Origin: Morganella psychrotolerans
GTDB taxonomy: Bacteria > Pseudomonadota > Gammaproteobacteria > Enterobacterales > Enterobacteriaceae
Assembly: GCF_001676055.1 (NCBI RefSeq)
Contig: NZ_LZEX01000009.1
Span: forward strand, 1 to 64,000
DNA length: 64,000 nucleotides
Direction of reading: 5' to 3'
In this document: positions 1 through 64,000 of the stretch, piece after piece
How positions within the stretch are numbered: the stretch's first letter is position 1
How the letters are laid out: each line of letters starts with the position of its first letter
Made by a program: the position numbers and the translations under genes
Notes under the pieces: generated by a model
The model's input: only the letters and a program-made list of their open reading frames with translations
What the model was told of the DNA's origin: nothing
The model's database searches: none

Positions 1-318
1 GAATATATCCGGGTGGACAACGGACCAGAATTTATATCGGATAAACTGGTTCAGTTTTGTACAGAAAACGGAGTGGCACTGAATTATATTCAACCGGGAA
101 AACCGCAGCAGAACGGGTTTATTGAGCATTTTAACGGATCATTCCGTCGTGAGTTTTTAAATACGTATTTATTTGAATCACTGAGTCAGGTAAAAGAAAT
201 GGCCTGGTTCTGGATGCAGGATTACAACCGGAACCGGACACATGAAAGCCTGAATAATCTTCCGCCTGAGATTTACCGGAAGCAACTGGAAAACTCTAAT
301 CAGGACTGTTTAAGATAA
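1..318 (+). CDS. IS3-family transposase OrfB, C-terminal part (cut by window edge)
   Basis: The reading frame is open from the first base and ends at a TAA at 316-318, so only the C-terminal ~105 residues are seen. It has the second half of an IS3-family DDE integrase core: the second catalytic Asp in VDNGPEF, then the conserved block [21 protein letters not shown] with the catalytic Glu in the FIEHFN segment, and the usual tail with [15 protein letters not shown]. The protein cuts and joins transposon ends. The start, OrfA and left end lie outside the window, so whether the element is complete cannot be judged. It borders the restriction gene that follows, consistent with an accessory region. 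Confidence 0.9.
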
Positions 319-430
319 GGGGAAGTGGACATCTCCTTTACACAGTAAGGTACTTCAGCTATTTTTGCGCGGTCATTGTCTGACTGGGCAGTTGGGTCTT
401 TAATGTGATAACTAGTCTGAACTAATTCAA

Positions 431-1144
431 CTATAGTGATGAAAGTTGTTGAATCTTATCTGTATTAGCTAACTCAGTTATTACTCTATTCAGTTCCTGA
501 CTATAATCTGCTTCAATAGCTACAGAGGTAATAGCTTTAATTAAGTCGGCATAAAAATCTTCATCTCCAGTCAATCTCAGCCAAAAATCTTGCCCTATGA
601 TGACGGGATATTCATATTGAGAAGTAATCCTTTTATAGTGTGAACTTAACTCACTACGATCACCATAGAGAACACCAACGATCATATCGTCTCGATGTAT
701 TCTGATATTATTGGTTCTAGCTAAGTTCCTAACGCCTGTAAAGTGACCCGCTATAGATTCAACGTCATCTTTATTTATGGTATTTGGCCCAGCTTTTAGC
801 TGACAATACTTTTTATTACCATCGATACGATCTGTAAATTCAATATCAACACCAGCAGTTGTACTACCATATGTTTCTTTAATGATACTTAAGAAACTCT
901 GCATATGAGTACCAAATGATGTTGTAATTGAGGTGCTTAGTACGCGTGGTAATACTAATGCTTTTGCTATGCTTTCAGGGGATGCATTTCCTGTAAGGTA
1001 CTTAGCTAGATAAACGGCTAAAAACGGATTAATGTTAAATTCATTAGGGTTTACTAATTTTTCTGTGTTTTTGATATGATTTTTTGCAATTGATTCTGAG
1101 AACCATTCCTTGACCTTTGCTAGGATAACCTCTTTGCTGCTCAT
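431..1144 (-). CDS. Type II restriction endonuclease, EcoO109I-like
   Basis: This 237-residue protein is divergent from a cytosine-5 DNA methyltransferase, the standard arrangement of a type II restriction-modification pair. From memory it resembles EcoO109I-type nucleases: an early INPF block, a LPRVLSTS stretch, then the likely PD-(D/E)xK core GVDIEF...QLKAG, followed by VGVLYGDR and GQDFWLRLTG. The D...QxK arrangement would supply the metal-binding and catalytic residues. The frame is uninterrupted and begins at an ATG behind GGTGAAATT. Recognition of the RGGNCCY type is only a guess from the resemblance. Codons are AT-rich compared with most of the window, suggesting acquisition. Its partner methyltransferase is frameshifted, so either the nuclease is inactive or the methylase is still made by some means. 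Confidence 0.72.
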   Translation of the reverse strand: MSSKEVILAKVKEWFSESIAKNHIKNTEKLVNPNEFNINPFLAVYLAKYLTGNASPESIAKALVLPRVLSTSITTSFGTHMQSFLSIIKETYGSTTAGVDIEFTDRIDGNKKYCQLKAGPNTINKDDVESIAGHFTGVRNLARTNNIRIHRDDMIVGVLYGDRSELSSHYKRITSQYEYPVIIGQDFWLRLTGDEDFYADLIKAITSVAIEADYSQELNRVITELANTDKIQQLSSL

Positions 1145-1206
1145 AATTTCACCATGCTAATCAATCTCATAATATATAGAAGTTTACTCAACATTAACGC
1201 CATACT

Positions 1207-1224
1207 ACTGTATAATAGGACAGT
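1207..1224. promoter_or_regulatory. Putative operator and promoter between the divergent restriction and modification genes
   Basis: Between the two divergent genes lies an inverted repeat ACTGT-N8-ACAGT, and a TATAAT -10 hexamer for the methyltransferase direction falls inside it (1211-1216). The methyltransferase begins with a helix-turn-helix-like domain. Methylases with such N-terminal domains (M.EcoRII, M.SsoII and M.MspI are known cases) repress their own promoters, so this repeat is a plausible binding site. That function is inferred. Confidence 0.45.
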
Positions 1225-1255
1225 GTTAATCAATTAAATTGGAAGCGTCAGATGA

Positions 1256-2510
1256 GTGATGTCCAAAAAAAATCAACTAATTAATTCCTGTGCTAACGAA
1301 TATTTCACTTTAGAAGTATTAGCAGATATTTTATCAGAATCCAAGAGAACTATCGAAAGTTGGGTGTCAAGAGGTATAATTAAACCTGAATCTATTGATA
1401 ATCGACTTTTTATTCATCATTCTCAGGTTAAACATTTTCCTGAGGTTCAACTTTTAGATGAAAGTAAATGGGATGACGAATTAAAAACTAAACCGAATCG
1501 TCAATACAACCTGGTTGAATTATTTGCAGGTGGGGGCGGATTGGCTATTGGCTTAGAACAAGCAGGCTTTCATAGTGTTTTCCTCAACGAATTAGATAAG
1601 TCAGCTTGCTATACATTAAAGCATAATAGGCCTAATTGGAATGTTGTACAGGGTGATATATCTACCATTGATTTTACTAAAATCTATGAAAAGATTGATG
1701 TATTAACCGGCGGGTTTCCATGCCAAGCATTTTCTTATGCAGGTAAAAAATTAGGTTTCGAAGATACAAGAGGGACATTGTTTTTTGAATTTGCTCGAGC
1801 GGTAAAAACATTACGCCCTAAAGTATTTATGGCTGAAAATGTGAGAGGTTTAATAAGTCATGATGAAGGTAGAACCCTAGAAACAATAAAAAAAATAATT
1901 GATGATTTAGGGTACAAATTAATTGAACCTAAAGTTTTAAAGGCACTTTTTTATAAAGTACCACAGAAAAGAGAAAGGCTAATTTTAATCGGAATTAGGA
2001 AAGATTTATTTGACGAGGCTCTTTTTGAATGGCCTTCACCATATAAAAAAAATTTTTACTCTGAGAGATGCTTTTTTTGCTGGAGAGTTATATCCATCTA
2101 ATGTTCCTCCTTCTCTTGGTCAAGCTTACCCAGAAAGAAAAAAATGGATTATGAGTCATGTTCCTCCTGGCGGGTATTGGAGAGATTTAAGTGATGACTT
2201 ACAAAGAGAATATATGCAAGGTAGTTATTTTTTAGGTGGAGGAAAAACAGGCATGGCAAGGCGTTTGTCATTAGATGAACCGAGTTTAACTTTGACAACT
2301 TCTCCAGCACAAAAACAGACGGAGCGTTGCCACCCTATTGAAACTAGACCTCTTCAGGTTCGTGAATATGCGAGAATTCAAACCTTTCCTGATGATTGGG
2401 AATTTAAGGGCTCTCTAGGTGCAGTGTATAAGCAGATAGGTAATGCTGTTCCTGTAAATATGGCTGCTGCGTTAGGTAGGGCATTGATTAGATTGCTTAA
2501 TAAAATATAA
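1256..2510 (+). pseudogene. DNA cytosine-5 methyltransferase with N-terminal HTH, frameshifted at an A8 run
   Basis: Two overlapping frames (1256-2101 and 2010-2510) together give a full m5C methyltransferase. Residues ~15-70 look like a small helix-turn-helix domain (YFTLEVLADILSESKRTIES). Then come motif I VELFAGGGG, motif IV GGFPCQAFS with the catalytic Cys, motif VI AENVRG and motif VIII QKRERL. After the shift follow the target-recognition region, motif IX-like REYARIQTFP and motif X QIGNAVPVNMA. The join falls at eight A residues (2045-2052). With seven A's the protein would read straight through as SPYKKIFTLRDAFFAGELYP. The start is GTG 1256 or ATG 1259. It pairs with the divergent nuclease. 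A one-base homopolymer change could be real inactivation, phase variation, slippage or a sequencing error. Confidence 0.85.
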
Positions 2511-2535
2511 ACATATGTATTTTAGGTCTTTTATG

Positions 2536-2565
2536 AAATCACCATCCCTAGGCGTTGGTGATTTT
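2536..2565 (+). terminator. Hairpin after the methyltransferase gene
   Basis: Inverted repeat AAATCACCA ... TGGTGATTT with an 11-base loop, starting 26 bases after the methyltransferase stop and running into TTTTC. It fits a rho-independent terminator. Confidence 0.6.
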
Positions 2566-2712
2566 CTTATAAATTAAAAAACAATTATTACCTAATTATA
2601 CATAAACCATATTGTTTATTATTATATTTTTTCGCTTAATGGTTTTATATTATTACCTATTTTTTTTCCAAGCCATACCCCTTTTCTCCCCACGATTAGC
2701 ATGAGCATATAG

Positions 2713-2907
2713 TGGTCTAATTATTCCGGACACCATTTTAGGTGGTAAGATTACCATCTTAACAAGAGGTGTTTCATGACCAAAAAACGACGTTCTTTTT
2801 CTCCTGAATTTAAGCATGAAGCAGCCAGTCTGGTTGTTGATCAGGGTTACTCCGTGACGGAAGCCTGCCGTGCTCTGGGTATCGGTGATACGGCGCTCAG
2901 ACGCTGG
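2713..2907 (+). mobile_element. Left end of a second IS3-family element, truncated
   Basis: The stretch begins with TGGTCTAATTATTCCGGACA, which looks like an IS3-family terminal repeat, and leads directly into an orfA start. It is cut off at about 2907 by the next element. No continuation of this insertion sequence is seen after 4101, so the rest has been deleted, not just interrupted. Confidence 0.65.
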
Positions 2908-2925
2908 GTAATCCCCCCATTTTAA
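2776..2925 (+). pseudogene. IS3-family OrfA fragment
   Basis: Starting at an ATG behind AAGAGGTGTTTC, the frame encodes a classic IS3-family OrfA N-terminus: KKRRSFSPEFKHEAASLV, then the helix-turn-helix with SVTEACRALGIGDTALRRW. After the Trp the frame runs into the end of the neighbouring insertion sequence and stops at TAA 2923-2925, so only ~44 native residues remain of roughly 90-100. The fragment would keep the DNA-binding helices but lose the coiled-coil dimerisation part. It marks an older insertion later hit by another element. Confidence 0.8.
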
Positions 2926-2935
2926 ACAGAGGTTT

Positions 2936-3772
2936 TCAGTAGAATGTGGTTAACTCAGTCCGCCTTTGTATCGGCGTAATACCCCCGAGACCCATGTGTG
3001 GTCGCTCATGATTATAATGCCATAACCAATTGGTCGCGACTTCCTGTACTTCACTAATGTGGCTGAAAATAGTCTGGTTCAGCCAATCATAACGCATTGT
3101 CCGGTTAAAGCGTTCAATATACGCATTCTGTTGTGGTTTTCCGGGCTGAATATACAACAGTGTTATCTTTCTGTTTATTGCCCATTCCTGCAACTGATGG
3201 CTAAGATATTCCGGGCCGTTATCACAACGGATACAATCCGGTTTTCCGCGTCATTCAATAATCTGTTCCAGCGAACGGATAACCCGTGCAGACGGTAATG
3301 AAAAATCTACGTCAATGGCCAGTGCTTCACGGTTAAAATCGTCAATAACATTGAATGTCCGGAATGTTCTGCCGTCACTCAACTGGTCATGCATAAAATC
3401 CATTGACCAGGTCTGATTAATCATTTCCGGCACTGTCAGCGGAGCCGGTGGCAACCGGATAATCCGGATTTTGGGCTTAATCCGTAAATTCAGTTTCAGT
3501 TCACAATAAATACGGTAGACGCGTTTATGGTTCCAGCGGAAGCCTTTTACATTCCGCAGAAATAAAAAGCATAAACCAAATCCCCACTGGTTATTTTTTG
3601 TCGTTTGTTCTGTCAGTAAATCGGCAATGAGTTGATTTTCATCGCTAAGTTTTGACTGATAACGGTAACCACTGTTGCTGATACAGAATGTTTCACAGGC
3701 CAGACGGATACTGATACCTCTGACCGCCACGGCATTCTGAGCCAACAGACGACGCTGTGGCATGGTTACCAC
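2936..3772 (-). pseudogene. IS3-family transposase OrfB with an in-frame stop codon
   Basis: Read on the minus strand the frame gives a full-length OrfB (about 278 codons): [18 protein letters not shown] start region, the first catalytic Asp in WSMDFMHD, the second in CDNGPEY and the Glu in NAYIERFNRT. A TGA at 3251-3253 interrupts it where IS3 relatives have Trp (IIE-stop-RGKPDCIR). The frame is unchanged on both sides, so this is a TGG-to-TGA nonsense change between the first and second catalytic Asp, and the element should be unable to move by itself. OrfB normally follows OrfA by -1 frameshifting. Confidence 0.88.
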
Positions 3773-4032
3773 TTTTTTTGCATGGCTTCCTGAATAATTT
3801 CGGATTTAAGCCGTTCTTCAGCATACATTTTTTTCAGTCGCCGGTTTTCATCCTCAAGTTCTTTAAGACGGGCGACCATGGAGGCATCCATTCCGCCGAA
3901 ACGTGAACGCCATTTATAAAAGCTCGCGCTGCTCATACCGTGCTCACGACAAAGCTCGGGAACCGGTGTTCCGGCTTCAGCCTGTTTCAGGATCGCGATA
4001 ATCTGACTGTCGGTAAAACGTGATTTTTTCAT
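3766..4032 (-). CDS. IS3-family transposase OrfA
   Basis: An 88-residue protein with the IS3-family OrfA pattern: [18 protein letters not shown], then a helix-turn-helix ([20 protein letters not shown]), then a leucine-zipper-like helix ([20 protein letters not shown]). It binds the element's ends and normally regulates transposition. Near its end the coding strand reads CAAAAAAAGTGG, a run of seven A's followed by G, the usual slippery site for a -1 shift into OrfB, whose frame overlaps here. OrfA is intact but OrfB contains a stop codon, so this copy could at most act on related elements. Confidence 0.88.
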
Positions 4033-4101
4033 ATAAATCTCCCCGATTCATGTTACGAGAAAATTCCACTTATGAACACTCTGGTTTTTCGGGGGGATTA
4101 C

Positions 4102-4275
4102 CGTGTAACCCTAAATAGTTTTAATGATAGTTTGAGTATTGGCGATAATGAGCAAACTCTAGGTTTCTATAGTTCAATGAGCGGAGCTGGGAGGAGTGAG
4201 TTACTTACAAACGAAGGTATGGCGGAGTACCTTTGGGATAAATTCTTTACTCCTATCCAACAGCGTTATCGTTAA
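4102..4275 (+). pseudogene. C-terminal fragment of an unrecognised protein cut by the IS
   Basis: Directly after the insertion sequence an open frame continues for about 57 residues to a TAA at 4273-4275, containing SLSIGDNEQTLGFYSSMSGA and ending DKFFTPIQQRYR. The only ATG in frame upstream lies inside the insertion sequence, so this is best read as the tail of a larger gene whose front was lost. I do not recognise the family. Its place between restriction genes and mrr hints at an accessory or defence gene, but nothing in the sequence proves that. Confidence 0.5.
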
Positions 4276-4712
4276 ATCAGCCCATATCAGAGTTAAGGTT
4301 TTTGATACGGGTAGCCATTAAAGTTTAATGAGCATGCATTTAAGTATACAAAAATTAATCTAAAATTTTATATTAAATAAAAACAATGCATTGTCTATAG
4401 AATGCGAGTCCGGCCTTCGCAATCTTAAGTAAAATCAAGCTATCGTGAGGTGGTTTTTTGTGCCTGAAATCGCGGTTTATAGGGCTTATTACCACTTTTC
4501 AATCCTCGGCCTGTCTACTCTTTCTAAAATATCGTGTGGCTGGTCAGTAAAACCATCGAAACGCTACAAGACCCGGGAACGGTGCGGAGCCTGAAAGTCT
4601 GTTTAAGGGCGGGTAGATAATTATTCCGTGCCTTGAAATTTGGCTTAACATCCATAAAGTTAGGTGACATAGTATAGAAATTCATGTTGAGCATCTCCTA
4701 TAGAGGATTTCC
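4276..4712. other. Intergenic stretch without a recognisable gene
   Basis: About 437 bases between the gene fragment and mrr. The first part is AT-rich; the middle (about 4380-4640) is more GC-balanced and contains no long frame. I recognise no tRNA, repeat or known RNA here. The last ~45 bases hold the mrr ribosome binding site (GAGGATTTCC before ATG 4713). Confidence 0.5.
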
Positions 4713-5553
4713 ATGGCGGTTCCGACCTACGATAAATTTATTGAACCAGTATTACGTTTTTTAAAGTATCATCCGGAAGGTATTGCCGCCAAATATGCCC
4801 ATGAAGGGGCTGCCGAAGCGCTGGGGTTAGATGACAATCAGCGTTCTGAACTCATTTCAAGCGGTCAGTTAGTCTATAAAAACCGTGCAGGCTGGTTTCG
4901 AATGGATAAAAAATAACCCGTTTCCGCTGACTAAAGAACAAGTTGCTCACCTGGCTTTTGGCTTTATGAATGTAAAACTCAAAACCAGCCCTGATACAGT
5001 AATGCCGGATGGAGATACACAAACAGATGCTGACAATCCCCGGCTGGTTCGCAGCCCGGATGATCGCCTGAATGATGCACTGAAAGAAATCCGTGAATCT
5101 GTCGCTCTTGATTTGCTCACAAATTTACTTCAGGTATCCCCTGTCCGTTTTGAATTCATTGTATTAGATGTACTGCATAAATTAGGTTATGGCAGCCATC
5201 GTGATGATTTACAACGTGTTGGTGGTACCGGTGATGGCGGAATTGATGGGATCATATCGTTAGATAAACTTGGATTAGAACGAATTTATGTACAGGCAAA
5301 ACGCTGGCAAGGTACCGTCGGGCGCCCTGATTTACAAGCATTCTATGGTGCCCTTGCCGGACAAAAAGCCAAACGCGGTATTTTTATTACTACATCCGGC
5401 TATACCGCTCATGCGATTGAGTTCGCTAAATCGGTTGAAGGACTGGTTCTTATTGATGGTAACCGCTTAGTTAACCTGATGATGGATAATGAAATTGGTG
5501 TTAGCTCGAAAATTATTAAACTACCGAAGCCGGATATGGATTATTTTGAGTAG
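4713..5553 (+). pseudogene. mrr: Mrr-type restriction endonuclease, broken by an internal deletion
   Basis: The two parts align with E. coli Mrr as I know it. Residues 1-62 begin AVPTYDKFIEPVLRFL and run to SGQLVYKNRAGW; the second frame picks up at AGFEWIKNNPFPLTKEQV and continues to the end (LPKPDMDYFE). The C-terminal nuclease domain is intact, with RVGGTGDGGIDGII and VYVQAKRW-like (IYVQAKRWQG) catalytic motifs. About 24 residues of the winged-helix N-terminal region are missing. The junction base string GCAGGCTGG can be read as the end of the first part or the start of the second, so a short-homology deletion that also shifted the frame is likely. Mrr cuts DNA carrying certain methylations; this copy should be inactive unless the C-terminal part is made from the GTG at 4885. 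Confidence 0.9.
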
Positions 5554-5834
5554 GCATAAATAAGTATATGAAGTTTATTGCTAACCGCATAATCAGAACT
5601 AAATTTATAAGAGTTAGCATCTAACTTTATGTTTCGTTAAAGGTTTACAGACTTTGTTGTCTCATTAGGGTTTAATGTAGAAATATCCCGTTTTCGATAT
5701 TAGCTTTGTCTTATTTAAGCACATAGCTCGATCACAGATGAAGAATAATCAGAGTAAAATATTTTTTTGTTTTTTATCAGAAAAAAGCATGAGATTTTTT
5801 ATTCTTTGCATAATAGATATTTGTTTTAAGGAAA
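5554..5834. other. AT-rich intergenic stretch
   Basis: Nothing coding is evident between mrr and the terminator palindrome at 5835. I looked for an immunity gene for the microcin-like peptide here and found no convincing frame with a ribosome binding site. Confidence 0.5.
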
Positions 5835-5856
5835 GTCGCAGGAGTACTCCTGCGAC
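5835..5856 (-). terminator. Perfect 22-bp palindrome downstream of the microcin-like gene
   Basis: Each arm is GTCGCAGGAGT and the arms meet without a loop base. It lies just downstream of the stop codon of the microcin-like gene on the minus strand and is followed on that strand by TTTCCTTAAAA, so it probably ends that transcript. Confidence 0.65.
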
Positions 5857-5867
5857 AGTCAGTATAA

Positions 5868-6095
5868 TTACAGAATCGGCAGTGCGATACTTGCAATCAT
5901 TGCTGCGCCGGAGAGTGCGGTTCCGACAATTCCTGCTGCCATGCCGATAAAGCCCAGGCCGCCAGTGAATGGTGCTGCTACTGCGCCCAGCGGGATTGCC
6001 GGGATAGAAAGCATCAGCCCTAATGCGGCCGGGAATGCTAATAAACCAAAACCACCATTTGTTGCTTCCATTTCAACTTGGTTTAATTCTCTCAT
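5868..6095 (-). CDS. Microcin or class II bacteriocin-like precursor with double-glycine leader
   Basis: A 75-residue peptide starting MRELNQVEMEATNGG, then FGLLAF. The first 15 residues follow the double-glycine leader pattern of microcin V (MRxLxxxExxxxxGG), normally cut by a peptidase-containing ABC exporter. The predicted 60-residue product is made only of Gly, Ala, Leu, Ile, Pro, Phe, Met, Val, Ser and Thr, with no charged residue and no cysteine, and has two or three hydrophobic segments, so it should insert into membranes. A good ribosome binding site (AAAGGAAT, 8 bases before ATG) and a terminator palindrome follow the gene, so expression is plausible. No exporter or immunity gene lies nearby. 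It could instead be another double-glycine-secreted peptide, not a toxin. Confidence 0.65.
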   Translation of the reverse strand: MRELNQVEMEATNGGFGLLAFPAALGLMLSIPAIPLGAVAAPFTGGLGFIGMAAGIVGTALSGAAMIASIALPIL

Positions 6096-6257
6096 TTTTT
6101 TATTCCTTTATTAAGTACAATGACTATCCATGATTTAATATTTACGGTTGCCGGTAAATATCGGACTGCACATTATATGTTCACTGTTGATTATAAATAT
6201 ATAGGTGTGAATGATGCATTTTTTTATAAGGAGAATACTCTTGAACTGAGCTAATTT

Positions 6258-6575
6258 TTAATCTGTAGGCGACATTTTCCCTGACATTGGTAAAGTTTCA
6301 GCCGGTTGATTAACCTTATTTTTTTTATTTTTCACAGGAGCAGTATCCGGAGTGTCTTTTTGTTTTATCAATGTTGCAGTGACATAAGTTACCCAACCGA
6401 CTCTGGCGCTGGTAATTTTATATGTTGCTCCGGTTTTTTCGGCCTGTTTGGCAATATTGGCTTCTGCATCAGAGAGAGTGTCACCCCAGGCAGTGATGGT
6501 TTGTGCTGTACTCACGGAAGACATAAAAAATAACGCAGAGACCAGTGTTATTTTTAGTATGTATTTGATCATCAT
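6258..6575 (-). CDS. DUF1471 (YdgH/BhsA/McbA-type) periplasmic protein
   Basis: 105 residues with an N-terminal signal peptide (IKYILKITLVSALFFMSSVSTAQT, cut after about residue 25) and a DUF1471-like domain: AWGDTLSDAEANIAKQAEKT, then GATYKITSARVGWVTYVTATLI. Small proteins of this family in enterics sit in the periplasm or outer membrane and respond to stress and affect biofilm formation; a precise function is not established. The C-terminal ~35 residues (Lys/Pro-rich) extend beyond the usual domain. The start is one of two consecutive ATG codons behind AAAGGCAAT. It stands alone between the microcin-like gene and the glutathione transferase gene; I see no reason to call it immunity. Confidence 0.65.
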   Translation of the reverse strand: MMIKYILKITLVSALFFMSSVSTAQTITAWGDTLSDAEANIAKQAEKTGATYKITSARVGWVTYVTATLIKQKDTPDTAPVKNKKNKVNQPAETLPMSGKMSPTD

Positions 6576-6712
6576 ATTGCCTTTATTTTCCGGGGACGGA
6601 TAGGTAATCGTACTGCCGGGGGAGAATAAAATAAAGCAGGAAATGACAGATAAAATTGTATTTTTTATCTGTCATTAGCGGTATGCCGGAGCCAGATTCC
6701 CGGAAATAGGAT

Positions 6713-7315
6713 TTATTTTGCAGAGATGACGGAGGCGAATTCCGGGTTTAATGTCAGGCTTTCTATGTAGCGGGCAATAACCGGCGATATTTCAATTAAA
6801 TTATGTTTTGCCAGAAAAAACAGGAAAGAACCGATATAGACATCAACTGCGGTTAATATGTTACCGCATAAATACGGTTTGGCGTCTGTTAATCCTTTTT
6901 CCAGGCAAGCCATCACCCGTTCAAATGATCCGAACCCTGACATGATTTGTTGTTCTTCATTCAGTTTCAGACCCATTTCATGGGCAGTGAATGCAGCTTC
7001 AACCGGTCCGGCTGTAAATAAAAACCAACGGTAATAAGATGCCCGTGCAGGTGAATCAATTGCAGGAGCGAAACCCTTTTCAATAAATTTATCAGCAAGA
7101 TACATGCAAATTGCGGCAGTTTCGGTGATGATGTTATCGCCATCAACCAGAGCGGGAACTTTGCCCATAGGGTTAATGGCGAGATATTCAGGGGTATGCA
7201 TATCCGCACCATAACCGAGTTCAATACGCTGATAAGGAACGGCTAAGATTTTAAAAAATAAATCCACGGTATTCCCGCGTGACATGGCATTGGTATAAAG
7301 GGTAAGTCCGCTCAT
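6713..7315 (-). CDS. Glutathione S-transferase family protein
   Basis: 200 residues, the usual bacterial GST length. The N-terminal thioredoxin-like domain has LTLYTNAMSRGNTVDLFFKI, the cis-proline motif GKVPALVDGD and the glutathione-binding ITETAAICMYLADKF. The C-terminal part is all-helical with an N-capping-like AVDVYIGSFLFF segment. Such cytosolic enzymes conjugate glutathione to electrophiles or act as thiol reductases; the substrate cannot be read from the sequence. The gene lies downstream of, and in the same direction as, a WYL regulator, but an ERIC-type repeat separates them, so it may have its own promoter. Confidence 0.88.
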   Translation of the reverse strand: MSGLTLYTNAMSRGNTVDLFFKILAVPYQRIELGYGADMHTPEYLAINPMGKVPALVDGDNIITETAAICMYLADKFIEKGFAPAIDSPARASYYRWFLFTAGPVEAAFTAHEMGLKLNEEQQIMSGFGSFERVMACLEKGLTDAKPYLCGNILTAVDVYIGSFLFFLAKHNLIEISPVIARYIESLTLNPEFASVISAK

Positions 7316-7385
7316 GATGATTTCCTGTTTTTATGTTGAGTTATCATCATAGAGCAGGGGGGTGTCAGAAACTGTCAGGAGTGAT

Positions 7386-7454
7386 TATACCCTTATTCAT
7401 TCAGGCTGCAGGTTTGTTGGCTGCCTGCCTGAATTTTAAGTGGCGTTGGGTATA
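7386..7454. repeat. Short (69 bp) ERIC-type repeat overlapping the end of the WYL gene
   Basis: Both ends match the longer ERIC elements of this window: TATACCCTTATTCATTC at one end and the complement of TATACCCAACG at the other, with the inner arms CTGCAGGTTTGTTGGC and GCCTGCCTGAAT but without the central hairpin. The stop codon and last few codons of the regulator gene come from it. Confidence 0.8.
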
Positions 7455-8131
7455 CACAGAATATCTTTACGCCAGCGTTCGAGTAAATAATGTTTGGGGT
7501 AAGGTAATTTATCCGGCAAAACAGTATACGTTTGGATCCTGTCCAGACGGAAATGCCGGTAATTTTGCCGTAATTCACACCAGGCGGCGAGCACCTGAAC
7601 GTCTTTCATATATCCGACAGCAACCGGCCAGATAACCCGGCTGCTTAATTGTTTTTTTTCATCCTGATAATCAATTTGTGCTTTCAGTTCTTCCCGCAGG
7701 CTGCGGCGTAATTCTTTGGCGATTTGATTATCAACCTGAGTAAGTTGTGTGGAGAGAGCAAATAAGGTGCTCTGACTGAATATCACCTGAGATTCATTTT
7801 CAACAACAGAGTTAATTTTATTTGCGGCACGTTTTGCCGAGGCTTTCAGTTCATCATCTGCATTATTTTGTACCCAGCGCAAACCAAGGACCAGCGCTTC
7901 CAGCTCATTGACATCAAATATCAGCGGCGGCAATAACAAGCCTGATTTCAACTGATAACCGATACCTGCTTCCCCGGTAATTTCTGCACCCTGACAACGT
8001 AATGATTCAATATCCCGGTAGATGGATCGCACACTGATTTGTAATTGTGAGGCAAGGGACTCTGCAGTCACCGGGTAGCGATTTTCTTTCAGGATTTGTA
8101 ATAACGTGAGCAGGCGTTGAGTTCGGGTCAT
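7436..8131 (-). CDS. HTH and WYL domain transcriptional regulator (YafY family)
   Basis: From MTRTQRLLTLLQIL the protein has 231 residues. Residues 1-55 form a winged helix-turn-helix (HTH_11 type: PVTAESLASQLQISVRSIYR, then DIESLRCQGAEI), and the rest is a WYL sensor domain that in this family often binds a ligand or nucleic acid. The frame can be extended 21 codons upstream to an ATG at 8194, but homologues begin at MTRTQR, so I chose that start; neither has a strong ribosome binding site. The last residues (CIPNAT) are encoded by an ERIC-type repeat, suggesting the native C-terminus was replaced. It may control the glutathione transferase gene downstream, by proximity only. Confidence 0.82.
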   Translation of the reverse strand: MTRTQRLLTLLQILKENRYPVTAESLASQLQISVRSIYRDIESLRCQGAEITGEAGIGYQLKSGLLLPPLIFDVNELEALVLGLRWVQNNADDELKASAKRAANKINSVVENESQVIFSQSTLFALSTQLTQVDNQIAKELRRSLREELKAQIDYQDEKKQLSSRVIWPVAVGYMKDVQVLAAWCELRQNYRHFRLDRIQTYTVLPDKLPYPKHYLLERWRKDILCIPNAT

Positions 8132-8216
8132 GAATGTATCAGCCGGTTGTTGTTTGTGACGCGGTTGTATGAGGGCATCATAACAGTGATGCATCTATTA
8201 TAGTACCGGATGATTA

Positions 8217-8684
8217 TCAGGGATTGATAACCAGCCCTTCGTCTGTTATTTCACCGCACATAACACCGCTTAGCAGCCAGGTTTTTATTAATGTGAGCAA
8301 AACTTGGTCGTTTAGCCTGGTTTTTCCGGTCAGTGCACACTCGTGGATAATTAATGTGCGGATCCCGGTTTGGTGTAATTCACGGATATTTTTTTCATCA
8401 CGCGCTTTATTTTCAGACAGTTTTTTTTGCCAGAATTCTGTTCGTGTAGTGGGAAGGCGGAATTTATCACAATCATGCATATGCCAGAAACAGCCGTGGA
8501 TAAATATAGCTGTACGGTATTTTGCCATCCAGATATCGGGTTTCCCGGGCAGGTTGGCAGGGCACAAGCGAAAACGAAAGCCATTGTTATGCAATAATTT
8601 TCGGATGTGGAGTTCCGGTCCTGTATCCCGGTTTTTAATTGCCTGCATATTCCGGGAGCGGGTTTCTTTATTATGCACATCCAT
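8217..8684 (-). CDS. vsr: Very short patch repair endonuclease Vsr
   Basis: 155 residues that match Vsr throughout: DVHNKETRSRNMQAI start, then PGKPDIWMAKYRTAIFIHGC with the FIHGCFWH block holding catalytic and zinc-binding residues, then LPTTRTEFWQKKLSENKARD and a late LIIHECAL. Vsr nicks DNA 5' of the T in T:G mismatches formed when 5-methylcytosine deaminates within Dcm sites, starting short-patch repair. It is normally next to dcm; here the dcm-type gene is 1.2 kb upstream in the same direction, separated by a YadA-like adhesin gene and an ERIC-type repeat. The gene looks complete. Confidence 0.95.
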   Translation of the reverse strand: MDVHNKETRSRNMQAIKNRDTGPELHIRKLLHNNGFRFRLCPANLPGKPDIWMAKYRTAIFIHGCFWHMHDCDKFRLPTTRTEFWQKKLSENKARDEKNIRELHQTGIRTLIIHECALTGKTRLNDQVLLTLIKTWLLSGVMCGEITDEGLVINP

Positions 8685-8739
8685 AATCCGATATTCCGGC
8701 TGAAAGTCTGTTCAGTATAATGACAAGATACTCTCATTA

Positions 8740-8797
8740 TATACCCAACGTCATTCATGCCGCCAACAAACCTGCAGTTCTAATGAATAAGGGTATA
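8740..8797. repeat. Short (58 bp) ERIC-type repeat upstream of vsr
   Basis: Begins TATACCCAACGTCATTCA and ends AATGAATAAGGGTATA, with CCAACAAACCTGCAG between. It lacks the middle of the full 126-bp copies and is in the opposite orientation to the copy at 7386-7454. Confidence 0.82.
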
Positions 8798-8893
8798 AAC
8801 CGAAAAATCAGGAGGAGGAGCATGAAGATAAATACAATGGGGTAACTATCTGTAATATAACGCAGAGGTATCCCTCTGCGCGGTCACTACTAA

Positions 8894-9724
8894 TTACCAG
8901 CCGATGGCAAGACCTGCACCAACAACCGAGTTATTATCGTTATCGAGGGAGGTATTGATACGGATATTTGTATTCTCAAATGGTTTATATTGCGCACCTG
9001 CGGCGATGGCATTTCCATTTTTGTAATTACCGACCCCTATCCCGAACGAAAAATTATTTGCAGTAACATAAGGGATTGATGATATAGCGGTTACACCGGC
9101 AAGACCTGCATTTACACGTTTTTCAAAAGTATCGATACGCTGTTCATTTTTAGTAAGCTGTGTTTTTATTTTTTTAAATTGTTGATCATGTTTATTCGTC
9201 GATTCATTGATTTTATTATTTGTATAGTGTGTACTTGTATTTATAGCATCATTTTTTGAAATGTTAATATTGTCCTGAATATTCTCTGCTTTTTGATTTA
9301 ATTGCAGAACATTAACGGCATCATTATCTTCAGTGCCTGCAGCCACATTTATTAATTGTTTTTTGACATAGTTGTTCCCGATAGAAACTGTTCGTGAACG
9401 ACCTGTATATGCACCATACCCGAGTGCAACAGAGTCTTCTCCGGCTGCTCTTGAGTAAGCACCAAGGCTGACAGTATGGTGCTTTTCAGATTTTGCATTG
9501 TTACCGACAGCAACAGTATAGTCGCCCTGAGATGTGGCTGATACACCTGAAATAACAGATTTATAGTCGTGATAGCTATCTGAAAATGAATGATATTGAA
9601 CTGCAGGAGTACTAAAAACAGGGGGTGTGTGTGTGATGTCATACGGTGAATCAGCAAGAGTATTTCCGGTATAACAAGATGATACGAGTAATCCAATAAG
9701 CGTGCTGCATTTAATTAATTTCAT
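8894..9724 (-). CDS. Small YadA-type trimeric autotransporter adhesin
   Basis: 276 residues: a signal peptide (KLIKCSTLIGLLVSSCYTG), a short head with left-handed beta-roll repeats (TVAVGNNAKS, TVSLGAYSRA, SVALGYGAYT, TVSIGNN), a neck-like VAAGTEDNDAVNVLQLNQ, a coiled-coil stalk rich in Asn, Lys and Ile (about residues 140-200), and a YadA anchor domain ending VVGAGLAIGW that would form the outer-membrane barrel as a trimer. It is far shorter than classical adhesins, so it is a compact member exposing a small head. The AT-rich codons and its position between dcm-type and vsr genes suggest insertion into that pair. What it binds cannot be told. Confidence 0.85.
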   Translation of the reverse strand: MKLIKCSTLIGLLVSSCYTGNTLADSPYDITHTPPVFSTPAVQYHSFSDSYHDYKSVISGVSATSQGDYTVAVGNNAKSEKHHTVSLGAYSRAAGEDSVALGYGAYTGRSRTVSIGNNYVKKQLINVAAGTEDNDAVNVLQLNQKAENIQDNINISKNDAINTSTHYTNNKINESTNKHDQQFKKIKTQLTKNEQRIDTFEKRVNAGLAGVTAISSIPYVTANNFSFGIGVGNYKNGNAIAAGAQYKPFENTNIRINTSLDNDNNSVVGAGLAIGW

Positions 9725-9911
9725 AATTAATATCCATTTTATTATGTTATTTTTGATTTGTTTCTATTAAAAACGGGCGGAAATATATCAATAAACACGT
9801 TTTTTTTACTTTCATATTTCAAACATATTTATTGATTATAAATGTAGTGTCTTTTTTGCATGCAGATATAACTCTGTATAAAATATACAGAGTTATATAC
9901 CGATGCTGTTT

Positions 9912-11033
9912 TTATTTTTTCGGGCGAGAAGAACCGGCAGATTTTAGTGCAGAGATTAATTTTTCTGCAATAGCATCGACGACTGTCATACAGACAGAGT
10001 TACCAAACTGTTTATATATCTGCCCTTGTGAAACAGCATTGGTAATATAATCAGACGGAAATCCCTGAAGGTCAGCACATTCCCGGGGTGTCAGCTTCCG
10101 TGGATTTTTGCCCATGTGAGACTGATCAATCAGAATTTCTGAGCCGTCTTTATAATAACGGGCGCTGAGTGTATTGGTATATTCACTCTCTTCATTAAAT
10201 AAGCAATAACCGAACCCGTTACCCCGCTCTTTATGTTCTCTTTTCCGTTTCTGATGACCTTCCCATAATTTATCCGAGATGGTAAAGCGATCTTTTTTAT
10301 ATTGCAGTGCATCGTCTGCCAGGGCTTTCCTGCTTTGCAGAATATTGCCGAGCCGGGTAGGGGCATAGCTTGGTTCAGGCCAGGAAAATAAGGTGTCGAA
10401 ATCAGCATCAGGGAATTGGTTGCGATCAAAACCAACAATAAAAATACGTTCCCGGTTTTGCGGAATACCAAAGTCTGCGGCACGCAGTACCCGGAAATCT
10501 ACCCAATAATTGAGTTTTTCTGACAGCGCTGTGCGGGCTTCTTCACTCAGCGGAAGATGATCCGGGACGGCTTGTTCATGTGTGCCGCGCAGGATGTCGA
10601 GAATGGTTTGTAATGTGCGCCCGCCATCATGTCCGCGTAGTTGCTTTACATTTTCGAGCAGAAAGGCCTTTGGTTTCTTTTCTGTCATAATGCGCTGAAT
10701 TTCAAAGAACATGGTTCCGCGCGTATCATTAAATCCCTGGCGAAAGCCCGCCTGAGAGAATGCCTGGCAGGGAAAGCCACCGAGCAGTACATCATGATCC
10801 GGAATATCTTTTGCGGCTATCTGCGTAATATCGCCGTTGGGGAGATCACCGAAATTGGCAAGATAAGTGCGCTGGGCAAATTTATCCCATTCTGAGGTGA
10901 AAACACAGCGTCCGCCCTGTTTCTGAAAGGGAAGGCGGATCCCGCCGATACCGGCAAACAGGTCAATAAAGGTGAATGTGCATTCATCTTTTGGTGACTG
11001 CCGGAAAGGGGCGTCCTCAGGGTGTTTTTTCAA
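9912..11033 (-). CDS. DNA cytosine-5 methyltransferase, Dcm-like
   Basis: 373 residues with all main m5C motifs: I FIDLFAGIGGIRLPF, IV GGFPCQAFSQAGF (catalytic Cys), VI LLENVKQLRGHD, VIII PQNRERIFIVGF, and after the target-recognition region IX-like RKLTPRECADLQGFP and X YKQFGNSV. The shared GNGFGY and TLSARYYKDG blocks also occur in E. coli Dcm, but the ~85-residue N-terminal extension of Dcm is absent. Together with the nearby vsr this suggests methylation of a CCWGG-like site; the exact target is inferred. The start is TTG behind GGAG with 6 bases between. No cognate restriction gene is visible, so it acts as an orphan methylase. Confidence 0.88.
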   Translation of the reverse strand: MKKHPEDAPFRQSPKDECTFTFIDLFAGIGGIRLPFQKQGGRCVFTSEWDKFAQRTYLANFGDLPNGDITQIAAKDIPDHDVLLGGFPCQAFSQAGFRQGFNDTRGTMFFEIQRIMTEKKPKAFLLENVKQLRGHDGGRTLQTILDILRGTHEQAVPDHLPLSEEARTALSEKLNYWVDFRVLRAADFGIPQNRERIFIVGFDRNQFPDADFDTLFSWPEPSYAPTRLGNILQSRKALADDALQYKKDRFTISDKLWEGHQKRKREHKERGNGFGYCLFNEESEYTNTLSARYYKDGSEILIDQSHMGKNPRKLTPRECADLQGFPSDYITNAVSQGQIYKQFGNSVCMTVVDAIAEKLISALKSAGSSRPKK

Positions 11034-11146
11034 TGTTATCTCCGGTTCGGTAAACAGCCGCCGGGCAGTGCGCCGGTTTTATCCGGGCACTATAGCACTG
11101 CCCGGGGCTCCGGGAAACCTGAGACGGTGGTTAGCTACAAAAAGTA

Positions 11147-12313
11147 TCAGTCATAGGTGGCAATTAGCCAGGCTGATCCCTGGTAATGGCCTGCTTCTGA
11201 GTTTGTTCCTTTCAGGTGACTGTTGATAGTGACTGTTTTTGAATCCCGGATATTGATGTTTAGCTCTTTCCCTGACTGACCGGTACTCTCATCTGTTATA
11301 TTTAAATCGCTATAGATAACCTTTGTTTTATCTGATGTATTTATCATCGGCAGCCGTTTTTGCGGGTCAGAATCCGGCGTATAATCAAGACGAAGCCGGA
11401 CCTTTGTCAGTGCTGAGAAATTACAAGAGTAGGTTATTTTTTCTTTTACTGTATTGTCATAATTCAGGCTGTTGAGTGTGCCATGGCGAATCTCTAATTG
11501 CCCGCCGGTTCCCGTTGATGTACTGGTTTTACACGATGACGGGATATTAATCACAGAGGGTGCTAACCGCAATGGTATAGTTGTTTGTGACATTATGGCA
11601 GGAGATGAGGCATCGATTACCGGACCATAGCCAGACCCCCGTGATGAAAAATAAACCTGCAGCCCGCCCAGATCCGTTTGTGGAATATAGAGCTGGCTAT
11701 CAACCGGTTTATTGACCAGAAAAAATGACAGTTTAAATGGTAATACCTCATTAAATGCAGATGCGCTGACTATTTCTGGTCTGGAGGAGTTTGTTCCTGA
11801 GCAGGTATAGATACTTTTTTTACTCCAGTAAGTACTAATAGAATAGTCAATTCCGATGACTAAATTCTTAGTAACATAATAACCCACCATCGTCCCGGAT
11901 ATTATAGTGCGTTGTAATGAGCCGTTCATTGCAAAGTTATGGTGTGCGCCGTCGGGTGGCCCATATGTTCCCTGGTTGGGGCCGAGAGCTGAATAAACTT
12001 TTCCCAGACATTTTACCTGCCCTGTTATACTCAGGTTACTGCTGCCTGCTCCAAGGGTTATTGTTGGGCCTATCTGGTAATAATTTATACCGTCTGTTCC
12101 TTTTATAGGGATCTCAGACAGTGTTGTATTACTGTTCAGACGGACAAGATAGCCATCTGCCGGATTAACAATATAGGGAATGTAATCTGCACGTGATGAT
12201 GTATTGGTAATTCCCGTGATCAGCACAGCAGCGGGCAGTAAGCGAAGAATACATTTGCGGATTGCCGTCTGGTCGTGTGTATTTTTTCGGGTATGTGGCT
12301 TTATTAATGACAT
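11147..12313 (-). CDS. Fimbrial tip adhesin, last gene of the first MR/P-like operon
   Basis: About 388 residues, starting at the ATG behind AGGAGTTTCCGTG (a GTG one codon earlier is also possible). An N-terminal stretch of ~20 polar residues precedes a hydrophobic signal segment (LLPAAVLITGITNTSS). The first ~200 residues would be the receptor-binding domain, and the last ~140 a pilin-type domain with a Cys pair (SSCKTST, YSCNFS) and a C-terminal strand ending GSAWLIATYD. Position at the promoter-distal end and the two-domain size fit a tip adhesin in the place of mrpH, but it is longer than MrpH and I do not see its HxH zinc motif. The ligand is unknown. Confidence 0.75.
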   Translation of the reverse strand: MSLIKPHTRKNTHDQTAIRKCILRLLPAAVLITGITNTSSRADYIPYIVNPADGYLVRLNSNTTLSEIPIKGTDGINYYQIGPTITLGAGSSNLSITGQVKCLGKVYSALGPNQGTYGPPDGAHHNFAMNGSLQRTIISGTMVGYYVTKNLVIGIDYSISTYWSKKSIYTCSGTNSSRPEIVSASAFNEVLPFKLSFFLVNKPVDSQLYIPQTDLGGLQVYFSSRGSGYGPVIDASSPAIMSQTTIPLRLAPSVINIPSSCKTSTSTGTGGQLEIRHGTLNSLNYDNTVKEKITYSCNFSALTKVRLRLDYTPDSDPQKRLPMINTSDKTKVIYSDLNITDESTGQSGKELNINIRDSKTVTINSHLKGTNSEAGHYQGSAWLIATYD

Positions 12314-12327
12314 CACGGAAACTCCTG

Positions 12328-12858
12328 TTAATCATAAACAATCTGTACTGTCATTGAGGCGGTGAATTTTCCCGGGGCCAATTTTTCCGGGGGGATGGTG
12401 CTGACTAAATCTGCCTGTAAATCAATTCGATATTCGGTATCATTAACTTTTTCTGGTGTAATACGTTTTGACTGACCAACTTCCAGCGATTTAACTGTGC
12501 CTCCGGTGATATCATTAAAATTAATGCCCAGGTTGCTGATACTGGTTTCCAGTACAGGCTTTCCATTGTAATCAATTGATTTTCCGGTATTTGGTGTCAA
12601 AACAATAGCCATGTTTTTTCTGAAATCACAGTTTGACAGATATAATGGAAACTCCCGGAATACTGTGGATTTATTAACCACATCAATATTTTGTGAACCA
12701 AAACTAATGTTTAATGGTGTACTGTTATTGTTACTGCGGATATCACAGGCGGGTGCCATCATTTCAGCAGTGACATTAATCACTACATCAGCATAGCTGT
12801 TTGATATCCATAATATGGATAACAGAATGAGGTTTTTTATTATTCTGATAATATTCAT
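12328..12858 (-). CDS. Minor fimbrial subunit (MrpG position)
   Basis: 176 residues with a signal peptide ending at about NSYA, a pilin-like beta sandwich with the Cys pair in APACDIRS and LSNCDFRK, and a final strand ending TVQIVYD. It occupies the place of mrpG, just before the adhesin gene (11-14 bases) and overlapping the preceding gene by one base (TAATG), so translation is coupled. Minor subunits of this kind form the tip fibrillum or adaptor joining rod and adhesin; which role this one has is inferred from position. Confidence 0.82.
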   Translation of the reverse strand: MNIIRIIKNLILLSILWISNSYADVVINVTAEMMAPACDIRSNNNSTPLNISFGSQNIDVVNKSTVFREFPLYLSNCDFRKNMAIVLTPNTGKSIDYNGKPVLETSISNLGINFNDITGGTVKSLEVGQSKRITPEKVNDTEYRIDLQADLVSTIPPEKLAPGKFTASMTVQIVYD

Positions 12859-13391
12859 TATTCATACTCCACAGCAAAGGTAACTGTGCCTGTGAAATCA
12901 CCGATGCTGGCGTCACCGGTCGGGGGTTTATGAACAATCACACCAAAATTCAGTCGTTGCTGATTTTCAATTTCAGATACGGTTCCCACTTTCATGGGTT
13001 TATTCCAACTTACCGGGTTATTATCTTTGTCACGGATCCCAAGATAAACACCACTGCTTCCCTGTGTGGGAAATACTTTTTCATTTCCGATATCAATGAC
13101 TTGAGTGTTTTTCCAGGTAAGTTTGATACTTTTTTGTAGATCAGTTGTGCTGCATTTATCAATAGCGATAAAAAAAGGCGTAGCGTAACTGGTGCCTTGC
13201 TCATTAATTGTCCGCCAATGCAGGTTTTCTAACTTAATTTCTTTATTGACGGATTCCTGAGATACTTTGCATGCTGTACTCAGTAATTCACCGCTAAATT
13301 CAATAACCAATTCTCCGGCACTGAATGCGGATGGAGAAAATAAACCGGAAAACAGAGAGATCAGCCCTGCGGTATATAAACATTTATTCAT
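12858..13391 (-). CDS. Minor fimbrial subunit (MrpF position)
   Basis: 177 residues: signal peptide CLYTAGLISLFSGLFSPSAF then SAGELVIEFSGELL, the start of a pilin domain. The Cys pair is STACKVSQ and IDKCSTTD, and the last strand ends VTFAVEYE with the penultimate Tyr typical of chaperone-usher subunits. Its start overlaps the preceding gene by eight bases. By order in the operon (A-B-usher-chaperone-E-F-G-adhesin) it corresponds to mrpF of Proteus mirabilis, a tip or adaptor subunit. The assignment is by gene order, not by a sequence search. Confidence 0.82.
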   Translation of the reverse strand: MNKCLYTAGLISLFSGLFSPSAFSAGELVIEFSGELLSTACKVSQESVNKEIKLENLHWRTINEQGTSYATPFFIAIDKCSTTDLQKSIKLTWKNTQVIDIGNEKVFPTQGSSGVYLGIRDKDNNPVSWNKPMKVGTVSEIENQQRLNFGVIVHKPPTGDASIGDFTGTVTFAVEYE

Positions 13392-13803
13392 AGCGGATCT
13401 CCACTCGTGATGAAGTATTATGCTTTATTTTTCCGTTTTGTTTCAAAATGTTGTCACCATTCCCCAGTCGTACAGAGTGCCAATCGGAGTATTGTTTATA
13501 TTTTGCATCATAGAAACGGACAGATACGGGGTTATCTGCCATAACATGTTGCAAGTTCATATTGCGAAAGTCAGAACCTGCACCACATCCGGTTAGTAGC
13601 GGCCATGCCGCGTCTTTAATTTGTAAATTACAGGGAGCGTTAAAGATAGCTGCATTAACAATGATATCTCCCCGGAGGACATCATCGGTCACGATTTCTG
13701 GTATGGCACTAAGTTTCAGGGTAACAGAGGCGGCCGCAGTGTCATTATGCCAGGCCGATAAGCCTATGATGACCATGATCCCCCATAATGTGTTGGATTT
13801 CAT
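13384..13803 (-). CDS. Minor fimbrial subunit (MrpE position)
   Basis: 139 residues from the ATG behind AGAGGCAACAGTA; an upstream ATG at 13824 is in frame but has no better ribosome binding site. A signal peptide (NTLWGIMVIIGLSAWHNDTA) precedes a short pilin domain with Cys residues in NAPCNLQ and LTGCGAG and a terminal strand ending RVEIRYE. It is shorter than the other subunits, matching the small mrpE-type subunits. It follows the chaperone gene by about 48 bases and overlaps the next gene, so it belongs to the same transcript. Confidence 0.8.
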   Translation of the reverse strand: MKSNTLWGIMVIIGLSAWHNDTAAASVTLKLSAIPEIVTDDVLRGDIIVNAAIFNAPCNLQIKDAAWPLLTGCGAGSDFRNMNLQHVMADNPVSVRFYDAKYKQYSDWHSVRLGNGDNILKQNGKIKHNTSSRVEIRYE

Positions 13804-13851
13804 TACTGTTGCCTCTTTGCTCATTCTGCTGTTCTGACATCAGGTTCAGAG

Positions 13852-14589
13852 TTATTTCTCACCGGTTGCCGTGCAGGTATCTCCTTTACAGCTGAACTCA
13901 ATTGTCGGTTTGCCGCCGTAGTCATTGATATAGGTTATATGAGGTGTACTGAGCATAGCGGACGCTATATCCTGAGTAGATTTCGGCGCAATCATGATCG
14001 TTGAAAACTGACTGCTTTCTGATAATTTTTTGTCATTACCAATACCTATTACGGTCAGGTGGAATGGTGTTACGTTATTTAAACGGTATCCGGTGGCTGT
14101 TTTAGTCAGGGTGATTTTTTGTGCCCATTTGGTTTCAGCTTCCGGCACAATAGCAGCAGGACGGTAGAATAATTTAACCCGTGATTGTAGGGCAATTTGT
14201 AATGTATTGCTGTCAGTGGCACGTGGCGGAATCTCACGTACGTTAAAATAAAAAACGGATTCTTTGTCCTGAGGTAACGAATTGAGCAGCGGAGTGGTAC
14301 TCAGGCGGATAAGCGCATTTGTTTTCGGCTCCATCCGTTGCAGCGGAGGTGTGGCAATAATTGCACCCTGAGTTAATTTATGTCCCTGCATATCTTCAAT
14401 CCATGTCTGAGCCAAATAGGCCTCTGACGGGTTATCGTTAGTAATTGTAATGTTGACTGATTTTTCAGTACCGGGAAAAATAACCCGTGTCCGATCCAGC
14501 GTGACGGCACTGTACGCAGTGGTTGACGCCAGTGTGGCAACTGATATAAGTGCCGTTAATACACTCTTACGCAGATAAAAATTCAACAT
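13852..14589 (-). CDS. mrpD: Periplasmic fimbrial chaperone, PapD/MrpD type
   Basis: 245 residues from the ATG behind GAGGTATGTT; an in-frame ATG 12 bases upstream is less likely. After the signal peptide (LTALISVATLASTTAYS) come two immunoglobulin-like domains with chaperone signatures: LDRTRVIFPGTEKSVNI (conserved Arg in the cleft), YLAQTWIED, then FYFNVREIPPRA in the F1-G1 region and QIALQSRVKLFYRP (conserved Lys). The protein caps subunits by donor-strand complementation and delivers them to the usher encoded just upstream. The C-terminal Cys pair (EFSCKGDTCTATG) is typical of the MrpD/PapD branch. Confidence 0.92.
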   Translation of the reverse strand: MLNFYLRKSVLTALISVATLASTTAYSAVTLDRTRVIFPGTEKSVNITITNDNPSEAYLAQTWIEDMQGHKLTQGAIIATPPLQRMEPKTNALIRLSTTPLLNSLPQDKESVFYFNVREIPPRATDSNTLQIALQSRVKLFYRPAAIVPEAETKWAQKITLTKTATGYRLNNVTPFHLTVIGIGNDKKLSESSQFSTIMIAPKSTQDIASAMLSTPHITYINDYGGKPTIEFSCKGDTCTATGEK

Positions 14590-14661
14590 AACATACCTCA
14601 TAAAAACACATTAAATATAATGTCTGTGTGCAAACAGGGGCATCATGACCTCTGTACCAAT

Positions 14662-17148
14662 TTAACCGGAGCATGGCAGCAATAGCATTCCGGTGGATAA
14701 ACTCATATCCTCCGGCAATGTTACCTCACATTGTTTTTTATCACTCCAGTGAACAGATAATATTTCTTTTGGAGATACGCCGACAATCCATGTTACGCCA
14801 TTTTCACCCACGATCCCCAATTCACGGTTATCGGCATTACGTACACTGGCACCAAGCGGTGGTTTACTACCGTCGGCCAGTGACAGCACTGCAAACAGTT
14901 TTTCACCTATCATTACCTGCATACGGCGATAACCTATAGCGCCTTTTGTCAGGGTGATATCCGTAGTCGTTTCCAGTGTTTCCATGTTGTCCGGCAGTTG
15001 GCTGGTATTGATCGATGCTGTGGATTTACGATAACTGCTGATATCCGGAAGTACTGCAAGCCCGAAATAGTTTGTTTTGGTGATACCATTTTCCAGTGGT
15101 ACACCATCGGCATTAGGTGTTTCAATCATCAGACGGGTATCGCCGTTAGCATTACGGTGTAATGCCACACCATGCAGTGTTGCCGTCATCCCTCCACTGA
15201 CAGAACCACCATAGCTGTGATATTGCCCCGGCACATAACTGGCATTAGCAGATAATACCGCCTGTGATAAGTTGCGGGAGTAATAACCGCTGAAGTTTGA
15301 CTGGCTATCCCGGTCCTGACCATGGGTATAACCGGTATTCAGATTATAGCTGCTCTGATCATCATATCCGCTGTAACCAACATTATGGCTGTATTGCGTT
15401 CTGCCGTTTGATCGGTTGGCATACTCGGAGAATGTCAGGCTGTGTCCGGAGTACAACGGAATGGAGAGATATACGTTAACAGCATCATCTTTATAGCCGT
15501 TCTGGCGCTCTGTCCGTGAGGCGGAAAGCGACAGGTTCACATTCTGTTGTGACAGTGCCGGAATGTTAAAATTGGTACTGGCGTAGATACCATATTGGGT
15601 CTGTGGTTTATCCGTCCAATAGGTACTGTATTGATAATTAACTGAAATATTAAAATCATCAAAATGTTTGTTCAGATAAACCTGGTAATTTTCTTTTTGG
15701 GCGCGACCGATGTCGCTGATACGCTCACTGTCCATAAATTGTGTCAGACTGCGGTAGTCCCGGTCAGCAAAGCGATAGCCGGCAAAGGTAATATCTGTGC
15801 GGATATTCTCAAAGGATTTTGAATAATTTACCCGGTATGAACGACCCTGTAACGATTTTTCAGATTGGCGGGCGATAGACTGGGTGATATCTACAGATAA
15901 TGCACCAAAGGCAAATAAATCACGACCAATACCTATCGCAGCAGATTGATAATCTTTACTGATTTGAGCACCACCGTACAGTGACCAGGCATTAGTCAGA
16001 CCATAAGAGAGTTCACCTGCAGCAACCGGGCTGCCCGCTAAATCATGTGCGTTATAACGTGTTTTACCTGCCGCTAATTTATAAATAAGGCGACCCGGGC
16101 GGGTCAGGTAAGGCAGTGACGCAGTGTTAATACTGAATTTTCTTTCTTCACCATTTTCTTCGCGGACAGTGACATCCAGCACGCCACGGATCCCGCTATC
16201 CAGAGTCTGGATACGAAATGGTCCGGGCGGAACAGAGGTTTCTGTAATCACGCGATCCTGACTGCGGACAGTAACGGTTGCGTTGGTATTTGCGACACCA
16301 ATAATTTCAGGTGCGTATCCGACCAGCTTTGGCGGGAGCATTCTGTCATCACTTTCCAGCGAGATACCGGTGTATTGCCAGGCATCGAAGACATCAGAAT
16401 AGAAGTAATTTTCGCCGACCGTCAGGATGGATGCGATGGTTTTTAATGATGTGAATGCATATAACCGACTAAAATCAAAATTACTGTCTTCCCGGCTAAA
16501 TTGATTACCGCTATTTTTCTGATAATTAGCGCTGTAGTCTCCGCGTAACCGCCAGACACCCAGGTTAACACCGGCAATACCGTTTGCAGATGCATAGGTT
16601 TGCTTTAGTCCGTCTGATTGGCTTGTCACATTGGCGTTGAGGTTATAATCAATAAATGCACCGTTTATACCCTCTTCCCAGAGTGCCGGAGGGGTCCAGT
16701 CCGGATCGCTGTACTCGAGCCATGCCTGCGGGATATTTAGTTTTAAGGAGAGTGTCGGAAGATCTACTTTTGTTTGTACACCGCTGAGTGCAGAGAAATC
16801 CAGGCATTTTCCATCATGAGAAAGTGTGATTTTTTCTTTTGATTCAGGAGTCAGGCCTAACAAGTCTGATGTATCGGCAGGAATACAAACAGAAGAGCCC
16901 TCAGATGCTGCTTTCTGCGGATAAACGGTGACATCACGCGGAGCACCCATGCGCTGCCCGTTAGTAAATAATGTCAGAATATAATCACCGGGCGGAACAT
17001 AACCGGCAACAGAAAATTGACTGAGATCCACATTCTGAAGGTCCTCTGCATCCAGGATATCAGTATTGAATTCAGACGCATAGACGGCTCCTGAGAACAA
17101 GCTGAATGCCAATGAAATGTGATATTTTGAATTGATGCGTCTGGACAT
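14662..17148 (-). CDS. mrpC: Outer membrane fimbrial usher, PapC/MrpC type
   Basis: 828 residues, normal for an usher. A signal peptide (HISLAFSLFSGAVYAS) is followed by the N-terminal chaperone-binding domain beginning FNTDILDAEDLQNVDLSQF, then the 24-strand barrel with its plug (NATVTVRSQDRVITE), and C-terminal domains with the terminal Cys pair (KQCEVTLPED and LLPCSG). Short motifs GPFRIQTL and GYRFADRDYRSL are usher hallmarks. It receives chaperone-subunit complexes and polymerises the pilus through the outer membrane. The gene has gaps of about 72 bases on either side, all in the same direction. The frame is intact. Confidence 0.95.
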   Translation of the reverse strand: MSRRINSKYHISLAFSLFSGAVYASEFNTDILDAEDLQNVDLSQFSVAGYVPPGDYILTLFTNGQRMGAPRDVTVYPQKAASEGSSVCIPADTSDLLGLTPESKEKITLSHDGKCLDFSALSGVQTKVDLPTLSLKLNIPQAWLEYSDPDWTPPALWEEGINGAFIDYNLNANVTSQSDGLKQTYASANGIAGVNLGVWRLRGDYSANYQKNSGNQFSREDSNFDFSRLYAFTSLKTIASILTVGENYFYSDVFDAWQYTGISLESDDRMLPPKLVGYAPEIIGVANTNATVTVRSQDRVITETSVPPGPFRIQTLDSGIRGVLDVTVREENGEERKFSINTASLPYLTRPGRLIYKLAAGKTRYNAHDLAGSPVAAGELSYGLTNAWSLYGGAQISKDYQSAAIGIGRDLFAFGALSVDITQSIARQSEKSLQGRSYRVNYSKSFENIRTDITFAGYRFADRDYRSLTQFMDSERISDIGRAQKENYQVYLNKHFDDFNISVNYQYSTYWTDKPQTQYGIYASTNFNIPALSQQNVNLSLSASRTERQNGYKDDAVNVYLSIPLYSGHSLTFSEYANRSNGRTQYSHNVGYSGYDDQSSYNLNTGYTHGQDRDSQSNFSGYYSRNLSQAVLSANASYVPGQYHSYGGSVSGGMTATLHGVALHRNANGDTRLMIETPNADGVPLENGITKTNYFGLAVLPDISSYRKSTASINTSQLPDNMETLETTTDITLTKGAIGYRRMQVMIGEKLFAVLSLADGSKPPLGASVRNADNRELGIVGENGVTWIVGVSPKEILSVHWSDKKQCEVTLPEDMSLSTGMLLLPCSG

Positions 17149-17221
17149 AATTCCTTTACCACCCGAATACGGCTGGAGTCATAGTTCCGGAAATGATCAC
17201 CCGGTATTGATTCCCATTTTA

Positions 17222-17803
17222 TTATTTATAATCAATAGAGAATCGGATTAAGCCCTGATAACTTCCGGCTTGTATCGGTAGCCCGGTCAGTTCTGGCTTA
17301 AGAAAATAACGCAAAAAAAGCGAGTTACCTGACTTATCCGTTAGCAGCATATTATTATGTAACGGGTAGTTCGTTCCGGGTGTCAGTAGCTTCATAGCGT
17401 TATCATGAAGGGATACACCCAGTCCCCGTGACGGGCCTTGCAACTCAAATGAGTCTGTATTCTCAGCCCTGATTCCGTCGAAGCGGATTATCCACGTTTT
17501 ACTATCAACAGAAGAAAAACGGCTGCTACAACCTTGTAACTCAATTTCAAATGGTTGGCGATATTTATCCCGGTTTACGGATTCAGAAAGCAGTGACAAT
17601 GTTAACGGAGTAATATTGACAGACTGATACCGGTTTTTCATCACAATTGTGCAGGGAGATGAAATAACACTCCCGGTCAGGCGGGTAGTTCCTGTCTTTT
17701 GCCTGAATGTATCCTCCGTATTTTTTGCATAGCCGGCAGAAGACACACATCCCAGTGTTATCATCATTGTCACATAGCAGATTGAACGTTGATAGATGCT
17801 CAC
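17222..17803 (-). CDS. Minor fimbrial subunit, MrpB/PapH-like anchor
   Basis: 193 residues with signal peptide (ICYVTMMITLGCVSSAGYA) and a pilin domain: TTRLTGSVISSPCTIVM, second Cys in LQGCSSRF, final strand IRFSIDYK. It lies between the major pilin and the usher, where Proteus mrpB and E. coli papH sit. PapH-type subunits end rod growth and anchor the pilus in the cell wall. The second fimbrial operon in this window has no gene at this position. The assignment to an anchor role is by position. Confidence 0.8.
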   Translation of the reverse strand: MSIYQRSICYVTMMITLGCVSSAGYAKNTEDTFRQKTGTTRLTGSVISSPCTIVMKNRYQSVNITPLTLSLLSESVNRDKYRQPFEIELQGCSSRFSSVDSKTWIIRFDGIRAENTDSFELQGPSRGLGVSLHDNAMKLLTPGTNYPLHNNMLLTDKSGNSLFLRYFLKPELTGLPIQAGSYQGLIRFSIDYK

Positions 17804-17832
17804 AACTATTCTCCTGCTATTTATATTAAAGT

Positions 17833-17853
17833 CCGCCAGTAGTATACCGGCGG
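17833..17853 (-). promoter_or_regulatory. Intercistronic hairpin after the major pilin gene
   Basis: CCGCC ... GGCGG inverted repeat in the gap between the major pilin and the next gene. On the minus strand it is followed by ACTTTAATATAAA. Hairpins here in fimbrial operons commonly stabilise or attenuate the transcript so that the pilin is made in excess; the sequence allows either. Confidence 0.5.
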
Positions 17854-17875
17854 TTTTTTCAAAGCGAACTACAGA

Positions 17876-18430
17876 TTATTGATAGCTGATACGGAAGTTA
17901 GTAATAGCACTGAACTGACCTTCTGCTACAGCCTGGTTAGCAGTAACTGCTTTTGCCAGAGCTTTGAATGACAGTGTATTATCACCTTTCTTATTAACCA
18001 TTTGGGATATTATGCTTTTTGCTTCTTCAAATTTGAAGCCATCAATGGCAATACCCAGGTTGTTGGTGTTACCTGTAGAGGTTGCTAACAACGTATTAGT
18101 TCCATCCGTGTAGTTCTGACCGGTAAAAGTCAGCTCCATGGTTTTAATTGCAACAGGTGCCCCCGGAGTTGAACCTGTACCAGTTGTGTTTAAATCACAA
18201 TTAGTCAGTTCAATATCGAAACCCACTTCAGCACTGTTACCTGCTTCTAATGATTTACGGGATAACTGACCAAAGGTAATTTCCTGGTTCAGTGATTTGT
18301 TCGCAATGTTACAAGGAGAATCAACAACGTTTCCGGTAAATTTAATGGTACCGGTGTTTTCTGCCAGGACACCGAATGAAGCAACAGATGCAGTGAAAGC
18401 AGTGATTAATACTAATTTTGAAAATTTCAT
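17876..18430 (-). CDS. mrpA: Major fimbrial subunit, MrpA-like
   Basis: 184 residues: signal peptide (KFSKLVLITAFTASVASFG, cut before ENTGTIKF), then a PapA/MrpA pilin domain with TGTIKFTGNVVDSPCNIAN, second Cys LTNCDLNT, and C-terminal strand FSAITNFRISYQ. It polymerises into the fimbrial rod on the cell surface through donor-strand exchange. It is the first gene of an eight-gene operon with the same order as mrpABCDEFGH of Proteus mirabilis. A hairpin follows it. The upstream ~1 kb is AT-rich and carries the promoter; no recombinase gene for promoter inversion is present beside it. Confidence 0.88.
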   Translation of the reverse strand: MKFSKLVLITAFTASVASFGVLAENTGTIKFTGNVVDSPCNIANKSLNQEITFGQLSRKSLEAGNSAEVGFDIELTNCDLNTTGTGSTPGAPVAIKTMELTFTGQNYTDGTNTLLATSTGNTNNLGIAIDGFKFEEAKSIISQMVNKKGDNTLSFKALAKAVTANQAVAEGQFSAITNFRISYQ

Positions 18431-19391
18431 GATGTATCCTTTTGAGGCGGAATTAGGTTAAATAAAATATCGGTTAGTTAGTGTTAATTACTTCTCTCTT
18501 TTGCTACTTTTACTTCATTACAGACAGAATTATAATTTTATGTATTACATATATGTAACATTGATTTAATTATGTAGCAGTGCATTATCATTTTAAATGA
18601 CACGAATGTAGAGGCTGTAATATCACTAAATATATTCATAAAAATAATTTAAGTTTCTTATCTCATTAAATTAATATTCAATGGAGAAAAGCAAAGGTGT
18701 TATTCATCAGGATGTACTGGTAACTAATTGTTTTTTCGGTTTATTTAAATTTATTAATAATCAAATTAAGACTATCTATACAAGTTTTAATTCTATGTTA
18801 ATTACATGCGTTTATATTAAAAAATAATATTTTTATAAAAAATGATATTTATCAAAAATATAGTATATTGCTATACAAAAAGATGTATTTATTTTATTTT
18901 TCTTAAATATTTAATGTTTAATTCATGAGGGAAATTAATTGTGTTGCGAGTAGTATAATCTACTAATTGCGCTTATCAAGTTAATATTTTACTTATTGAG
19001 GTGTTTTTTTACGTTTTTTTACTTAAGTGCATTATTATCTCTCTTGTTATATCGGTTATTGCGGTATAATAAACTGATAATGTGCTCAATATAGTTTCAT
19101 CAGGTTGTTTTTTTATTAATAATAATCATTAGTGCAGAGTTTTTTTTGTTATTTTGATGCCAAGTAAAATCTAAAAATGAGTACAATACTGATCCATTCG
19201 TAATTTCTTGTTTTTTAAGTAATTAAATTTACCCGTCGAGTTTTAAACAAATTGAGATTAGGTGTATATACGTATTAATTAACTGTATGCCACTATCCGG
19301 GCAAAAACAGCATTCCCTGCGGGCGGTTTTTCTGCTAAATATCATTCGGATATCTATTATTTCGAACTCAGCTGATAACAAGGACACCGCA
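18431..19391. other. AT-rich leader of the first fimbrial operon
   Basis: About 960 bases of strongly AT-rich DNA between the divergent mrpA-like and DUF5713 genes, with no supported gene. In Proteus mirabilis the equivalent region holds an invertible promoter next to mrpI; I searched by eye for a pair of ~20-base inverted repeats and did not find a convincing one. Several short hairpins and many A/T runs suggest binding by H-NS-type proteins. Confidence 0.6.
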
Positions 19392-19733
19392 ATGCCCGTA
19401 ACTAACCCAGCTATTCTGAATGCCAAACTCTTACATGATATGTACAACGACAGCTACTTTCCGGATCACCTGGTAAAGCGGGGGGAGGATATTTTGCTGC
19501 GTTTGTGCGAAACCCTGGAAAGTAACCCGCCGGCGGATTTGGCGGCACTGTATGTACTGACTGAGCGGGCAACAGAAGAATTTAATGATTTACAGGAGGC
19601 ATTTGGTGAGGCGGGAAGCGAGATTGAAACCGTTGCCCGTGAGTCTATTGGTAATTCTTTTTATATTATTGCCTGTGCCTATGGTTTTGAAGACGCCGAT
19701 CCGGAGGAATTGATCACGGAACGGGACTGGTAG
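19392..19733 (+). CDS. DUF5713 family protein
   Basis: 113 residues from the ATG at 19392, which follows AAGGACACCGCA; the open frame extends upstream but this start has the ribosome binding site and matches the family. Recognisable features are AKLLHDMYNDSYFPDHLVKR, ADLAALYVLTERATEEFNDL and the closing IACAYGFEDADPEELITERDW-like segment. The protein is acidic, soluble and probably helical, without signal peptide. Relatives are small cytoplasmic proteins of unknown function. A terminator hairpin separates it from the convergent EamA transporter gene. Confidence 0.75.
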   Translation: MPVTNPAILNAKLLHDMYNDSYFPDHLVKRGEDILLRLCETLESNPPADLAALYVLTERATEEFNDLQEAFGEAGSEIETVARESIGNSFYIIACAYGFEDADPEELITERDW

Positions 19734-19756
19734 GCCGATAAAAAATAAGAGACGGA

Positions 19757-19775
19757 TGCCGGCGGAAAGCCGGCA
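19757..19775. terminator. Bidirectional terminator
   Basis: TGCCGGC-GGAAA-GCCGGCA between convergent genes, with A-rich bases on the left and TTTATTTT on the right, so it can serve both directions. Confidence 0.8.
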
Positions 19776-19781
19776 CCCGAT

Positions 19782-20699
19782 TTATTTTACCGCCGCTGCA
19801 TTGTCAGCGGTTTTTTGTTTTTTCCCCTGACTGACCAGCAGCCAGACGGCAGCACTGACAATTAATGCGCCGAAGAAAAAATTCGGACTGAGTGTTTCAT
19901 CAAGCACCAGATATCCCCACAGGATACCGAATGGCGGGATCATAAATGTCACAGTTAGTGAGCGCATCGGACCAATGTCGGCAATCAACCGGAAATAGAG
20001 AATATACGCAATCGCGGTACACAGCAGTCCGACGGCAATGACACTGCCCCAGACCATCGGCTGCGCCCAATTAATATCCGGTCCGGTTGTGACGGAAAAA
20101 CCAAAAAACGGCAGAAGGAAAAGTGTGGCCCCCAACTGACTGCCGAATGCGACCAGTTTGGCATCCAGCCCGCCTTTGTCATTTATCCAGCGGCGTGTCA
20201 GGAAACCGGCGAATCCGTAACAGGCAGTTGCAGTCAGACACGCGAGAACCCCCCACAGTAAATAGGCAGAGGCCTGACTTTCACCTACCGTGGTGATGAC
20301 GACTATGCCAATCAAACCCAGTAACACACCCAACCATTTTCGCAGAGTCAGGGTTTCTGAAAAGAAAGCAAAACCAATTAATGCGCCCATCAGCGGTGTG
20401 GTGGCATTGAGGATCGCTGAGTAACCGGCGGGCAGCCATTGCGCCGCCAGGCAATACATAAAGAAAGGAATACCTGAGTTAATTACGCCCAGCAATAATA
20501 TCGATTTAAGTTTTCCGTCAAACCGGAGTGCCCGGCGCATGACCAGCAGGATCACGGCAAGACCGGCACAGCCGAAAAACACGCGCAGAAATGCCGTATT
20601 GACGGCACCTAACTGCGGTGCTGCCACCCGCATAAAAAGAAAACTGGCGCCCCAGATTGCCGCCAACAGTGTGAGTCTCAGATAGTCCGCCGCCCGCAT
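19782..20699 (-). CDS. EamA/DMT superfamily inner membrane transporter
   Basis: 305 residues arranged as ten transmembrane helices in two EamA repeats. Visible landmarks are LTLLAAIWGASFLFMRVAAP at the start, SGIPFFMYCLAAQWL in the first half, and the second-repeat FMIPPFGILWGYLVLDETLS with the typical E-L/P end of helix nine. Members export or import small metabolites such as amino acids; the substrate cannot be deduced. A basic tail (GKKQKTADN) faces the cytoplasm. It is divergent from the IutA-like receptor, with about 220 bases between them. Confidence 0.85.
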   Translation of the reverse strand: MRAADYLRLTLLAAIWGASFLFMRVAAPQLGAVNTAFLRVFFGCAGLAVILLVMRRALRFDGKLKSILLLGVINSGIPFFMYCLAAQWLPAGYSAILNATTPLMGALIGFAFFSETLTLRKWLGVLLGLIGIVVITTVGESQASAYLLWGVLACLTATACYGFAGFLTRRWINDKGGLDAKLVAFGSQLGATLFLLPFFGFSVTTGPDINWAQPMVWGSVIAVGLLCTAIAYILYFRLIADIGPMRSLTVTFMIPPFGILWGYLVLDETLSPNFFFGALIVSAAVWLLVSQGKKQKTADNAAAVK

Positions 20700-20832
20700 G
20701 GGGGTCTCCTTATTTTATGATGATTACGCGCCTGTGCTCAGGCGGGATAGGCCGCAGGGATCCGGGATACCCAACTGCACAATAATACACTTTGCATAAA
20801 TACAGCAGATAAATCATTAGAGAGAATATTTC

Positions 20833-20853
20833 TTCTTGTGATAATCATTCTCA
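20833..20853 (+). promoter_or_regulatory. Fur-box-like site upstream of the siderophore receptor
   Basis: TGTGATAATCATTCTCA contains the Fur core GATAATCATTCTC, close to half of the consensus GATAATGATAATCATTATC. It lies about 70-85 bases before the receptor start, so iron-dependent repression is likely. Confidence 0.75.
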
Positions 20854-20919
20854 GTCAATATTATTTACCATCCAAATGATGCCTTATTGATCCTCACTTA
20901 TTCTCACAGGAATTATGAC

Positions 20920-23133
20920 ATGCGTATTCGTTCGTTTTGGCTGCTCACGCCCTGCCTGACTGTTCTCACGCCTCCTCCGCTGCTGGCGGCACAATCACCG
21001 GATGCTGATGAGCCGATTGTGGTATCTGCCACGCGGGGTTACCGGACGGTTGCAGAAATGGCACAGACCACCTGGGTTATTGATAATGCGGATATTGCAC
21101 AACAGGCGGAAGGCGGCAAAGAGCTGAAAGATATTCTGGCGCAACTGATCCCGGGGATGAGTGTCAGCGGGCAGGGGCGGACGAATTACGGCATGAATAT
21201 GCGCGGGCGCTCAATGATTGTGATGGTGGACGGTGTTCGGCTGAATTCATCACGCAGTGACAGCCGCCAGCTCGATTCTATTGATCCGTTCAATATCAAT
21301 CATATTGAAGTGATCTCCGGCGCAACCTCTCTGTATGGCGGCGGCAGCAGCGGCGGCCTGATCAATATCGTGACTAAAAAAGGGCAGGCAGAAAAGCAGG
21401 TTGAAGTGCAGATTGGCGGCAAAAGTGGTTTTCATAATGGTTCTGATCATGATGAAAATGTGGCGGCAGCCGTCAGTGGCGGAAATGAACAGGTGACCGG
21501 ACGGATGTCGGTTGCGTATCAGCGCTATGGCGGCTGGTATGACGGCAAAGGCAATGAAGTGCTGATTGATAACACACAGACCGGACTTCAGTATTCTGAC
21601 CGTCTGGATGTGATGGGCTCCGGGACACTGAACATTGATGAAAACCAGAAACTGGAGCTGATGGCGCAATATTACAACAGTGAATCAGACGGTAAACACG
21701 GGATTGACCTTGGCAAAGATTTCTCTGCTGTGCTCGGCAAAGGAGCCGCCCGTAACAGTGATAAGCTGGATTCAGACCGGGTTCCCGGCACCAAACGTCA
21801 TCTGGTGAATCTGCAATACAGTAATCAGGATGTGCTCGGACAGGATTTGGTCGCACAGGTTTATTACCGCGACGAAACACAGACGTTTTATCCTTTCCCG
21901 GCGCTCGGCGGTAAAAAACCGGATTATGTGGTGAGCAGCATTAGTGCATCGGAGCAGAAAACTGATTTTTACGGCAGCAAAATCACCTTTAATAGTAAGC
22001 CTCTCGATAATCTGACACTGACTTATGGCGCAGATGCCGAGCATGAAAAATTCAGTGCTAATCAGAAGTTTTTCAATCTGGAAAAAGCAAAAGAGAGTAA
22101 CGGGCTGACGCTGGATTCGGCGTATAACACCGGGCGCTATCCGGGTTATACCACAACGAATATGGCGGCTTTCCTGCAAAGCAGCTATGACATTAATCCG
22201 TGGGTGACGCTGAGCGGCGGTATGCGTTATCAGTACACTAAAAACAAAGTGGATGATTTTGTCGGCTATCAGCAGCAGCAATTGATCGCGGAAGGAAAAG
22301 CCACTTCTGCGGATGCAATTGCGGGCGGAGAAACGGATTACAACAACCTGTTATTTAATGCCGGTGTTCTGGTGAATATCACCGATACACAGCAAACCTG
22401 GTTTAATTTCTCACAAGGCTTTGAAATTCCGGATATTGCCAAGTTTTATGGCACCGGTACGTATGGCAGTTCAGTTAACGGACATTATCCGCTGCTCAAT
22501 AGTGTGAATATTAATGATACGCGGGTTAAAGGCATTAAAGTTAACTCATTTGAACTGGGCTGGCGTTATACCGGTGACAGTCTGCAAAGTCAGTTAGCGG
22601 CCTATTATTCACTGTCTGACAGCAGCTATGATATCAATAAGAAAGACATGACTATCTTCCTGAAAGACGACAAACGCCGGATTTATGGTGTGGAAGGTGC
22701 GGTGGATTATTTTATTGCGGATACTGACTGGCGGGTGGGCTCAAACTTCAATCTGATCAAATCTGAGACAAAGTCGGGTGAACAATGGCAGAAATGGAGT
22801 GTAAAATTCGCCAGCCCGTCAAAAGTAACCGCCTATGTCGGATGGGAGCCGGATGACTGGACATTGCGTCTGCAAAGCCAGCAGTCATTCAACCTGACGG
22901 ATGCGGACGGACAAAAACTGGATGGGTATAACACCGTTGATTTCCTTGGCAGTTATCTGTTACCGGTCGGTAAAGTCAGCTTTGCTGTCGAAAATCTGCT
23001 GGATAAAGATTACACCACGGTCTGGGGACAACGCGCACCGATCCTCTACAGCCCGGCATACGGCGCTCCGGAGCTTTACAGCTACAAAGGGCGTGGCCGG
23101 ACATTTGCACTTAATTATCAGGTAACATTCTGA
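20920..23133 (+). CDS. TonB-dependent siderophore receptor, IutA-like
   Basis: About 737 residues from ATG 20920, which leaves a normal signal peptide (RIRSFWLLTPCLTVL). The plug domain strongly recalls E. coli IutA: EPIVVSATRGYRTVAEMAQT, GGKELKDILAQLIPGM, NYGMNMRGRSMIVMVDGVRL and GGGSSGGLINIVTKKGQ; the barrel ends TYVWGQRAP-like (TTVWGQRAPIL) and GRGRTFALNYQVTF with terminal Phe. IutA takes up ferric aerobactin; this relative probably uses a hydroxamate siderophore. There are no siderophore biosynthesis genes in the window, so it may serve for siderophores made by others. It is followed after 10 bases by a periplasmic binding protein and preceded by a Fur-like site. Confidence 0.9.
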   Translation: MRIRSFWLLTPCLTVLTPPPLLAAQSPDADEPIVVSATRGYRTVAEMAQTTWVIDNADIAQQAEGGKELKDILAQLIPGMSVSGQGRTNYGMNMRGRSMIVMVDGVRLNSSRSDSRQLDSIDPFNINHIEVISGATSLYGGGSSGGLINIVTKKGQAEKQVEVQIGGKSGFHNGSDHDENVAAAVSGGNEQVTGRMSVAYQRYGGWYDGKGNEVLIDNTQTGLQYSDRLDVMGSGTLNIDENQKLELMAQYYNSESDGKHGIDLGKDFSAVLGKGAARNSDKLDSDRVPGTKRHLVNLQYSNQDVLGQDLVAQVYYRDETQTFYPFPALGGKKPDYVVSSISASEQKTDFYGSKITFNSKPLDNLTLTYGADAEHEKFSANQKFFNLEKAKESNGLTLDSAYNTGRYPGYTTTNMAAFLQSSYDINPWVTLSGGMRYQYTKNKVDDFVGYQQQQLIAEGKATSADAIAGGETDYNNLLFNAGVLVNITDTQQTWFNFSQGFEIPDIAKFYGTGTYGSSVNGHYPLLNSVNINDTRVKGIKVNSFELGWRYTGDSLQSQLAAYYSLSDSSYDINKKDMTIFLKDDKRRIYGVEGAVDYFIADTDWRVGSNFNLIKSETKSGEQWQKWSVKFASPSKVTAYVGWEPDDWTLRLQSQQSFNLTDADGQKLDGYNTVDFLGSYLLPVGKVSFAVENLLDKDYTTVWGQRAPILYSPAYGAPELYSYKGRGRTFALNYQVTF

Positions 23134-23143
23134 GACTCTTTCT

Positions 23144-24244
23144 ATGCGTATATTGTTGTTGGTTGTAACCCTGGTCCTGAGCGTAGCAGCACAGGCTCAG
23201 ACCCGGATCATTACCGATCTGCAGGGCCGCCCTGTCGCAGTTAATACACCGGTAAAACGGCTGTTTCTGGCGGATGCCCGCGATATTCTGGCGGTGGATA
23301 TTGCCGCCGGAAAGAATCACCTCTCTTCTCTCAGCGGATGGAGTGATACGCTGGCGCATTATGCGCCGGATCTGGAAGCCGCGTATCTGGATGTGATGCC
23401 GGAACTGGCACGTTTACCGGTTCTGCCTAAGAGTAAAGACGGTACATTTGTGGTGGAAAATCTGCTGGCACTCTCGCCGGATGCGGTGCTGATGCATAAA
23501 TCGTCCTACGGGCTGATGAAAAGCTCAAATCTGCTGCCGCAACTGGAAGCCGCCGGGATCCCTGTGATTTTTATTGATTTTCGCAGTGATATGACAGAAA
23601 ACACGCCGAAGAGTATTCAGATCCTCGGGGAGTTATTTGACACACAGGACAGGGCTGATGCATTCACGGAATATTATCAGCTGAAACTGGCCGCGTTACG
23701 CAAACGGCTGCCGGAGCAGGCCGCCTCTGTATTGATTGAAAGCAACGCCGGGTTATTCGGTAATGAGTGCTGCAAGCTGTACGGGCGCACCGGTTTCGGT
23801 GAGTTAGCGGCACTGGCGGGCGGAAACAACCTGGTCAGCGGCTCAATACCGGCAAACGGCGCGGAAAGCAGCGTTGAGAATATCCTGCATCTCAACCCGC
23901 AGTTTTATGTGCTGACCGGTGCTGACTGGAAACAATATAACCGGCGTTCAGAAGCGGTGAGCCTCGGCTATGGCGCACCGTCTGAGCCGGCGCGCAAAGA
24001 GATGAACGCGCTGATGAACCGGCAGGGTCTTGCGTCACTGGAAGCAGTAAAATCACAGCGGGTGATGGCGGTTTACCATAATTTTTATAACAGCCCGCTG
24101 AACATCTTTGCTGCGGAGGCACTTGCGGCATTTTTCCATCCGCAGGCATTCAGTGATCTGAATCCGCAGGCCGAAATGATCTCATTTCATCAGCGGTTTA
24201 CGGCAATCAGTGGTGCCGGGACATTTTGGGTGACCGCGCAGTAA
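23144..24244 (+). CDS. Periplasmic binding protein of a siderophore or cobalamin-type ABC system
   Basis: 366 residues with signal peptide (RILLLVVTLVLSVAAQAQ) and a TroA/FecB-like fold: an N-terminal lobe with TRIITDLQGRPVAVNTPVKR, a middle segment LLALSPDAVLMHKSSYG, and a C-terminal lobe with TGFGELAALAGGNNLVSG and ENILHLNPQFYVLTGADW. It would bind an iron chelate after outer-membrane uptake by the receptor encoded 10 bases upstream and hand it to an inner-membrane permease. No permease or ATPase gene follows; the operon ends at a terminator, so it must share a transporter encoded elsewhere. The NECCKLYG segment with paired Cys is unusual for the family. Confidence 0.82.
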   Translation: MRILLLVVTLVLSVAAQAQTRIITDLQGRPVAVNTPVKRLFLADARDILAVDIAAGKNHLSSLSGWSDTLAHYAPDLEAAYLDVMPELARLPVLPKSKDGTFVVENLLALSPDAVLMHKSSYGLMKSSNLLPQLEAAGIPVIFIDFRSDMTENTPKSIQILGELFDTQDRADAFTEYYQLKLAALRKRLPEQAASVLIESNAGLFGNECCKLYGRTGFGELAALAGGNNLVSGSIPANGAESSVENILHLNPQFYVLTGADWKQYNRRSEAVSLGYGAPSEPARKEMNALMNRQGLASLEAVKSQRVMAVYHNFYNSPLNIFAAEALAAFFHPQAFSDLNPQAEMISFHQRFTAISGAGTFWVTAQ

Positions 24245-24274
24245 TTTGTTCCTTCATCAAGGTATATTATGCAT

Positions 24275-24308
24275 AAGGACAACCTATCCGGTTGTCCTTA
24301 TTTTTTTG
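24275..24308 (+). terminator. Rho-independent terminator
   Basis: Perfect 10-bp stem AAGGACAACC/GGTTGTCCTT, 5-base loop and a following ATTTTTTT. It ends the receptor-binding protein operon. Confidence 0.92.
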
Positions 24309-24658
24309 TTATTTTTCTTCACCGGTTAATATTCCGGCAATTCTGTCCTCTGATTTGATCCTCCTCTCAATCTCATCATTCAGTAGCTATATAAACGTGA
24401 TGAATAACTCATTTTTATAAGCGTAAATATGAGTCACGCCACATATTCCGGCATAAAAGTAAAAACAAACGAAATCACTGAAAAAAATAACACAATGAAT
24501 TTATTACATTATATTTTGCTTTAAACGATAAAGCGCTATTTCAGGCAAACGAGATCACTATCACATTTTTAAAACGGGAATGTGATCTGCATCGCTACTT
24601 ATTTACACATATTTAGGCCATCTTTAAAAATAAGAAAATTCACATCAGGAGCACGGTT
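24309..24658 (+). promoter_or_regulatory. Upstream region of the PTS operon with CRP-like half sites
   Basis: 350 non-coding bases. Two candidate CRP sites are visible: one around 24548-24569 with a perfect right half (ATCACATTT) and one just after it with a good left half (AATGTGATCTGC). Catabolite control would suit a PTS operon. An inverted-repeat-like GATAAAGCGCTATTTC lies just upstream and could bind a sugar-specific regulator. None of these matches full consensus. Confidence 0.4.
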
Positions 24659-25108
24659 TTGGAGATTTATTTCGACAGTGAGCTGTTATCCCTGAATCAG
24701 CATTTTACCTCCCCGGAGGAGGGCATTCGTTACGCCGGAGGGTTGTTATATCAGGCCGGAGCCTGTAACCATGATTATATTGAGGAGATGATCCGCGTTT
24801 ATCATGAATTTGGTCCGGTTATTGTTCTGGATACCGGTGTTGCGATGCCACACGCCAGACCGGAAAAAGGTGCGTTAAAAACCGCATTTTCTGTTGTGGT
24901 AACAGGAACGCCGCTGGTGTTTCATCATGAAGAATTTGATCCGGTTAATGTCATTATTGCGATTACTGCAACGGACCCGGATACCCATATTCATCTGATT
25001 CAGACAGTAGCCTGCCTTATTGAAAATAATATTACTGAATTTGTAAAAGAGAATAATGAAGAACAGATTTTACATTTCATCCGGGCGTCGATAGAGAGGA
25101 CAGTATGA
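24659..25108 (+). CDS. PTS EIIA component (ascorbate/mannitol superfamily)
   Basis: 149 residues starting at TTG behind CAGGAGCACGGTT. It is a PTS_EIIA type-2 domain: the phosphorylated His is about residue 65 in VAMPHARPEKGA, followed by VTGTPLVFHHEEFDPVNVI and the helical end. It receives phosphate from HPr and passes it to the EIIB encoded next, with which it overlaps by four bases (ATGA). Together with the UlaA-like EIIC this resembles the L-ascorbate PTS, yet no ula catabolic genes are present, so the transported sugar is probably another one. Confidence 0.85.
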   Translation: MEIYFDSELLSLNQHFTSPEEGIRYAGGLLYQAGACNHDYIEEMIRVYHEFGPVIVLDTGVAMPHARPEKGALKTAFSVVVTGTPLVFHHEEFDPVNVIIAITATDPDTHIHLIQTVACLIENNITEFVKENNEEQILHFIRASIERTV

Positions 25109-25386
25109 TTAAAATAAGAACCGTATGTGGCAATGGTATCGGCAGTTCATTAATGGCAGCTAATAATGTAAAAAAGATTTGTGAGGAGATGGGGATTAAA
25201 GCCGATGTTGCATCTGTTGATTTTGCTAATGCCGTTGGCGAAAGAGCAGATTTATATGTCACAATTAAAGAACTGGCCTCGCAATTTCCTGCTCACTGTC
25301 AGGTTGCGGTGATCCGCAGTTATGTTCATAAAGCAAAAATTGCAGAAGATATTAAAGAGGCTTTACTTAAACTGAGTCAGTCCTGA
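25105..25386 (+). CDS. PTS EIIB component (ascorbate/lactose type)
   Basis: 93 residues with the P-loop KIRTVCGNGIGSSLMAANN; the phosphorylated Cys is residue 8. The fold continues with ADVASVDFANA and a C-terminal helix. It takes phosphate from EIIA and transfers it to the sugar during passage through EIIC. Its start overlaps the end of the EIIA gene, so translation is coupled. About 112 bases separate it from EIIC. Confidence 0.88.
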   Translation: MIKIRTVCGNGIGSSLMAANNVKKICEEMGIKADVASVDFANAVGERADLYVTIKELASQFPAHCQVAVIRSYVHKAKIAEDIKEALLKLSQS

Positions 25387-25498
25387 TACCCCTTTATTTC
25401 TTCAGGTTGCAGGCTCTTCACTGGCGGTACTCAGCCCGCCTTTTACCTGCATCCTGAATGATATCGGGTATATTCATTTCTTTTACAGGAATTAAAAT

Positions 25499-26893
25499 AT
25501 GACTTATATTCTCTCATTCCTGACTGAGATATTCAGTCAGCCGGCTTTTCTCATGGGTATTATTTCCCTGGTGGGATTGCTGGCATTACGATCACCGGTC
25601 AATAAATTATTAACCGGGACATTAAAACCTATTCTGGGTTATTTAATGTTAAGTGCGGGTGCCGGTGTTATTGTGGCAAACCTGAATCCGCTTGGTGGTA
25701 TTATTGAAGCCGGATTTAATATCCGTGGTGTTATTCCGAATAATGAAGCAATAGTTTCTGTTGCCCAGAAAATACTGGGTGTGGAAACTATGAGTATTTT
25801 ATTGCTCGGTTTTATTTTTAACCTCGCAATTGCACGACTGACCAAATATAAATATATCTTTTTAACCGGTCACCACTCTTTCTTTTTAGCCTGTTTATTT
25901 TCTGCGGTATTACAGGCGGCAAGTTTTAAAGGCTGGGAAATGGTGCTTATCGGTGGTTTCCTGCTGGGGTCATGGTCAGCTATCTCTCCGGCTATCGGGC
26001 AGCGTTATACCAAACGCGTGACAGAGGACGGCGGCATTGCTATGGGGCACTTCGGGTCACTCGGCTATTACCTGTCGGCGTGGATTGCGGGCAAAGTCGG
26101 TAAAGCGGAAGACTCATTTGCCGATACTGAAATCTCAGAAAAATGGGGCTTCCTGCGTGATACCACAGTCACTACCGGTATTGTTATGGTCGTTATCTAT
26201 CTGGTGTGCAGCATTGTGGCAGGTTCGGGCTATATCAGCACCATCACTGAACAAAACATGGTTATCTTCTCCATTATTACCGGTCTGCAATTTGCGGTCG
26301 GGGTGGCGATTGTCTACAGCGGTGTCCGCTTAATTCTTGGTGATTTGGTGCCGGCATTCCAGGGTATCAGCCAAAAATTAATCCCGAATTCTATTCCGGC
26401 GGTTGACTGTGCGGTCTTCTTTACCTTCAGCCCGACGGCTGTGGTTATTGGTTTTATCAGCTCCTTTATCGGCGGGCTTGTGGGCATGCTGATGCTCGGC
26501 GGGCTGGGTATGGCGCTGATTATCCCGGGCATGGTGCCGCATTTCTTCTGTGGTGGTACATCCGGTGTTTTCGCTGACAAACTGGGCGGGAAAAAAGGCT
26601 GTATTATTGCATCCTTCATCGGTGGTATTTTCCTCGCATTCTTACCGGCAATGTTATTACCGGCACTGGGTAATCTCGGTTTTGAAAATAGTACATTCGC
26701 AGACTTTGACTTCGCCGTCTGGGGTATTGTTATCGGAGAGGCATTTACGCACTTCGGACAAATTGCAATTTACCTGATTTGCTTTGTTTTACTGCTGGCG
26801 TTATTAATCCCGTTTGCCTTTAAATCGGTCAAAGTGGTTGGTGATACTCTCAGTTATGAAGAGTTAATCGAAAAAGACCGTGCACATAAATAA
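25499..26893 (+). CDS. PTS EIIC component, UlaA (SgaT) family
   Basis: 464 residues, strongly hydrophobic, with about eleven membrane segments, matching the UlaA family: FLMGIISLVGLLALRSPVNK at the start, LSAGAGVIVANLNPLGGIIE, HHSFFLACLFSAVLQ, an inner GLQFAVGVAIVYSGVRLILG and GMVPHFFCGGTSGVFADKLG. It forms the inner-membrane channel of the PTS and moves the sugar while EIIB phosphorylates it. An ERIC repeat lies directly after its stop codon and before the kinase gene. The family includes ascorbate transporters, but relatives for other polyols or sugars are known, so the substrate remains open. Confidence 0.88.
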   Translation: MTYILSFLTEIFSQPAFLMGIISLVGLLALRSPVNKLLTGTLKPILGYLMLSAGAGVIVANLNPLGGIIEAGFNIRGVIPNNEAIVSVAQKILGVETMSILLLGFIFNLAIARLTKYKYIFLTGHHSFFLACLFSAVLQAASFKGWEMVLIGGFLLGSWSAISPAIGQRYTKRVTEDGGIAMGHFGSLGYYLSAWIAGKVGKAEDSFADTEISEKWGFLRDTTVTTGIVMVVIYLVCSIVAGSGYISTITEQNMVIFSIITGLQFAVGVAIVYSGVRLILGDLVPAFQGISQKLIPNSIPAVDCAVFFTFSPTAVVIGFISSFIGGLVGMLMLGGLGMALIIPGMVPHFFCGGTSGVFADKLGGKKGCIIASFIGGIFLAFLPAMLLPALGNLGFENSTFADFDFAVWGIVIGEAFTHFGQIAIYLICFVLLLALLIPFAFKSVKVVGDTLSYEELIEKDRAHK

Positions 26894-26896
26894 ATA

Positions 26897-27022
26897 TATA
26901 CCCAACGTCATTCAAGATGCAGGCAGGCGGCAAGGGAAAACAGATGGGGAGCATACATCAGTATGTGACCCGGCTGGTTGAGTGCGGCCAACGAACCTGC
27001 GGTTTGAATGAATAAGGATATA
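26897..27022. repeat. ERIC repeat (126 bp, full-length type)
   Basis: Starts TATACCCAACGTCATTCAAG, contains the TGCAGGCAGGCGGCAAG and GGGGAGCATACATCAGTATG segments characteristic of ERIC, and ends in an inverted partner (ACCTGCGGTTTGAATGAATA then AGGATATA). It sits between EIIC and kinase in one operon and would fold into a long hairpin in the mRNA. Confidence 0.92.
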
Positions 27023-27050
27023 TGCTGACGAAATGTTTTAAGGAGTTATC

Positions 27051-28016
27051 ATGGCAGTAATTTCTGTCGGTTTATCCTGCTTCGACCAGTTCTTTTTTAT
27101 TAATCACTGGCCGCAAGAGAATACCAAAAATTTTTCCGGGGATTTTATTGAAAGCGGAGGCGGCCCGTGTGCAAATGCCGCCTGGTTATTAGGGTTGTGG
27201 GGAGAGGATATTTATTATACCGGACACCTCAATAACGACATTTATGGTCAGAAAATTATTAATGAGTTTCATGATGTGGGGGTAAATACGGATTATGTCA
27301 TTTTTAATGATGAAATGGTCACTCCGCTTGCATCAGTATTAGTAAATCAATTAAATGGATCACGGACAATTATCACGCGGAAATTACCATTACCACCCCG
27401 CATGACATTTGAAGAAAAGCATAAAATTGATGAGTTAATTAATAAACTGACACAAAAGGATAAAGGGGAAGTGACCACAATATTAATTGATGGTCATGAA
27501 CCTGAGTTAAGCGAATATATTATTCAGCGGCTACCGCAAGCCCGTATTGTGATGGATGCGGGATCACTGAGAGAAAGTAATTTAAATCTGGCTAAATATA
27601 CAGATTACCTGGTTGCCAGTGAGAATTTTGCCCGTGATCTGATTGAAATTGATCAATTCACAACTGACAACCAGTTAAAAACAGCATTAACTGAGTTGAA
27701 TAAGCTCGCACGTGGGCAGGCATTTATTACCCTGGGAGAAAAAGGATGCGCTTATTTACAAAATGGCATGCTGACAATATCACCGGCGTTTGTCTGCAAT
27801 GCTATTGATACCACCGGTGCCGGTGATATTTTTCACGGTGCCTTTACGTATGGTGTTCATTATAACTGGCATATAGAAAATATTATCTTATTTGCCAGTT
27901 TATCTGCCGCTATTTCTATTGAGAAAAAAGGGGTGCGCGAATCAATGCCTGATTTGGCTGATGTCCATAATGCTGTTAATAAATATGAAAGAAACCTGAA
28001 AAATTATTTTGATTAA
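27051..28016 (+). CDS. PfkB-family carbohydrate kinase
   Basis: 321 residues. The ribokinase-fold marks are the N-terminal GLSCFDQFFFINHWP and SGGGPCANAAWLLGLWG (sugar binding), and the C-terminal signature DTTGAGDIFHGAFTYG containing the catalytic Asp and the anion hole. It would phosphorylate a sugar or sugar phosphate, making the substrate for the aldolase encoded after it. The ribosome binding site is AAGGAG before ATG 27051. The gene is flanked by ERIC-type repeats, a full one before and a 24-bp remnant after. AT-rich codons compared with EIIC suggest a mixed origin. The exact sugar is unknown. Confidence 0.85.
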   Translation: MAVISVGLSCFDQFFFINHWPQENTKNFSGDFIESGGGPCANAAWLLGLWGEDIYYTGHLNNDIYGQKIINEFHDVGVNTDYVIFNDEMVTPLASVLVNQLNGSRTIITRKLPLPPRMTFEEKHKIDELINKLTQKDKGEVTTILIDGHEPELSEYIIQRLPQARIVMDAGSLRESNLNLAKYTDYLVASENFARDLIEIDQFTTDNQLKTALTELNKLARGQAFITLGEKGCAYLQNGMLTISPAFVCNAIDTTGAGDIFHGAFTYGVHYNWHIENIILFASLSAAISIEKKGVRESMPDLADVHNAVNKYERNLKNYFD

Positions 28017-28027
28017 TTTCTGAGTTA

Positions 28028-28051
28028 TATACCCAACGTCATACGGGTATA
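28028..28051. repeat. Minimal 24-bp ERIC remnant
   Basis: Only the outer ends remain: TATACCCAACGTCAT joined to ACGGGTATA. It is a tiny palindrome in the 20-base-scale leader of the aldolase gene, evidently from loss of the element's interior. Confidence 0.7.
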
Positions 28052-28071
28052 TGCCAACAAGGGGAATACCA

Positions 28072-28935
28072 ATGCTAGTTTCGATGCAGAATATGCTTAA
28101 TCGTGCTTTCGCACATCAGTATGCCGTCGGTCAGTTTAATATTAATAATATGGAGTGGACGGGAGCGGTATTAAACGTCGCTCAGACATTACGTTCACCG
28201 GTTATTTTAGGTGTTTCCGGCGGGACAATAAAACACATGCTCGGGCTGAAATGTATTCACGATATTGTGGTTAACGCGATGGACTATCTGGAAATTGATG
28301 TCCCGGTTGCACTTCATCTGGATCACGGCCAGTCATATGAAGCCTGTGAAGCAGCAATTAAGGCGGGGTTCAGTTCTGTGATGTTTGACGGGTCACACAT
28401 GCCGTTTGCTGAAAACCTGGCAATCACCAAACGTCTGGTAACCTATGCCCACCGCCGTGGTGTTTCGGTTGAAGCCGAGTTGGGAACCATTGCGGGCAGT
28501 GAGGATGGCATTATTAATTCCCATGTGATTTATGCCGATCCGCAGGAGTGTCAGACGCTGGTGGAAGAAACCGGTGTGGATTGCCTGGCCGCTGCGCTCG
28601 GTTCGACTCACGGGCTGTATAAAGGTAAGGCAAAACTGGGTTTTGCTGAAATGCAGCATATCGCACAATTGGTGAGTGTTCCGCTGGTATTACACGGCGG
28701 TACAGGAATTTGTGATGAGGATATGAAGAGAGCTATTTCACTGGGTACAGCAAAAATCAATGTGAATACTGAAAATATGTATGCCTGGTGCCTGGCAGTA
28801 AAAGAGCAGTTCGACCAACAGGGTGCGCATGATATTAATGATCCGCGCAAAGTGATTATGAAGGGATTAAAGCCGGTTGCTGAGAGAGTGGAAGAACGGA
28901 TGCGTCTGTTCGGCTCTGCGGGTCAGGCTATTTAA
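28072..28935 (+). CDS. Class II fructose/tagatose-bisphosphate-type aldolase
   Basis: 287 residues from ATG 28072 (behind AAGGGGAATACCA); an ATG at 28051 lies in the ERIC remnant and is a poor start. Zinc-dependent aldolase motifs: VPVALHLDHGQSYE (catalytic Asp and zinc His), SVMFDGSHMPFAEN, EAELGTIAGSEDG, ALGSTHGLYKGK, VLHGGTGI and KINVNTE. Enzymes of this GatY/KbaY/FbaA family split ketose bisphosphates into two triose phosphates. In this operon it would complete a path: PTS uptake with phosphorylation, a second phosphorylation by PfkB kinase, then cleavage. No isomerase is encoded. Confidence 0.9.
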   Translation: MLVSMQNMLNRAFAHQYAVGQFNINNMEWTGAVLNVAQTLRSPVILGVSGGTIKHMLGLKCIHDIVVNAMDYLEIDVPVALHLDHGQSYEACEAAIKAGFSSVMFDGSHMPFAENLAITKRLVTYAHRRGVSVEAELGTIAGSEDGIINSHVIYADPQECQTLVEETGVDCLAAALGSTHGLYKGKAKLGFAEMQHIAQLVSVPLVLHGGTGICDEDMKRAISLGTAKINVNTENMYAWCLAVKEQFDQQGAHDINDPRKVIMKGLKPVAERVEERMRLFGSAGQAI

Positions 28936-28965
28936 TTGATTGTTTATTCTGATAATGACCGCCAT

Positions 28966-29868
28966 TCAGGCGGTCACCGGAGACTGGGTCAGGTAATTTT
29001 TCGCATTTTCAATAATTGCCTGTGAGATACGCTGTAATGTGGCGGATTCCGGCTGATAACGATGCCAGTAAAGTTGTTTCTGCTGAACCAGTTCCGGGAC
29101 AAGATTAACCATCCGGCCTGATTCAAGCTCATGTTTAATCTGATGTTCTGCAATCATACAGCAGGCTGAGTTTTGTAATATCAGCTGAATATAGGCTTCT
29201 GATGAAGGCACTATGTGGCTGTTCAGGCTGCCGGGGGTTAACCGGAAGTATTCCTGAAGAAAAATATGGTGCATATCAGATGAGTGATTGAACGAGATAA
29301 CCGGCGCACGCAGCAATGCCTCTTTGGTGACACCGTTTTTAAAGTGTTTCTCTGCAAATGCCGGGCTTGAAACAAAAATATAATCCATCGCGCCCAGATA
29401 ATCACAGGTTCCGCCGACCGCAGGCAGCGGCTGCATACTGATCGCCCCGACCGCTTCACCTTTCAGCAGATAGTCGAGTGTACGGCTTTCATCATCCACT
29501 TTTATATCCAGGCGGATTGCCCGGTCATCCAGAATCGGTTTTATTGCGCCCAGAAACCAGGTTGCCAGGGAGTCGGCGTTAATAGAAATGGGAATGGTCA
29601 CTACATGGTTGCCGCTTTCATTATCGAATGCATCATGCTCAATTAAATCAACATGATATAAAAGTCCGAGTAATTTCTGACCCAGCTCTGTTGGTTTCGG
29701 CGGCACTGTTCGTGTCAGGAGCAAAGAGCCGACCTGGTTTTCCAGCTGTTTCACGCGCTGAGAGACTGCAGACTGGGTAATAAACAGTTTTGCCGATGCT
29801 TTTTCAAATCCCTGCTCTTTGATAATAAGATCAAGCAATCTCAGTGATTTATAATCTACATTTTTCAT
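28966..29868 (-). CDS. LysR-family regulator, ArgP-like
   Basis: 300 residues closely following E. coli ArgP as I recall it: DYKSLRLLDLIIKEQGFEKA, the HTH LFITQSAVSQRVKQLEN, NADSLATWFLGAIKPI, and later MDYIFVSSPAFAEKHF, SSDMHHIFLQEYF and LYWHRYQPES. ArgP senses lysine or arginine and controls amino acid export and synthesis genes. The gene is convergent with the aldolase gene, and lies downstream of the second fimbrial operon in the same direction after a terminator. Whether it is the organism's only ArgP or a paralogue with another target (the PTS operon or the fimbriae) cannot be told here. Confidence 0.8.
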   Translation of the reverse strand: MKNVDYKSLRLLDLIIKEQGFEKASAKLFITQSAVSQRVKQLENQVGSLLLTRTVPPKPTELGQKLLGLLYHVDLIEHDAFDNESGNHVVTIPISINADSLATWFLGAIKPILDDRAIRLDIKVDDESRTLDYLLKGEAVGAISMQPLPAVGGTCDYLGAMDYIFVSSPAFAEKHFKNGVTKEALLRAPVISFNHSSDMHHIFLQEYFRLTPGSLNSHIVPSSEAYIQLILQNSACCMIAEHQIKHELESGRMVNLVPELVQQKQLYWHRYQPESATLQRISQAIIENAKNYLTQSPVTA

Positions 29869-29933
29869 GGCGGCTCAGCGGTAGTGGTGAAAAGTAGCGC
29901 TATTCTACACGAAAAGGCGGGCGGGAGGAAAAG

Positions 29934-29957
29934 CGCCGGCAGAGAGTGCTGCCGGCG
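29934..29957 (-). terminator. Terminator of the second fimbrial operon
   Basis: Stem CGCCGGCA/TGCCGGCG with an 8-base loop, 12 bases after the adhesin stop codon, followed on the minus strand by CTTTTCC. Confidence 0.78.
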
Positions 29958-29969
29958 TGTAACTGAGTA

Positions 29970-30833
29970 TCAGTCGATAGTCATGATAATCGAAATCATA
30001 CCACTGAATGCCCCCGGAGCGACGGTTCCGGTTGTTTCCAGTGTACTTTTCAGTTCGGCTTCTGTCGGGTAATCACCTCTGACATACATAGGTACGCCAC
30101 CATGCGATGCGTTCAGCGGGTAGTTATTCAGTGTCAGCCGGCTATACAGATTTTGTTTGAGTTTCAGTCGGCTATCTGAATCAGAAACAGAGTACACCCG
30201 GACAACCGCATCTTTACTGCATTTTATGGTCAGGTATTGCGAGGCGACATTACCATTAATCATATCGTCCTGAATACGGCCGTGATCTAAGAAGATGTTC
30301 GGGTTGCCGACATCAAAACTGCATATCCCGCCGGGCGGAGGGGAGACACCACAAATGGCACCGGGGAACATATAGCCTCCGCCTTCCTTGGATTTGGAGG
30401 TCAGAAAAAGGGTGACACATTCATTACGGATAGTATCGCCGACATGGTTTGTATTGCTTGAGTAAGGTAATCCGCCAAAGCAGTTGTTATAAATATAGTC
30501 ATAGACATCACGTGCATCCGGCAGAATAGCTAAGTTTCCCTGACAGCGACTATTAAAATTACTATCGTTACGTGATGTTATCCCGCCTTTATTGGCATTT
30601 GTATGGCGATGGTTAATATTGGCATAGCAGGTTTTAGAAAGCCCGGCCTGAAGGCATGGGTTTGGTGTACCGCGCGCAGGCGGGCTCCAGGCTGCAATGG
30701 TATAGAAGTAATCAATATTTGTAGGTTTCCCTTCCGACCGGGTGATATAGCTGTAAATTTCTGCCTGTGCGGAGGAGAGGGTGAATAAAAAAAGTACAGA
30801 CAGTACACTCAGATAACGGATAATATTTTTCAT
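29970..30833 (-). CDS. mrpH: MrpH-like fimbrial tip adhesin
   Basis: 287 residues with signal peptide (IIRYLSVLSVLFLFTLSSAQ) and two domains. The N-terminal domain carries INHRHTNANKGG (His 75 and 77) and a third His in SNTNHVGDT (about residue 130), the arrangement of the three-histidine zinc site reported for the Proteus mirabilis MR/P tip adhesin MrpH. Several Cys residues fit its disulfides (TPNPCLQ, SKTCYA, SRCQG, NNCFGG). The C-terminal ~100 residues are a pilin domain ending MISIIMTID. It ends the operon, as mrpH does. Binding to surfaces and biofilm formation are inferred from MrpH. Confidence 0.82.
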   Translation of the reverse strand: MKNIIRYLSVLSVLFLFTLSSAQAEIYSYITRSEGKPTNIDYFYTIAAWSPPARGTPNPCLQAGLSKTCYANINHRHTNANKGGITSRNDSNFNSRCQGNLAILPDARDVYDYIYNNCFGGLPYSSNTNHVGDTIRNECVTLFLTSKSKEGGGYMFPGAICGVSPPPGGICSFDVGNPNIFLDHGRIQDDMINGNVASQYLTIKCSKDAVVRVYSVSDSDSRLKLKQNLYSRLTLNNYPLNASHGGVPMYVRGDYPTEAELKSTLETTGTVAPGAFSGMISIIMTID

Positions 30834-30840
30834 ACCGGCC

Positions 30841-31389
30841 TCAGAAGTAGTCGATAGTCAGGAACGCAGTGGCATTAAATGCACCGTACTTAATTGTTTT
30901 ATCGGCCAGTGCTTTGGGGGCGACTTTTAAAAAGGCGATAAACCGGATTTTATTCTCGCCGTTACCGGCAATATTAATGGCATCAGAGAATTGATTCAGC
31001 GGGATAACGGATGCCGATTCTGTTTTGATACCGATAGCAAAGCCGCCGGCATCACTGGAAGCATCAAGCGCAAGATATTCTTTCAGCTCTGCTGCGGTCG
31101 CGCCGGTAAATTTAATTTTAAAACGGTTCATGTCACTGATATCACACTCAGATAAAACCAGCGAAAATGATTTACTGACTTCATTTCCGTCATAAAGGTC
31201 AGGCAGTGAAACATCACTGAAATCAACCAGTAACTCTTTATTTTCAGGTAATAATGTACAGGGGTCATTATATAATTCGCCGGTGACCCGCAGATTATCT
31301 GCCGCATTGACGGCAGGGATAAAACCGGCGGAGAAAGTGATCGCGGTACTCATTATCAACGTACAGAGTGCAGACGGGCGAAATATCAT
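30841..31389 (-). CDS. Minor fimbrial subunit (MrpG position, second operon)
   Basis: 182 residues: signal peptide with STAITFSAGFIPAVNA, then a pilin domain with Cys residues in NDPCTLLPE and LSECDISD and a last strand ending TAFLTIDYF. Its ATG overlaps the TGA of the preceding gene by one base, and the adhesin gene follows after seven bases, indicating translational coupling. By order it corresponds to mrpG, a tip or adaptor subunit. Confidence 0.82.
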   Translation of the reverse strand: MIFRPSALCTLIMSTAITFSAGFIPAVNAADNLRVTGELYNDPCTLLPENKELLVDFSDVSLPDLYDGNEVSKSFSLVLSECDISDMNRFKIKFTGATAAELKEYLALDASSDAGGFAIGIKTESASVIPLNQFSDAINIAGNGENKIRFIAFLKVAPKALADKTIKYGAFNATAFLTIDYF

Positions 31390-31877
31390 CAGAAATACTC
31401 CATAGTCACAGTACCGGTTCCGTTAAAGTTGCCGGGCGACAGCGCTCCGTTCGGATTTTTTGTCAATACCACTGTCAGTGTCAGATGACGGCTGTTAACC
31501 AACTGTGCTTTACCTAAATCCAGTTTTGTTCCTGCTAACTCAATATTAAATGCCAGGTTGCTTTGGTTGGTTTTAATCAGCTTATTATTGAACTGGGCGC
31601 GCGGGCCATCTACGGTCAGATAGTATTTGAAATCAGTGCCTTCCTGCTCACAGACAAAGGGGATATCCACATCTCTGCGGGCATCTGCTTTTTCCAGAGA
31701 TTTTATCTGTATACGCTGAAAATCAATCAGTATCTCTTCATCGTTATTGACCTTGCAGGGCGGCGGCGGTACCAGCTTTCCGATGATCCGGATATCAACA
31801 GCGCTTCGGACAACATTTGCAGTATGACCGGGGGTTGCTGCACAAATCAGGAGCAGTGTGGTTACAAAAAATCGCAT
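31389..31877 (-). CDS. Minor fimbrial subunit (MrpF position, second operon)
   Basis: 162 residues with a signal peptide (FFVTTLLLICAATPGHTA), first Cys in PPPPCKVNND, second in FVCEQEGTD, and a final strand GTGTVTMEYF. Located nine bases after the preceding minor subunit gene and overlapping the next. It has the alternating hydrophobic C-terminal strand that chaperones bind. Probably an adaptor between rod and adhesin, assigned by gene order only. Confidence 0.82.
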   Translation of the reverse strand: MRFFVTTLLLICAATPGHTANVVRSAVDIRIIGKLVPPPPCKVNNDEEILIDFQRIQIKSLEKADARRDVDIPFVCEQEGTDFKYYLTVDGPRAQFNNKLIKTNQSNLAFNIELAGTKLDLGKAQLVNSRHLTLTVVLTKNPNGALSPGNFNGTGTVTMEYF

Positions 31878-31886
31878 GACAGCTCC

Positions 31887-32378
31887 TTATTCATACTCAA
31901 TATGGATAGTGGCATTTGCATTAAAATCCCCGGACGGAAGTTTGACACCGGATTTTTTTGCCAGAATAACCCGGATCTCCGGCTGTGCCTGAGACTGAAT
32001 ATTTATACTTTTACCCAGTTCCATGAGTGTGTTATCAGCCTGAAATTTTACAGCCAGGTCACCCACGCTGGTGGAAAGGAAGCGCGCATCAAGGGAAGAC
32101 GGCGTACCGCTTATGTACATTTTTATCCCGCGCGGGCGGTTATCCTGACATTCAATACGGTAATCCAGTTTTTCACTGTAATTATCATTTTCTATGTGAG
32201 TGGTAATGACATCTTTAAAATCCACCAGGATATTTTTTCCCTGATTAATTTTGCAGGGGGCAGAATTAATTTCGCCTCTTACATACACATCAAGGTAGGT
32301 ATAGGACACGCCGGATACCGTCAGCGGCAGGCACAAAAGTGCTGCGCATCCTGCGCGGGTTAAACATGACTGGATCAC
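31887..32378 (-). CDS. Minor fimbrial subunit (MrpE position, second operon)
   Basis: 163 residues: signal segment (AGCAALLCLPLTVSGVS), pilin domain with NSAPCKINQGKNILVDF and second Cys in RIECQDNRP, ending ATIHIEYE. It follows the chaperone gene by about 29 bases. Longer than its counterpart in the first operon, so the two operons have diverged considerably. Presumed tip-fibrillum subunit. Confidence 0.82.
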   Translation of the reverse strand: MIQSCLTRAGCAALLCLPLTVSGVSYTYLDVYVRGEINSAPCKINQGKNILVDFKDVITTHIENDNYSEKLDYRIECQDNRPRGIKMYISGTPSSLDARFLSTSVGDLAVKFQADNTLMELGKSINIQSQAQPEIRVILAKKSGVKLPSGDFNANATIHIEYE

Positions 32379-32407
32379 CGGCGAACCTCCTTTTATTACT
32401 TAGCTGG

Positions 32408-33142
32408 TTATTTATTTTCAGTCTGTACGGAACAGGTATTTCCGTTACAACTGAATTTCAGCGGCTTGGTATCACCATAGTCATTCACATAGTAAGCGGT
32501 TGGCGTATTACCCAGCGCCGGGGCACTGAATGTTGCGGAGGATTTTGGCGCCACCATTATCGGGCTGAATTTCACTTCTTTCCCGCCGCTGGCTTCCATG
32601 CGTGTGACTGAAAGATGGAAAGCGGTTGTATTATCAATGGTATATTGCCCGCCGTTCTGCGTCATACGGATACCCTGAGCACCCTCAATAGTCTCCATTC
32701 TGTCCTGTACCTGAATCGCTTTCGGGCGGTAGAACAGTTTGATTTTGGTCTGAAGTGCAATTTGCAGAACATTACTTTTTTCAACTGCCGGCGGTATCTC
32801 ACGGATATTCAGGTAAAATACAGACTCACGATCAGCCGGTAATGACGCGGCTTCCGGTGATAACTGAACCTTTATCTGACTTTTGCTGTTGGCTTCTATC
32901 CGCTGAACCGGCGGGGTGACAAAGACAGGAGACGTGATTTTCTGGCCTGCGCTGTTTTCAATCCATGATTGAGCCAGGTATGGCTTACTGAGATGCTCAT
33001 TTGTCACGGTCAGCGGTACCGATTTATCACCTTCATTATAAATTACGCGGGTTCTGTCCAGTGCGATTGCAGCATTGGCCGCCAGTGGGGTTAAAACCAG
33101 TGTCGCCAGTGCGGCACAGAATAATGTTGTTACTTTTTGCAT
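32408..33142 (-). CDS. Periplasmic fimbrial chaperone (second operon)
   Basis: 244 residues: signal peptide (LFCAALATLVLTPLAANAA), then IALDRTRVIYNEGDKSVPLT with the conserved cleft Arg, YLAQSWIEN, FYLNIREIPPAVEKSN and LQTKIKLFYRP with the cleft Lys; a C-terminal Cys pair (FSCNGNTCSV) matches the chaperone of the first operon. It folds and caps subunits of this operon for the usher encoded upstream. The frame is intact. Confidence 0.93.
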   Translation of the reverse strand: MQKVTTLFCAALATLVLTPLAANAAIALDRTRVIYNEGDKSVPLTVTNEHLSKPYLAQSWIENSAGQKITSPVFVTPPVQRIEANSKSQIKVQLSPEAASLPADRESVFYLNIREIPPAVEKSNVLQIALQTKIKLFYRPKAIQVQDRMETIEGAQGIRMTQNGGQYTIDNTTAFHLSVTRMEASGGKEVKFSPIMVAPKSSATFSAPALGNTPTAYYVNDYGDTKPLKFSCNGNTCSVQTENK

Positions 33143-33202
33143 GTATCGTTCCTTACGGAGTCATCTGTCAATTCGGGTATGTACAATGTCTGTGCCGCTT
33201 TA

Positions 33203-35704
33203 TTATTTCAGGCAGGGCAACAGCATATTAAATTTAAAATTATCAGCCAGTGTCGCCGGAATGTGGAGCGAGCATTGTGTTTTTCCATTCCAGGCAACAC
33301 TCAGATTTTGGCCCGGTTGAATACCTGTCAGGTAAGCCGCGCCATTATCCGCAATAATTCCGATCTCCACATTTTTATCATTCAGAACGGATGCACCGAA
33401 TGGCGGATGAGAATTATCACTCATAGCAATAATACTCATAATTTTATAGCCTTCTACAATATTAAATTTACGATAGCCGATAGCACCGGATGTCAATGTT
33501 GCTGCCTGAACGGATGTCAGGGCTTCTGCATTGTCCGGCAGTTCATCAAGTTCCAGAGATAACTGACTGCGCGAATAGGCAGTTGCTGTCGGGATAACCG
33601 CTTTTCCGAAATGATTGGAATGCACTGCTTTTCCGGTACCGCGTACAGAGATATCAGCCGCACCATTGGTATCGATAAGAATACGCGGTGCCATGGTATT
33701 TCCGTTGCGGTGGAATGCCGCACCCTCTTTAGTCAGCGTCATGCCACCGCGCGACTGACCTGATAATGTAACAATATCATCCTGCACATAAGTACCGCTC
33801 AGTGAAAGGTAGTTATTCCCCCCTTCATTACTGTAAAAACCGGCAACATTAGCATGATTATCACCTTCCCCGACGGAAAGAGAATAGCTGCTGGCATTAT
33901 CAATATCGGTATAATAGTTAATGTTGTTACTGTGTGCTTTTTTATTATAGCTGCCGCTATAGCTGACCATACCTTTGTGGTCATCAAGCGGAACAGACAA
34001 ACTGGCGTAAATACCATTATCTTTGGATTTGTCAGATTCTGTCCGGTACGCTGACATGCTGACACTGAGGTTGCGTTTATCCGCCCAGTCAAAACTGCGT
34101 GACAGTGTCAGACTGTAGTTATTGATGCTTGGCTTATTCCAGAATGTCTGATGGCTGTAGTTCAGATAGGCGTTCATGCGTAAAGACGGAAACACCTTAT
34201 TAAAGATGATGTTATACATCTCTTTATTGTTGTCGGTATTATCACCCCGGTAGCGTTGTTCGACAAACTGGTTCATTGTCATGTAATTGCGCTCGGAGAA
34301 GCGATAACCGGCAAATGTCAGCTGACTGTTGATGGCATCGAATTCTTTTGAATACGTAATACTGTAAGATGAGCCGTTCTTATTTTGTTTATCCGCAAGG
34401 TTATCCAGCTGCGCCCGTGAATAGGATACTTTCACGGAAAATACCCCGAATGGTGCGATATCACGCCCGATCCCTGCTGATATATTCTGATAGTCAGCCG
34501 CCGCCAGCACACCACCGAATAATGTGGTGTTGTTGTTCATCCCCCAGGAGAAACTGCCGACCCCAAAGTCGGGACCTTCCGTTTTATGGTTATCTGCCAT
34601 CGGTTTCCCGGCGGCCAGTTTAAACAGGAACTGACCGGGGCGTGTTAATGTCGCCAGGCGGGATGTTTCAATAGTGAAATGCTGTTCACTGCCATCTTGT
34701 TCTTTAATGGTGACATTCAGAATACCATCACCGATATAGTTCATATCACGGATACGGAAAGGTCCTTTACTGACCTGCTCCTGGTACACGATACGTTCGC
34801 CCTGGCGGATAATAACGGTCGCATTGGTTCGCGCAACGCCGGCTACTTCCGGCGCATATCCCCGTAAAAGCGGCGGAAACATATTTTCATCTGTTTCCAG
34901 GCTCAGGCCAAGGTAGCGGAAGCTTTCAAACAGTTCGGAGGTAAGATATTGCTCCCCCATCATCAGGCGGGCACTGATTGAACGCAGAGCGCGATAGCCG
35001 TATACCTGGTTCCACTGCCAGCGTTTTGTACTGTCGGGCTGGTCGCCTCCGGTTCCCTGCCACTCAGCACGGACACGCCAGGCTCCGAGGTTTACGCCGA
35101 CATCACCATAACCGACGACCTCTTTCTTATCGTTTTTTCCGTGATCCTGCTCTTTTTGATATTTGCTGTAGGTTGCGGTGGCATTATAGTCAAAAATAAA
35201 ACCGGCAATACCGTCATCCCAGCGGGCAGGCGGATCCCAGGCCGGATCGTTGTACTCCATATAGGCCTGGGGAATATTAATATTCAGTTTATTTCCGGGA
35301 ATATCCCCGGATGTCTGCATCTCAGGAATAGCACGGATATCCAGGCACTGTAAGTTATCCTGAGTCAGCCAGTTTGCTTTATTCTTCCACTCTTCTTTCA
35401 GTGCAAGCTGTTTGAATAATTCAGGCGTAATACAAGGAAGTGTTATTTCCTGATCATCTTCAGGCGTGTAGAAAAGTATGTTTTCTTCACTGTCAATAAT
35501 ATGGTTGTTTAATTTTATAGCTAAAGGGTAAGTGCCGGGCATAACATAATGAGCACGACTAAACTTAGAAAAATCTATTTCCTGGCTCTCTGCATCAAGA
35601 AAAGAGGTATTGAAATTAACCGCCTCTTCTGCAAATGCATTGTTTATCTGAAAGGATACAATGATTGAAGCAGCAAGTATTTTTATTGTAGTCATGAGCT
35701 TCAT
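33203..35704 (-). CDS. Outer membrane fimbrial usher (second operon)
   Basis: 833 residues. N-terminal signal (TIKILAASIIVSFQINNAFA), then the chaperone-binding domain VNFNTSFLDAESQEIDFSKF and HYVMPGTYPLAIKLNN; barrel and plug with NATVIIRQGERIVYQEQVSK and GPFRIRDMNYIGDGILNVT; late AGYRFSERNYMTMNQF; terminal Cys pair (TQCSLHIP and LLPCLK). It secretes and assembles the second pilus. It lies directly after the major pilin without an intervening PapH-type gene, unlike the first operon. Confidence 0.95.
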   Translation of the reverse strand: MKLMTTIKILAASIIVSFQINNAFAEEAVNFNTSFLDAESQEIDFSKFSRAHYVMPGTYPLAIKLNNHIIDSEENILFYTPEDDQEITLPCITPELFKQLALKEEWKNKANWLTQDNLQCLDIRAIPEMQTSGDIPGNKLNINIPQAYMEYNDPAWDPPARWDDGIAGFIFDYNATATYSKYQKEQDHGKNDKKEVVGYGDVGVNLGAWRVRAEWQGTGGDQPDSTKRWQWNQVYGYRALRSISARLMMGEQYLTSELFESFRYLGLSLETDENMFPPLLRGYAPEVAGVARTNATVIIRQGERIVYQEQVSKGPFRIRDMNYIGDGILNVTIKEQDGSEQHFTIETSRLATLTRPGQFLFKLAAGKPMADNHKTEGPDFGVGSFSWGMNNNTTLFGGVLAAADYQNISAGIGRDIAPFGVFSVKVSYSRAQLDNLADKQNKNGSSYSITYSKEFDAINSQLTFAGYRFSERNYMTMNQFVEQRYRGDNTDNNKEMYNIIFNKVFPSLRMNAYLNYSHQTFWNKPSINNYSLTLSRSFDWADKRNLSVSMSAYRTESDKSKDNGIYASLSVPLDDHKGMVSYSGSYNKKAHSNNINYYTDIDNASSYSLSVGEGDNHANVAGFYSNEGGNNYLSLSGTYVQDDIVTLSGQSRGGMTLTKEGAAFHRNGNTMAPRILIDTNGAADISVRGTGKAVHSNHFGKAVIPTATAYSRSQLSLELDELPDNAEALTSVQAATLTSGAIGYRKFNIVEGYKIMSIIAMSDNSHPPFGASVLNDKNVEIGIIADNGAAYLTGIQPGQNLSVAWNGKTQCSLHIPATLADNFKFNMLLPCLK

Positions 35705-35737
35705 AAATAACGCGAGCCACCATTGTTTTATTTATTA

Positions 35738-35773
35738 ATGCAGTGACTGAAGCAATCCTTGCAACCACTGCAT
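35738..35773 (-). promoter_or_regulatory. Hairpin between major pilin and usher genes
   Basis: ATGCAGTG ... CACTGCAT inverted repeat in the 99-base gap after the major pilin, followed on the minus strand by TAATAAATAAAA. As in the first operon, a structure here could favour excess pilin mRNA over usher mRNA. Confidence 0.5.
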
Positions 35774-35803
35774 GTATTCAATTTTTAATCAGTAACAGTC
35801 CTG

Positions 35804-36388
35804 TTATTGATAGAAAATCTGGAAGTTAACCGGAGTATCGAAACGACCTGTTGTTGCCTGTTCACCGGCAACTGCAGACTGATTACCTTTCACATAAGCT
35901 GCGAAATTCAGCGGAGTTATCTGATCTTTACCACCGTTAAGCGAATATTTTTCAGCAGGGAAACGTGAACCCAGCTCAATTGCTTTACCGCCGCTGTCAG
36001 TCAGTGCGATACCGGCATTTTGAATAGAACCCAGACCAACATATTTAGAGGTTGCAGTACCGTCTTTCAGTTCGATAGTTGGCGCTGTAAATTGAATTTG
36101 AGCTGTTTTATATGTTGTGGTGTCACAGTTTTTCAGTTCAATACTGAAATTTTTACTGTCAGTACGGTAAGTACCGGCAGTTAATTCATTACGGCTGATT
36201 TCACCGAAATCAACTGTCTGGTCCAGGAATTTACTATCAATAGAGCAAGGTACATTATTAATGTAACCTTTAAAATGAACTGTACCCAGACCACTTTTTA
36301 CTTCTGGTACAGCATCTTCAGCCTGAGCAAAGCCGACAGTAAATAAAGACCCCAGAACAACTGAGAGTAATACTTTTTGGATTTTCAT
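35804..36388 (-). CDS. Major fimbrial subunit (second MR/P-like operon)
   Basis: 194 residues: signal peptide (QKVLLSVVLGSLFTVGFAQA), mature pilin with GLGTVHFKGYINNVPCSID, second Cys in ELKNCDTTTY, and the C-terminal strand FDTPVNFQIFYQ. It forms the rod of the second fimbria. The ATG has AAAGGAAATAAC before it. It is preceded by 1.6 kb of AT-rich, gene-free DNA, which presumably carries regulatory sites. No recombinase or MrpJ-like regulator gene is linked to the operon. Confidence 0.88.
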   Translation of the reverse strand: MKIQKVLLSVVLGSLFTVGFAQAEDAVPEVKSGLGTVHFKGYINNVPCSIDSKFLDQTVDFGEISRNELTAGTYRTDSKNFSIELKNCDTTTYKTAQIQFTAPTIELKDGTATSKYVGLGSIQNAGIALTDSGGKAIELGSRFPAEKYSLNGGKDQITPLNFAAYVKGNQSAVAGEQATTGRFDTPVNFQIFYQ

Positions 36389-37978
36389 GTTATTTCCTTT
36401 ATCGGAGTATTTGTCGTAGTTAACAAACTAAAAAGACTATTTTTATGTATAACAGAAGCAATGAAATAGAGGTCCCACGACAGGTAATATACCGTGGATA
36501 TTAATGTGATTAATATATGAGTAATGAATTTCAAATGCTTAAACATATTATGTTACTTGTTTTATAGAGTGTCAATTTGGTGCGGATAGATGTGTTTTTT
36601 CTATATTACATTAACATTCAATGTTAAGTTTTGAGTGAGTAATTATAAATAGAATTATATCATTGATATGAGCATAATTAGTTCATGGTGTGAATTTATG
36701 ATTAAGGTATAAATACTAATCCGTCTTATTATCATATTGCATACATATCAACAAACATGAAATTTTTAATATTTTTGAATTAATTTTAGTTGCAATATTG
36801 GGTTTTTAATCTGGTTTTGTTAGCAATAAATGCGTGTAAATAGATTTAAATACTATTTTTATTGCCCGGCCAACTATAATAATGTAGTTAATTGACTGGT
36901 TTTTATGCTTACCGATATAAGTGAAATTGATTACTTAAGATAGTAATTTGTGTCATCAATTATACTATACAGATTTTCTTATGACTGGTTGGTGGAATAT
37001 AAGGTGATAGTCATTCTTCTGTCATAAATATTAAGGAAAAACACAGTGATAATAAAAATCCATTAATATTAACATTAACAATTTTTTTACTTATATTATG
37101 TGTTATCGGATGTGTGCATTAACTCAAAAATGGATGAGCAATGGTGTTTTATTGTATGTGACTCAGCGTATTTTTTTTTTATTTTGGTGGGAGCGATTTT
37201 TTGGTGAGAAGAGCAATTGTACACAAATGAAACATAAAATACACAAATTAACTCATTATTTTAACATAAATAAGGCATTTTTTGCCGGACTATGGGTTGA
37301 ACAACCATAATCTGAAATACTATCCGCCGGGACTCACGCTACTGACATAGCCTCCTTTTGTCTGATTTTATGTTTCCGGAGGGAGGAATGCTCAATATTG
37401 TGAGCTGCATCTATATTTACATCATAATGTGATCTGAATCTGATTTATTTATCCTGTCGGTATCCGGTCTGTCTTTCAGTAAACAGTTTAATATTCTGAC
37501 CTAACGTTGGTAATAAGGTGTAACCCCATACTATGGCAGGGTTCTGCTGAATAAATCCAGCAGTAAAGTTCTATTTCCATGATTATATAAAACCATTAAT
37601 AATGTGACTTTATGGAGAGATAATTAAAAAAACAGGGTCAGGCTCACATTATGGATTTATTTGACTATTTTTATGATTATTTGAACCAAAACAAACATCA
37701 CTTATCGAATAATATTTTTCACAAAAACACATCAATTTATATCATCATGAAAAATAACGTTATTTTAATTAATTATTATCCCGAAATAAGTGAGAAAATC
37801 AAAGTTAATCAATAAATATTTATTTATTTATTTTCGTCATTCCTAAAAGGCATGGAAGAGGAATTTTCGGAATATTGTCAGGAAAACAGTCTCACAGGTA
37901 GTATGAATAAGGAAAGGGTACGTTTTATATAAATACACACGAGTAATTCTCAATAACAATTACTATAAAGGTAACACT
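36389..37978. other. AT-rich, gene-free leader between fimbrial and DUF3100 operons
   Basis: About 1,590 bases with no convincing gene; a 70-codon frame at 37098 lacks a ribosome binding site and has unlikely composition. The region is AT-rich nearly throughout, with poly-A and poly-T tracts. A small CTGCTG/CAGCAG hairpin lies at 37544-37563. The region probably holds the divergent promoters of the fimbrial operon and of the membrane protein operon at 37979. Confidence 0.6.
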
Positions 37979-38776
37979 ATGGATATATTAAAAGATAGTA
38001 AGTTGCTTTTGGTCAGCTTATTTATCATTCTCCTCGCGGAAGCAATAGGGCAAATTAAGATCAGTTTGGTGATGATTTTTCCGATGCTTTATTCGATGCT
38101 GATGGGTGGTATTATCAGTTTTCCGAAATTCAAAATCCTCAATGAAAAGAACATGGCCCGCGCTGCTTCCATTATGAGTGTGGCGCTGGTTATCCTGATT
38201 GCCAAGCTGAGTACATCGGTCGGGGCATCCTGGGAGAAAATCATTCAGGCGGGTGGTGCGCTGATTTTACAGGAAGTCGGCCACTTTATCGGCACCATTC
38301 TGATGGGGCTGCCGCTGGCTATTATGTTAGGTATGGGACGTGAAGCAGTCGGCGCGACTTATTCTGTCGGCCGTGAACCTAATATTGCCATTATCGAAGC
38401 CAAATACGGATTAAGTTCACCGGAAGGCCGCGGTGTGATGGCGATGTATATCTGCGGTACGTTATATGGTGCGGTCTGGATGGGCGTTCTCGCGAGTGTG
38501 ATTGCCGGTCTGGATATTATGAGCCCGCTTGCTCTGGCGATGGGCGCCGGTGTGGGAAGTGGTTCAATGCTGGCGGCGGCTGTTGCACCTCTGCTGGAAC
38601 TCTATCCTGATCAGGCTGCTGATATTCAGGCATTCTCATCTTCTGCAAACCTGATGTCCTCTGTGTTAGGTCTGTACATCTATATCTTCTTCTCCTTACC
38701 GTTTGCGTCTTACCTGTACAACAAATTTAAAGGAAAACGTGCAACGGCGGCTGCGGATACTAATAAGGATAATTAA
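37979..38776 (+). CDS. DUF3100 membrane protein, likely transporter subunit
   Basis: 265 residues with about eight hydrophobic segments: LLLVSLFIILLAEAIGQIKI, MIFPMLYSMLMGGIISFP, IMSVALVILIAKLSTSVGAS, then a loop with GREAVGATYSVGREPNIAII and GAGVGSGSMLAAAVAPL. I recognise the pattern of DUF3100 proteins, whose function is not established. It is followed two bases later by a second small membrane protein and 18 bases after that by an M20 amidohydrolase, so the two membrane proteins may form one transporter feeding the hydrolase. The start has AAAGGTAACACT before ATG. Confidence 0.75.
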   Translation: MDILKDSKLLLVSLFIILLAEAIGQIKISLVMIFPMLYSMLMGGIISFPKFKILNEKNMARAASIMSVALVILIAKLSTSVGASWEKIIQAGGALILQEVGHFIGTILMGLPLAIMLGMGREAVGATYSVGREPNIAIIEAKYGLSSPEGRGVMAMYICGTLYGAVWMGVLASVIAGLDIMSPLALAMGAGVGSGSMLAAAVAPLLELYPDQAADIQAFSSSANLMSSVLGLYIYIFFSLPFASYLYNKFKGKRATAAADTNKDN

Positions 38777-38778
38777 TC

Positions 38779-39255
38779 ATGAAAAAGATGACAGAAATTG
38801 CCGTAATCCTGGTTTTGGTCGTGTTGTTTACCGCGCTTGGTGATGCCGTCGGCGGGTCTATGTCCGGACGTGGTGAGTTCGGGCAGATCTTCAGTGATAC
38901 CTTGCTGGCGATGAGTCTGCTGGGCGGAATGTCCTTTGTGGCTTACCTGATTGCGATGATCCCGCCGTTAGGCAAACTGCCGGTTATCTTCTGGGTTTCC
39001 CTGATTGCCGCCGGTCTGTGTTCACCGCTGTTCCCGTACGACAAAGAAATGATCGCGATGACCGGTAAAGTCTCCATTGCGGTTATCAGTACGACAGTAC
39101 TGGCCTTTGCCGGTCTTTCACTGGGTAAAGATATTGATAAGTTCAAAGCGATCTCCTGGCGCATCATCCCGGTATCGCTGGCAGTGTTCTCCGGGACATT
39201 CTTATTTGCTGCACTTATCGGTCAACTAACGCTCACATGGAGCGGTGTTATCTAA
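38779..39255 (+). CDS. Small membrane protein, probable partner of the DUF3100 protein
   Basis: 158 residues with four to five membrane helices (IAVILVLVVLFTALGDAVGG, DTLLAMSLLGGMSFVAYLIA, PVIFWVSLIAAGLCSP, VSIAVISTTVLAFAGLSLG, IPVSLAVFSGTFLFAALIG). I do not recognise a named family. The two-base gap to the preceding gene and conservation of order suggest a two-subunit membrane complex; that is inferred from the spacing. The GDAVGGS turn recalls the EAIGQ turn in the first helix of the DUF3100 protein, so the two may be distantly related halves. Confidence 0.65.
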   Translation: MKKMTEIAVILVLVVLFTALGDAVGGSMSGRGEFGQIFSDTLLAMSLLGGMSFVAYLIAMIPPLGKLPVIFWVSLIAAGLCSPLFPYDKEMIAMTGKVSIAVISTTVLAFAGLSLGKDIDKFKAISWRIIPVSLAVFSGTFLFAALIGQLTLTWSGVI

Positions 39256-39273
39256 TCAGGCGGAGTATTCAGC

Positions 39274-40599
39274 ATGACAATGACTAAAGACCAACTGAAA
39301 GCGAAAGTCTGTGAGGCAATTGCTGCCCGCAAGAGTGACATTAAGAAACTGGCAGAGAATATCTGGGCAGAGCCTGAACTCGGTTATAAAGAGACCAAAA
39401 CGGCGAAGAAAGTTGAAGCCGCATTTGATTCTCTGGGCGTAAGCTACCGCAATCAGCTGGCACTCACCGGGGTTAAAGCCCGCCTTAAAGGCGGAAAAGG
39501 CAGTAAACGAAGTGTTGCGGTGATCGGTGAGCTGGATGCCATTATTTGTGCTGAACACCCCGATGCTGACGATCAGACCGGTGCGGCGCACTGTTGTGGT
39601 CACAATGCGCAGATAGCTAATATGATGGCTGTCACCATGGGACTGGTTGATTCCGGGGCGATGGCGTATCTTGCGGGGGACGTTGTACCTTTCGCGGTTC
39701 CTGCGGAAGAGTATGTGGAACTTGCGTACCGCAACAAACTGATTGAGCAGGGAAAAATCAGTTATATCGGTGGTAAACCGGAGCTCATTTCTCTCGGCGA
39801 ATTTGACGATGTGGATATGGCAATGCAAATCCACTTAACCAGCGTTAAGCCTGAGCGTGAGAATGGCTTTATTGAAATCTCCACAACCACTAACGGGTTT
39901 GTCGGTAAACTGATTAATTATAAAGGTAAACCGGCACACGCCGCGGCGGCTCCGCATCTTGGCATTAATGCTCTGAATGCGGCAATGATTGGTATCATGG
40001 GCGTCAATGCTTTGCGTGAAACCTTTCAGGAGAAAGATTACATCCGCTTCCACCCGATCATCACCCAGGGCGGTGATCTGGTGAACGTCACACCAAGTGA
40101 TGTACGGATGGAAAGCTATGTCCGCGCATCAAACGTGCCGGCCATGATTGATGCTAACGAACGCATTACCCGTGCGCTGGTGGCAGGTGCTATGTCTGTT
40201 GGTGCCGAAGTGGAAGTGAAGGATTTACCGGGCTATCTGCCGCTGTATAACAACGCCATACTGAATGACTTGTTACAGCAAAATGCGGGTGATTTGATTG
40301 GTGATGAAAATGTCTGGGTTGCTGCGCACATGACCGGCAGTACCGACACCGGGGATCTCTCCCACATCATGCCGGTCAGTCATCCGTGGATTGGTTCAAT
40401 CCGCGGCGGTCTGCACGGGAAGGATTATGTGGTCTTTGATGATGATATGGCCTATATCCGTCCGGCTCAGATGATGGCAATGACCATTATCGATCTGCTG
40501 TTTGATGATGCTGCCGGTGCTGAAACACTGTTAGCAGAATACACACCGCTGATGAAAAAAGATGAGTACCTCAAATTTATCGGTTCCTTTAAAAGCTGA
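39274..40599 (+). CDS. M20-family amidohydrolase (AbgB-like)
   Basis: 441 residues of the M20 aminoacylase type. Metal-site motifs: WAEPELGYKETKTAKK, VAVIGELDAI, and AAHCCGHNAQIANMM with Cys/His ligands; the lid domain includes HAAAAPHLGINALNAA; late motifs are HMTGSTDTGDLSHIMP and RGGLHGKDYVVFDDDMAY. Relatives (AbgB, HipO-like, amidohydrolases) split N-acyl amino acids or p-aminobenzoyl-glutamate in the cytoplasm. Here the enzyme is the third gene after two membrane proteins, so the imported compound is probably an amide cleaved inside the cell. Its exact substrate is unknown. A terminator follows. Confidence 0.87.
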   Translation: MTMTKDQLKAKVCEAIAARKSDIKKLAENIWAEPELGYKETKTAKKVEAAFDSLGVSYRNQLALTGVKARLKGGKGSKRSVAVIGELDAIICAEHPDADDQTGAAHCCGHNAQIANMMAVTMGLVDSGAMAYLAGDVVPFAVPAEEYVELAYRNKLIEQGKISYIGGKPELISLGEFDDVDMAMQIHLTSVKPERENGFIEISTTTNGFVGKLINYKGKPAHAAAAPHLGINALNAAMIGIMGVNALRETFQEKDYIRFHPIITQGGDLVNVTPSDVRMESYVRASNVPAMIDANERITRALVAGAMSVGAEVEVKDLPGYLPLYNNAILNDLLQQNAGDLIGDENVWVAAHMTGSTDTGDLSHIMPVSHPWIGSIRGGLHGKDYVVFDDDMAYIRPAQMMAMTIIDLLFDDAAGAETLLAEYTPLMKKDEYLKFIGSFKS

Positions 40600-40610
40600 T
40601 AATCCCCGAC

Positions 40611-40632
40611 AAGGCCCGGAAACGGGCCTTTT
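40611..40632 (+). terminator. Rho-independent terminator
   Basis: AAGGCCCG-GAAA-CGGGCCTT followed by TTCTCT, 12 bases after the amidohydrolase stop codon. Confidence 0.92.
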
Positions 40633-40732
40633 CTCTGTGTTTGCCCACTTTCTGTTGATTTCGTCCCGCTTTCAGACAGACGGAAAAGATTTATCCTGTT
40701 ATTGGTGATAAAGTCACCATTGCATAAGAAAG

Positions 40733-41611
40733 ATGCAGACAACATTCAGGGACAGAATGGCGATAATCTCAGTACCTTTATTAATTTATCAGTCTCAGCG
40801 GCGCAGGGATGATTACCATACGGACGATATGCGGTGTGGTGATCTGGATATACTTGTACTCCGTGACCAATTGCGGCTTTGCGATGTTTCCGCTTTGGCG
40901 GATCCCTGGACTATGCAAAAACCCGAGGCTGATTCGGGTTGTCATCCTGCCTTTATGGGGCTGAATTACAAACCTCAGGTTTTTAACCTCGGCGCAAAAG
41001 CGTGCAGCCGGATCCTGTTTGATGAGATGCGGCAATTATCCTCTCAGTTTTCCTGGTCATGTGGCTACCGGGGAATTTTAAGTAAACTTATCTCCCACAT
41101 GCAGCGTGCAGACGGTAAACCGTATCGTGATCGTGCGCTGGATTATTCATTGCGTGACAATATATTGAGCCGGGATGTATTTAATCCTGTGCTGTCCTCT
41201 GTCAGAAAAACACTGACGGCGCATATCGACTGGCAGGCAGGTAAATTGTGCAGCAATGTGAATATTGAGAATAAATTCCGCGAAGGGCTGAATAAGACAT
41301 TGTTACCGGCATACAGCCGCTGGCATGATTTAAAAAGAAAAACACCGGTTATTCTCAATGATACCTGGGCGACTGAAATTACCCTGGAATCGCTGAATAT
41401 TAAGAATGGTCATTTTACCGCACTGCTCAGTTATCAGCTTCAGGGGCATTTCGGATTAAGTACCGGCGATATGAAACGCTTTAATGGCGGCAACCGGTTT
41501 TTCCGTCTCTGGTATGTATTGCAGCGCTATGAAAAATTCGGTTTTAAACCGTTTTTTATCAATATAAAAACAACCGCAGAAGTAACCGGAAAACGGCCAG
41601 GCAGAGTATAA
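40733..41611 (+). CDS. DUF3289-like protein
   Basis: 292 residues (a start at ATG 40757 is also possible). The TDDMRCGDLDILVLRDQL segment near residue 30 and the following blocks, including ILFDEMRQLSSQFSWSCGYR and YRDRALDYSLRDN, look like DUF3289 (the Yersinia YPO3983 type). I see no signal peptide or membrane helix. DUF3289 proteins have no settled function; some occur near type VI secretion genes, but no such genes are in this window. The gene stands alone between two terminators. The assignment is by pattern memory only. Confidence 0.6.
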   Translation: MQTTFRDRMAIISVPLLIYQSQRRRDDYHTDDMRCGDLDILVLRDQLRLCDVSALADPWTMQKPEADSGCHPAFMGLNYKPQVFNLGAKACSRILFDEMRQLSSQFSWSCGYRGILSKLISHMQRADGKPYRDRALDYSLRDNILSRDVFNPVLSSVRKTLTAHIDWQAGKLCSNVNIENKFREGLNKTLLPAYSRWHDLKRKTPVILNDTWATEITLESLNIKNGHFTALLSYQLQGHFGLSTGDMKRFNGGNRFFRLWYVLQRYEKFGFKPFFINIKTTAEVTGKRPGRV

Positions 41612-41637
41612 CTCAGTGTAATACATAAAAATTATAT

Positions 41638-41664
41638 AAAAAAAAGACCCGCAAAGGTCTTTTT
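41638..41664. terminator. Bidirectional terminator
   Basis: AAAAGACC-CGCAAA-GGTCTTTTT between the convergent DUF3289-like and acetyltransferase genes, with A-tract before and T-tract after. Confidence 0.85.
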
Positions 41665-41685
41665 CATATCTGCAATAAATACCGG

Positions 41686-42168
41686 TTATTTAAGTGGCAT
41701 AATATATTCAATAGCGCCGGATTTATTAGCAACCCAGTCATACAGGCGCTGACCGCGGGTATTATCTTTGTGGGTATGCCAGTAGAGGCGTCCACACGGG
41801 CGGGCTACCGCCTGTTGCTGAACAAATTCAATTAGTTGCTTACCGATATGCTGCCCACGTACAGTCGGATCCACATATAAATCTTCCAGATAGCAGAACT
41901 CTTTTTCTGCCCAGCACGAGCGGTGATACAGATAATGAACAAATCCCACGACTTTGCCGTCCATGCGGGCAATGGCGCAGAACATCGGTTCATTTTCATC
42001 GAAGAAACGTGACCAGGTGGTCAGTGTGACTTCTTCGGGAAAGCTGACTTTATAGAATTCCTGATACGCCAGCCAGTGCGGCAACCAACCCGCATAATCA
42101 TTCTGTGTGGCAGGTGAAACAGTTACCTGTGCCAGCATTGGTGCTGACGATGTCGTTGTATTATTCAT
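41686..42168 (-). CDS. GNAT family N-acetyltransferase
   Basis: 160 residues from the ATG behind GAGGGAAAAACC; an ATG 48 bases upstream is in frame but is poorly placed. GNAT features: VTVSPATQNDYAGWLPHWLA, AIARMDGKVVGFVHYLYHR, then motif A (CYLEDLYVDPTVRGQHIGKQ with the acetyl-CoA pyrophosphate loop RGQHIGK) and motif B (RLYWHTHKDNTRGQRLYDWV). It transfers an acetyl group to an amine, possibly an amino acid or small molecule. The gene is divergent from a MocR-type regulator, which commonly controls such neighbours. Confidence 0.88.
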   Translation of the reverse strand: MNNTTTSSAPMLAQVTVSPATQNDYAGWLPHWLAYQEFYKVSFPEEVTLTTWSRFFDENEPMFCAIARMDGKVVGFVHYLYHRSCWAEKEFCYLEDLYVDPTVRGQHIGKQLIEFVQQQAVARPCGRLYWHTHKDNTRGQRLYDWVANKSGAIEYIMPLK

Positions 42169-42344
42169 GGTTTTTCCCTCATCATTCTTAACGCGACAGC
42201 ACCCGGTGTGTCGCAAAATTGTGAAAATCAGAAGAAAACGCGTTTTCCATGATGTGAAGAGTACGTGTTATTTTGGTTCTTTATAAGATACACTTTTTGT
42301 ATATTTAGCAGATCCACTTTTGGCAAATGATTTGGCAGGTAATA

Positions 42345-43832
42345 ATGAAAAAATCTGGCGCAGCAGCGTTTCCTGAATTACTTACCGGTCACGGAATAAT
42401 CAAAGACCAGGTATATCACGCCCTGCGCGAGGCTATTCTCAGCGGACGCCTGCATGCGGGCAGTAAAGTTCCGTCCGGGCGGGCGCTGGCAGAGATGATG
42501 GGGATTTCCCGGAACTCTGTTATTGCCGGATTTGAGCGTTTGCAGGATGAGGGCTATCTCATCACCCGGCGGGGATCGGGAACCTTTGTCGCCGATAATC
42601 TGCCGGATCACAGTATCAGTCAGCCGGTTTCATCTCCGGCAGAGGATGCGGCACAGACGGTGATTGCGAATATCAGCCCGCTGGCGGATCAATTGCTGTC
42701 CTTGCGGGCATCCTCCGGCGCGCCGTCAGATTCGTTATTTATGGTCGGCACCGGGTGTGTTGATCTTTTTCCTCATGATGTCTGGGGCCGGTTGCTGGGG
42801 CGGGTCTGGCGTCAGTCGCGTCACGCGTTACATACACACAGTGATCCGCATGGTTACCTGCCGCTGCGCCGTGCAATTTGTCATTATGTCCGCGCAACCA
42901 GAGGCTTGCAGTGCGATGAAGATCAGATCCTGATTGTGAGCGGTACACAACAGGCGATCAATCTCACTGTCCAGACATTGCTACAGCCGGGAGATGAAGT
43001 CTGGCTGGATGATCCGGGCTATGACGGTGCGCGCGGGGCGTTTGTGTCTCAGGGGCTGACAGTGCGCCCGGTCCGGGTGGATGAAGAGGGGATGGATATT
43101 TATGACGGGCTGAGCCGCTGGCCGGATGCCAGGCTGGTTTTTACCGCGCCGTCTCATCAGTTTCCGGCAGGCGGAACCCTGAGCTTGTCCCGGCGTGCGG
43201 CACTATTGTCCTGGGCGGCGAAACACCATGTCTGGATTTTGGAAGATGATTACAACGGCGAATTCCGCTATGCGGATCGTCCGTTGCAGGCATTGCAGGG
43301 GCTGGACAGACATCAGCGGGTGATCTACGCGGGCACCTTCTCCAAGATGCTCTATCCTGCGTTCCGGCTCGGTTTTCTGGTGGTGCCGAAAGCGCTGATC
43401 CCGGCATTTGCCGCGATAAAATATTTTGCTGATACCGGGTGTGGCTATCTGGAGCAGGCGACACTGACGCGCTTTATTAATGAAGGTCATTACGCGCGTC
43501 ATGTCCGGCGCGTCCGCAAAGCCTGTTATGAGCGCCAGCATGCACTCACTGATGCAATTAATCTTTATCTGCCTGCGGTATTTGATATTGTGCCCAGTGA
43601 TTCAGGTATTCATCTGATGTGCCGGATGAAAAACCGGGTTCCGGCTCAGGTTGTCATACAGACAGGGCGCGCCTGTGGCATGGGGATGCAGCCGCTGTCG
43701 CGTTACTGTCGCCCGGATGCCCCGCAGGAAGGGATTTTGTTTGGTTTTGCCGCGTATCCGGCAGAACAACTTAAGGACGGGATCCGCCGTCTGGCGGCGG
43801 CATTACAGGCGGCAGGCGTTACAGTCGCTTAA
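42345..43832 (+). CDS. MocR-family (GntR HTH plus aminotransferase-like) regulator
   Basis: 495 residues from ATG 42345 behind AGGTAATA. Residues ~15-85 form a GntR winged helix (DQVYHALREAILSGRLHAGS, then PSGRALAEMMGISRNSVIAG). The rest is a fold-type I aminotransferase-like domain with VDLFPHDVWGRLLGRVWR, SGTQQAINLT, WLDDPGYDGARG and the PLP-lysine region YAGTFSKMLYPAFRLGF. PdxR/MocR members bind PLP or a related aldimine to control genes for vitamin B6, GABA or amine use. It is divergent from the acetyltransferase gene (about 176 bases between starts) and likely regulates it. Its 3' end overlaps the convergent TauE gene by four bases. Confidence 0.9.
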   Translation: MKKSGAAAFPELLTGHGIIKDQVYHALREAILSGRLHAGSKVPSGRALAEMMGISRNSVIAGFERLQDEGYLITRRGSGTFVADNLPDHSISQPVSSPAEDAAQTVIANISPLADQLLSLRASSGAPSDSLFMVGTGCVDLFPHDVWGRLLGRVWRQSRHALHTHSDPHGYLPLRRAICHYVRATRGLQCDEDQILIVSGTQQAINLTVQTLLQPGDEVWLDDPGYDGARGAFVSQGLTVRPVRVDEEGMDIYDGLSRWPDARLVFTAPSHQFPAGGTLSLSRRAALLSWAAKHHVWILEDDYNGEFRYADRPLQALQGLDRHQRVIYAGTFSKMLYPAFRLGFLVVPKALIPAFAAIKYFADTGCGYLEQATLTRFINEGHYARHVRRVRKACYERQHALTDAINLYLPAVFDIVPSDSGIHLMCRMKNRVPAQVVIQTGRACGMGMQPLSRYCRPDAPQEGILFGFAAYPAEQLKDGIRRLAAALQAAGVTVA

Positions 43833-44614
43833 AACAGTTTCAGGATCATCATCACGGCACTGCACAGGATAAGCACCAGGGTTGCATACTGAAATGCGCG
43901 ATCCGGCATCCGTATCAGCAGAATTTTGGTCAGCGGCATACTGAGCAGTGAACCGGCGAACAGCCATAATGCCAGCGTGACATCAGTGTGTCCGTCCTGC
44001 ATATACGCAATGGCAGAGGACCCGGAGAGCAGTGTTGTGACAAAAATGGAGGTACCGATAGCTTGCCTGATATCCATCTTTGCGTAACGCAGCAGCATCG
44101 GCAGTACCACTATTCCGCCACCGACACCCGTTGCGCCCAGCACAACACCGGCGGCAATCCCCGGCAGCAGCAGTGTGCGCACGGATATCGGGTCTGAAGC
44201 ATCCGCAGGCGGCAGCGACGGGCAAAAAAACATCCGCCGGATAAACAACCAGAGAGAAAAGAGGATTGCGGCAACCACCAGCAGATTAATGGTTTGATTA
44301 ACGGTGGTCTGCCAGGCAGGAACAGAGGCGAGATAGCTTACCAGCAGGCTCGCGCCAAATGTTGCGGGCAGCATAATACCGATAACAATCATTGCGCGTT
44401 TCAGCGGAATATTTCCGAGCCGGTAATGCAGCCAGGATGAGGTGATTTTCATCAGCATGGAAAGGAGATTGGCTGTCGCAACAGCCATCAGCGCATTCAT
44501 TCCGTAGAGATACGCGAGGATGGGCAACACGATAACCCCGCCGCCCACGCCGGTGGTACTGATAATCAGCCCGGTAACGGCACCCGTGGCCAGTGTTGTG
44601 AGTGTCGCTATCAT
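43829..44614 (-). CDS. TauE/SafE-family membrane permease
   Basis: 261 residues from ATG 44614 (behind AGGGAACAAA). Two internally repeated halves each start with the family's glycine-rich motif: LIISTTGVGGGVIVLPILAY near residue 14 and VLGATGVGGGIVVLPMLLRY near residue 160, with about eight membrane helices in all. Members export sulfite, sulfonates or related organic anions, or import others. It is not linked to sulfur genes here. The upstream extension to 44653 has no ribosome binding site. Confidence 0.88.
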   Translation of the reverse strand: MIATLTTLATGAVTGLIISTTGVGGGVIVLPILAYLYGMNALMAVATANLLSMLMKITSSWLHYRLGNIPLKRAMIVIGIMLPATFGASLLVSYLASVPAWQTTVNQTINLLVVAAILFSLWLFIRRMFFCPSLPPADASDPISVRTLLLPGIAAGVVLGATGVGGGIVVLPMLLRYAKMDIRQAIGTSIFVTTLLSGSSAIAYMQDGHTDVTLALWLFAGSLLSMPLTKILLIRMPDRAFQYATLVLILCSAVMMILKLF

Positions 44615-44816
44615 TTTGTTCCCTGATACAGAATAAAACAGGCGTATTATCATACCGCAAGCGGGTGCAAAGCCCTAAAAAAACGCAGAATTGTCCCCGG
44701 TATCACATTTGTAAAACGGGTTGATGAAGATAAGGATAATTCCGGTCAGCATTTGGAATTTTTTGCGTTATGATCACGCGGGGAATTAAGTAATAAGTAA
44801 AATGAAAGGAAACTGC

Positions 44817-45804
44817 ATGAAAAGGGGCGTTTTTTTTATCTGTTGCGATTGCACTGTTGGCGGGTTGTAAAGAAGCACCGCCACCGGCACCGGATGGATA
44901 TTATGTGATTGATAATATTACCGTCACATATGATAACACTGCAGATAATGAAAGCTCAGCCGGAGATCCGGAGCAAAATGTAAAATCAGCTATCCGCGAA
45001 ACAATGGTTGGTCTGAAAGAGACAACCTATTTTTATTTTGAACCGGCCAAAGTCACCGTCGATAACAGCGGTAGCCGGTTTGACAGCGATATCAGCGGCA
45101 ATACGTTTGATCTTAATAATATAAAAACCACATGGACTACGCCGGACAGCGGACAGATCGTGTATCTGACCACAGAAAAAGAAGGTGCATGCGGCTTTTT
45201 CAACTGCACGCTTAATATGACACTGTCCAAAGCTGATCATACGTCAGAAAAACTGGCCGGACTGAAAGCAGTGTCTGATGCCAGAGCATCCGCCTATGAA
45301 GCATATCTGGATACTCAGCGGCTTTATTATAAGCAGGAAGGCTTCCCGGATGTGCCCGGTGATGCTGTCAGAATGACAGAAAACATCACTATCACGCTGC
45401 CTGAAATGATGGCACTGAGCCTGAAAAAGCAGGAAACGGACTCTTATGTCCGCGATATTGGCGGTATACAGATTGATCGTGACGATCAAAATGTAGAAAT
45501 CTACCGCTTTACTGATCCTGTCAGCGGCGCCGAAGGTATTATTCATCTGGTTAAAATTCCGAAGTACCGGCTTCGTTTTGATGAATGGCTGAAAAAACAA
45601 AAAGGTGTGATTCATCAGGAAGAGAACGGGGCTATTTATTACAACCGCTGGGGTAAGCCGGAAAGTACCTATTTCAGGTATGATCTGAAAGAACGGCGCT
45701 ATGTGATTGTTGTAGCGGAAACGCCTGATCCGGACACCATGCGCCGACTGTACAGTATTGCGCGATCTATCGGGAAAAACCCGGAAACAACAGATAAAAA
45801 GTAA
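44817..45804 (+). pseudogene. Lipoprotein gene with a frameshift at a T8 run in the signal peptide
   Basis: From ATG 44817 (behind AAAGGAAACTGC) the frame reads MKRGVFF and then breaks: eight T's (44830-44837) shift it, and it stops 18 codons in. With seven T's it would read on as MKRGVFLSVAIALLAGCKEA, a perfect lipoprotein signal with lipobox LLAGC and acylated Cys, continuing to TAA at 45802-45804. The mature part has ~310 residues, acidic and hydrophilic, with a well-formed C-terminal region (PVSGAEGIIHLVKIPKYRLR, GAIYYNRWGKPESTYF). I do not recognise the family. Without the correct frame translation could begin at TTG 44857, giving a protein without export signal. Sequencing error, mutation or phase variation are all possible. 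Confidence 0.8.
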
Positions 45805-45820
45805 CGAACAGACAGAAAAT

Positions 45821-45847
45821 GCCCGGTAACAGTCTGTGTCACCGGGC
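45821..45847. terminator. Bidirectional terminator
   Basis: GCCCGGT ... ACCGGGC with a 13-base loop between the convergent lipoprotein and aldehyde dehydrogenase genes, flanked by AAAA and TTTATTT. Confidence 0.8.
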
Positions 45848-45854
45848 GGTTTAT

Positions 45855-47339
45855 TTATGACTCTTTGGTACTGATATAGATATTTTTCACTTCTGTGTAA
45901 GCATCCAGCATCATTTTATGGGTTTCGCGCCCCAGACCGGAGTTTTTATAGCCACCAAAAGGGGCATGTGCCGGTAACTCATGATAGGTATTCACCCACA
46001 TACGACCGGTTCTCACCGCTTTTGCCACGCGTAATGCGCGGTTGATATCCTGTGTCCAGACCGCACCACCCAGCCCGTACTCAGAGTCATTCGCCATCGC
46101 GACAACCTCGTCTTCATTACTGAACGGGATAACAACCAGCACCGGTCCGAAAATTTCTTCGCGGGCAACGCGCATCTGGTTGGTGACATTGGTGATGATT
46201 GTCGGCTTCATAAAGAAACCGGCATCCAGCCCGTCATGGGTCAGGCGTTCGCCGCCGGTAAGAACAGTGGCACCCTCTTTTTTCGCCAGTTCAACATAGC
46301 CGAGGATGGTGTCCAGTTGTCCCTGACTGACCTGGCTGCCCATCTGTGTCTCTTTCGCCATCGGGTCACCGACATTGACTGACTCAAAGCGGGCTTTGAG
46401 TTTTTTCAGGAATTCGTCATGGATATCTTTATGCAGGAACAGGCGCGAGCCGGATTCACAGGCCTGACCCTGGTTCATCAGGATAGCAATCGCGGCATAT
46501 TTTACCGCTTTTTCCATATTGGCATCCGGGAACACGATATTGGCGGATTTCCCGCCCAGTTCCAGTGTTGCCGGGATCAGTTTCTTCGCCGCTGCTTCTG
46601 CCACAGTATAGCCGACGCTGGTGGAGCCGGTGAATGCGACTTTATCCACATCCGGATGGTCGAGAATCGCCTGACCCACGACCGAGCCGCGCCCGGTAAC
46701 AATATTGACCACACCGGCAGGCAGAACATCATTCATGATGCGCCCCAGCTCCAGCAGTGTGATGGGTGTCAGACTGGCGGGGTTTATCACCACGGTGTCA
46801 CCGGCGGCAATCACCGGAGCCAGTTTCCACGCTGCCATCAGCAGCGGGAAGTTCCACGGAATAATCTGGCCGATAACACCCAGCGGTTCGCGGATCACCA
46901 GACTCAGCGTGTTTTCATCCAGCACATCGGCCTGGTCTGAGTGAGCGCGGATAGCGCCGGCAAAGTAGCGGAAATGGTCAATCGCGGCAGGCAGGTCAAT
47001 AGAAATGGCTTCGTTGTACGGCTTGCCGTTATCAAGGGATTCCAGAGTGGCGAAGCGCTCTTTCTCTGCTTCCAGGCGGTCGGCGATTTTCAGTAACAGT
47101 TGCTGGCGTTCGGCGGGGGAAGTGTGACGCCAGGTTTCAAATGCTTTTTTGGCACCGGCGACCGCGGTATTTACATCTTCCGCAGTACCGGCGGGGTAAT
47201 CGGCTAACAGCTCGCCGGTTGCCGGGTTAAATGTCTGGCTTTGAGCGTGATCACTGCTTTGCGTCCAGCGGCCGTTAATCAGCATTTTGTAGGATGGCTG
47301 CGGGCGTAGTGCTTGTTCAATATCTTTCAACTTAATCAT
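45855..47339 (-). CDS. Aldehyde dehydrogenase, NAD(P)-dependent
   Basis: 494 residues from the ATG behind GGAGAAGATA (the frame extends 22 codons further upstream without a better site). Standard ALDH motifs: IGQIIPWNFPLLMAAWKLAP, FTGSTSVGYTV (cofactor loop), LELGGKSANIVF with the general-base Glu, NQGQACESGSRLFL with the catalytic Cys, EEIFGPVLVVIPF and APFGGYKNSGLGRE. It oxidises an aldehyde to the acid in the cytoplasm. The sequence is of the AldB/ExaC kind used for acetaldehyde or related short aldehydes, but specificity cannot be fixed. It stands alone with its own promoter region. Confidence 0.93.
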   Translation of the reverse strand: MIKLKDIEQALRPQPSYKMLINGRWTQSSDHAQSQTFNPATGELLADYPAGTAEDVNTAVAGAKKAFETWRHTSPAERQQLLLKIADRLEAEKERFATLESLDNGKPYNEAISIDLPAAIDHFRYFAGAIRAHSDQADVLDENTLSLVIREPLGVIGQIIPWNFPLLMAAWKLAPVIAAGDTVVINPASLTPITLLELGRIMNDVLPAGVVNIVTGRGSVVGQAILDHPDVDKVAFTGSTSVGYTVAEAAAKKLIPATLELGGKSANIVFPDANMEKAVKYAAIAILMNQGQACESGSRLFLHKDIHDEFLKKLKARFESVNVGDPMAKETQMGSQVSQGQLDTILGYVELAKKEGATVLTGGERLTHDGLDAGFFMKPTIITNVTNQMRVAREEIFGPVLVVIPFSNEDEVVAMANDSEYGLGGAVWTQDINRALRVAKAVRTGRMWVNTYHELPAHAPFGGYKNSGLGRETHKMMLDAYTEVKNIYISTKES

Positions 47340-47625
47340 TATCTTCTCCGTTCTATCCGGGTGACGGATGAGTGCCGGGATGGCCTCATCGGTACAACAA
47401 GGCACAAATTCACAGAAATATAGCTGACAAGTATTTTATTAACGTCTATGAACATTACCATATCAAACTATTAACGTGGTGATGAATTTGTCTATAACTG
47501 CAAAAGGCAGCATTAATTACCAAATTTATTGATTGTTAGAATAAAGTTGAGGTATATTATAAAGTAATCGTATTTGATTACTTTTTGGGGTGTGTGTAAA
47601 CTGAGAAAAAACATTGGAATCAAAG

Positions 47626-47727
47626 ATGTTTACACTATCAGTTATCAGGTCCGCTCAAAAAGAAATCATAAAACTGCCTGTAATGTCGCAGCTATCAGAA
47701 TTAGCAGAAGAAAGAATGAAAGAATGA
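47626..47727 (+). pseudogene. RelE/HigB-like toxin remnant
   Basis: A 33-codon frame from ATG 47626 encodes FTLSVIRSAQKEIIKLP and ends in ELAEERMKE. The start resembles the N-terminal strand and helix of RelE/HigB-type ribosome-dependent nucleases (usually ~90-110 residues), but the frame stops after the first third, eight bases before an ERIC repeat. An HTH antitoxin gene follows, as higA follows higB. The catalytic C-terminal part is gone, so no active toxin is expected. Confidence 0.6.
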
Positions 47728-47734
47728 AAGAAGT

Positions 47735-47860
47735 TATACCCAACGTCATTCAAAATGCAGGCAGGCGGCAAAGGAAGATAGCCGGGGAGCATACATCAGT
47801 ATGTGACCCGGCTAGCTGAGCGTAGCCAACGAACCTGCAGTTTGAATGAATAAGGGTATA
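47735..47860. repeat. ERIC repeat (126 bp, full-length type)
   Basis: Starts TATACCCAACGTCATTCAAA and ends TTTGAATGAATAAGGGTATA, with GCAGGCAGGCGGCAAAGG, GGGGAGCATACATCAGTATG and GTAGCCAACGAACCTGCAG inside. It is almost the same as the copy at 26897-27022 and sits between toxin remnant and antitoxin. Confidence 0.93.
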
Positions 47861-47873
47861 AACGGAGGCTGAA

Positions 47874-48179
47874 ATGAACCATCATGATGACTATGACCTG
47901 GTACCGTTTTCTGAGTTGAAAGCGATACTGCTTAAAGACGATGCAGTCAGGGAAGCTCTGGATGAAATAGCGGCACGAAAAATACTGTTGAGTACATTGA
48001 AAGCTGCCCGCAAAGCCAAAAAAATATCGCAGACCGAGGTTGCAGCGAGGATGGCAACTCAAAAGCAAAATATTTCACGCCTGGAAAAAGGCGAGTACGA
48101 TCCTCAACTGGGGACATTACTTCGTTATGCTGAGGCAATCGGCGGGCGGCTGTATTTTGATTTTCTGCCCGGGGCGTAA
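47874..48179 (+). CDS. HTH (Xre/HigA-type) antitoxin
   Basis: 101 residues. An N-terminal part (DLVPFSELKAILLKDDAVRE) would bind the toxin, and residues ~45-95 are a Cro/C1-type helix-turn-helix: LKAARKAKKISQTEVAARMA, then KQNISRLEKGEYDPQLGTLL and AIGGRLYFDFLPG. Such antitoxins neutralise RelE/HigB-type toxins and repress their own operon. The adjacent toxin gene is only a remnant, so this antitoxin may be a leftover or protect against related toxins from elsewhere. The ribosome binding site is CGGAGGCTGAA. Confidence 0.88.
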   Translation: MNHHDDYDLVPFSELKAILLKDDAVREALDEIAARKILLSTLKAARKAKKISQTEVAARMATQKQNISRLEKGEYDPQLGTLLRYAEAIGGRLYFDFLPGA

Positions 48180-48187
48180 CGCCGGGC
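48167..48187 (+). terminator. Terminator overlapping the end of the antitoxin gene
   Basis: GCCCGGGGCGTAAC-GCCGGGC: a GC-rich stem (GCCCGG/CCGGGC) spanning the stop codon and followed by TTC. The T-tract is short. Confidence 0.55.
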
Positions 48188-48478
48188 TTCAATTCGCATC
48201 ATCAATAATAGCCGTCCGAATAAGATAAGTTGCATCAAGATATTTTGCGACACTCGTCAACCCGGGTGTTACCTGTAAAAAAGACACAAGCGAAGGAAGG
48301 TAAGGTCATTTACGGATGTTTATATTTTTATTTTCTGTCTGTAGTATAAGCATTTCAGTGCCTTGCATGCTATTCGCCGGAGGTTAAGCCGGCAGTATTA
48401 TATTGTCATACCGTATTGTGAAAATGATGATGATATAAATAAAGCACTCAACGGATAAAAAAATAAACAGGATGAAAT

Positions 48479-49021
48479 ATGTCATTGATTAAAAATGGTT
48501 TAATTGCATTATCATGCTTATTTATAGTTTCCTGTAGTATGCTTTCTTCACCAATGGACGGGGTGAATGACCAGAAAGTGGAAAGCGCGACAATAGCGGA
48601 AACAATTAAAACTAAAGACTTATATGGCGCCTGGGCGATATCCGATGAAGATCCTGTGGATTTTCTTTATCTGGCGGTTTTTCTTCCGAACCATTCAGGG
48701 TTAAATTATCTTTCAATCGATGAAAAAGACGGAAAACCAGAGTCGGAATACAGTGAATATTACACCTGGGAATTTAATGAGAAAGACAAAATATTCACAA
48801 TGAATTCGTTTAAACGCAAGTCTGTTATAAACGGAAAAGCACCGAAAATTGAAGAATTGAATGAAAAAACGCATTACAACACACAGTTGTATATGCTCGG
48901 GAATGAAATCTTAGCGATCAGACTGACCAGACCCGGCGAAAAATACACATTTTTAAAAATGGATAACGCAACCTATCAGAACCTGGTCAGAGATAACCCT
49001 GATATTCCCCGTTTAAAATAA
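48479..49021 (+). CDS. Lipoprotein of unknown function
   Basis: 180 residues with a clear lipoprotein signal: LIKNGLIALSCLFIVSCSML, lipobox IVSC, acylated Cys ~residue 19. The residue after Cys is Ser, so outer-membrane sorting is expected. The mature part begins with a linker and contains TKDLYGAWAISDEDPVDFLY, EYYTWEFNEKDKIFTMNSF and a beta-rich end with LGNEILAIRLTRPGEKYTFL, perhaps a lipocalin-like barrel. I do not recognise a family. It stands alone; the 300 bases before it contain no other gene. Confidence 0.75.
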   Translation: MSLIKNGLIALSCLFIVSCSMLSSPMDGVNDQKVESATIAETIKTKDLYGAWAISDEDPVDFLYLAVFLPNHSGLNYLSIDEKDGKPESEYSEYYTWEFNEKDKIFTMNSFKRKSVINGKAPKIEELNEKTHYNTQLYMLGNEILAIRLTRPGEKYTFLKMDNATYQNLVRDNPDIPRLK

Positions 49022-49039
49022 TATCGCAGTGTTAAGCAG

Positions 49040-49062
49040 CAGGGGATATATCCGTTCCCCTG
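49040..49062. terminator. Hairpin between convergent genes
   Basis: CAGGGGA ... TCCCCTG with a 9-base loop between the lipoprotein and LysE-type genes. No long T-run, so termination strength is uncertain. Confidence 0.55.
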
Positions 49063-49089
49063 CCGTATGTGAATTTATACCATCAATAC

Positions 49090-49725
49090 TCACACCATCA
49101 ATAAGAGCCGCCCGGCAAACAGCAGCAGCACCACACCGATGATATTATCAAACAGTTTGCTGTGGGCGAGGAAGCGTTCGCGGATCCGCTGATGGGAAAA
49201 AAGCAGGGAAACCAGCATAAACCATGCGGCATTTACGCCACACATCCAGACACCGTAAAACAGTTTGATTGATACCGGTGTTGAGACGCTGACCAGACTG
49301 GTGAACATCGCCAGGAAAAACAGCATCGCTTTCGGATTGGTGGCATTGGTCAGAAAACCCATCCAAAATGCCTTTCCGGCAGTTTGTGCAGTTCCTGAAT
49401 CCGCAGTATCCGGTGTGATGTTTGCATGTGATCCTTTACTGCGCAGGAACTGGATCCCGAGCCAGATAAGATAAGCCGCACCAATGTATTTCGCGACATT
49501 CATCAGCCAGGGGGTTGCCTGCATCAGGGCTGTCACGCCAATCAGTGTATAAATGACATGCACAGAAATACCTGCGCCGATACCCAGCGCGGTCATCAGT
49601 CCGGCTTTGCGTCCATGGTAAATGCTCTGGCGCAGCGTGACGGCGAAGTCCGGCCCCGGCGAGACAACAATGAAAAAATGGACGAGCGCGAGCCCCAGAA
49701 ATTCATTCCAGTTAAACAGGTTCAT
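49090..49725 (-). CDS. LysE/RhtB-family amino acid exporter
   Basis: 211 residues from the ATG behind GAGGTCATT; the frame extends far upstream but those codons overlap the alaX gene. Family features are FLGLALVHFFIVVSPGPDFA with the SPGPD signature, RKAGLMTALGIGAGISVHVI, AAYLIWLGIQFLR and GFLTNATNPKAMLFFLAMF. Six membrane helices export amino acids such as threonine, homoserine or others. The gene begins seven bases after the stop of alaX, so they are cotranscribed. Confidence 0.9.
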   Translation of the reverse strand: MNLFNWNEFLGLALVHFFIVVSPGPDFAVTLRQSIYHGRKAGLMTALGIGAGISVHVIYTLIGVTALMQATPWLMNVAKYIGAAYLIWLGIQFLRSKGSHANITPDTADSGTAQTAGKAFWMGFLTNATNPKAMLFFLAMFTSLVSVSTPVSIKLFYGVWMCGVNAAWFMLVSLLFSHQRIRERFLAHSKLFDNIIGVVLLLFAGRLLLMV

Positions 49726-49732
49726 AATGACC

Positions 49733-50365
49733 TCAGGTGACGTCGTATTGAATGGACAGAACGCCTTTTTTGGTTTTTTGTGATTTAAGAATAATTGTGC
49801 CGATTTCCCCGAGTGACTGCACATGTGTACCGCCGCAGGAGTAGGGTTCAAAGTCAGCAAAGCGGATCTGAAACAGTCCGTCGTCATCCTGATAATGGTG
49901 ACATTTATGATCCGCGTCGATCAATTGCTGACAGCGCTGACGGACATCTTCTGAATCAATAATCACCGGCGATCCTATCGGGATATATTGGATCCGTCCT
50001 TCATCCGGCCAGTGATGACCTTTGGTTGGTTTCCAGCCGAGAGTTTCCATCACATGAGACAATAGGTGCCCGCCGGTATGCAGCCGTGAGTGCAACAGGC
50101 GCTTTTGTGCATCCACACAAATCACCGCTTCACCGGCAGGAACCGGTGCATCAGTGTAATGAATAATTCCCTCAGGCATAAAAGCGGTCTGAATAACATT
50201 CGCATCACCAATGGTTCCGGTATCACCCGGTTGCCCGCCGCCCTGTGGATGAAACAGGGTTTTATCCAGGATTACCGCATAATGCCCGTCTTCTGCCGGA
50301 TGGCAATCCAGTACAGTGACAGTATCTTGTAAGGCCGTGCTGGTCAGATAACATTTTTCGGTCAT
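49733..50365 (-). CDS. Alanyl-tRNA editing protein AlaX
   Basis: 210 residues from MTEKCYLTSTALQDTVTVLD. It has the editing-domain motifs HTGGHLLSHVMETLGWKPTK (HxxxH) and FEPYSCGGTHVQSLGEIG (CxxxH), the four zinc ligands of the AlaRS/AlaX fold, and HPQGGGQPGD near residue 45. It hydrolyses Ser- or Gly-tRNA(Ala) formed by alanyl-tRNA synthetase. It is followed at seven bases by an amino acid exporter and faces a LysR gene, so control by a serine, glycine or alanine analogue is conceivable. The start at 50365 has a weak ribosome binding site. Confidence 0.88.
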   Translation of the reverse strand: MTEKCYLTSTALQDTVTVLDCHPAEDGHYAVILDKTLFHPQGGGQPGDTGTIGDANVIQTAFMPEGIIHYTDAPVPAGEAVICVDAQKRLLHSRLHTGGHLLSHVMETLGWKPTKGHHWPDEGRIQYIPIGSPVIIDSEDVRQRCQQLIDADHKCHHYQDDDGLFQIRFADFEPYSCGGTHVQSLGEIGTIILKSQKTKKGVLSIQYDVT

Positions 50366-50465
50366 GATGATGTGCGCCCCGTGATTATTCTGTTTGGTTG
50401 TTATCCATTGTATTGCAGACACTGTAATATGATAATACGGCAAAAATGCAAAGGATTTATTCCCT

Positions 50466-51386
50466 GTGATCACAAGTGAAACCCTCGCATTACTCGAAGA
50501 AATGGCAGTATTTGCCAAAGTGGTTGAGACCGGCAGCTTTTCTGAAGCCGCCCGGCAACTGGGGGCAACCCCTTCTGCTATCAGCCGCTCGGTTTCCCGT
50601 CTTGAACGTGCGCTCAATACCCGCCTGTTACAGCGCACAACCCGTAAGCTGCGTTTGAATGAAAGTGGTAAAGCGGTTTATCAGCATTGTCAGGCGCTGG
50701 TCAATTCTGCGGGTGCAGTGATGAATGCCAGCGGGCAGTTCAGTGAAACGCCCTCCGGGCTGGTGCGTATGGGTGCGCCGAAAGCACTGGGGTATTTTAT
50801 GGTGCATCCGCTTATCAATGAGTTCCTTAATGCTAATCCCGGGGTGAATGTAATGTTGCGCCTCGAAGATCGCTATATGGATTTGATTGATGAAGAGATC
50901 GATCTTGCTATCCGCATCACCAATGAGCCGCCGCCGGGACTTATCGGCAAGCGGCTATTTGCTGTCAGTCATATTTTATGCGCCACACCGCAATATCTTG
51001 CTGAGCACGGAGTGCCGTCTCATCCGCAGGAGCTGAAAAATCACAGTTGTTTATTTTTGAGCGAGGAAGCAACAGATACCCGCTGGCGTTTTCAGCAGGG
51101 AAATAAAGTGGTGTCTGTGAATGTACACGGGCGTTATGCGTCTAATCACAGCGGGGTGCGACTCGATGGTGTGAAATCACACCTTGGTATCGGCGGGCTT
51201 CCGGTATTTACTGCCCGTAAATCACTGGAAAAGGGTGAGGTGGTTCAGGTGCTGGCAGACTGGACATTTAAAACACGTTACAGCGGGGATGCCTGGCTGC
51301 TTTATCCGCCTTCGCGCTATCAGCCGCCACACATGATGGTATTTATTGATTATCTGGTACAAAAATTACGGGAAATTGCCGTTTGA
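50466..51386 (+). CDS. LysR-family transcriptional regulator
   Basis: 306 residues from a GTG start with AAGGA 10-14 bases upstream. HTH: FAKVVETGSFSEAARQLGAT, PSAISRSVSRLERAL, NTRLLQRTTRKLRL. The effector domain has GLVRMGAPKALGYFMVHPLI, DRYMDLIDEEIDLAIRI and GIGGLPVFTARKSLEKGEVV. It is divergent from alaX-exporter (about 100 bases between the starts), so it probably controls that operon, with itself, as LysR proteins often do. The effector is unknown. A terminator follows the gene. Confidence 0.9.
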   Translation: MITSETLALLEEMAVFAKVVETGSFSEAARQLGATPSAISRSVSRLERALNTRLLQRTTRKLRLNESGKAVYQHCQALVNSAGAVMNASGQFSETPSGLVRMGAPKALGYFMVHPLINEFLNANPGVNVMLRLEDRYMDLIDEEIDLAIRITNEPPPGLIGKRLFAVSHILCATPQYLAEHGVPSHPQELKNHSCLFLSEEATDTRWRFQQGNKVVSVNVHGRYASNHSGVRLDGVKSHLGIGGLPVFTARKSLEKGEVVQVLADWTFKTRYSGDAWLLYPPSRYQPPHMMVFIDYLVQKLREIAV

Positions 51387-51413
51387 CTAAATAAAGGTAT
51401 AAATTGCAGACAT

Positions 51414-51442
51414 AAAAAAAGCGCCTTAGAGGCGCTTTTTTC
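51414..51442. terminator. Bidirectional terminator (copy 1 of the duplicated unit)
   Basis: AAAAAAAGCGCCTTAGAGGC then GCTTTTTT: stem GCGCC/GGCGC with A-tract before and T-tract after. It ends the LysR gene from the left and the first small-peptide gene from the right. Confidence 0.88.
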
Positions 51443-51455
51443 GTCAATCTGTAAC

Positions 51456-51533
51456 TCAGAATGCTTTGCTGTATTTAGCAATGATAGCAGCAGCACGGGT
51501 CAGATTTGAGAAGAAAGTTTTGATGCTTTTCAT
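51456..51533 (-). CDS. 25-residue cationic small protein, copy 1
   Basis: Not predicted by ordinary ORF length limits, but well supported: ATG preceded by CAGGAGTTCATT (AGGAG, 7-base spacing), a 25-codon frame beginning MKSIKTFFSNLTRAAA and ending IIAKYSKAF, then TGA and a terminator. The peptide is basic, with an amphipathic helix pattern (Lys/Arg on one face; Phe, Leu, Ala, Ile on the other), so it probably binds membranes or a protein partner. A promoter with TTGACC-N16-TAAGAT lies 55 bases upstream. The coding sequence is repeated 479 bases away. I do not recognise the family; a small regulatory membrane peptide or a type I toxin are candidates. Confidence 0.82.
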   Translation of the reverse strand: MKSIKTFFSNLTRAAAIIAKYSKAF

Positions 51534-51587
51534 AATGAACTCCTGCGTTTTAATTAGGTGTAAAGCGTGTTTCGCTTCGATGGAGGT

Positions 51588-51615
51588 ATCTTACCAGTTT
51601 TGTGATGCCGGTCAA
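51588..51615 (-). promoter_or_regulatory. Promoter and leader of small-protein copy 1
   Basis: On the minus strand TTGACC, 16 bases, TAAGAT. The transcript would begin a few bases later with a leader containing the hairpin AAGCG-AAACA-CGCTT before the ribosome binding site. The segment is identical in copy 2. Confidence 0.75.
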
Positions 51616-51892
51616 CATTAATTTCAACTATTTTTTAATGATTACAAAATCATTTTAATAACAAAAAAGCAGTGAAAAATAGCAATAATGAGCATCGCAA
51701 CCAGAGAGAAACAGTATGTTTCTGCTGATGTGTTTTTACTGAATTGATTTAGCAGTAATTTTTTATCTGCATGGAGATGTTGTAAATGTTGAATTTTGGT
51801 TGAGAGGCTGCGTTTTCGCTGCGTGGCGGGGATCGTTTACTGAGTCAGCCGGGCTTTCTTCAACTTTTGTTGAATGCCGGATTGCGGGCAAT

Positions 51893-51920
51893 AAAAAAGC
51901 GCCTTAAAGGCGCTTTTTTA
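51893..51920. terminator. Bidirectional terminator (copy 2 of the duplicated unit)
   Basis: AAAAAAGCGCCTTAAAGGC then GCTTTTTTA: stem GCGCC/GGCGC with T-tract. Nearly the same as the hairpin at 51414. Confidence 0.88.
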
Positions 51921-51934
51921 AATCTGTCTGATAA

Positions 51935-52012
51935 TCAGAATGCTTTGCTGTATTTAGCAATGATAGCAGCAGCATGGGTCAGGTGAGAAAAGAAAGATTT
52001 AATCATTTTCAT
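51935..52012 (-). CDS. 25-residue cationic small protein, copy 2
   Basis: Paralogue of the gene at 51456: same length, same ribosome binding site (AGGAGTTCATT), same last 12 residues (AAAIIAKYSKAF plus stop), but MKMIKSFFSHLTHAAA at the front, i.e. changes at five positions in the first 13, including Asn-to-His and Arg-to-His. The substitutions keep frame, length and hydrophobic pattern, which argues that the peptide itself is under selection. It has its own promoter and terminator. Lies between copy 1 and narI, on the same strand as the nar operon but downstream of its terminator. Confidence 0.82.
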   Translation of the reverse strand: MKMIKSFFSHLTHAAAIIAKYSKAF

Positions 52013-52068
52013 AATGAACTCCTGCGTTTGAATTTAGTTGAGTAAGCGTGTTTCGCTTCGATGGAGGT

Positions 52069-52096
52069 ATCTTACCAGTTTTGTGATGCCGGTCAA
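52069..52096 (-). promoter_or_regulatory. Promoter and leader of small-protein copy 2
   Basis: TTGACC-N16-TAAGAT on the minus strand, same leader hairpin (AAGCG/CGCTT) as copy 1. High conservation of promoter plus leader suggests regulation of both genes by the same signal. Confidence 0.75.
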
Positions 52097-52289
52097 CATT
52101 AATTTCAACTATTTTTTAATGATTACAAAATCATTTTAATAACAAAAAAGCAGTGAAAAATAGTAATTATGAGCATCACAACCGGAGGAAAACAGTATGT
52201 TTCTGCTGGTGTGTTTTTACTGAATTGATTTAGCAGTAATTTTTTTATCTGCACGGAGATGTTGTAAATGTTGAATTTTGGTTGTGAGC

Positions 52290-52316
52290 AAAAAAAAGGG
52301 TGGCATACGCCACCCG
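52290..52316 (-). terminator. Terminator of the nar operon
   Basis: GGGTGGC-ATAC-GCCACCC with the T-tract on the minus strand (eight A's on the plus strand), about 50 bases after the narI stop. Confidence 0.93.
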
Positions 52317-52365
52317 AAACTGTGCATTTAAAGGATGAGACTGTCGTTGTTTTATGGGTACTGCA

Positions 52366-53043
52366 TTAATGGCGGTTGCGCACTAACTGATAGCGGCGCG
52401 TAATATATTCAACCGGCGCACTCCAGATGTGCACCAGACGGCAGAACGGGAACAGAATAAACAAGGTCATACCGAGCACCAGGTGCATCCGGAAGATAAA
52501 GGCAACGCCCTCTAAGTGTGCGGCGGCATCCCCCTGAAACGTCACTACGGCCTGCGCCCAGCCGACCAATTTCATCATTTCGCTGCCGTCAGTGTGTTGG
52601 GCGGAGAACGGAATGGTCGCCAGACCCAGGATCACCTGAACCACCAGTAGTGACAGGATAAGGATATCGCCGGTTGAAGAGGTTGCACGCACGCGTGGGT
52701 TAGTCAGACGGCGTTTGAGCAGCAGACCACCACCCACCAGCGTCATCACACCACAGGTGCCGCCCGCGACCATTGCCAGCATCTGTTTTTGCCCCACCGT
52801 AATGAAGGGTTCGTACATCCAGTGCGGCGTCAGCATTCCGACGAAATGACCGAAGAAGATCCCGATTATCCCGAAATGGAACAGGTTGGATGCCAGATGC
52901 ATGCCTTTTTTACTGAGCATCTGGCTGGAACCCGCGCGCCAGCTGTACTGACCATAGTCATAGCGCAGCCAGCTGCCGACGATAAAGACAGTCCCTGCAA
53001 TGTACGGGAAAATATTAAAGAAAAACGTATTGAGGAAATTCAT
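52366..53043 (-). CDS. narI: Nitrate reductase A gamma subunit (cytochrome b)
   Basis: 225 residues, five membrane helices, matching Nar[61 protein letters not shown] with heme-ligand His residues, and [30 protein letters not shown]-type end ([16 protein letters not shown], then [14 protein letters not shown]). NarI takes electrons from quinol in the inner membrane through two b hemes to NarH. The gene overlaps narJ by four bases (ATGA). The usual gene order is kept, and a terminator follows. Confidence 0.97.
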
Positions 53044-53774
53044 GGGTTCACTCCTTTCGCCGCAGGGGACGCCGGGGCGTCACCGACCTGAATATAATCA
53101 GGGGCGACACTCTGTGAAAAACGACGCTGATGCTGTGTCAGCACGGAGTTGTCACAGCCTTTATCCGCCAGGAATGTAACCTGCTCTTCTTCCCATACGG
53201 CATCCAGTGCTGCCGGGGTATCATCACGGGCTTCACCTGCGACCTGACGGTTCAGTGATTCAAGTGTCAGCTCGCTGTCCGCCAGTTCCAGAAGCAGTTT
53301 AAACAGCTCATGGTAATGGCTCTCCCGCTGGCGCAGACGCTCACCGAGCAGTGCCAGGATTGGCGCGATATCTTTCAGCCCCTGAATGGCTTTTTCCGGC
53401 GGCATGACAGAGAGGTATTCCAGATAAACCGGCAGATAGTCCGGCAATTCGCGGCTGTTCAGGGTGATCCCGGCTTCTTCATATTGATCCAGCAGGGAAA
53501 CCATCGCCTGACCACGATCGCGTGATTCACCGTAAACATGTTCAAACAGCAGCAGAGACGTGGCTCTGCCGCGATCAAACAGTTCACTGTAACGCGCCTG
53601 GCTGTCCAGCAGGGATTCGGCGGTCAGTTCACCGGTGAAATACATCAGCGCGGCTGCCTGAGTCAGGCGCAGTTCGTGCGCCTGTTCAATCTCTGTGATC
53701 AGTTCATCGCGGTGTGCCCATAACGCGTCATTCGGATAATCCAGCAGGCATCCGATGATTTTCAGTGTGATCAT
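53040..53774 (-). CDS. narJ: Nitrate reductase assembly chaperone
   Basis: 244 residues, typical Nar[38 protein letters not shown] and [20 protein letters not shown]. NarJ is not part of the final enzyme; it binds apo-NarGH, helps insert the molybdenum cofactor and iron-sulfur cluster, and prevents early membrane docking. It overlaps both neighbours by four bases, so stoichiometry is set by coupled translation. The C-terminal ~60 residues are Gln/Asp-rich and variable as usual. Confidence 0.96.
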
Positions 53775-55327
53775 GATGAATGCCTCTCTGAGATTGGCGC
53801 ATCTTCAGGCGTCTTTTGGGTGATATCGATGGCATCGATACGTCGGCTGTTAAACAGATTAAATTTAGTGTCGCTGCCGTGGCAACCGTCACCAAAACTG
53901 AATCCGCAGCCGTTGCGTTCAGGGAAGGCTTCCCGCGCGAGTTCGCGGTGGCTTGACGGAATAACAAAGCGATCTTCATAGTTAGCGATAGCCAGGTAGC
54001 GGTACATCTCCTGCGCCTGGGCTTCCGTCAGTCCGACCTCTTCCAACGCACTGATATCGCGGGTTTTATCCACAGTTTCAGCGCGTTTGTAATGACGCAT
54101 TGCCAGCATCCGTTTCAGGGCAAGCAGCACCGGCGCGGTATCACCGGCGGTCAGCAGATTGGCGAGATACTGCACAGGAATGCGCAGGCTCTCCACATCC
54201 GGCAGTACGCCGCTGTGCGGTAACATACCCGCATCACTGACAGACTGAATCGGTGACAGAGGCGGCACATACCAGACCATCGGTAATGTGCGGTATTCCG
54301 GGTGCAGCGGCAGAGCGAGTCTCCACTCCATTGCCATTTTATAGACCGGCGATTTCTGTGCGGCATCAATCACACTCAGCGGAATACCGTCGGCCTGCGC
54401 CTGACGGATCACGTCCGGGTCATTCGGGTCGAGGAAGATCCCGAGCTGGCGTTCATACAGGTCTTTTTCATTATCCGCACTTGCTGCTTCTTCAATCCTG
54501 TCAGCATCATAGAGCAGTACGCCGAGATAACGGATCCGTCCGACACAGGTTTCCGAACAGACTGTCGGCTGACCGGCTTCAATGCGCGGGTAGCAGAAAA
54601 TACATTTTTCCGATTTGCCGCTCTTCCAGTTGAAGTAGATTTTTTTGTACGGGCAACCGGTCAGGCACATCCGCCAGCCACGGCACTTGTCCTGATCGAT
54701 AAGGACTATCCCGTCTTCGGCGCGTTTATAAATTGCGCCGCTCGGGCAGGTCGCGACACAGGCAGGATTCAGACAGTGTTCACACAGACGCGGCAGATAC
54801 ATCATAAAAGTCTGTTCGAACTGACCGTACATCTCTTTTTGCATGTTATCGAAATTTTTGTCCGCACTGCGGCGACTGAATTCACCGCCTAAATCATCTT
54901 CCCAGTTCGGACCATTTTCGATTTTTGTCATGCGCTGGCCGGTTATCAGAGAGCGCGGACGCGCAGTTGGTAAATTACCTTCCGGTGCATTTTTCAGATG
55001 ATCATAGTCATAAGTGAACGGCTCGTAATAGTCATCCAGCTCAGGCTGATTCGGGTTGGCAAAGATTTTTGCCAGCACGCCGACTTTGCCGCCCATGCGG
55101 GGAACCAGTTTGCCACGGATATTTTTTACCCAGCCGCCTTTCCATTTGTCCTGATCTTCCCAGTTATGGGGATAGCCCAGACCGGGTTTGGTCTCGACGT
55201 TATTAAACCACGCGTATTCAACTCCTTCGCGGCTTGACCAGACGTTTTTACAGGTGACAGAGCAGGTATGGCAACCGATACATTTATCCAGGTTCAATAC
55301 CATGCCGACTTGGGAACGGATCTTCAT
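53771..55327 (-). CDS. narH: Nitrate reductase A beta subunit (iron-sulfur)
   Basis: 518 residues with four Cys groups for iron-sulfur clusters: CIGCHTCSVTCKNVW near the start, CEHCLNPACVATCPSGAIYK, CRGWRMCLTGCPYKKIYF with Trp in place of one Cys (the known feature behind NarH's [3Fe-4S] cluster), and KCIFCYPRIEAGQPTVCSET. It passes electrons from NarI hemes to NarG. Length and motifs agree with E. coli NarH. Starts with an ATGA overlap to narG. Confidence 0.97.
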   Translation of the reverse strand: MKIRSQVGMVLNLDKCIGCHTCSVTCKNVWSSREGVEYAWFNNVETKPGLGYPHNWEDQDKWKGGWVKNIRGKLVPRMGGKVGVLAKIFANPNQPELDDYYEPFTYDYDHLKNAPEGNLPTARPRSLITGQRMTKIENGPNWEDDLGGEFSRRSADKNFDNMQKEMYGQFEQTFMMYLPRLCEHCLNPACVATCPSGAIYKRAEDGIVLIDQDKCRGWRMCLTGCPYKKIYFNWKSGKSEKCIFCYPRIEAGQPTVCSETCVGRIRYLGVLLYDADRIEEAASADNEKDLYERQLGIFLDPNDPDVIRQAQADGIPLSVIDAAQKSPVYKMAMEWRLALPLHPEYRTLPMVWYVPPLSPIQSVSDAGMLPHSGVLPDVESLRIPVQYLANLLTAGDTAPVLLALKRMLAMRHYKRAETVDKTRDISALEEVGLTEAQAQEMYRYLAIANYEDRFVIPSSHRELAREAFPERNGCGFSFGDGCHGSDTKFNLFNSRRIDAIDITQKTPEDAPISERHSS

Positions 55328-58300
55328 TTCGCTTTCTCCTGCCCGCTCAGGGTCTGTTGGTAGCCATCTTGCTCACCATCGAGCCAGTCCACGTTTTTCA
55401 TTTTGCGCACGACAACAAACTCGTCGCGGTTGGAGCCGACAGTGCCGTAATAGTTAAAGCTGTACGCGAGATGACCATAGCCGCCGATCATATGCGTCGG
55501 TTTCGGGCAGACACGTGTGACGGAGTTATGGATCCCGCCGCGCATACCGGTCACTTCAGAGCCGGGCAGGTTAATCTGACGCTCCTGGGCGTGGTACATA
55601 AAGATCATGCCGTCAGGAATACGCTGGCTGACAATCGCGCGGGCAGTCAGTGCGCCGTTGCTGTTAAAGGCTTCCACCCAGTCATTATCTTCAATCCCCA
55701 GAGAGCGGGCGTCTTCTTCACTCAGCCACACCACAGGACCGCCGCGACCAAGTGTCAGCATCAGCTGGTTATCACTGTAAGTGGAGTGAATGCCCCATTT
55801 TTGGTGCGGTGTCAGGAAGTTAAGTGCTTTTTCCGGATGACCGTTTGGTTTCGCACCCAGCAACGGCTGTGCTGCGCGGGTATCAACCGGCGGACGGTAC
55901 ACCACCAGGGATTCGCCGAAAGCACGCATCCATTCATGATCCTGATACAACTGCTGGCGTCCGCTCAGGGTACGCCACGGGATCATTTCATGGACGTTGG
56001 TATAACAGGCGTTATAAGAAACGTGTTCATCTTCCAGACCGGACCAGATAGGGCTGGAGATAATTTTACGCGGCTGCGCCACGATATCGCGGAAGCGGAT
56101 TTTTTCATCTTCTTTATGGATAGCAAGATGAGTATGGTCGCGTCCGGTGATTTTACCCAGTGCATCCCAGGCTTTCACGGCAACGTGCCCGTTGGTTTCA
56201 GGTGCCAGGGTGAGAACCACTTCAGCGGCATCAATCGCGGTTTCAATTGACGGACGACCGTCTGCGGCACCATTGGTACGGGTGCGGTTTAATTTTTTAA
56301 GGAAATCAATCTCTTCCTGTGTATTCCAGTTGATGCCTTTCCCGCCGTTACCGAGTTTATCAAGCAGAGGACCGAGAGAGGTAAAACGGGCGTAGGTTTC
56401 CGGATAATCACGCTCGACAGCAATCAGGTGCGGTGCGGTTTTACCCGGGATCAGGTCACATTCGCCTTTTTTCCAGTCCTTCACATCAAACGGCTGCGCC
56501 ATTTCAGCGGCGGAGTCATGCTGAATCGGCAGGGTGACAATATCGGTCTCTTTGCCCAGATGTCCCGGACAGAGTTCAGAGAAGGATTTGGCGATCCCTT
56601 TATAAATTTCCCAGTCGGTTTTGGACTCCCAGGCAGGATCAACAGCCGCTGTCAGCGGATGAATAAACGGATGCATATCGGAGGTATTCAGATCGTCTTT
56701 TTCATACCAGGTCGCCGTCGGCAACACGATATCGGAGAACAGACAGGTGCTGGACATACGGAAATCGAGTGTAACGACTAAATCTACTTTGCCCTGCGGG
56801 GCGTCATCCACCCATTCGGCTTCTTCCGGTTTGACTTTACCCTGCTGACCGAGATCTTTACCCAGAATACCGTTTTCCGTTCCGAGCAGGTATTTCAGCA
56901 GATACTCATGGCCTTTCCCGGCGGATCCGAGCAGATTGGAGCGCCAGATAAACAGGTTACGCGGGAAGTTCTGCGGATTGTCCGGCTGCTCTGCGGCAAA
57001 GCGGATGCTGCCGTTTTTCAGACTGTCGACAGTGTATGCCAGCGGATCTTGTCCGGCGTCTTTTGCACGCGCGGCAATCTCCAGCGGGTTGACGTTCAGT
57101 TGAGGTGCAGACGGCAGCCAGCCCATGCGCTCAGCGCGGATATTGAGATCCAGCAGACTGCCGCTGAAACGGGATTTGTCTGCCAGCGGGGACAATAGTT
57201 CCTGCGGCTGAACAGTTTCATAGCGCCACTGGCTTGAGTGGTTGTAGAAGAAAGACGTGCTGTTCATATGACGCGGCGGACGTGACCAGTCCAGGCCAAA
57301 TGCCAGCGGCAGCCAGCCGGTCTGCGGACGCAGTTTTTCCTGACCCACATAGTGGGACCAGCCGCCGCCGCTCTGACCGACACAACCACAGAACACCAGC
57401 ATATTGATGATGCCGCGGTAGGTCATATCCATGTGATACCAGTGGTTGATCCCGGCACCGACAATCACCATTGAGCGACCGTGTGTTTTCTCTGCGTTAT
57501 CGGCAAATTCACGGGCAATACGGATGATATTGTGCTGGCTGACACCGGTTACTTTTTCTGCCCACGCAGGAGTATAGGCTTTGATTTCACTGTAGTCAGT
57601 GGCGCAGTTTACATCACTCAGACCGCGGTCGATGCCGTAGTTGGCGAGGGTTAAATCAAAAATAGCGGCAACGCGGGCTTCACTGCCATCCGCCAGGCGG
57701 ATAATTTTCACCGGCAGTTTATGCATCAGCACTTCATCCAGTGCCACACCTTCAAAAAACTCGCTTTCGATGCCGCCGAAATACGGGAACGCGACATCTG
57801 CGACTTCATCGTGTTTTCCCAGCAGGCTCAGCTGCATGGTGATTTCATCACCGGTTTTGCCATCGCGCGGCTCGAGATTCCATTTGCGGGATTTATCCCA
57901 GCGGAAGCCGATAGAGCCCTGAGGTGCCACGAGTTGCTGGCTGGTTTCATCAATCGCGATAGTTTTCCATTCGGCATTCTCTTTCTCGCCGAGGGAATCA
58001 ACCAGGTCTGAAGCCCGTAACATGCGGCCCGGAACATATCCGCCTTCCGCGCGCGGCTCTAACATTACCAGCATCGGTAAGTCAGTGTAGGTGCGGATGT
58101 AATTTGTGAAGTATTCGGTCTGACGTTTTGCGTGGAATTCGTTGAGGATCACATGCCCCATTGCCAGCGCCATGGCACTGTCTGTCCCTTGTTTCGGGTT
58201 CAGCCACTGGTCACACAGTTTGGCGATCTCAGCATAATCAGGGGTGATCGCGACCGTTTTGGTGCCTTTATAGCGGACTTCAGTGAAGAAGTGTGCATCC

Positions 58301-59088
58301 GGCGTTCTGGTCTGCGGAACGTTAGAGCCCCAGGCGATAAGGTAAGATGAGTTATACCAGTCTGCGGATTCAGGAACGTCTGTCTGCTCACCCCAGGTCT
58401 GCGGAGATGCAGGGGGTAAGTCGCAATACCAGTCGTAGAAACTCAGGCAGGCACCGCCGATCAGCGACAGATAGCGCGCACCTGATGCATAGGAAACCAT
58501 CGACATAGCAGGGATCGGCGAGAAGCCGATAATCCGGTCAGGACCAAATTGCTTAGCGGTTGTAATATTTGCCGCCGCAATCATTTCATTCACTTCCTGC
58601 CAGTCAGAACGGACAAAACCACCGCGTCCGCGTGCCTGTTTGTAGCTTTTGGCTTTGCTTTCATCATTAATGATGGATGCCCACGCATCCACCGGATCCG
58701 CATGCTCTGCTTTGGCTTCGCGCCACAGTTTGATCAGGCGTTTGCGCACCATCGGGTATTTCACGCGGTTGGCGCTGTAGAGATACCAGGAGTAGCTCGC
58801 ACCACGCGGACAGCCGCGCGGCTCATGATCCGGCAGGTCAGGACGGGTGCGCGGGTAGTCAGTCTGCTGCGTTTCCCACGTCACCAGCCCGTTTTTCACA
58901 TAAATTTTCCAGCTGCATGAACCGGTACAGTTCACGCCGTGGGTGGAACGGACAATCTTGTCATGCTGCCAGCGGCTGCGGTAACTGTCTTCCCAGTCGC
59001 GGTTAACATTCAGTTCTTGTCCGTGGTCGCCGGAGAAGTTTTCCCCGCGCTGCTTAAAATAACGGAATCTGTCTAAAAACTTGCTCAT
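55324..59088 (-). CDS. narG: Nitrate reductase A alpha subunit (molybdenum)
   Basis: 1,254 residues from the ATG behind GGGGGAACACCGA (an ATG-like start 33 bases upstream would add 11 residues). N-terminal STHGVNCTGSCSWKIYVKNG holds the His/Cys ligands of the FS0 cluster, with a further Cys in EPRGCPRGASYSW; the molybdenum Asp is in ESADWYNSSYLIAWGSNVPQ; the C-terminal cofactor-binding part includes HQKWGIHSTYSDNQLMLTL. NarG reduces nitrate to nitrite at the cytoplasmic side of the membrane. Only 56 bases separate it from narK, with no obvious promoter, unlike the larger gap in E. coli. Confidence 0.97.
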   Translation of the reverse strand: MSKFLDRFRYFKQRGENFSGDHGQELNVNRDWEDSYRSRWQHDKIVRSTHGVNCTGSCSWKIYVKNGLVTWETQQTDYPRTRPDLPDHEPRGCPRGASYSWYLYSANRVKYPMVRKRLIKLWREAKAEHADPVDAWASIINDESKAKSYKQARGRGGFVRSDWQEVNEMIAAANITTAKQFGPDRIIGFSPIPAMSMVSYASGARYLSLIGGACLSFYDWYCDLPPASPQTWGEQTDVPESADWYNSSYLIAWGSNVPQTRTPDAHFFTEVRYKGTKTVAITPDYAEIAKLCDQWLNPKQGTDSAMALAMGHVILNEFHAKRQTEYFTNYIRTYTDLPMLVMLEPRAEGGYVPGRMLRASDLVDSLGEKENAEWKTIAIDETSQQLVAPQGSIGFRWDKSRKWNLEPRDGKTGDEITMQLSLLGKHDEVADVAFPYFGGIESEFFEGVALDEVLMHKLPVKIIRLADGSEARVAAIFDLTLANYGIDRGLSDVNCATDYSEIKAYTPAWAEKVTGVSQHNIIRIAREFADNAEKTHGRSMVIVGAGINHWYHMDMTYRGIINMLVFCGCVGQSGGGWSHYVGQEKLRPQTGWLPLAFGLDWSRPPRHMNSTSFFYNHSSQWRYETVQPQELLSPLADKSRFSGSLLDLNIRAERMGWLPSAPQLNVNPLEIAARAKDAGQDPLAYTVDSLKNGSIRFAAEQPDNPQNFPRNLFIWRSNLLGSAGKGHEYLLKYLLGTENGILGKDLGQQGKVKPEEAEWVDDAPQGKVDLVVTLDFRMSSTCLFSDIVLPTATWYEKDDLNTSDMHPFIHPLTAAVDPAWESKTDWEIYKGIAKSFSELCPGHLGKETDIVTLPIQHDSAAEMAQPFDVKDWKKGECDLIPGKTAPHLIAVERDYPETYARFTSLGPLLDKLGNGGKGINWNTQEEIDFLKKLNRTRTNGAADGRPSIETAIDAAEVVLTLAPETNGHVAVKAWDALGKITGRDHTHLAIHKEDEKIRFRDIVAQPRKIISSPIWSGLEDEHVSYNACYTNVHEMIPWRTLSGRQQLYQDHEWMRAFGESLVVYRPPVDTRAAQPLLGAKPNGHPEKALNFLTPHQKWGIHSTYSDNQLMLTLGRGGPVVWLSEEDARSLGIEDNDWVEAFNSNGALTARAIVSQRIPDGMIFMYHAQERQINLPGSEVTGMRGGIHNSVTRVCPKPTHMIGGYGHLAYSFNYYGTVGSNRDEFVVVRKMKNVDWLDGEQDGYQQTLSGQEKAK

Positions 59089-59144
59089 TCGGTGTTCCCC
59101 CGATAAGCGCCGGGCGCTCACATTGCTCTGATAATTAGAATGGG

Positions 59145-60530
59145 TTATTTATTTTTACGGCCGTAAACCAGCCATGTGATCAGAATGCAGACCACATAAA
59201 AGACAACAAACACTTTCATGGCACCCGCCGGAGACCCTGTCAGGTTCAGCGAAATACCGAAGGCATTCGGAATGAAAAATCCGCCGATAGCCCCGATTGA
59301 GGAGATAAAACCGAGTGCGGCGGCACTCTCTGTCACGGCTTCACGCTGGGCTTCTTTCTCTGTTCCGCCTTGCGCCATAACGCGCTCAGTAGTGATTTTG
59401 CGGAACACCACCGCGATCATCTGGAAGGTGGAGCCGCTGCCCAGACCGGCGGTGAAAAACAGCACCATAAAGACGCCGAAGAACGCGGCAAAAGAGCCGG
59501 TATCATTTGCGCCCGGCAGGGTGAAGAACAGCAGGAAGGTGAATGTCGCCATCGCGATAAAATTGATAAAGGTCACGCGGATGCCGCCGAATTTATCGGA
59601 CAGAAAGCCGCCGAGTGGACGCGCCAGCGCACCCAGCAACGGACCGAAAAAGGCAAATTTCAGAATAACGATATCCGGGAACTGGGTTTTGGACAGCATG
59701 GCAAATCCGGCGGAAAACCCGATAAACGAGCCAAACGTGGAGAGGTAAAGAAAGCTCAGGATCCACAAATGTTTGCGTTTCAGAACCGGTAACTGCTCAC
59801 TGAGTGACGCTTTGTTAGCGGAGAGGTCATTCATGCCAGACCAGGCTGCAACGGTAAACAGCAGCAGAAACGGTACCCAGATCCACGCCGCATTTTGCAG
59901 CCACAGCACTGAACCGTCCGGCTGAGTAACACCATTGCCGCCGATAAAACTGAATACACCAAAAGTGACAATAAAAGGAGCAACTAACTGCATCACACTG
60001 ACGCCGAGATTACCCAGACCGCCATTGATACCCAGCGCACCGCCCTGTTTGGCTTTCGGAAAGAAGAAGCTGATATTTCCCATACTGGAGGCAAAATTTG
60101 CCCCGGCGAAGCCACACAGCAGCGCAATAATCACAAATACACTATATGGCGTTGACGTATTCTGCACAGCAAAACCGAGCCATACACAAGGTACAATCAG
60201 GATAAGCGTACTGAATGCTGTCCAGCGGCGACCGCCGAAAACAGGAATAACAAAGGAGTAAGGAACGCGTAACAGTGCGCCGGAAACAGAAGGCAGCGCC
60301 GTCAGCATAAAGAGTTGATCAGTGGTAAAATTAAAGCCGACTTTCGGGAGATTGACCGCAACGGCGCTGAACAACATCCACACACAGAATGCCAGTAACA
60401 GGCAGGGGACGGAGATCCACAGGTTGCGCGACGCAACCGCGTGACCGCTTTCTGCCCAGAATTTTTCATCTTCCGGACGCCAGTCAGTAATGACGCCCGC
60501 CGGAGCCTTGCCTTTGGATGTCTGAGCCAT
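59145..60530 (-). CDS. narK: Nitrate/nitrite transporter NarK
   Basis: 461 residues from the ATG behind TTGAGGTGTGTT; the upstream codons in frame are not needed. A major facilitator of the nitrate-nitrite porter family with twelve helices and the two signature segments: GINGGLGNLGVSVMQLVAPF (first nitrate signature) and, in the second half, AALGFISSIGAIGGFFIPNA. Imports nitrate and exports nitrite during nitrate respiration. Upstream of it lies an FNR-type site. It is the first gene of a probable narK-narG-H-J-I transcript. Confidence 0.95.
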   Translation of the reverse strand: MAQTSKGKAPAGVITDWRPEDEKFWAESGHAVASRNLWISVPCLLLAFCVWMLFSAVAVNLPKVGFNFTTDQLFMLTALPSVSGALLRVPYSFVIPVFGGRRWTAFSTLILIVPCVWLGFAVQNTSTPYSVFVIIALLCGFAGANFASSMGNISFFFPKAKQGGALGINGGLGNLGVSVMQLVAPFIVTFGVFSFIGGNGVTQPDGSVLWLQNAAWIWVPFLLLFTVAAWSGMNDLSANKASLSEQLPVLKRKHLWILSFLYLSTFGSFIGFSAGFAMLSKTQFPDIVILKFAFFGPLLGALARPLGGFLSDKFGGIRVTFINFIAMATFTFLLFFTLPGANDTGSFAAFFGVFMVLFFTAGLGSGSTFQMIAVVFRKITTERVMAQGGTEKEAQREAVTESAAALGFISSIGAIGGFFIPNAFGISLNLTGSPAGAMKVFVVFYVVCILITWLVYGRKNK

Positions 60531-60592
60531 AACACACCTCAAAATTATGCTGAAATTAAAGGCGTTTTTACGTGGGTTACTGATAACGGATA

Positions 60593-60606
60593 CTGATCTT
60601 AATCAA
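60593..60606. promoter_or_regulatory. FNR-binding site between narK and narX
   Basis: CTGATCTTAATCAA matches the FNR consensus TTGAT-N4-ATCAA at nine of ten defined bases. It lies 63-76 bases upstream of the narK start, consistent with anaerobic activation. Heptamer-like TACTACT and GTAGGTA near 60755-60776 might be NarL sites, but they do not form the standard 7-2-7 pair. Confidence 0.82.
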
Positions 60607-60828
60607 AGGGTGAACCGATTGATTTTTAAGCGTAAAACCGTCATCCTACTTTAGAGGTAATACAATTTTTTCTGTAATGCATGTTAAATCAATAGTTTAA
60701 TGTCGCCACAAATAGTGTGGTTTATGAATGCTAATACCTCAAGGTTTTAAGGGTTACTACTTTGGTGGTAGGTATTTTCCCGGGAGAATCGGGGAAAATA
60801 TGCCGGTCTATTTCACAGGAGTGTCAGC

Positions 60829-62571
60829 ATGCTCAGGCACACATCAATTCTTACTCAAATCACCGGCTGCATGGTGTTACTGACTGTTTTTGCCGTGATC
60901 GGTATGGGGCTGACAAATCAGATAACGGAAAGTGTGCAGGGAAGTGCTCATGCGATTAATAAATCCGGCACATTACGGATGCAGAGCTACCGTTTCCTGT
61001 CTGAAATTCCGCTGACGGCACAATCTCAGGGCTATCTGGATGATTTTGAAGCTGATTTAACCATTCTTTCCGCAATGAAAGCCGTCGGCGCGGCGACTAT
61101 TCATAAACAATTTTTGACGATCGAACAAATCTGGCGGCAAAAACTGCGCCCGGCGCTGGAAGCCGCTGACTCACCGGATGAAGCCCGTACTCAGGTAACT
61201 GAATTTGTGAAGAAAATTGACGGGCTGGTTTCTGCGATTGACCAGCAGACAGAATCGACCATCCGCCTGGTGGCAGCGATACAACTGGTCTTTATTGTCC
61301 TGATGCTTATGCTGCTTTTGCTGTCAGTCCGCCACTTCCGCCGCCGGATTTTGCATCCGTGGCGGCGTCTTATGGCGCAGGCTGATGCAATGGGGCAGGG
61401 TGATTTTCAACTGCGCTTTTCGGATTATGACCACCGTGATGAAATCACGATGATCGGCAAGGCTCTGAACCGCACCGCCGGAGAGCTTTCGGCTCTTTAC
61501 AGCGAGCTGGAAGAGCGGGTCGCTGTAAAAACACAGGATTTACAGCAGAGAAATCAGACGCTGGCGTTTTTATACAGCGCCAGTCAGCGCCTGAATCAGA
61601 CTTCTGATCTCACCACACAACTTACTGATATTTTGAAAGAATTGCATAAATTAGTGCCGGGTGGCCCGCTGTGCCTGCGGATTTTTGAAGATAATAATCC
61701 CGCACGTTATACCGAAATTGGTGATGGCGGGTATATCCCGGCGCAGGTTCAGGAGCAACTGACATGGAACCTGAGCGGGCCGATTAACCGTTACGGGGTA
61801 TTGACGCTGCTATTACCGGCCGGGCAGGCGCTGGACAGTGAGCAGCAAAATATGATGCAAATGCTGAGTAAACAGATTATTTCCGCATTTGCACTGGCGT
61901 ATCAGCATGAACAGCAGCAACAGTTGATTTTGATGGATGAGCGCTCTGTTATTGCCCGCGAACTTCACGATTCTATTGCGCAGTCATTATCCTGTCTGAA
62001 AATTCAGATAAGCTATTTACAGATGCATTCAGCGCAGATCCCTGAAAATTGTCAGACGTTACTGACCGAAATGCGTCAGGAAGTAAATGGTGCGTATCAT
62101 CAGTTGCGTGAATTACTGACTACATTCCGCCTGAAACTGACGGAACCCGGATTATATGCGGCATTACAAACGACACTGGAAGAATTTAATCAGCGCACAG
62201 GGTTCAGTATCGGATTTGATTTTCAGCTTTCAGGGCGGCAGGTATCCGCACATCAGACTATTCATGTGGTGCAGATTGTCCGCGAGGCATTAAGTAATAT
62301 TCTTCAGCACGCAAACGCGTCCCGGGCGCAGGTGCAGTGCTGGTCTGATGCACAGATGATTTATATCCGTGTGGAAGATAACGGGGAAGGGATCCCGGAA
62401 AATCCGGAAAAAAATAATCATTACGGGTTATCTATTATGCGGGAACGTGCAGCAACATTGCAGGGAACCTGTCAGATAACGCCCCGGGAGCAGGGTGGTA
62501 CGCAGGTACTGATCAGTTTTCCCTGCAATACAATTATAAAAACAAATGAAGTTGATTCAGGAGCAAGGTAA
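60829..62571 (+). CDS. narX: Nitrate/nitrite sensor histidine kinase NarX
   Basis: 580 residues, close to E. coli NarX (598). TM1 is at residues ~10-30; the periplasmic P-box [20 protein letters not shown] binds nitrate; TM2 ([15 protein letters not shown]) leads to a HAMP domain ([20 protein letters not shown]), a central cysteine-poor module, and the HisKA_3 transmitter with the H-box [15 protein letters not shown] (His 380) and ATP-binding EDNGEGIP. It autophosphorylates in nitrate and controls NarL. Start behind CAGGAGTGTCAGC. narL follows after two bases. Confidence 0.96.
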
Positions 62572-62573
62572 AC

Positions 62574-63287
62574 ATGAGCAATAATACAGCGGCGCGCCTT
62601 TCTGCCGGTGAAATAATATTGAGTGACCCGGATGAGCCGGGCGATGTCTCTTCACCTTCCACTATTTTGCTGATTGATGATCATCCGATGCTGCGCAATG
62701 GTGTCAAACAGCTGATAAGCCTGGAGCCGTCACTGAAGGTTGCCGGGGAAGCAGGGAACGGACGGGACGGAATTGCGTTGGCGGAAGCGCTTGATCCTGA
62801 TCTTATCCTGCTGGATCTGAATATGCCGGAAATGAACGGCTTTGAAACTCTGGATATTTTGCGGCAAAAATCGCTGTCCGGGCGCATTGTGGTGTTCAGT
62901 GTATCCAACTACCGCGAAGATTTGATAACTGCGCTTCGCCGGGGCGCGGACGGGTATCTTCTCAAAGACATGGAGCCGGAGGAGTTGCTGGTGGCTCTCA
63001 GGCAGGCCGCTGCCGGAAAAATGGTGGTTTCCCGGGCGCTGACAGAAGTGCTGGCAGGCGCATTGCGCGAAGTGCGCAGTGAAGGAGAGCCGGATATAAA
63101 CAGTCTGACACCGCGTGAGCGCGATATTCTCAGGCTGATAGCGCAGGGGCAGCCGAATAAAATGATCGTCCGCAAGCTGGATATCACCGAAAGCACCGTA
63201 AAAGTGCATGTAAAGAATCTGATGAAAAAAATGAAAGTGAAGTCGAGGGTGGAAGCGGCGGTGTGGGTGTTGCAGCAGAACAAATGA
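62574..63287 (+). CDS. narL: Nitrate response regulator NarL
   Basis: 237 residues. Receiver domain: [20 protein letters not shown], phosphorylated Asp about residue 81 in [42 protein letters not shown]. The C-terminal LuxR-type HTH has [20 protein letters not shown] and [19 protein letters not shown]. Phospho-NarL activates nar genes and represses alternative respiratory genes. Compared with E. coli NarL (216 residues) it has ~21 extra N-terminal residues before the receiver; these start at an ATG right behind GGAGCAAGGTAAAC, so they look translated. Confidence 0.96.
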
Positions 63288-63389
63288 AGCGGAAGGTTTG
63301 GTAGTGAGTTATTAAGAAAGTCAGCATATTATTGTCGTTACATAGTTTTGTCATTGTCAGCCTCCTGCCATATAGATAAAGGAACAAAT

Positions 63390-64000
63390 ATGATTATTGC
63401 AGCGCACCGTGGTTTCGCTTCCCGTGCACCGGAAAATACCATGGCCTCTTTCCGGGAGGCGGTTGAGTTTGGTTGTCAGTGGATTGAAACAGATGTTCAG
63501 CTCAGCTCTGATGGTGTGCCGGTTCTTATTCATGATGAAACGGTGAACCGTACCACCAACGGCAGCGGAAAAGTGACGGACTTAACACTGCGCGAGTTGC
63601 GGGCGCTGGATGCCGGTTTGTGGTTTGGTGAAGCATTCCGCGCGGAAAAAATTCCGCTGCTGACGGATTTACTGGAACTGGCGGCAGAAAATGGCACTCA
63701 CCTCAATCTGGAACTGAAAACAGAACTGACAGACAGTGATGCTGCGATTGCCGACCTGTGTGAAGCGACTGCTGCGGTGATTGAAATGAGTGATTTTCCC
63801 GCAGAGCAGATCCTTTTCTCAAGCTTTGATACCCGCACATTGCGTCACATGCATAAGCGGATGCCGCTTATCCGGCGCGGACAGCTCTGGGAGAAAATCC
63901 CGGAACAGCCGCTGACATTGTTACAGGAAATTGATGCATTCAGTGTTCACTGTGACTGGCTGTTTTTACAGGAAAAAACGGTAAAATTTCTGAAGAAATA
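63390..64000 (+). CDS. ugpQ: Glycerophosphodiester phosphodiesterase, UgpQ-like (cut by window edge)
   Basis: The open frame starts at ATG 63390 behind AAAGGAACAAAT and is still open at the last base, so ~203 residues are visible of about 245. GDPD motifs: IIAAHRGFASRAPENTMASF with the HRG and ENT blocks, CQWIETDVQLSSDGVPVLIH with metal-binding E/D and the second catalytic His, NLELKTELT, and SSFDTRTLRHM. It lacks a signal peptide, so it is the cytoplasmic UgpQ form rather than periplasmic GlpQ. It hydrolyses glycerophosphodiesters to glycerol-3-phosphate and an alcohol. Confidence 0.93.
   Translation, partial: MIIAAHRGFASRAPENTMASFREAVEFGCQWIETDVQLSSDGVPVLIHDETVNRTTNGSGKVTDLTLRELRALDAGLWFGEAFRAEKIPLLTDLLELAAENGTHLNLELKTELTDSDAAIADLCEATAAVIEMSDFPAEQILFSSFDTRTLRHMHKRMPLIRRGQLWEKIPEQPLTLLQEIDAFSVHCDWLFLQEKTVKFLKK

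Follow-up and report, generated by a model that had tools for sequence, protein, structure and literature searches.

The two repeated units in the window, the 64,000-nucleotide stretch of DNA analysed here, are real, tandemly repeated genes for a positively charged helical peptide of 25 residues. This conclusion is based on a conserved reading frame, selection at the codon level, optimal codons, and a conserved promoter element and leader, so that the original prediction of genuine small proteins, easily missed in annotation, is well supported. Both units are complete and lie on the minus strand, which the proposal of two tandem 25-codon genes had left unstated, with narGHJI on one side and a LysR gene on the other. 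Each comprises a promoter, a short leader with a hairpin, an AGGAG ribosome binding site, 25 codons and a terminator-like hairpin (Table 1), and the ribosome site, TTGACC/TAAGAT promoter and leader hairpin that had been predicted are found at both. The spacing of the units is 479 bases when measured at the ORFs and 481 at the upstream side, in agreement with the expected period of about 479. The longest exact run common to both units is indeed 120 bases (51563–51682 and 52044–52163), but of the leader it takes in only the opening part, the remainder being the promoter and the AT-rich DNA upstream of it; hence the claimed identity of promoter and leader holds for the length of the run and not for the leader as a whole. 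Four residues (positions 3, 6, 10 and 13) distinguish the two peptides, not five as first counted.

Table 1. Positions of the elements of the two gene units in the window.
Feature	Coordinates	Strand	Basis
ORF, copy 1, 25 residues, MKSIKTFFSNLTRAAAIIAKYSKAF, stop TGA	51456..51533	-	family present in 6/6 Morganella genomes
ORF, copy 2, 25 residues, MKMIKSFFSHLTHAAAIIAKYSKAF, stop TGA	51935..52012	-	family present in 6/6 Morganella genomes
Terminator-type hairpin 3' of copy 1, symmetrical	51415..51441	.	perfect hairpin, inverted-repeat reading
Terminator-type hairpin 3' of copy 2	51893..51919	.	perfect hairpin, inverted-repeat reading
Promoter, copy 1: TTGACC, 16 nt, TAAGAT, TG before -10	51588..51615	-	promoter scan and conservation
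Promoter, copy 2: TTGACC, 16 nt, TAAGAT, TG before -10	52069..52096	-	promoter scan and conservation
CRP/FNR-like dyad TTGAC-N5-TCACA over -35 and spacer, copy 1	51601..51615	-	conservation; putative regulator
CRP/FNR-like dyad TTGAC-N5-TCACA, copy 2	52082..52096	-	conservation; putative regulator
Leader hairpin AAGCG-AAACA-CGCTT, copy 1	51563..51577	-	pairing in 16 aligned leaders
Leader hairpin, copy 2	52044..52058	-	pairing in 16 aligned leaders
Ribosome binding site AGGAG, copy 1, six bases before ATG	51540..51544	-	sequence
Ribosome binding site AGGAG, copy 2	52019..52023	-	sequence
Conserved AT-rich block, copy 1	51616..51750	-	92.8% majority identity, 14 locus-1 copies, 6 genomes
Conserved AT-rich block, copy 2, end approximate	52097..52231	-	locus-1 alignment

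The gene upstream of the pair is narI, on the same strand, to which the terminator scan assigns a terminator of its own (GGGTGGCGTATGCCACCC with a T run, 52315–52298). Downstream of copy 1 the LysR gene is convergent, and the hairpin between them could serve it as well. Both terminator-type hairpins are GC-rich and directly follow the stop codon, so that the predicted terminators are present, although neither appears in the output of the terminator scan of this region, probably because their T runs belong to the stem.

Among the 13 distinct ORFs of the family, pN/pS is 0.30. Joined by a spanning tree, these ORFs show 20 synonymous and 18 nonsynonymous changes, against an expectation of 22% synonymous (P = 3.6e-5, an optimistic value since the copies are dependent through likely gene conversion). 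Zero indels fall inside the frame and several occur in the leader and the 3' region. At several codons the 26 aligned rows are free of synonymous change. Lack of related frames, or a broken frame, had been named as grounds against the original prediction; the frame is present in all six Morganella genomes sampled and carries no indel. Codon choice was scored with E. coli weights applied to Morganella, and on this scale the CAI is 0.67 for copy 1 and 0.73 for copy 2, above every one of the 45 long ORFs of the window (mean 0.289, maximum 0.449). These values are reached by 0.46% and 0.15%, respectively, of the 14274 windows of 25 codons in the same long ORFs, and by synonymous recoding in 3/5000 and 0/5000 trials. 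Over the 26 family rows the CAI, with E. coli weights, is 0.48–0.73.

The peptides carry a net charge of +4 or +5. Their hydrophobic moment is 0.41–0.54 in seven variants, with the peak at 100–105 degrees, and a moment as high is found in 4–46 of 5000 shuffled peptides. No membrane-spanning stretch was detected, the best 15-residue Kyte-Doolittle mean being 0.95–1.05. The peptides are thus cationic amphipathic helices without a spanning segment, which fits the suggestion of a small amphipathic membrane regulator, presumably located at the membrane.

A search for further copies, as originally proposed, found the family in 6/6 Morganella genomes (G000 to G005, including M. morganii H1r, Mm1 and FAM24679 and M. 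psychrotolerans DSM 17886; G000, with 4.37 Mb in 46 contigs, is the genome of the window). Each has 3–5 genes (4, 5, 3, 4, 5 and 4 from G000 to G005), making 25 once a gene broken between two contig ends is counted singly, and these occupy two loci. Locus 1 lies between narI and the LysR gene in the window and in 5/5 other genomes, with 2 or 3 copies. Locus 2 has 1 or 2 copies, adjoined by a glycosyltransferase gene in 6/6 genomes and by a cytochrome b561 gene in 5/6. The exception is the genome of the window, in which the first 4 kb of contig C46 hold other genes in its place; the far side of locus 2 is occupied there by a different gene (L096:463-1239, MGKVIKLVLML...).

Two further family genes of this genome lie at the start of contig C2. 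A copy on C46 with a lost stop and a 43-residue frame was considered as a separate gene and rejected. The C46 start, when reversed, matches the C2 start from the ATG over 164 bases (G000:C46:1-164, G000:C2:1-164; L096, L095), with mismatches at a few bases 3' of the ORF and one indel, and the loss of the stop looks like a contig-end error. The copy was taken as the C2-start gene, its ORF was excluded from the selection test, and its promoter represents that gene. Base for base, the ORF of copy 1 in the window equals that of a locus-2 gene elsewhere in this genome (L004:3-80), although the promoters differ; compared with its M. psychrotolerans counterpart it shows 6 differences. This points to gene conversion, a likely means by which the copies at the two loci would be kept alike.

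A promoter scan gave 5 promoter-like sites, against a chance expectation of 2.7, so that the promoter calls rest on conservation in 25/25 copies: TTGAC and the spacing are kept in all 25, and the TG before the −10 in 24/25. Both halves of the dyad, TTGAC and TCACA, are invariant at fixed spacing in 25/25 promoters, with variable bases between them, and since the DNA further upstream differs between the loci this is unlikely to reflect mere recent copying. We take TTGA-N6-TCAC to be an FNR-like half-site joined to a CRP-like half-site. The wider motif, allowing ≤2 mismatches, has seven matches in the genome of the window, four of them at family genes (three exact, one with 2 mismatches); a backward control pattern has two. 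As the dyad is centred near −28, a regulator dimer bound there should block RNA polymerase. The most likely candidate is cAMP-CRP, and this identity is a guess, because the left half-site, TTGA, is in any case part of the −35 hexamer and has the sequence of an FNR half-site, not of a CRP one.

In the leader hairpin 97.4% of cells are paired across 16 aligned leaders. One of its five pairs changes from G-C to C-G in 3/16 sequences and the other four are invariant; the covariation score is equalled by 3/500 shuffles and the number of changed pairs by 293/500, and the support from covariation is modest. In copy 1 the hairpin would lie near the predicted 5' end of the transcript, at about 51581. 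From the hairpin to AGGAG the leader is variable and has indels, and AGGAG itself is present in 25/25 rows that reach the leader. Predicted folds leave AGGAG mostly paired (mean unpaired probability 0.30 over 25 leaders, against 0.26 with shuffled ORFs), and since the controls pair as much it is not specially sequestered.

The roughly 135 bases before the −35 at locus 1 are 92.8% conserved, compared with 60.8% further up, where the alignment mixes the unlike flanks of first and later locus-1 copies. This block carries the inverted repeat AATGATT-N4-AATCATT (51637–51654 in copy 1). Using blastn, the block was found at 12/12 locus-1 copies of the five other Morganella genomes and at 0/7 locus-2 sequences. 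A consensus RNA structure was rejected as unconvincing (z −1.25 and −2.19, the latter on the plus strand), as was, by eye, a coding role: a 17-residue frame present in several copies has no ribosome site, its conservation is not codon-like and its stop is lost once. ArcA, Fur and IHF boxes in the block were weighed and set aside. The block could be a binding site for a locus-1 regulator or the source of an RNA.

Using 1 to 3 peptide variants as queries, no match was obtained in Pfam, NCBIfam, PHROGs or PADLOC at E up to 1, or among PDB sequences at E up to 10, the short queries limiting sensitivity; plasmid records gave no match to the peptide genes. A family-level profile search of 295 genomes, a sample of a larger group, returned its four Morganella at E 1e-16 to 1e-17. 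In total 64 genomes fell under E 0.5, 60 of them non-Morganella, and the best of these (G169, E 0.001) has its match within an 83-residue frame. Ten regions with weak profile matches were inspected; one (L090) is the Providencia lead described below, three are YrbN-like and six look like chance. The YrbN-like frames (L082, L085 and L089, in three other genomes; E 0.21–0.35) are likely chance resemblances as well, YrbN differing in its net charge of −2, its CAI of 0.21 and its overlap with deaD. Matches in 19/55 genomes outside the genus, mostly to the terminator hairpin alone, were not counted as homologues. A pattern scan of genome contigs gave at least 119 stretches; the matches listed comprise 125 pattern matches with 81 frames of ≤45 residues, and by eye the real-looking frames among them are confined to Morganella and Providencia. 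Literature searches aimed at small proteins or RNAs of Morganella or Providencia gave no description of this gene. The available portion of PMC11188072 does not mention Morganella, and in that of PMC13227991, covering 35 M. morganii strains, the shortest hypothetical protein has 30 residues, so 25-codon genes would fall outside its set.

Outside Morganella the one credible candidate relative is a weakly similar 23-residue Providencia peptide, MKSIKEFFVNLQEVVELLSKRFM, conserved in P. rettgeri and P. alcalifaciens (L216:1501-1572, L180, L141), which we regard as a lead and not as proof. It resembles the Morganella peptide in its start (MKSIK-x-FF-x-NL), amphipathicity (moment 0.49), ribosome site and CAI of 0.59, and its TTGACTTTGATCAA (TTGAC-N4-ATCA) lies at the same distance from the −10 as the Morganella element. 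It differs in its net charge of +1, its C-terminal half and its neighbour genes; its terminator-like hairpin lies about 85 bases past the stop, whereas that of Morganella follows directly, and its leader, unlike that of Morganella, holds an extra GTGATCAAGATCAC. In the Providencia gene the promoter box is FNR-like and the leader palindrome CRP-like. The two peptides matched at E 0.29–0.32 in the initial profile search, and hhalign gave a probability of 94% for a pair picked after the fact. A 74%-identical relative occurs in one further genus (L219, E 1.9e-4), and by eye its leader contains GTGATCTGGATCAC.

Our preferred reading, held tentatively, is that the genes may encode a small protein, translated at a high level and subject to catabolite repression, which would lie flat against the inner membrane and adjust the activity of a membrane enzyme, in the manner of AzuC. 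A strong extended −10 promoter would drive a short monocistronic mRNA of about 170 nt from each unit. The dyad across the −35 and spacer would bind a dimeric regulator of the CRP/FNR family, most likely cAMP-CRP, which would shut the promoter at high cAMP and leave the gene on when preferred sugars are present. The 5' hairpin would stabilize the message, and optimal codons together with AGGAG would support high translation. On contact with lipid the peptide would fold into a single amphipathic helix whose lysines and arginine share one face, and rest on the cytoplasmic side of the inner membrane, where it could modulate a membrane-bound enzyme, perhaps a respiratory one. Several copies would raise the dosage, with gene conversion keeping them alike. 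A wider version, in which catabolite- or oxygen-controlled membrane-surface peptides tune respiratory enzymes throughout Morganella and a diverged branch under the same CRP/FNR-type control exists in Providencia, is rather unlikely; the respiratory part of it is suggested by the adjoining gene for the cytochrome b subunit of nitrate reductase and by cytochrome b561 in 5/6 genomes. The regulator can be tested directly, given the copy number, the clean units and the invariant operator-like element.

The short transcript with its T-run end could instead act mainly as an RNA that base-pairs in the Hfq-dependent fashion, AzuCR and VcdRP being examples, and the peptide would then be secondary. CRP repression recurs among such RNAs (described in PMC8672173), and the codons lacking synonymous change would suit this reading; but the frame is under codon-level selection, and the variable, indel-bearing part of the leader offers no conserved seed that stands out, so that we consider a dual-function RNA unlikely. 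It is quite improbable that the peptide is secreted or released to act on the membranes of other cells, like a phenol-soluble modulin or a leaderless bacteriocin: a cationic amphipathic helix, tandem and dispersed copies and the signs of high expression would suit such a role, but among the close flanking genes (narI, LysR, glycosyltransferase and cytochrome b561) there is none for transport, immunity or maturation. An attenuator leader peptide, or a non-coding repeat with a chance frame, is hardly credible. A terminator-type hairpin does stand directly past a short ORF, but the gene after copy 1 is convergent, leaving no co-directional gene to attenuate, and codon-level selection and optimal codons speak against a chance frame.

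The original prediction also likened the peptides to type I toxins, and an Ldr/Ibs-like array with an antisense RNA made from the conserved upstream block would be the corresponding reading. The E. coli ldr/rdl locus has three units with a 535-base period (about 500) and that of Morganella is about 480; ibsA-B are likewise repeated short genes, in units of about 330 bases. The conserved block at locus 1, its weak plus-strand structure signal and the mostly paired AGGAG could be read in the same sense, but locus 2 gave no match to the block, which hence cannot be a general antitoxin, and AGGAG pairs no more than with shuffled ORFs. No antisense promoter was found by scanning the plus strand at 51000–52700 or locus L043, an absence that is no evidence since the same scan misses the known rdl and sib promoters. 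In M. morganii FAM24679 one weak antisense promoter-like site (9/12), which counts for this reading, was listed at the upstream block belonging to the third copy of locus 1 (L045:2108-2136). A membrane-associated type I toxin is described in PMC8309996 as a small hydrophobic peptide with a predicted transmembrane helix, and in each Ldr/Ibs unit a hydrophobic, low-CAI peptide is accompanied by an antisense RNA gene. The best 15-residue hydropathy is 2.41–2.88 for LdrA-C, TisB and IbsA-B, against 0.95/1.05 for the Morganella peptides; six K-12 type I toxins have net charges of +1/+2, against +4/+5, and the K-12 toxins a CAI of 0.12–0.39 (E. coli weights), against 0.67/0.73. The likeness to type I toxins therefore fits badly, and we consider such an array very improbable. 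The available text of a TADB-based M. morganii survey (PMC13227991) lists only types II, IV and VII, and such genes would hardly be visible to it. Overall, an abundant membrane-surface regulator is more likely than a toxin.

The preferred reading finds its closest parallel in AzuC of E. coli K-12, which is likewise short and cationic (28 residues, net +6). The azuCR gene is similarly built, with one short transcript, a short leader and a terminator directly past the stop, and the sequence anatomy of the Morganella units shows the same combination of short cationic peptide, predicted short transcript of its own and terminator past the stop. By eye, two CRP-like sites lie upstream of the azuCR start. 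AzuC is described as CRP-repressed and acting on GlpD (PMC8672173), and as only peripherally attached to the membrane (PMC7549839). It differs in its lower hydrophobic moment (0.27), its CAI of 0.40 and its neighbour genes; BLASTP gave no alignment at E up to 100, and hhalign a probability of 1.8% over 7 residues. Since homology was not found, we do not file the Morganella peptide as a member of the AzuC family; at most it works like AzuC. VcdRP of Vibrio cholerae, compared here from its description and not its sequence, is similar as a small-protein transcript under CRP repression: its RNA is reported to have 306 nt and a distinct 3' portion for base pairing, and its 29-residue peptide to act on citrate synthase (PMC8672173). 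If our reading is correct, the Morganella genes would add a multicopy, highly translated small protein to this emerging theme of short transcripts, controlled by CRP, whose peptides adjust metabolism.
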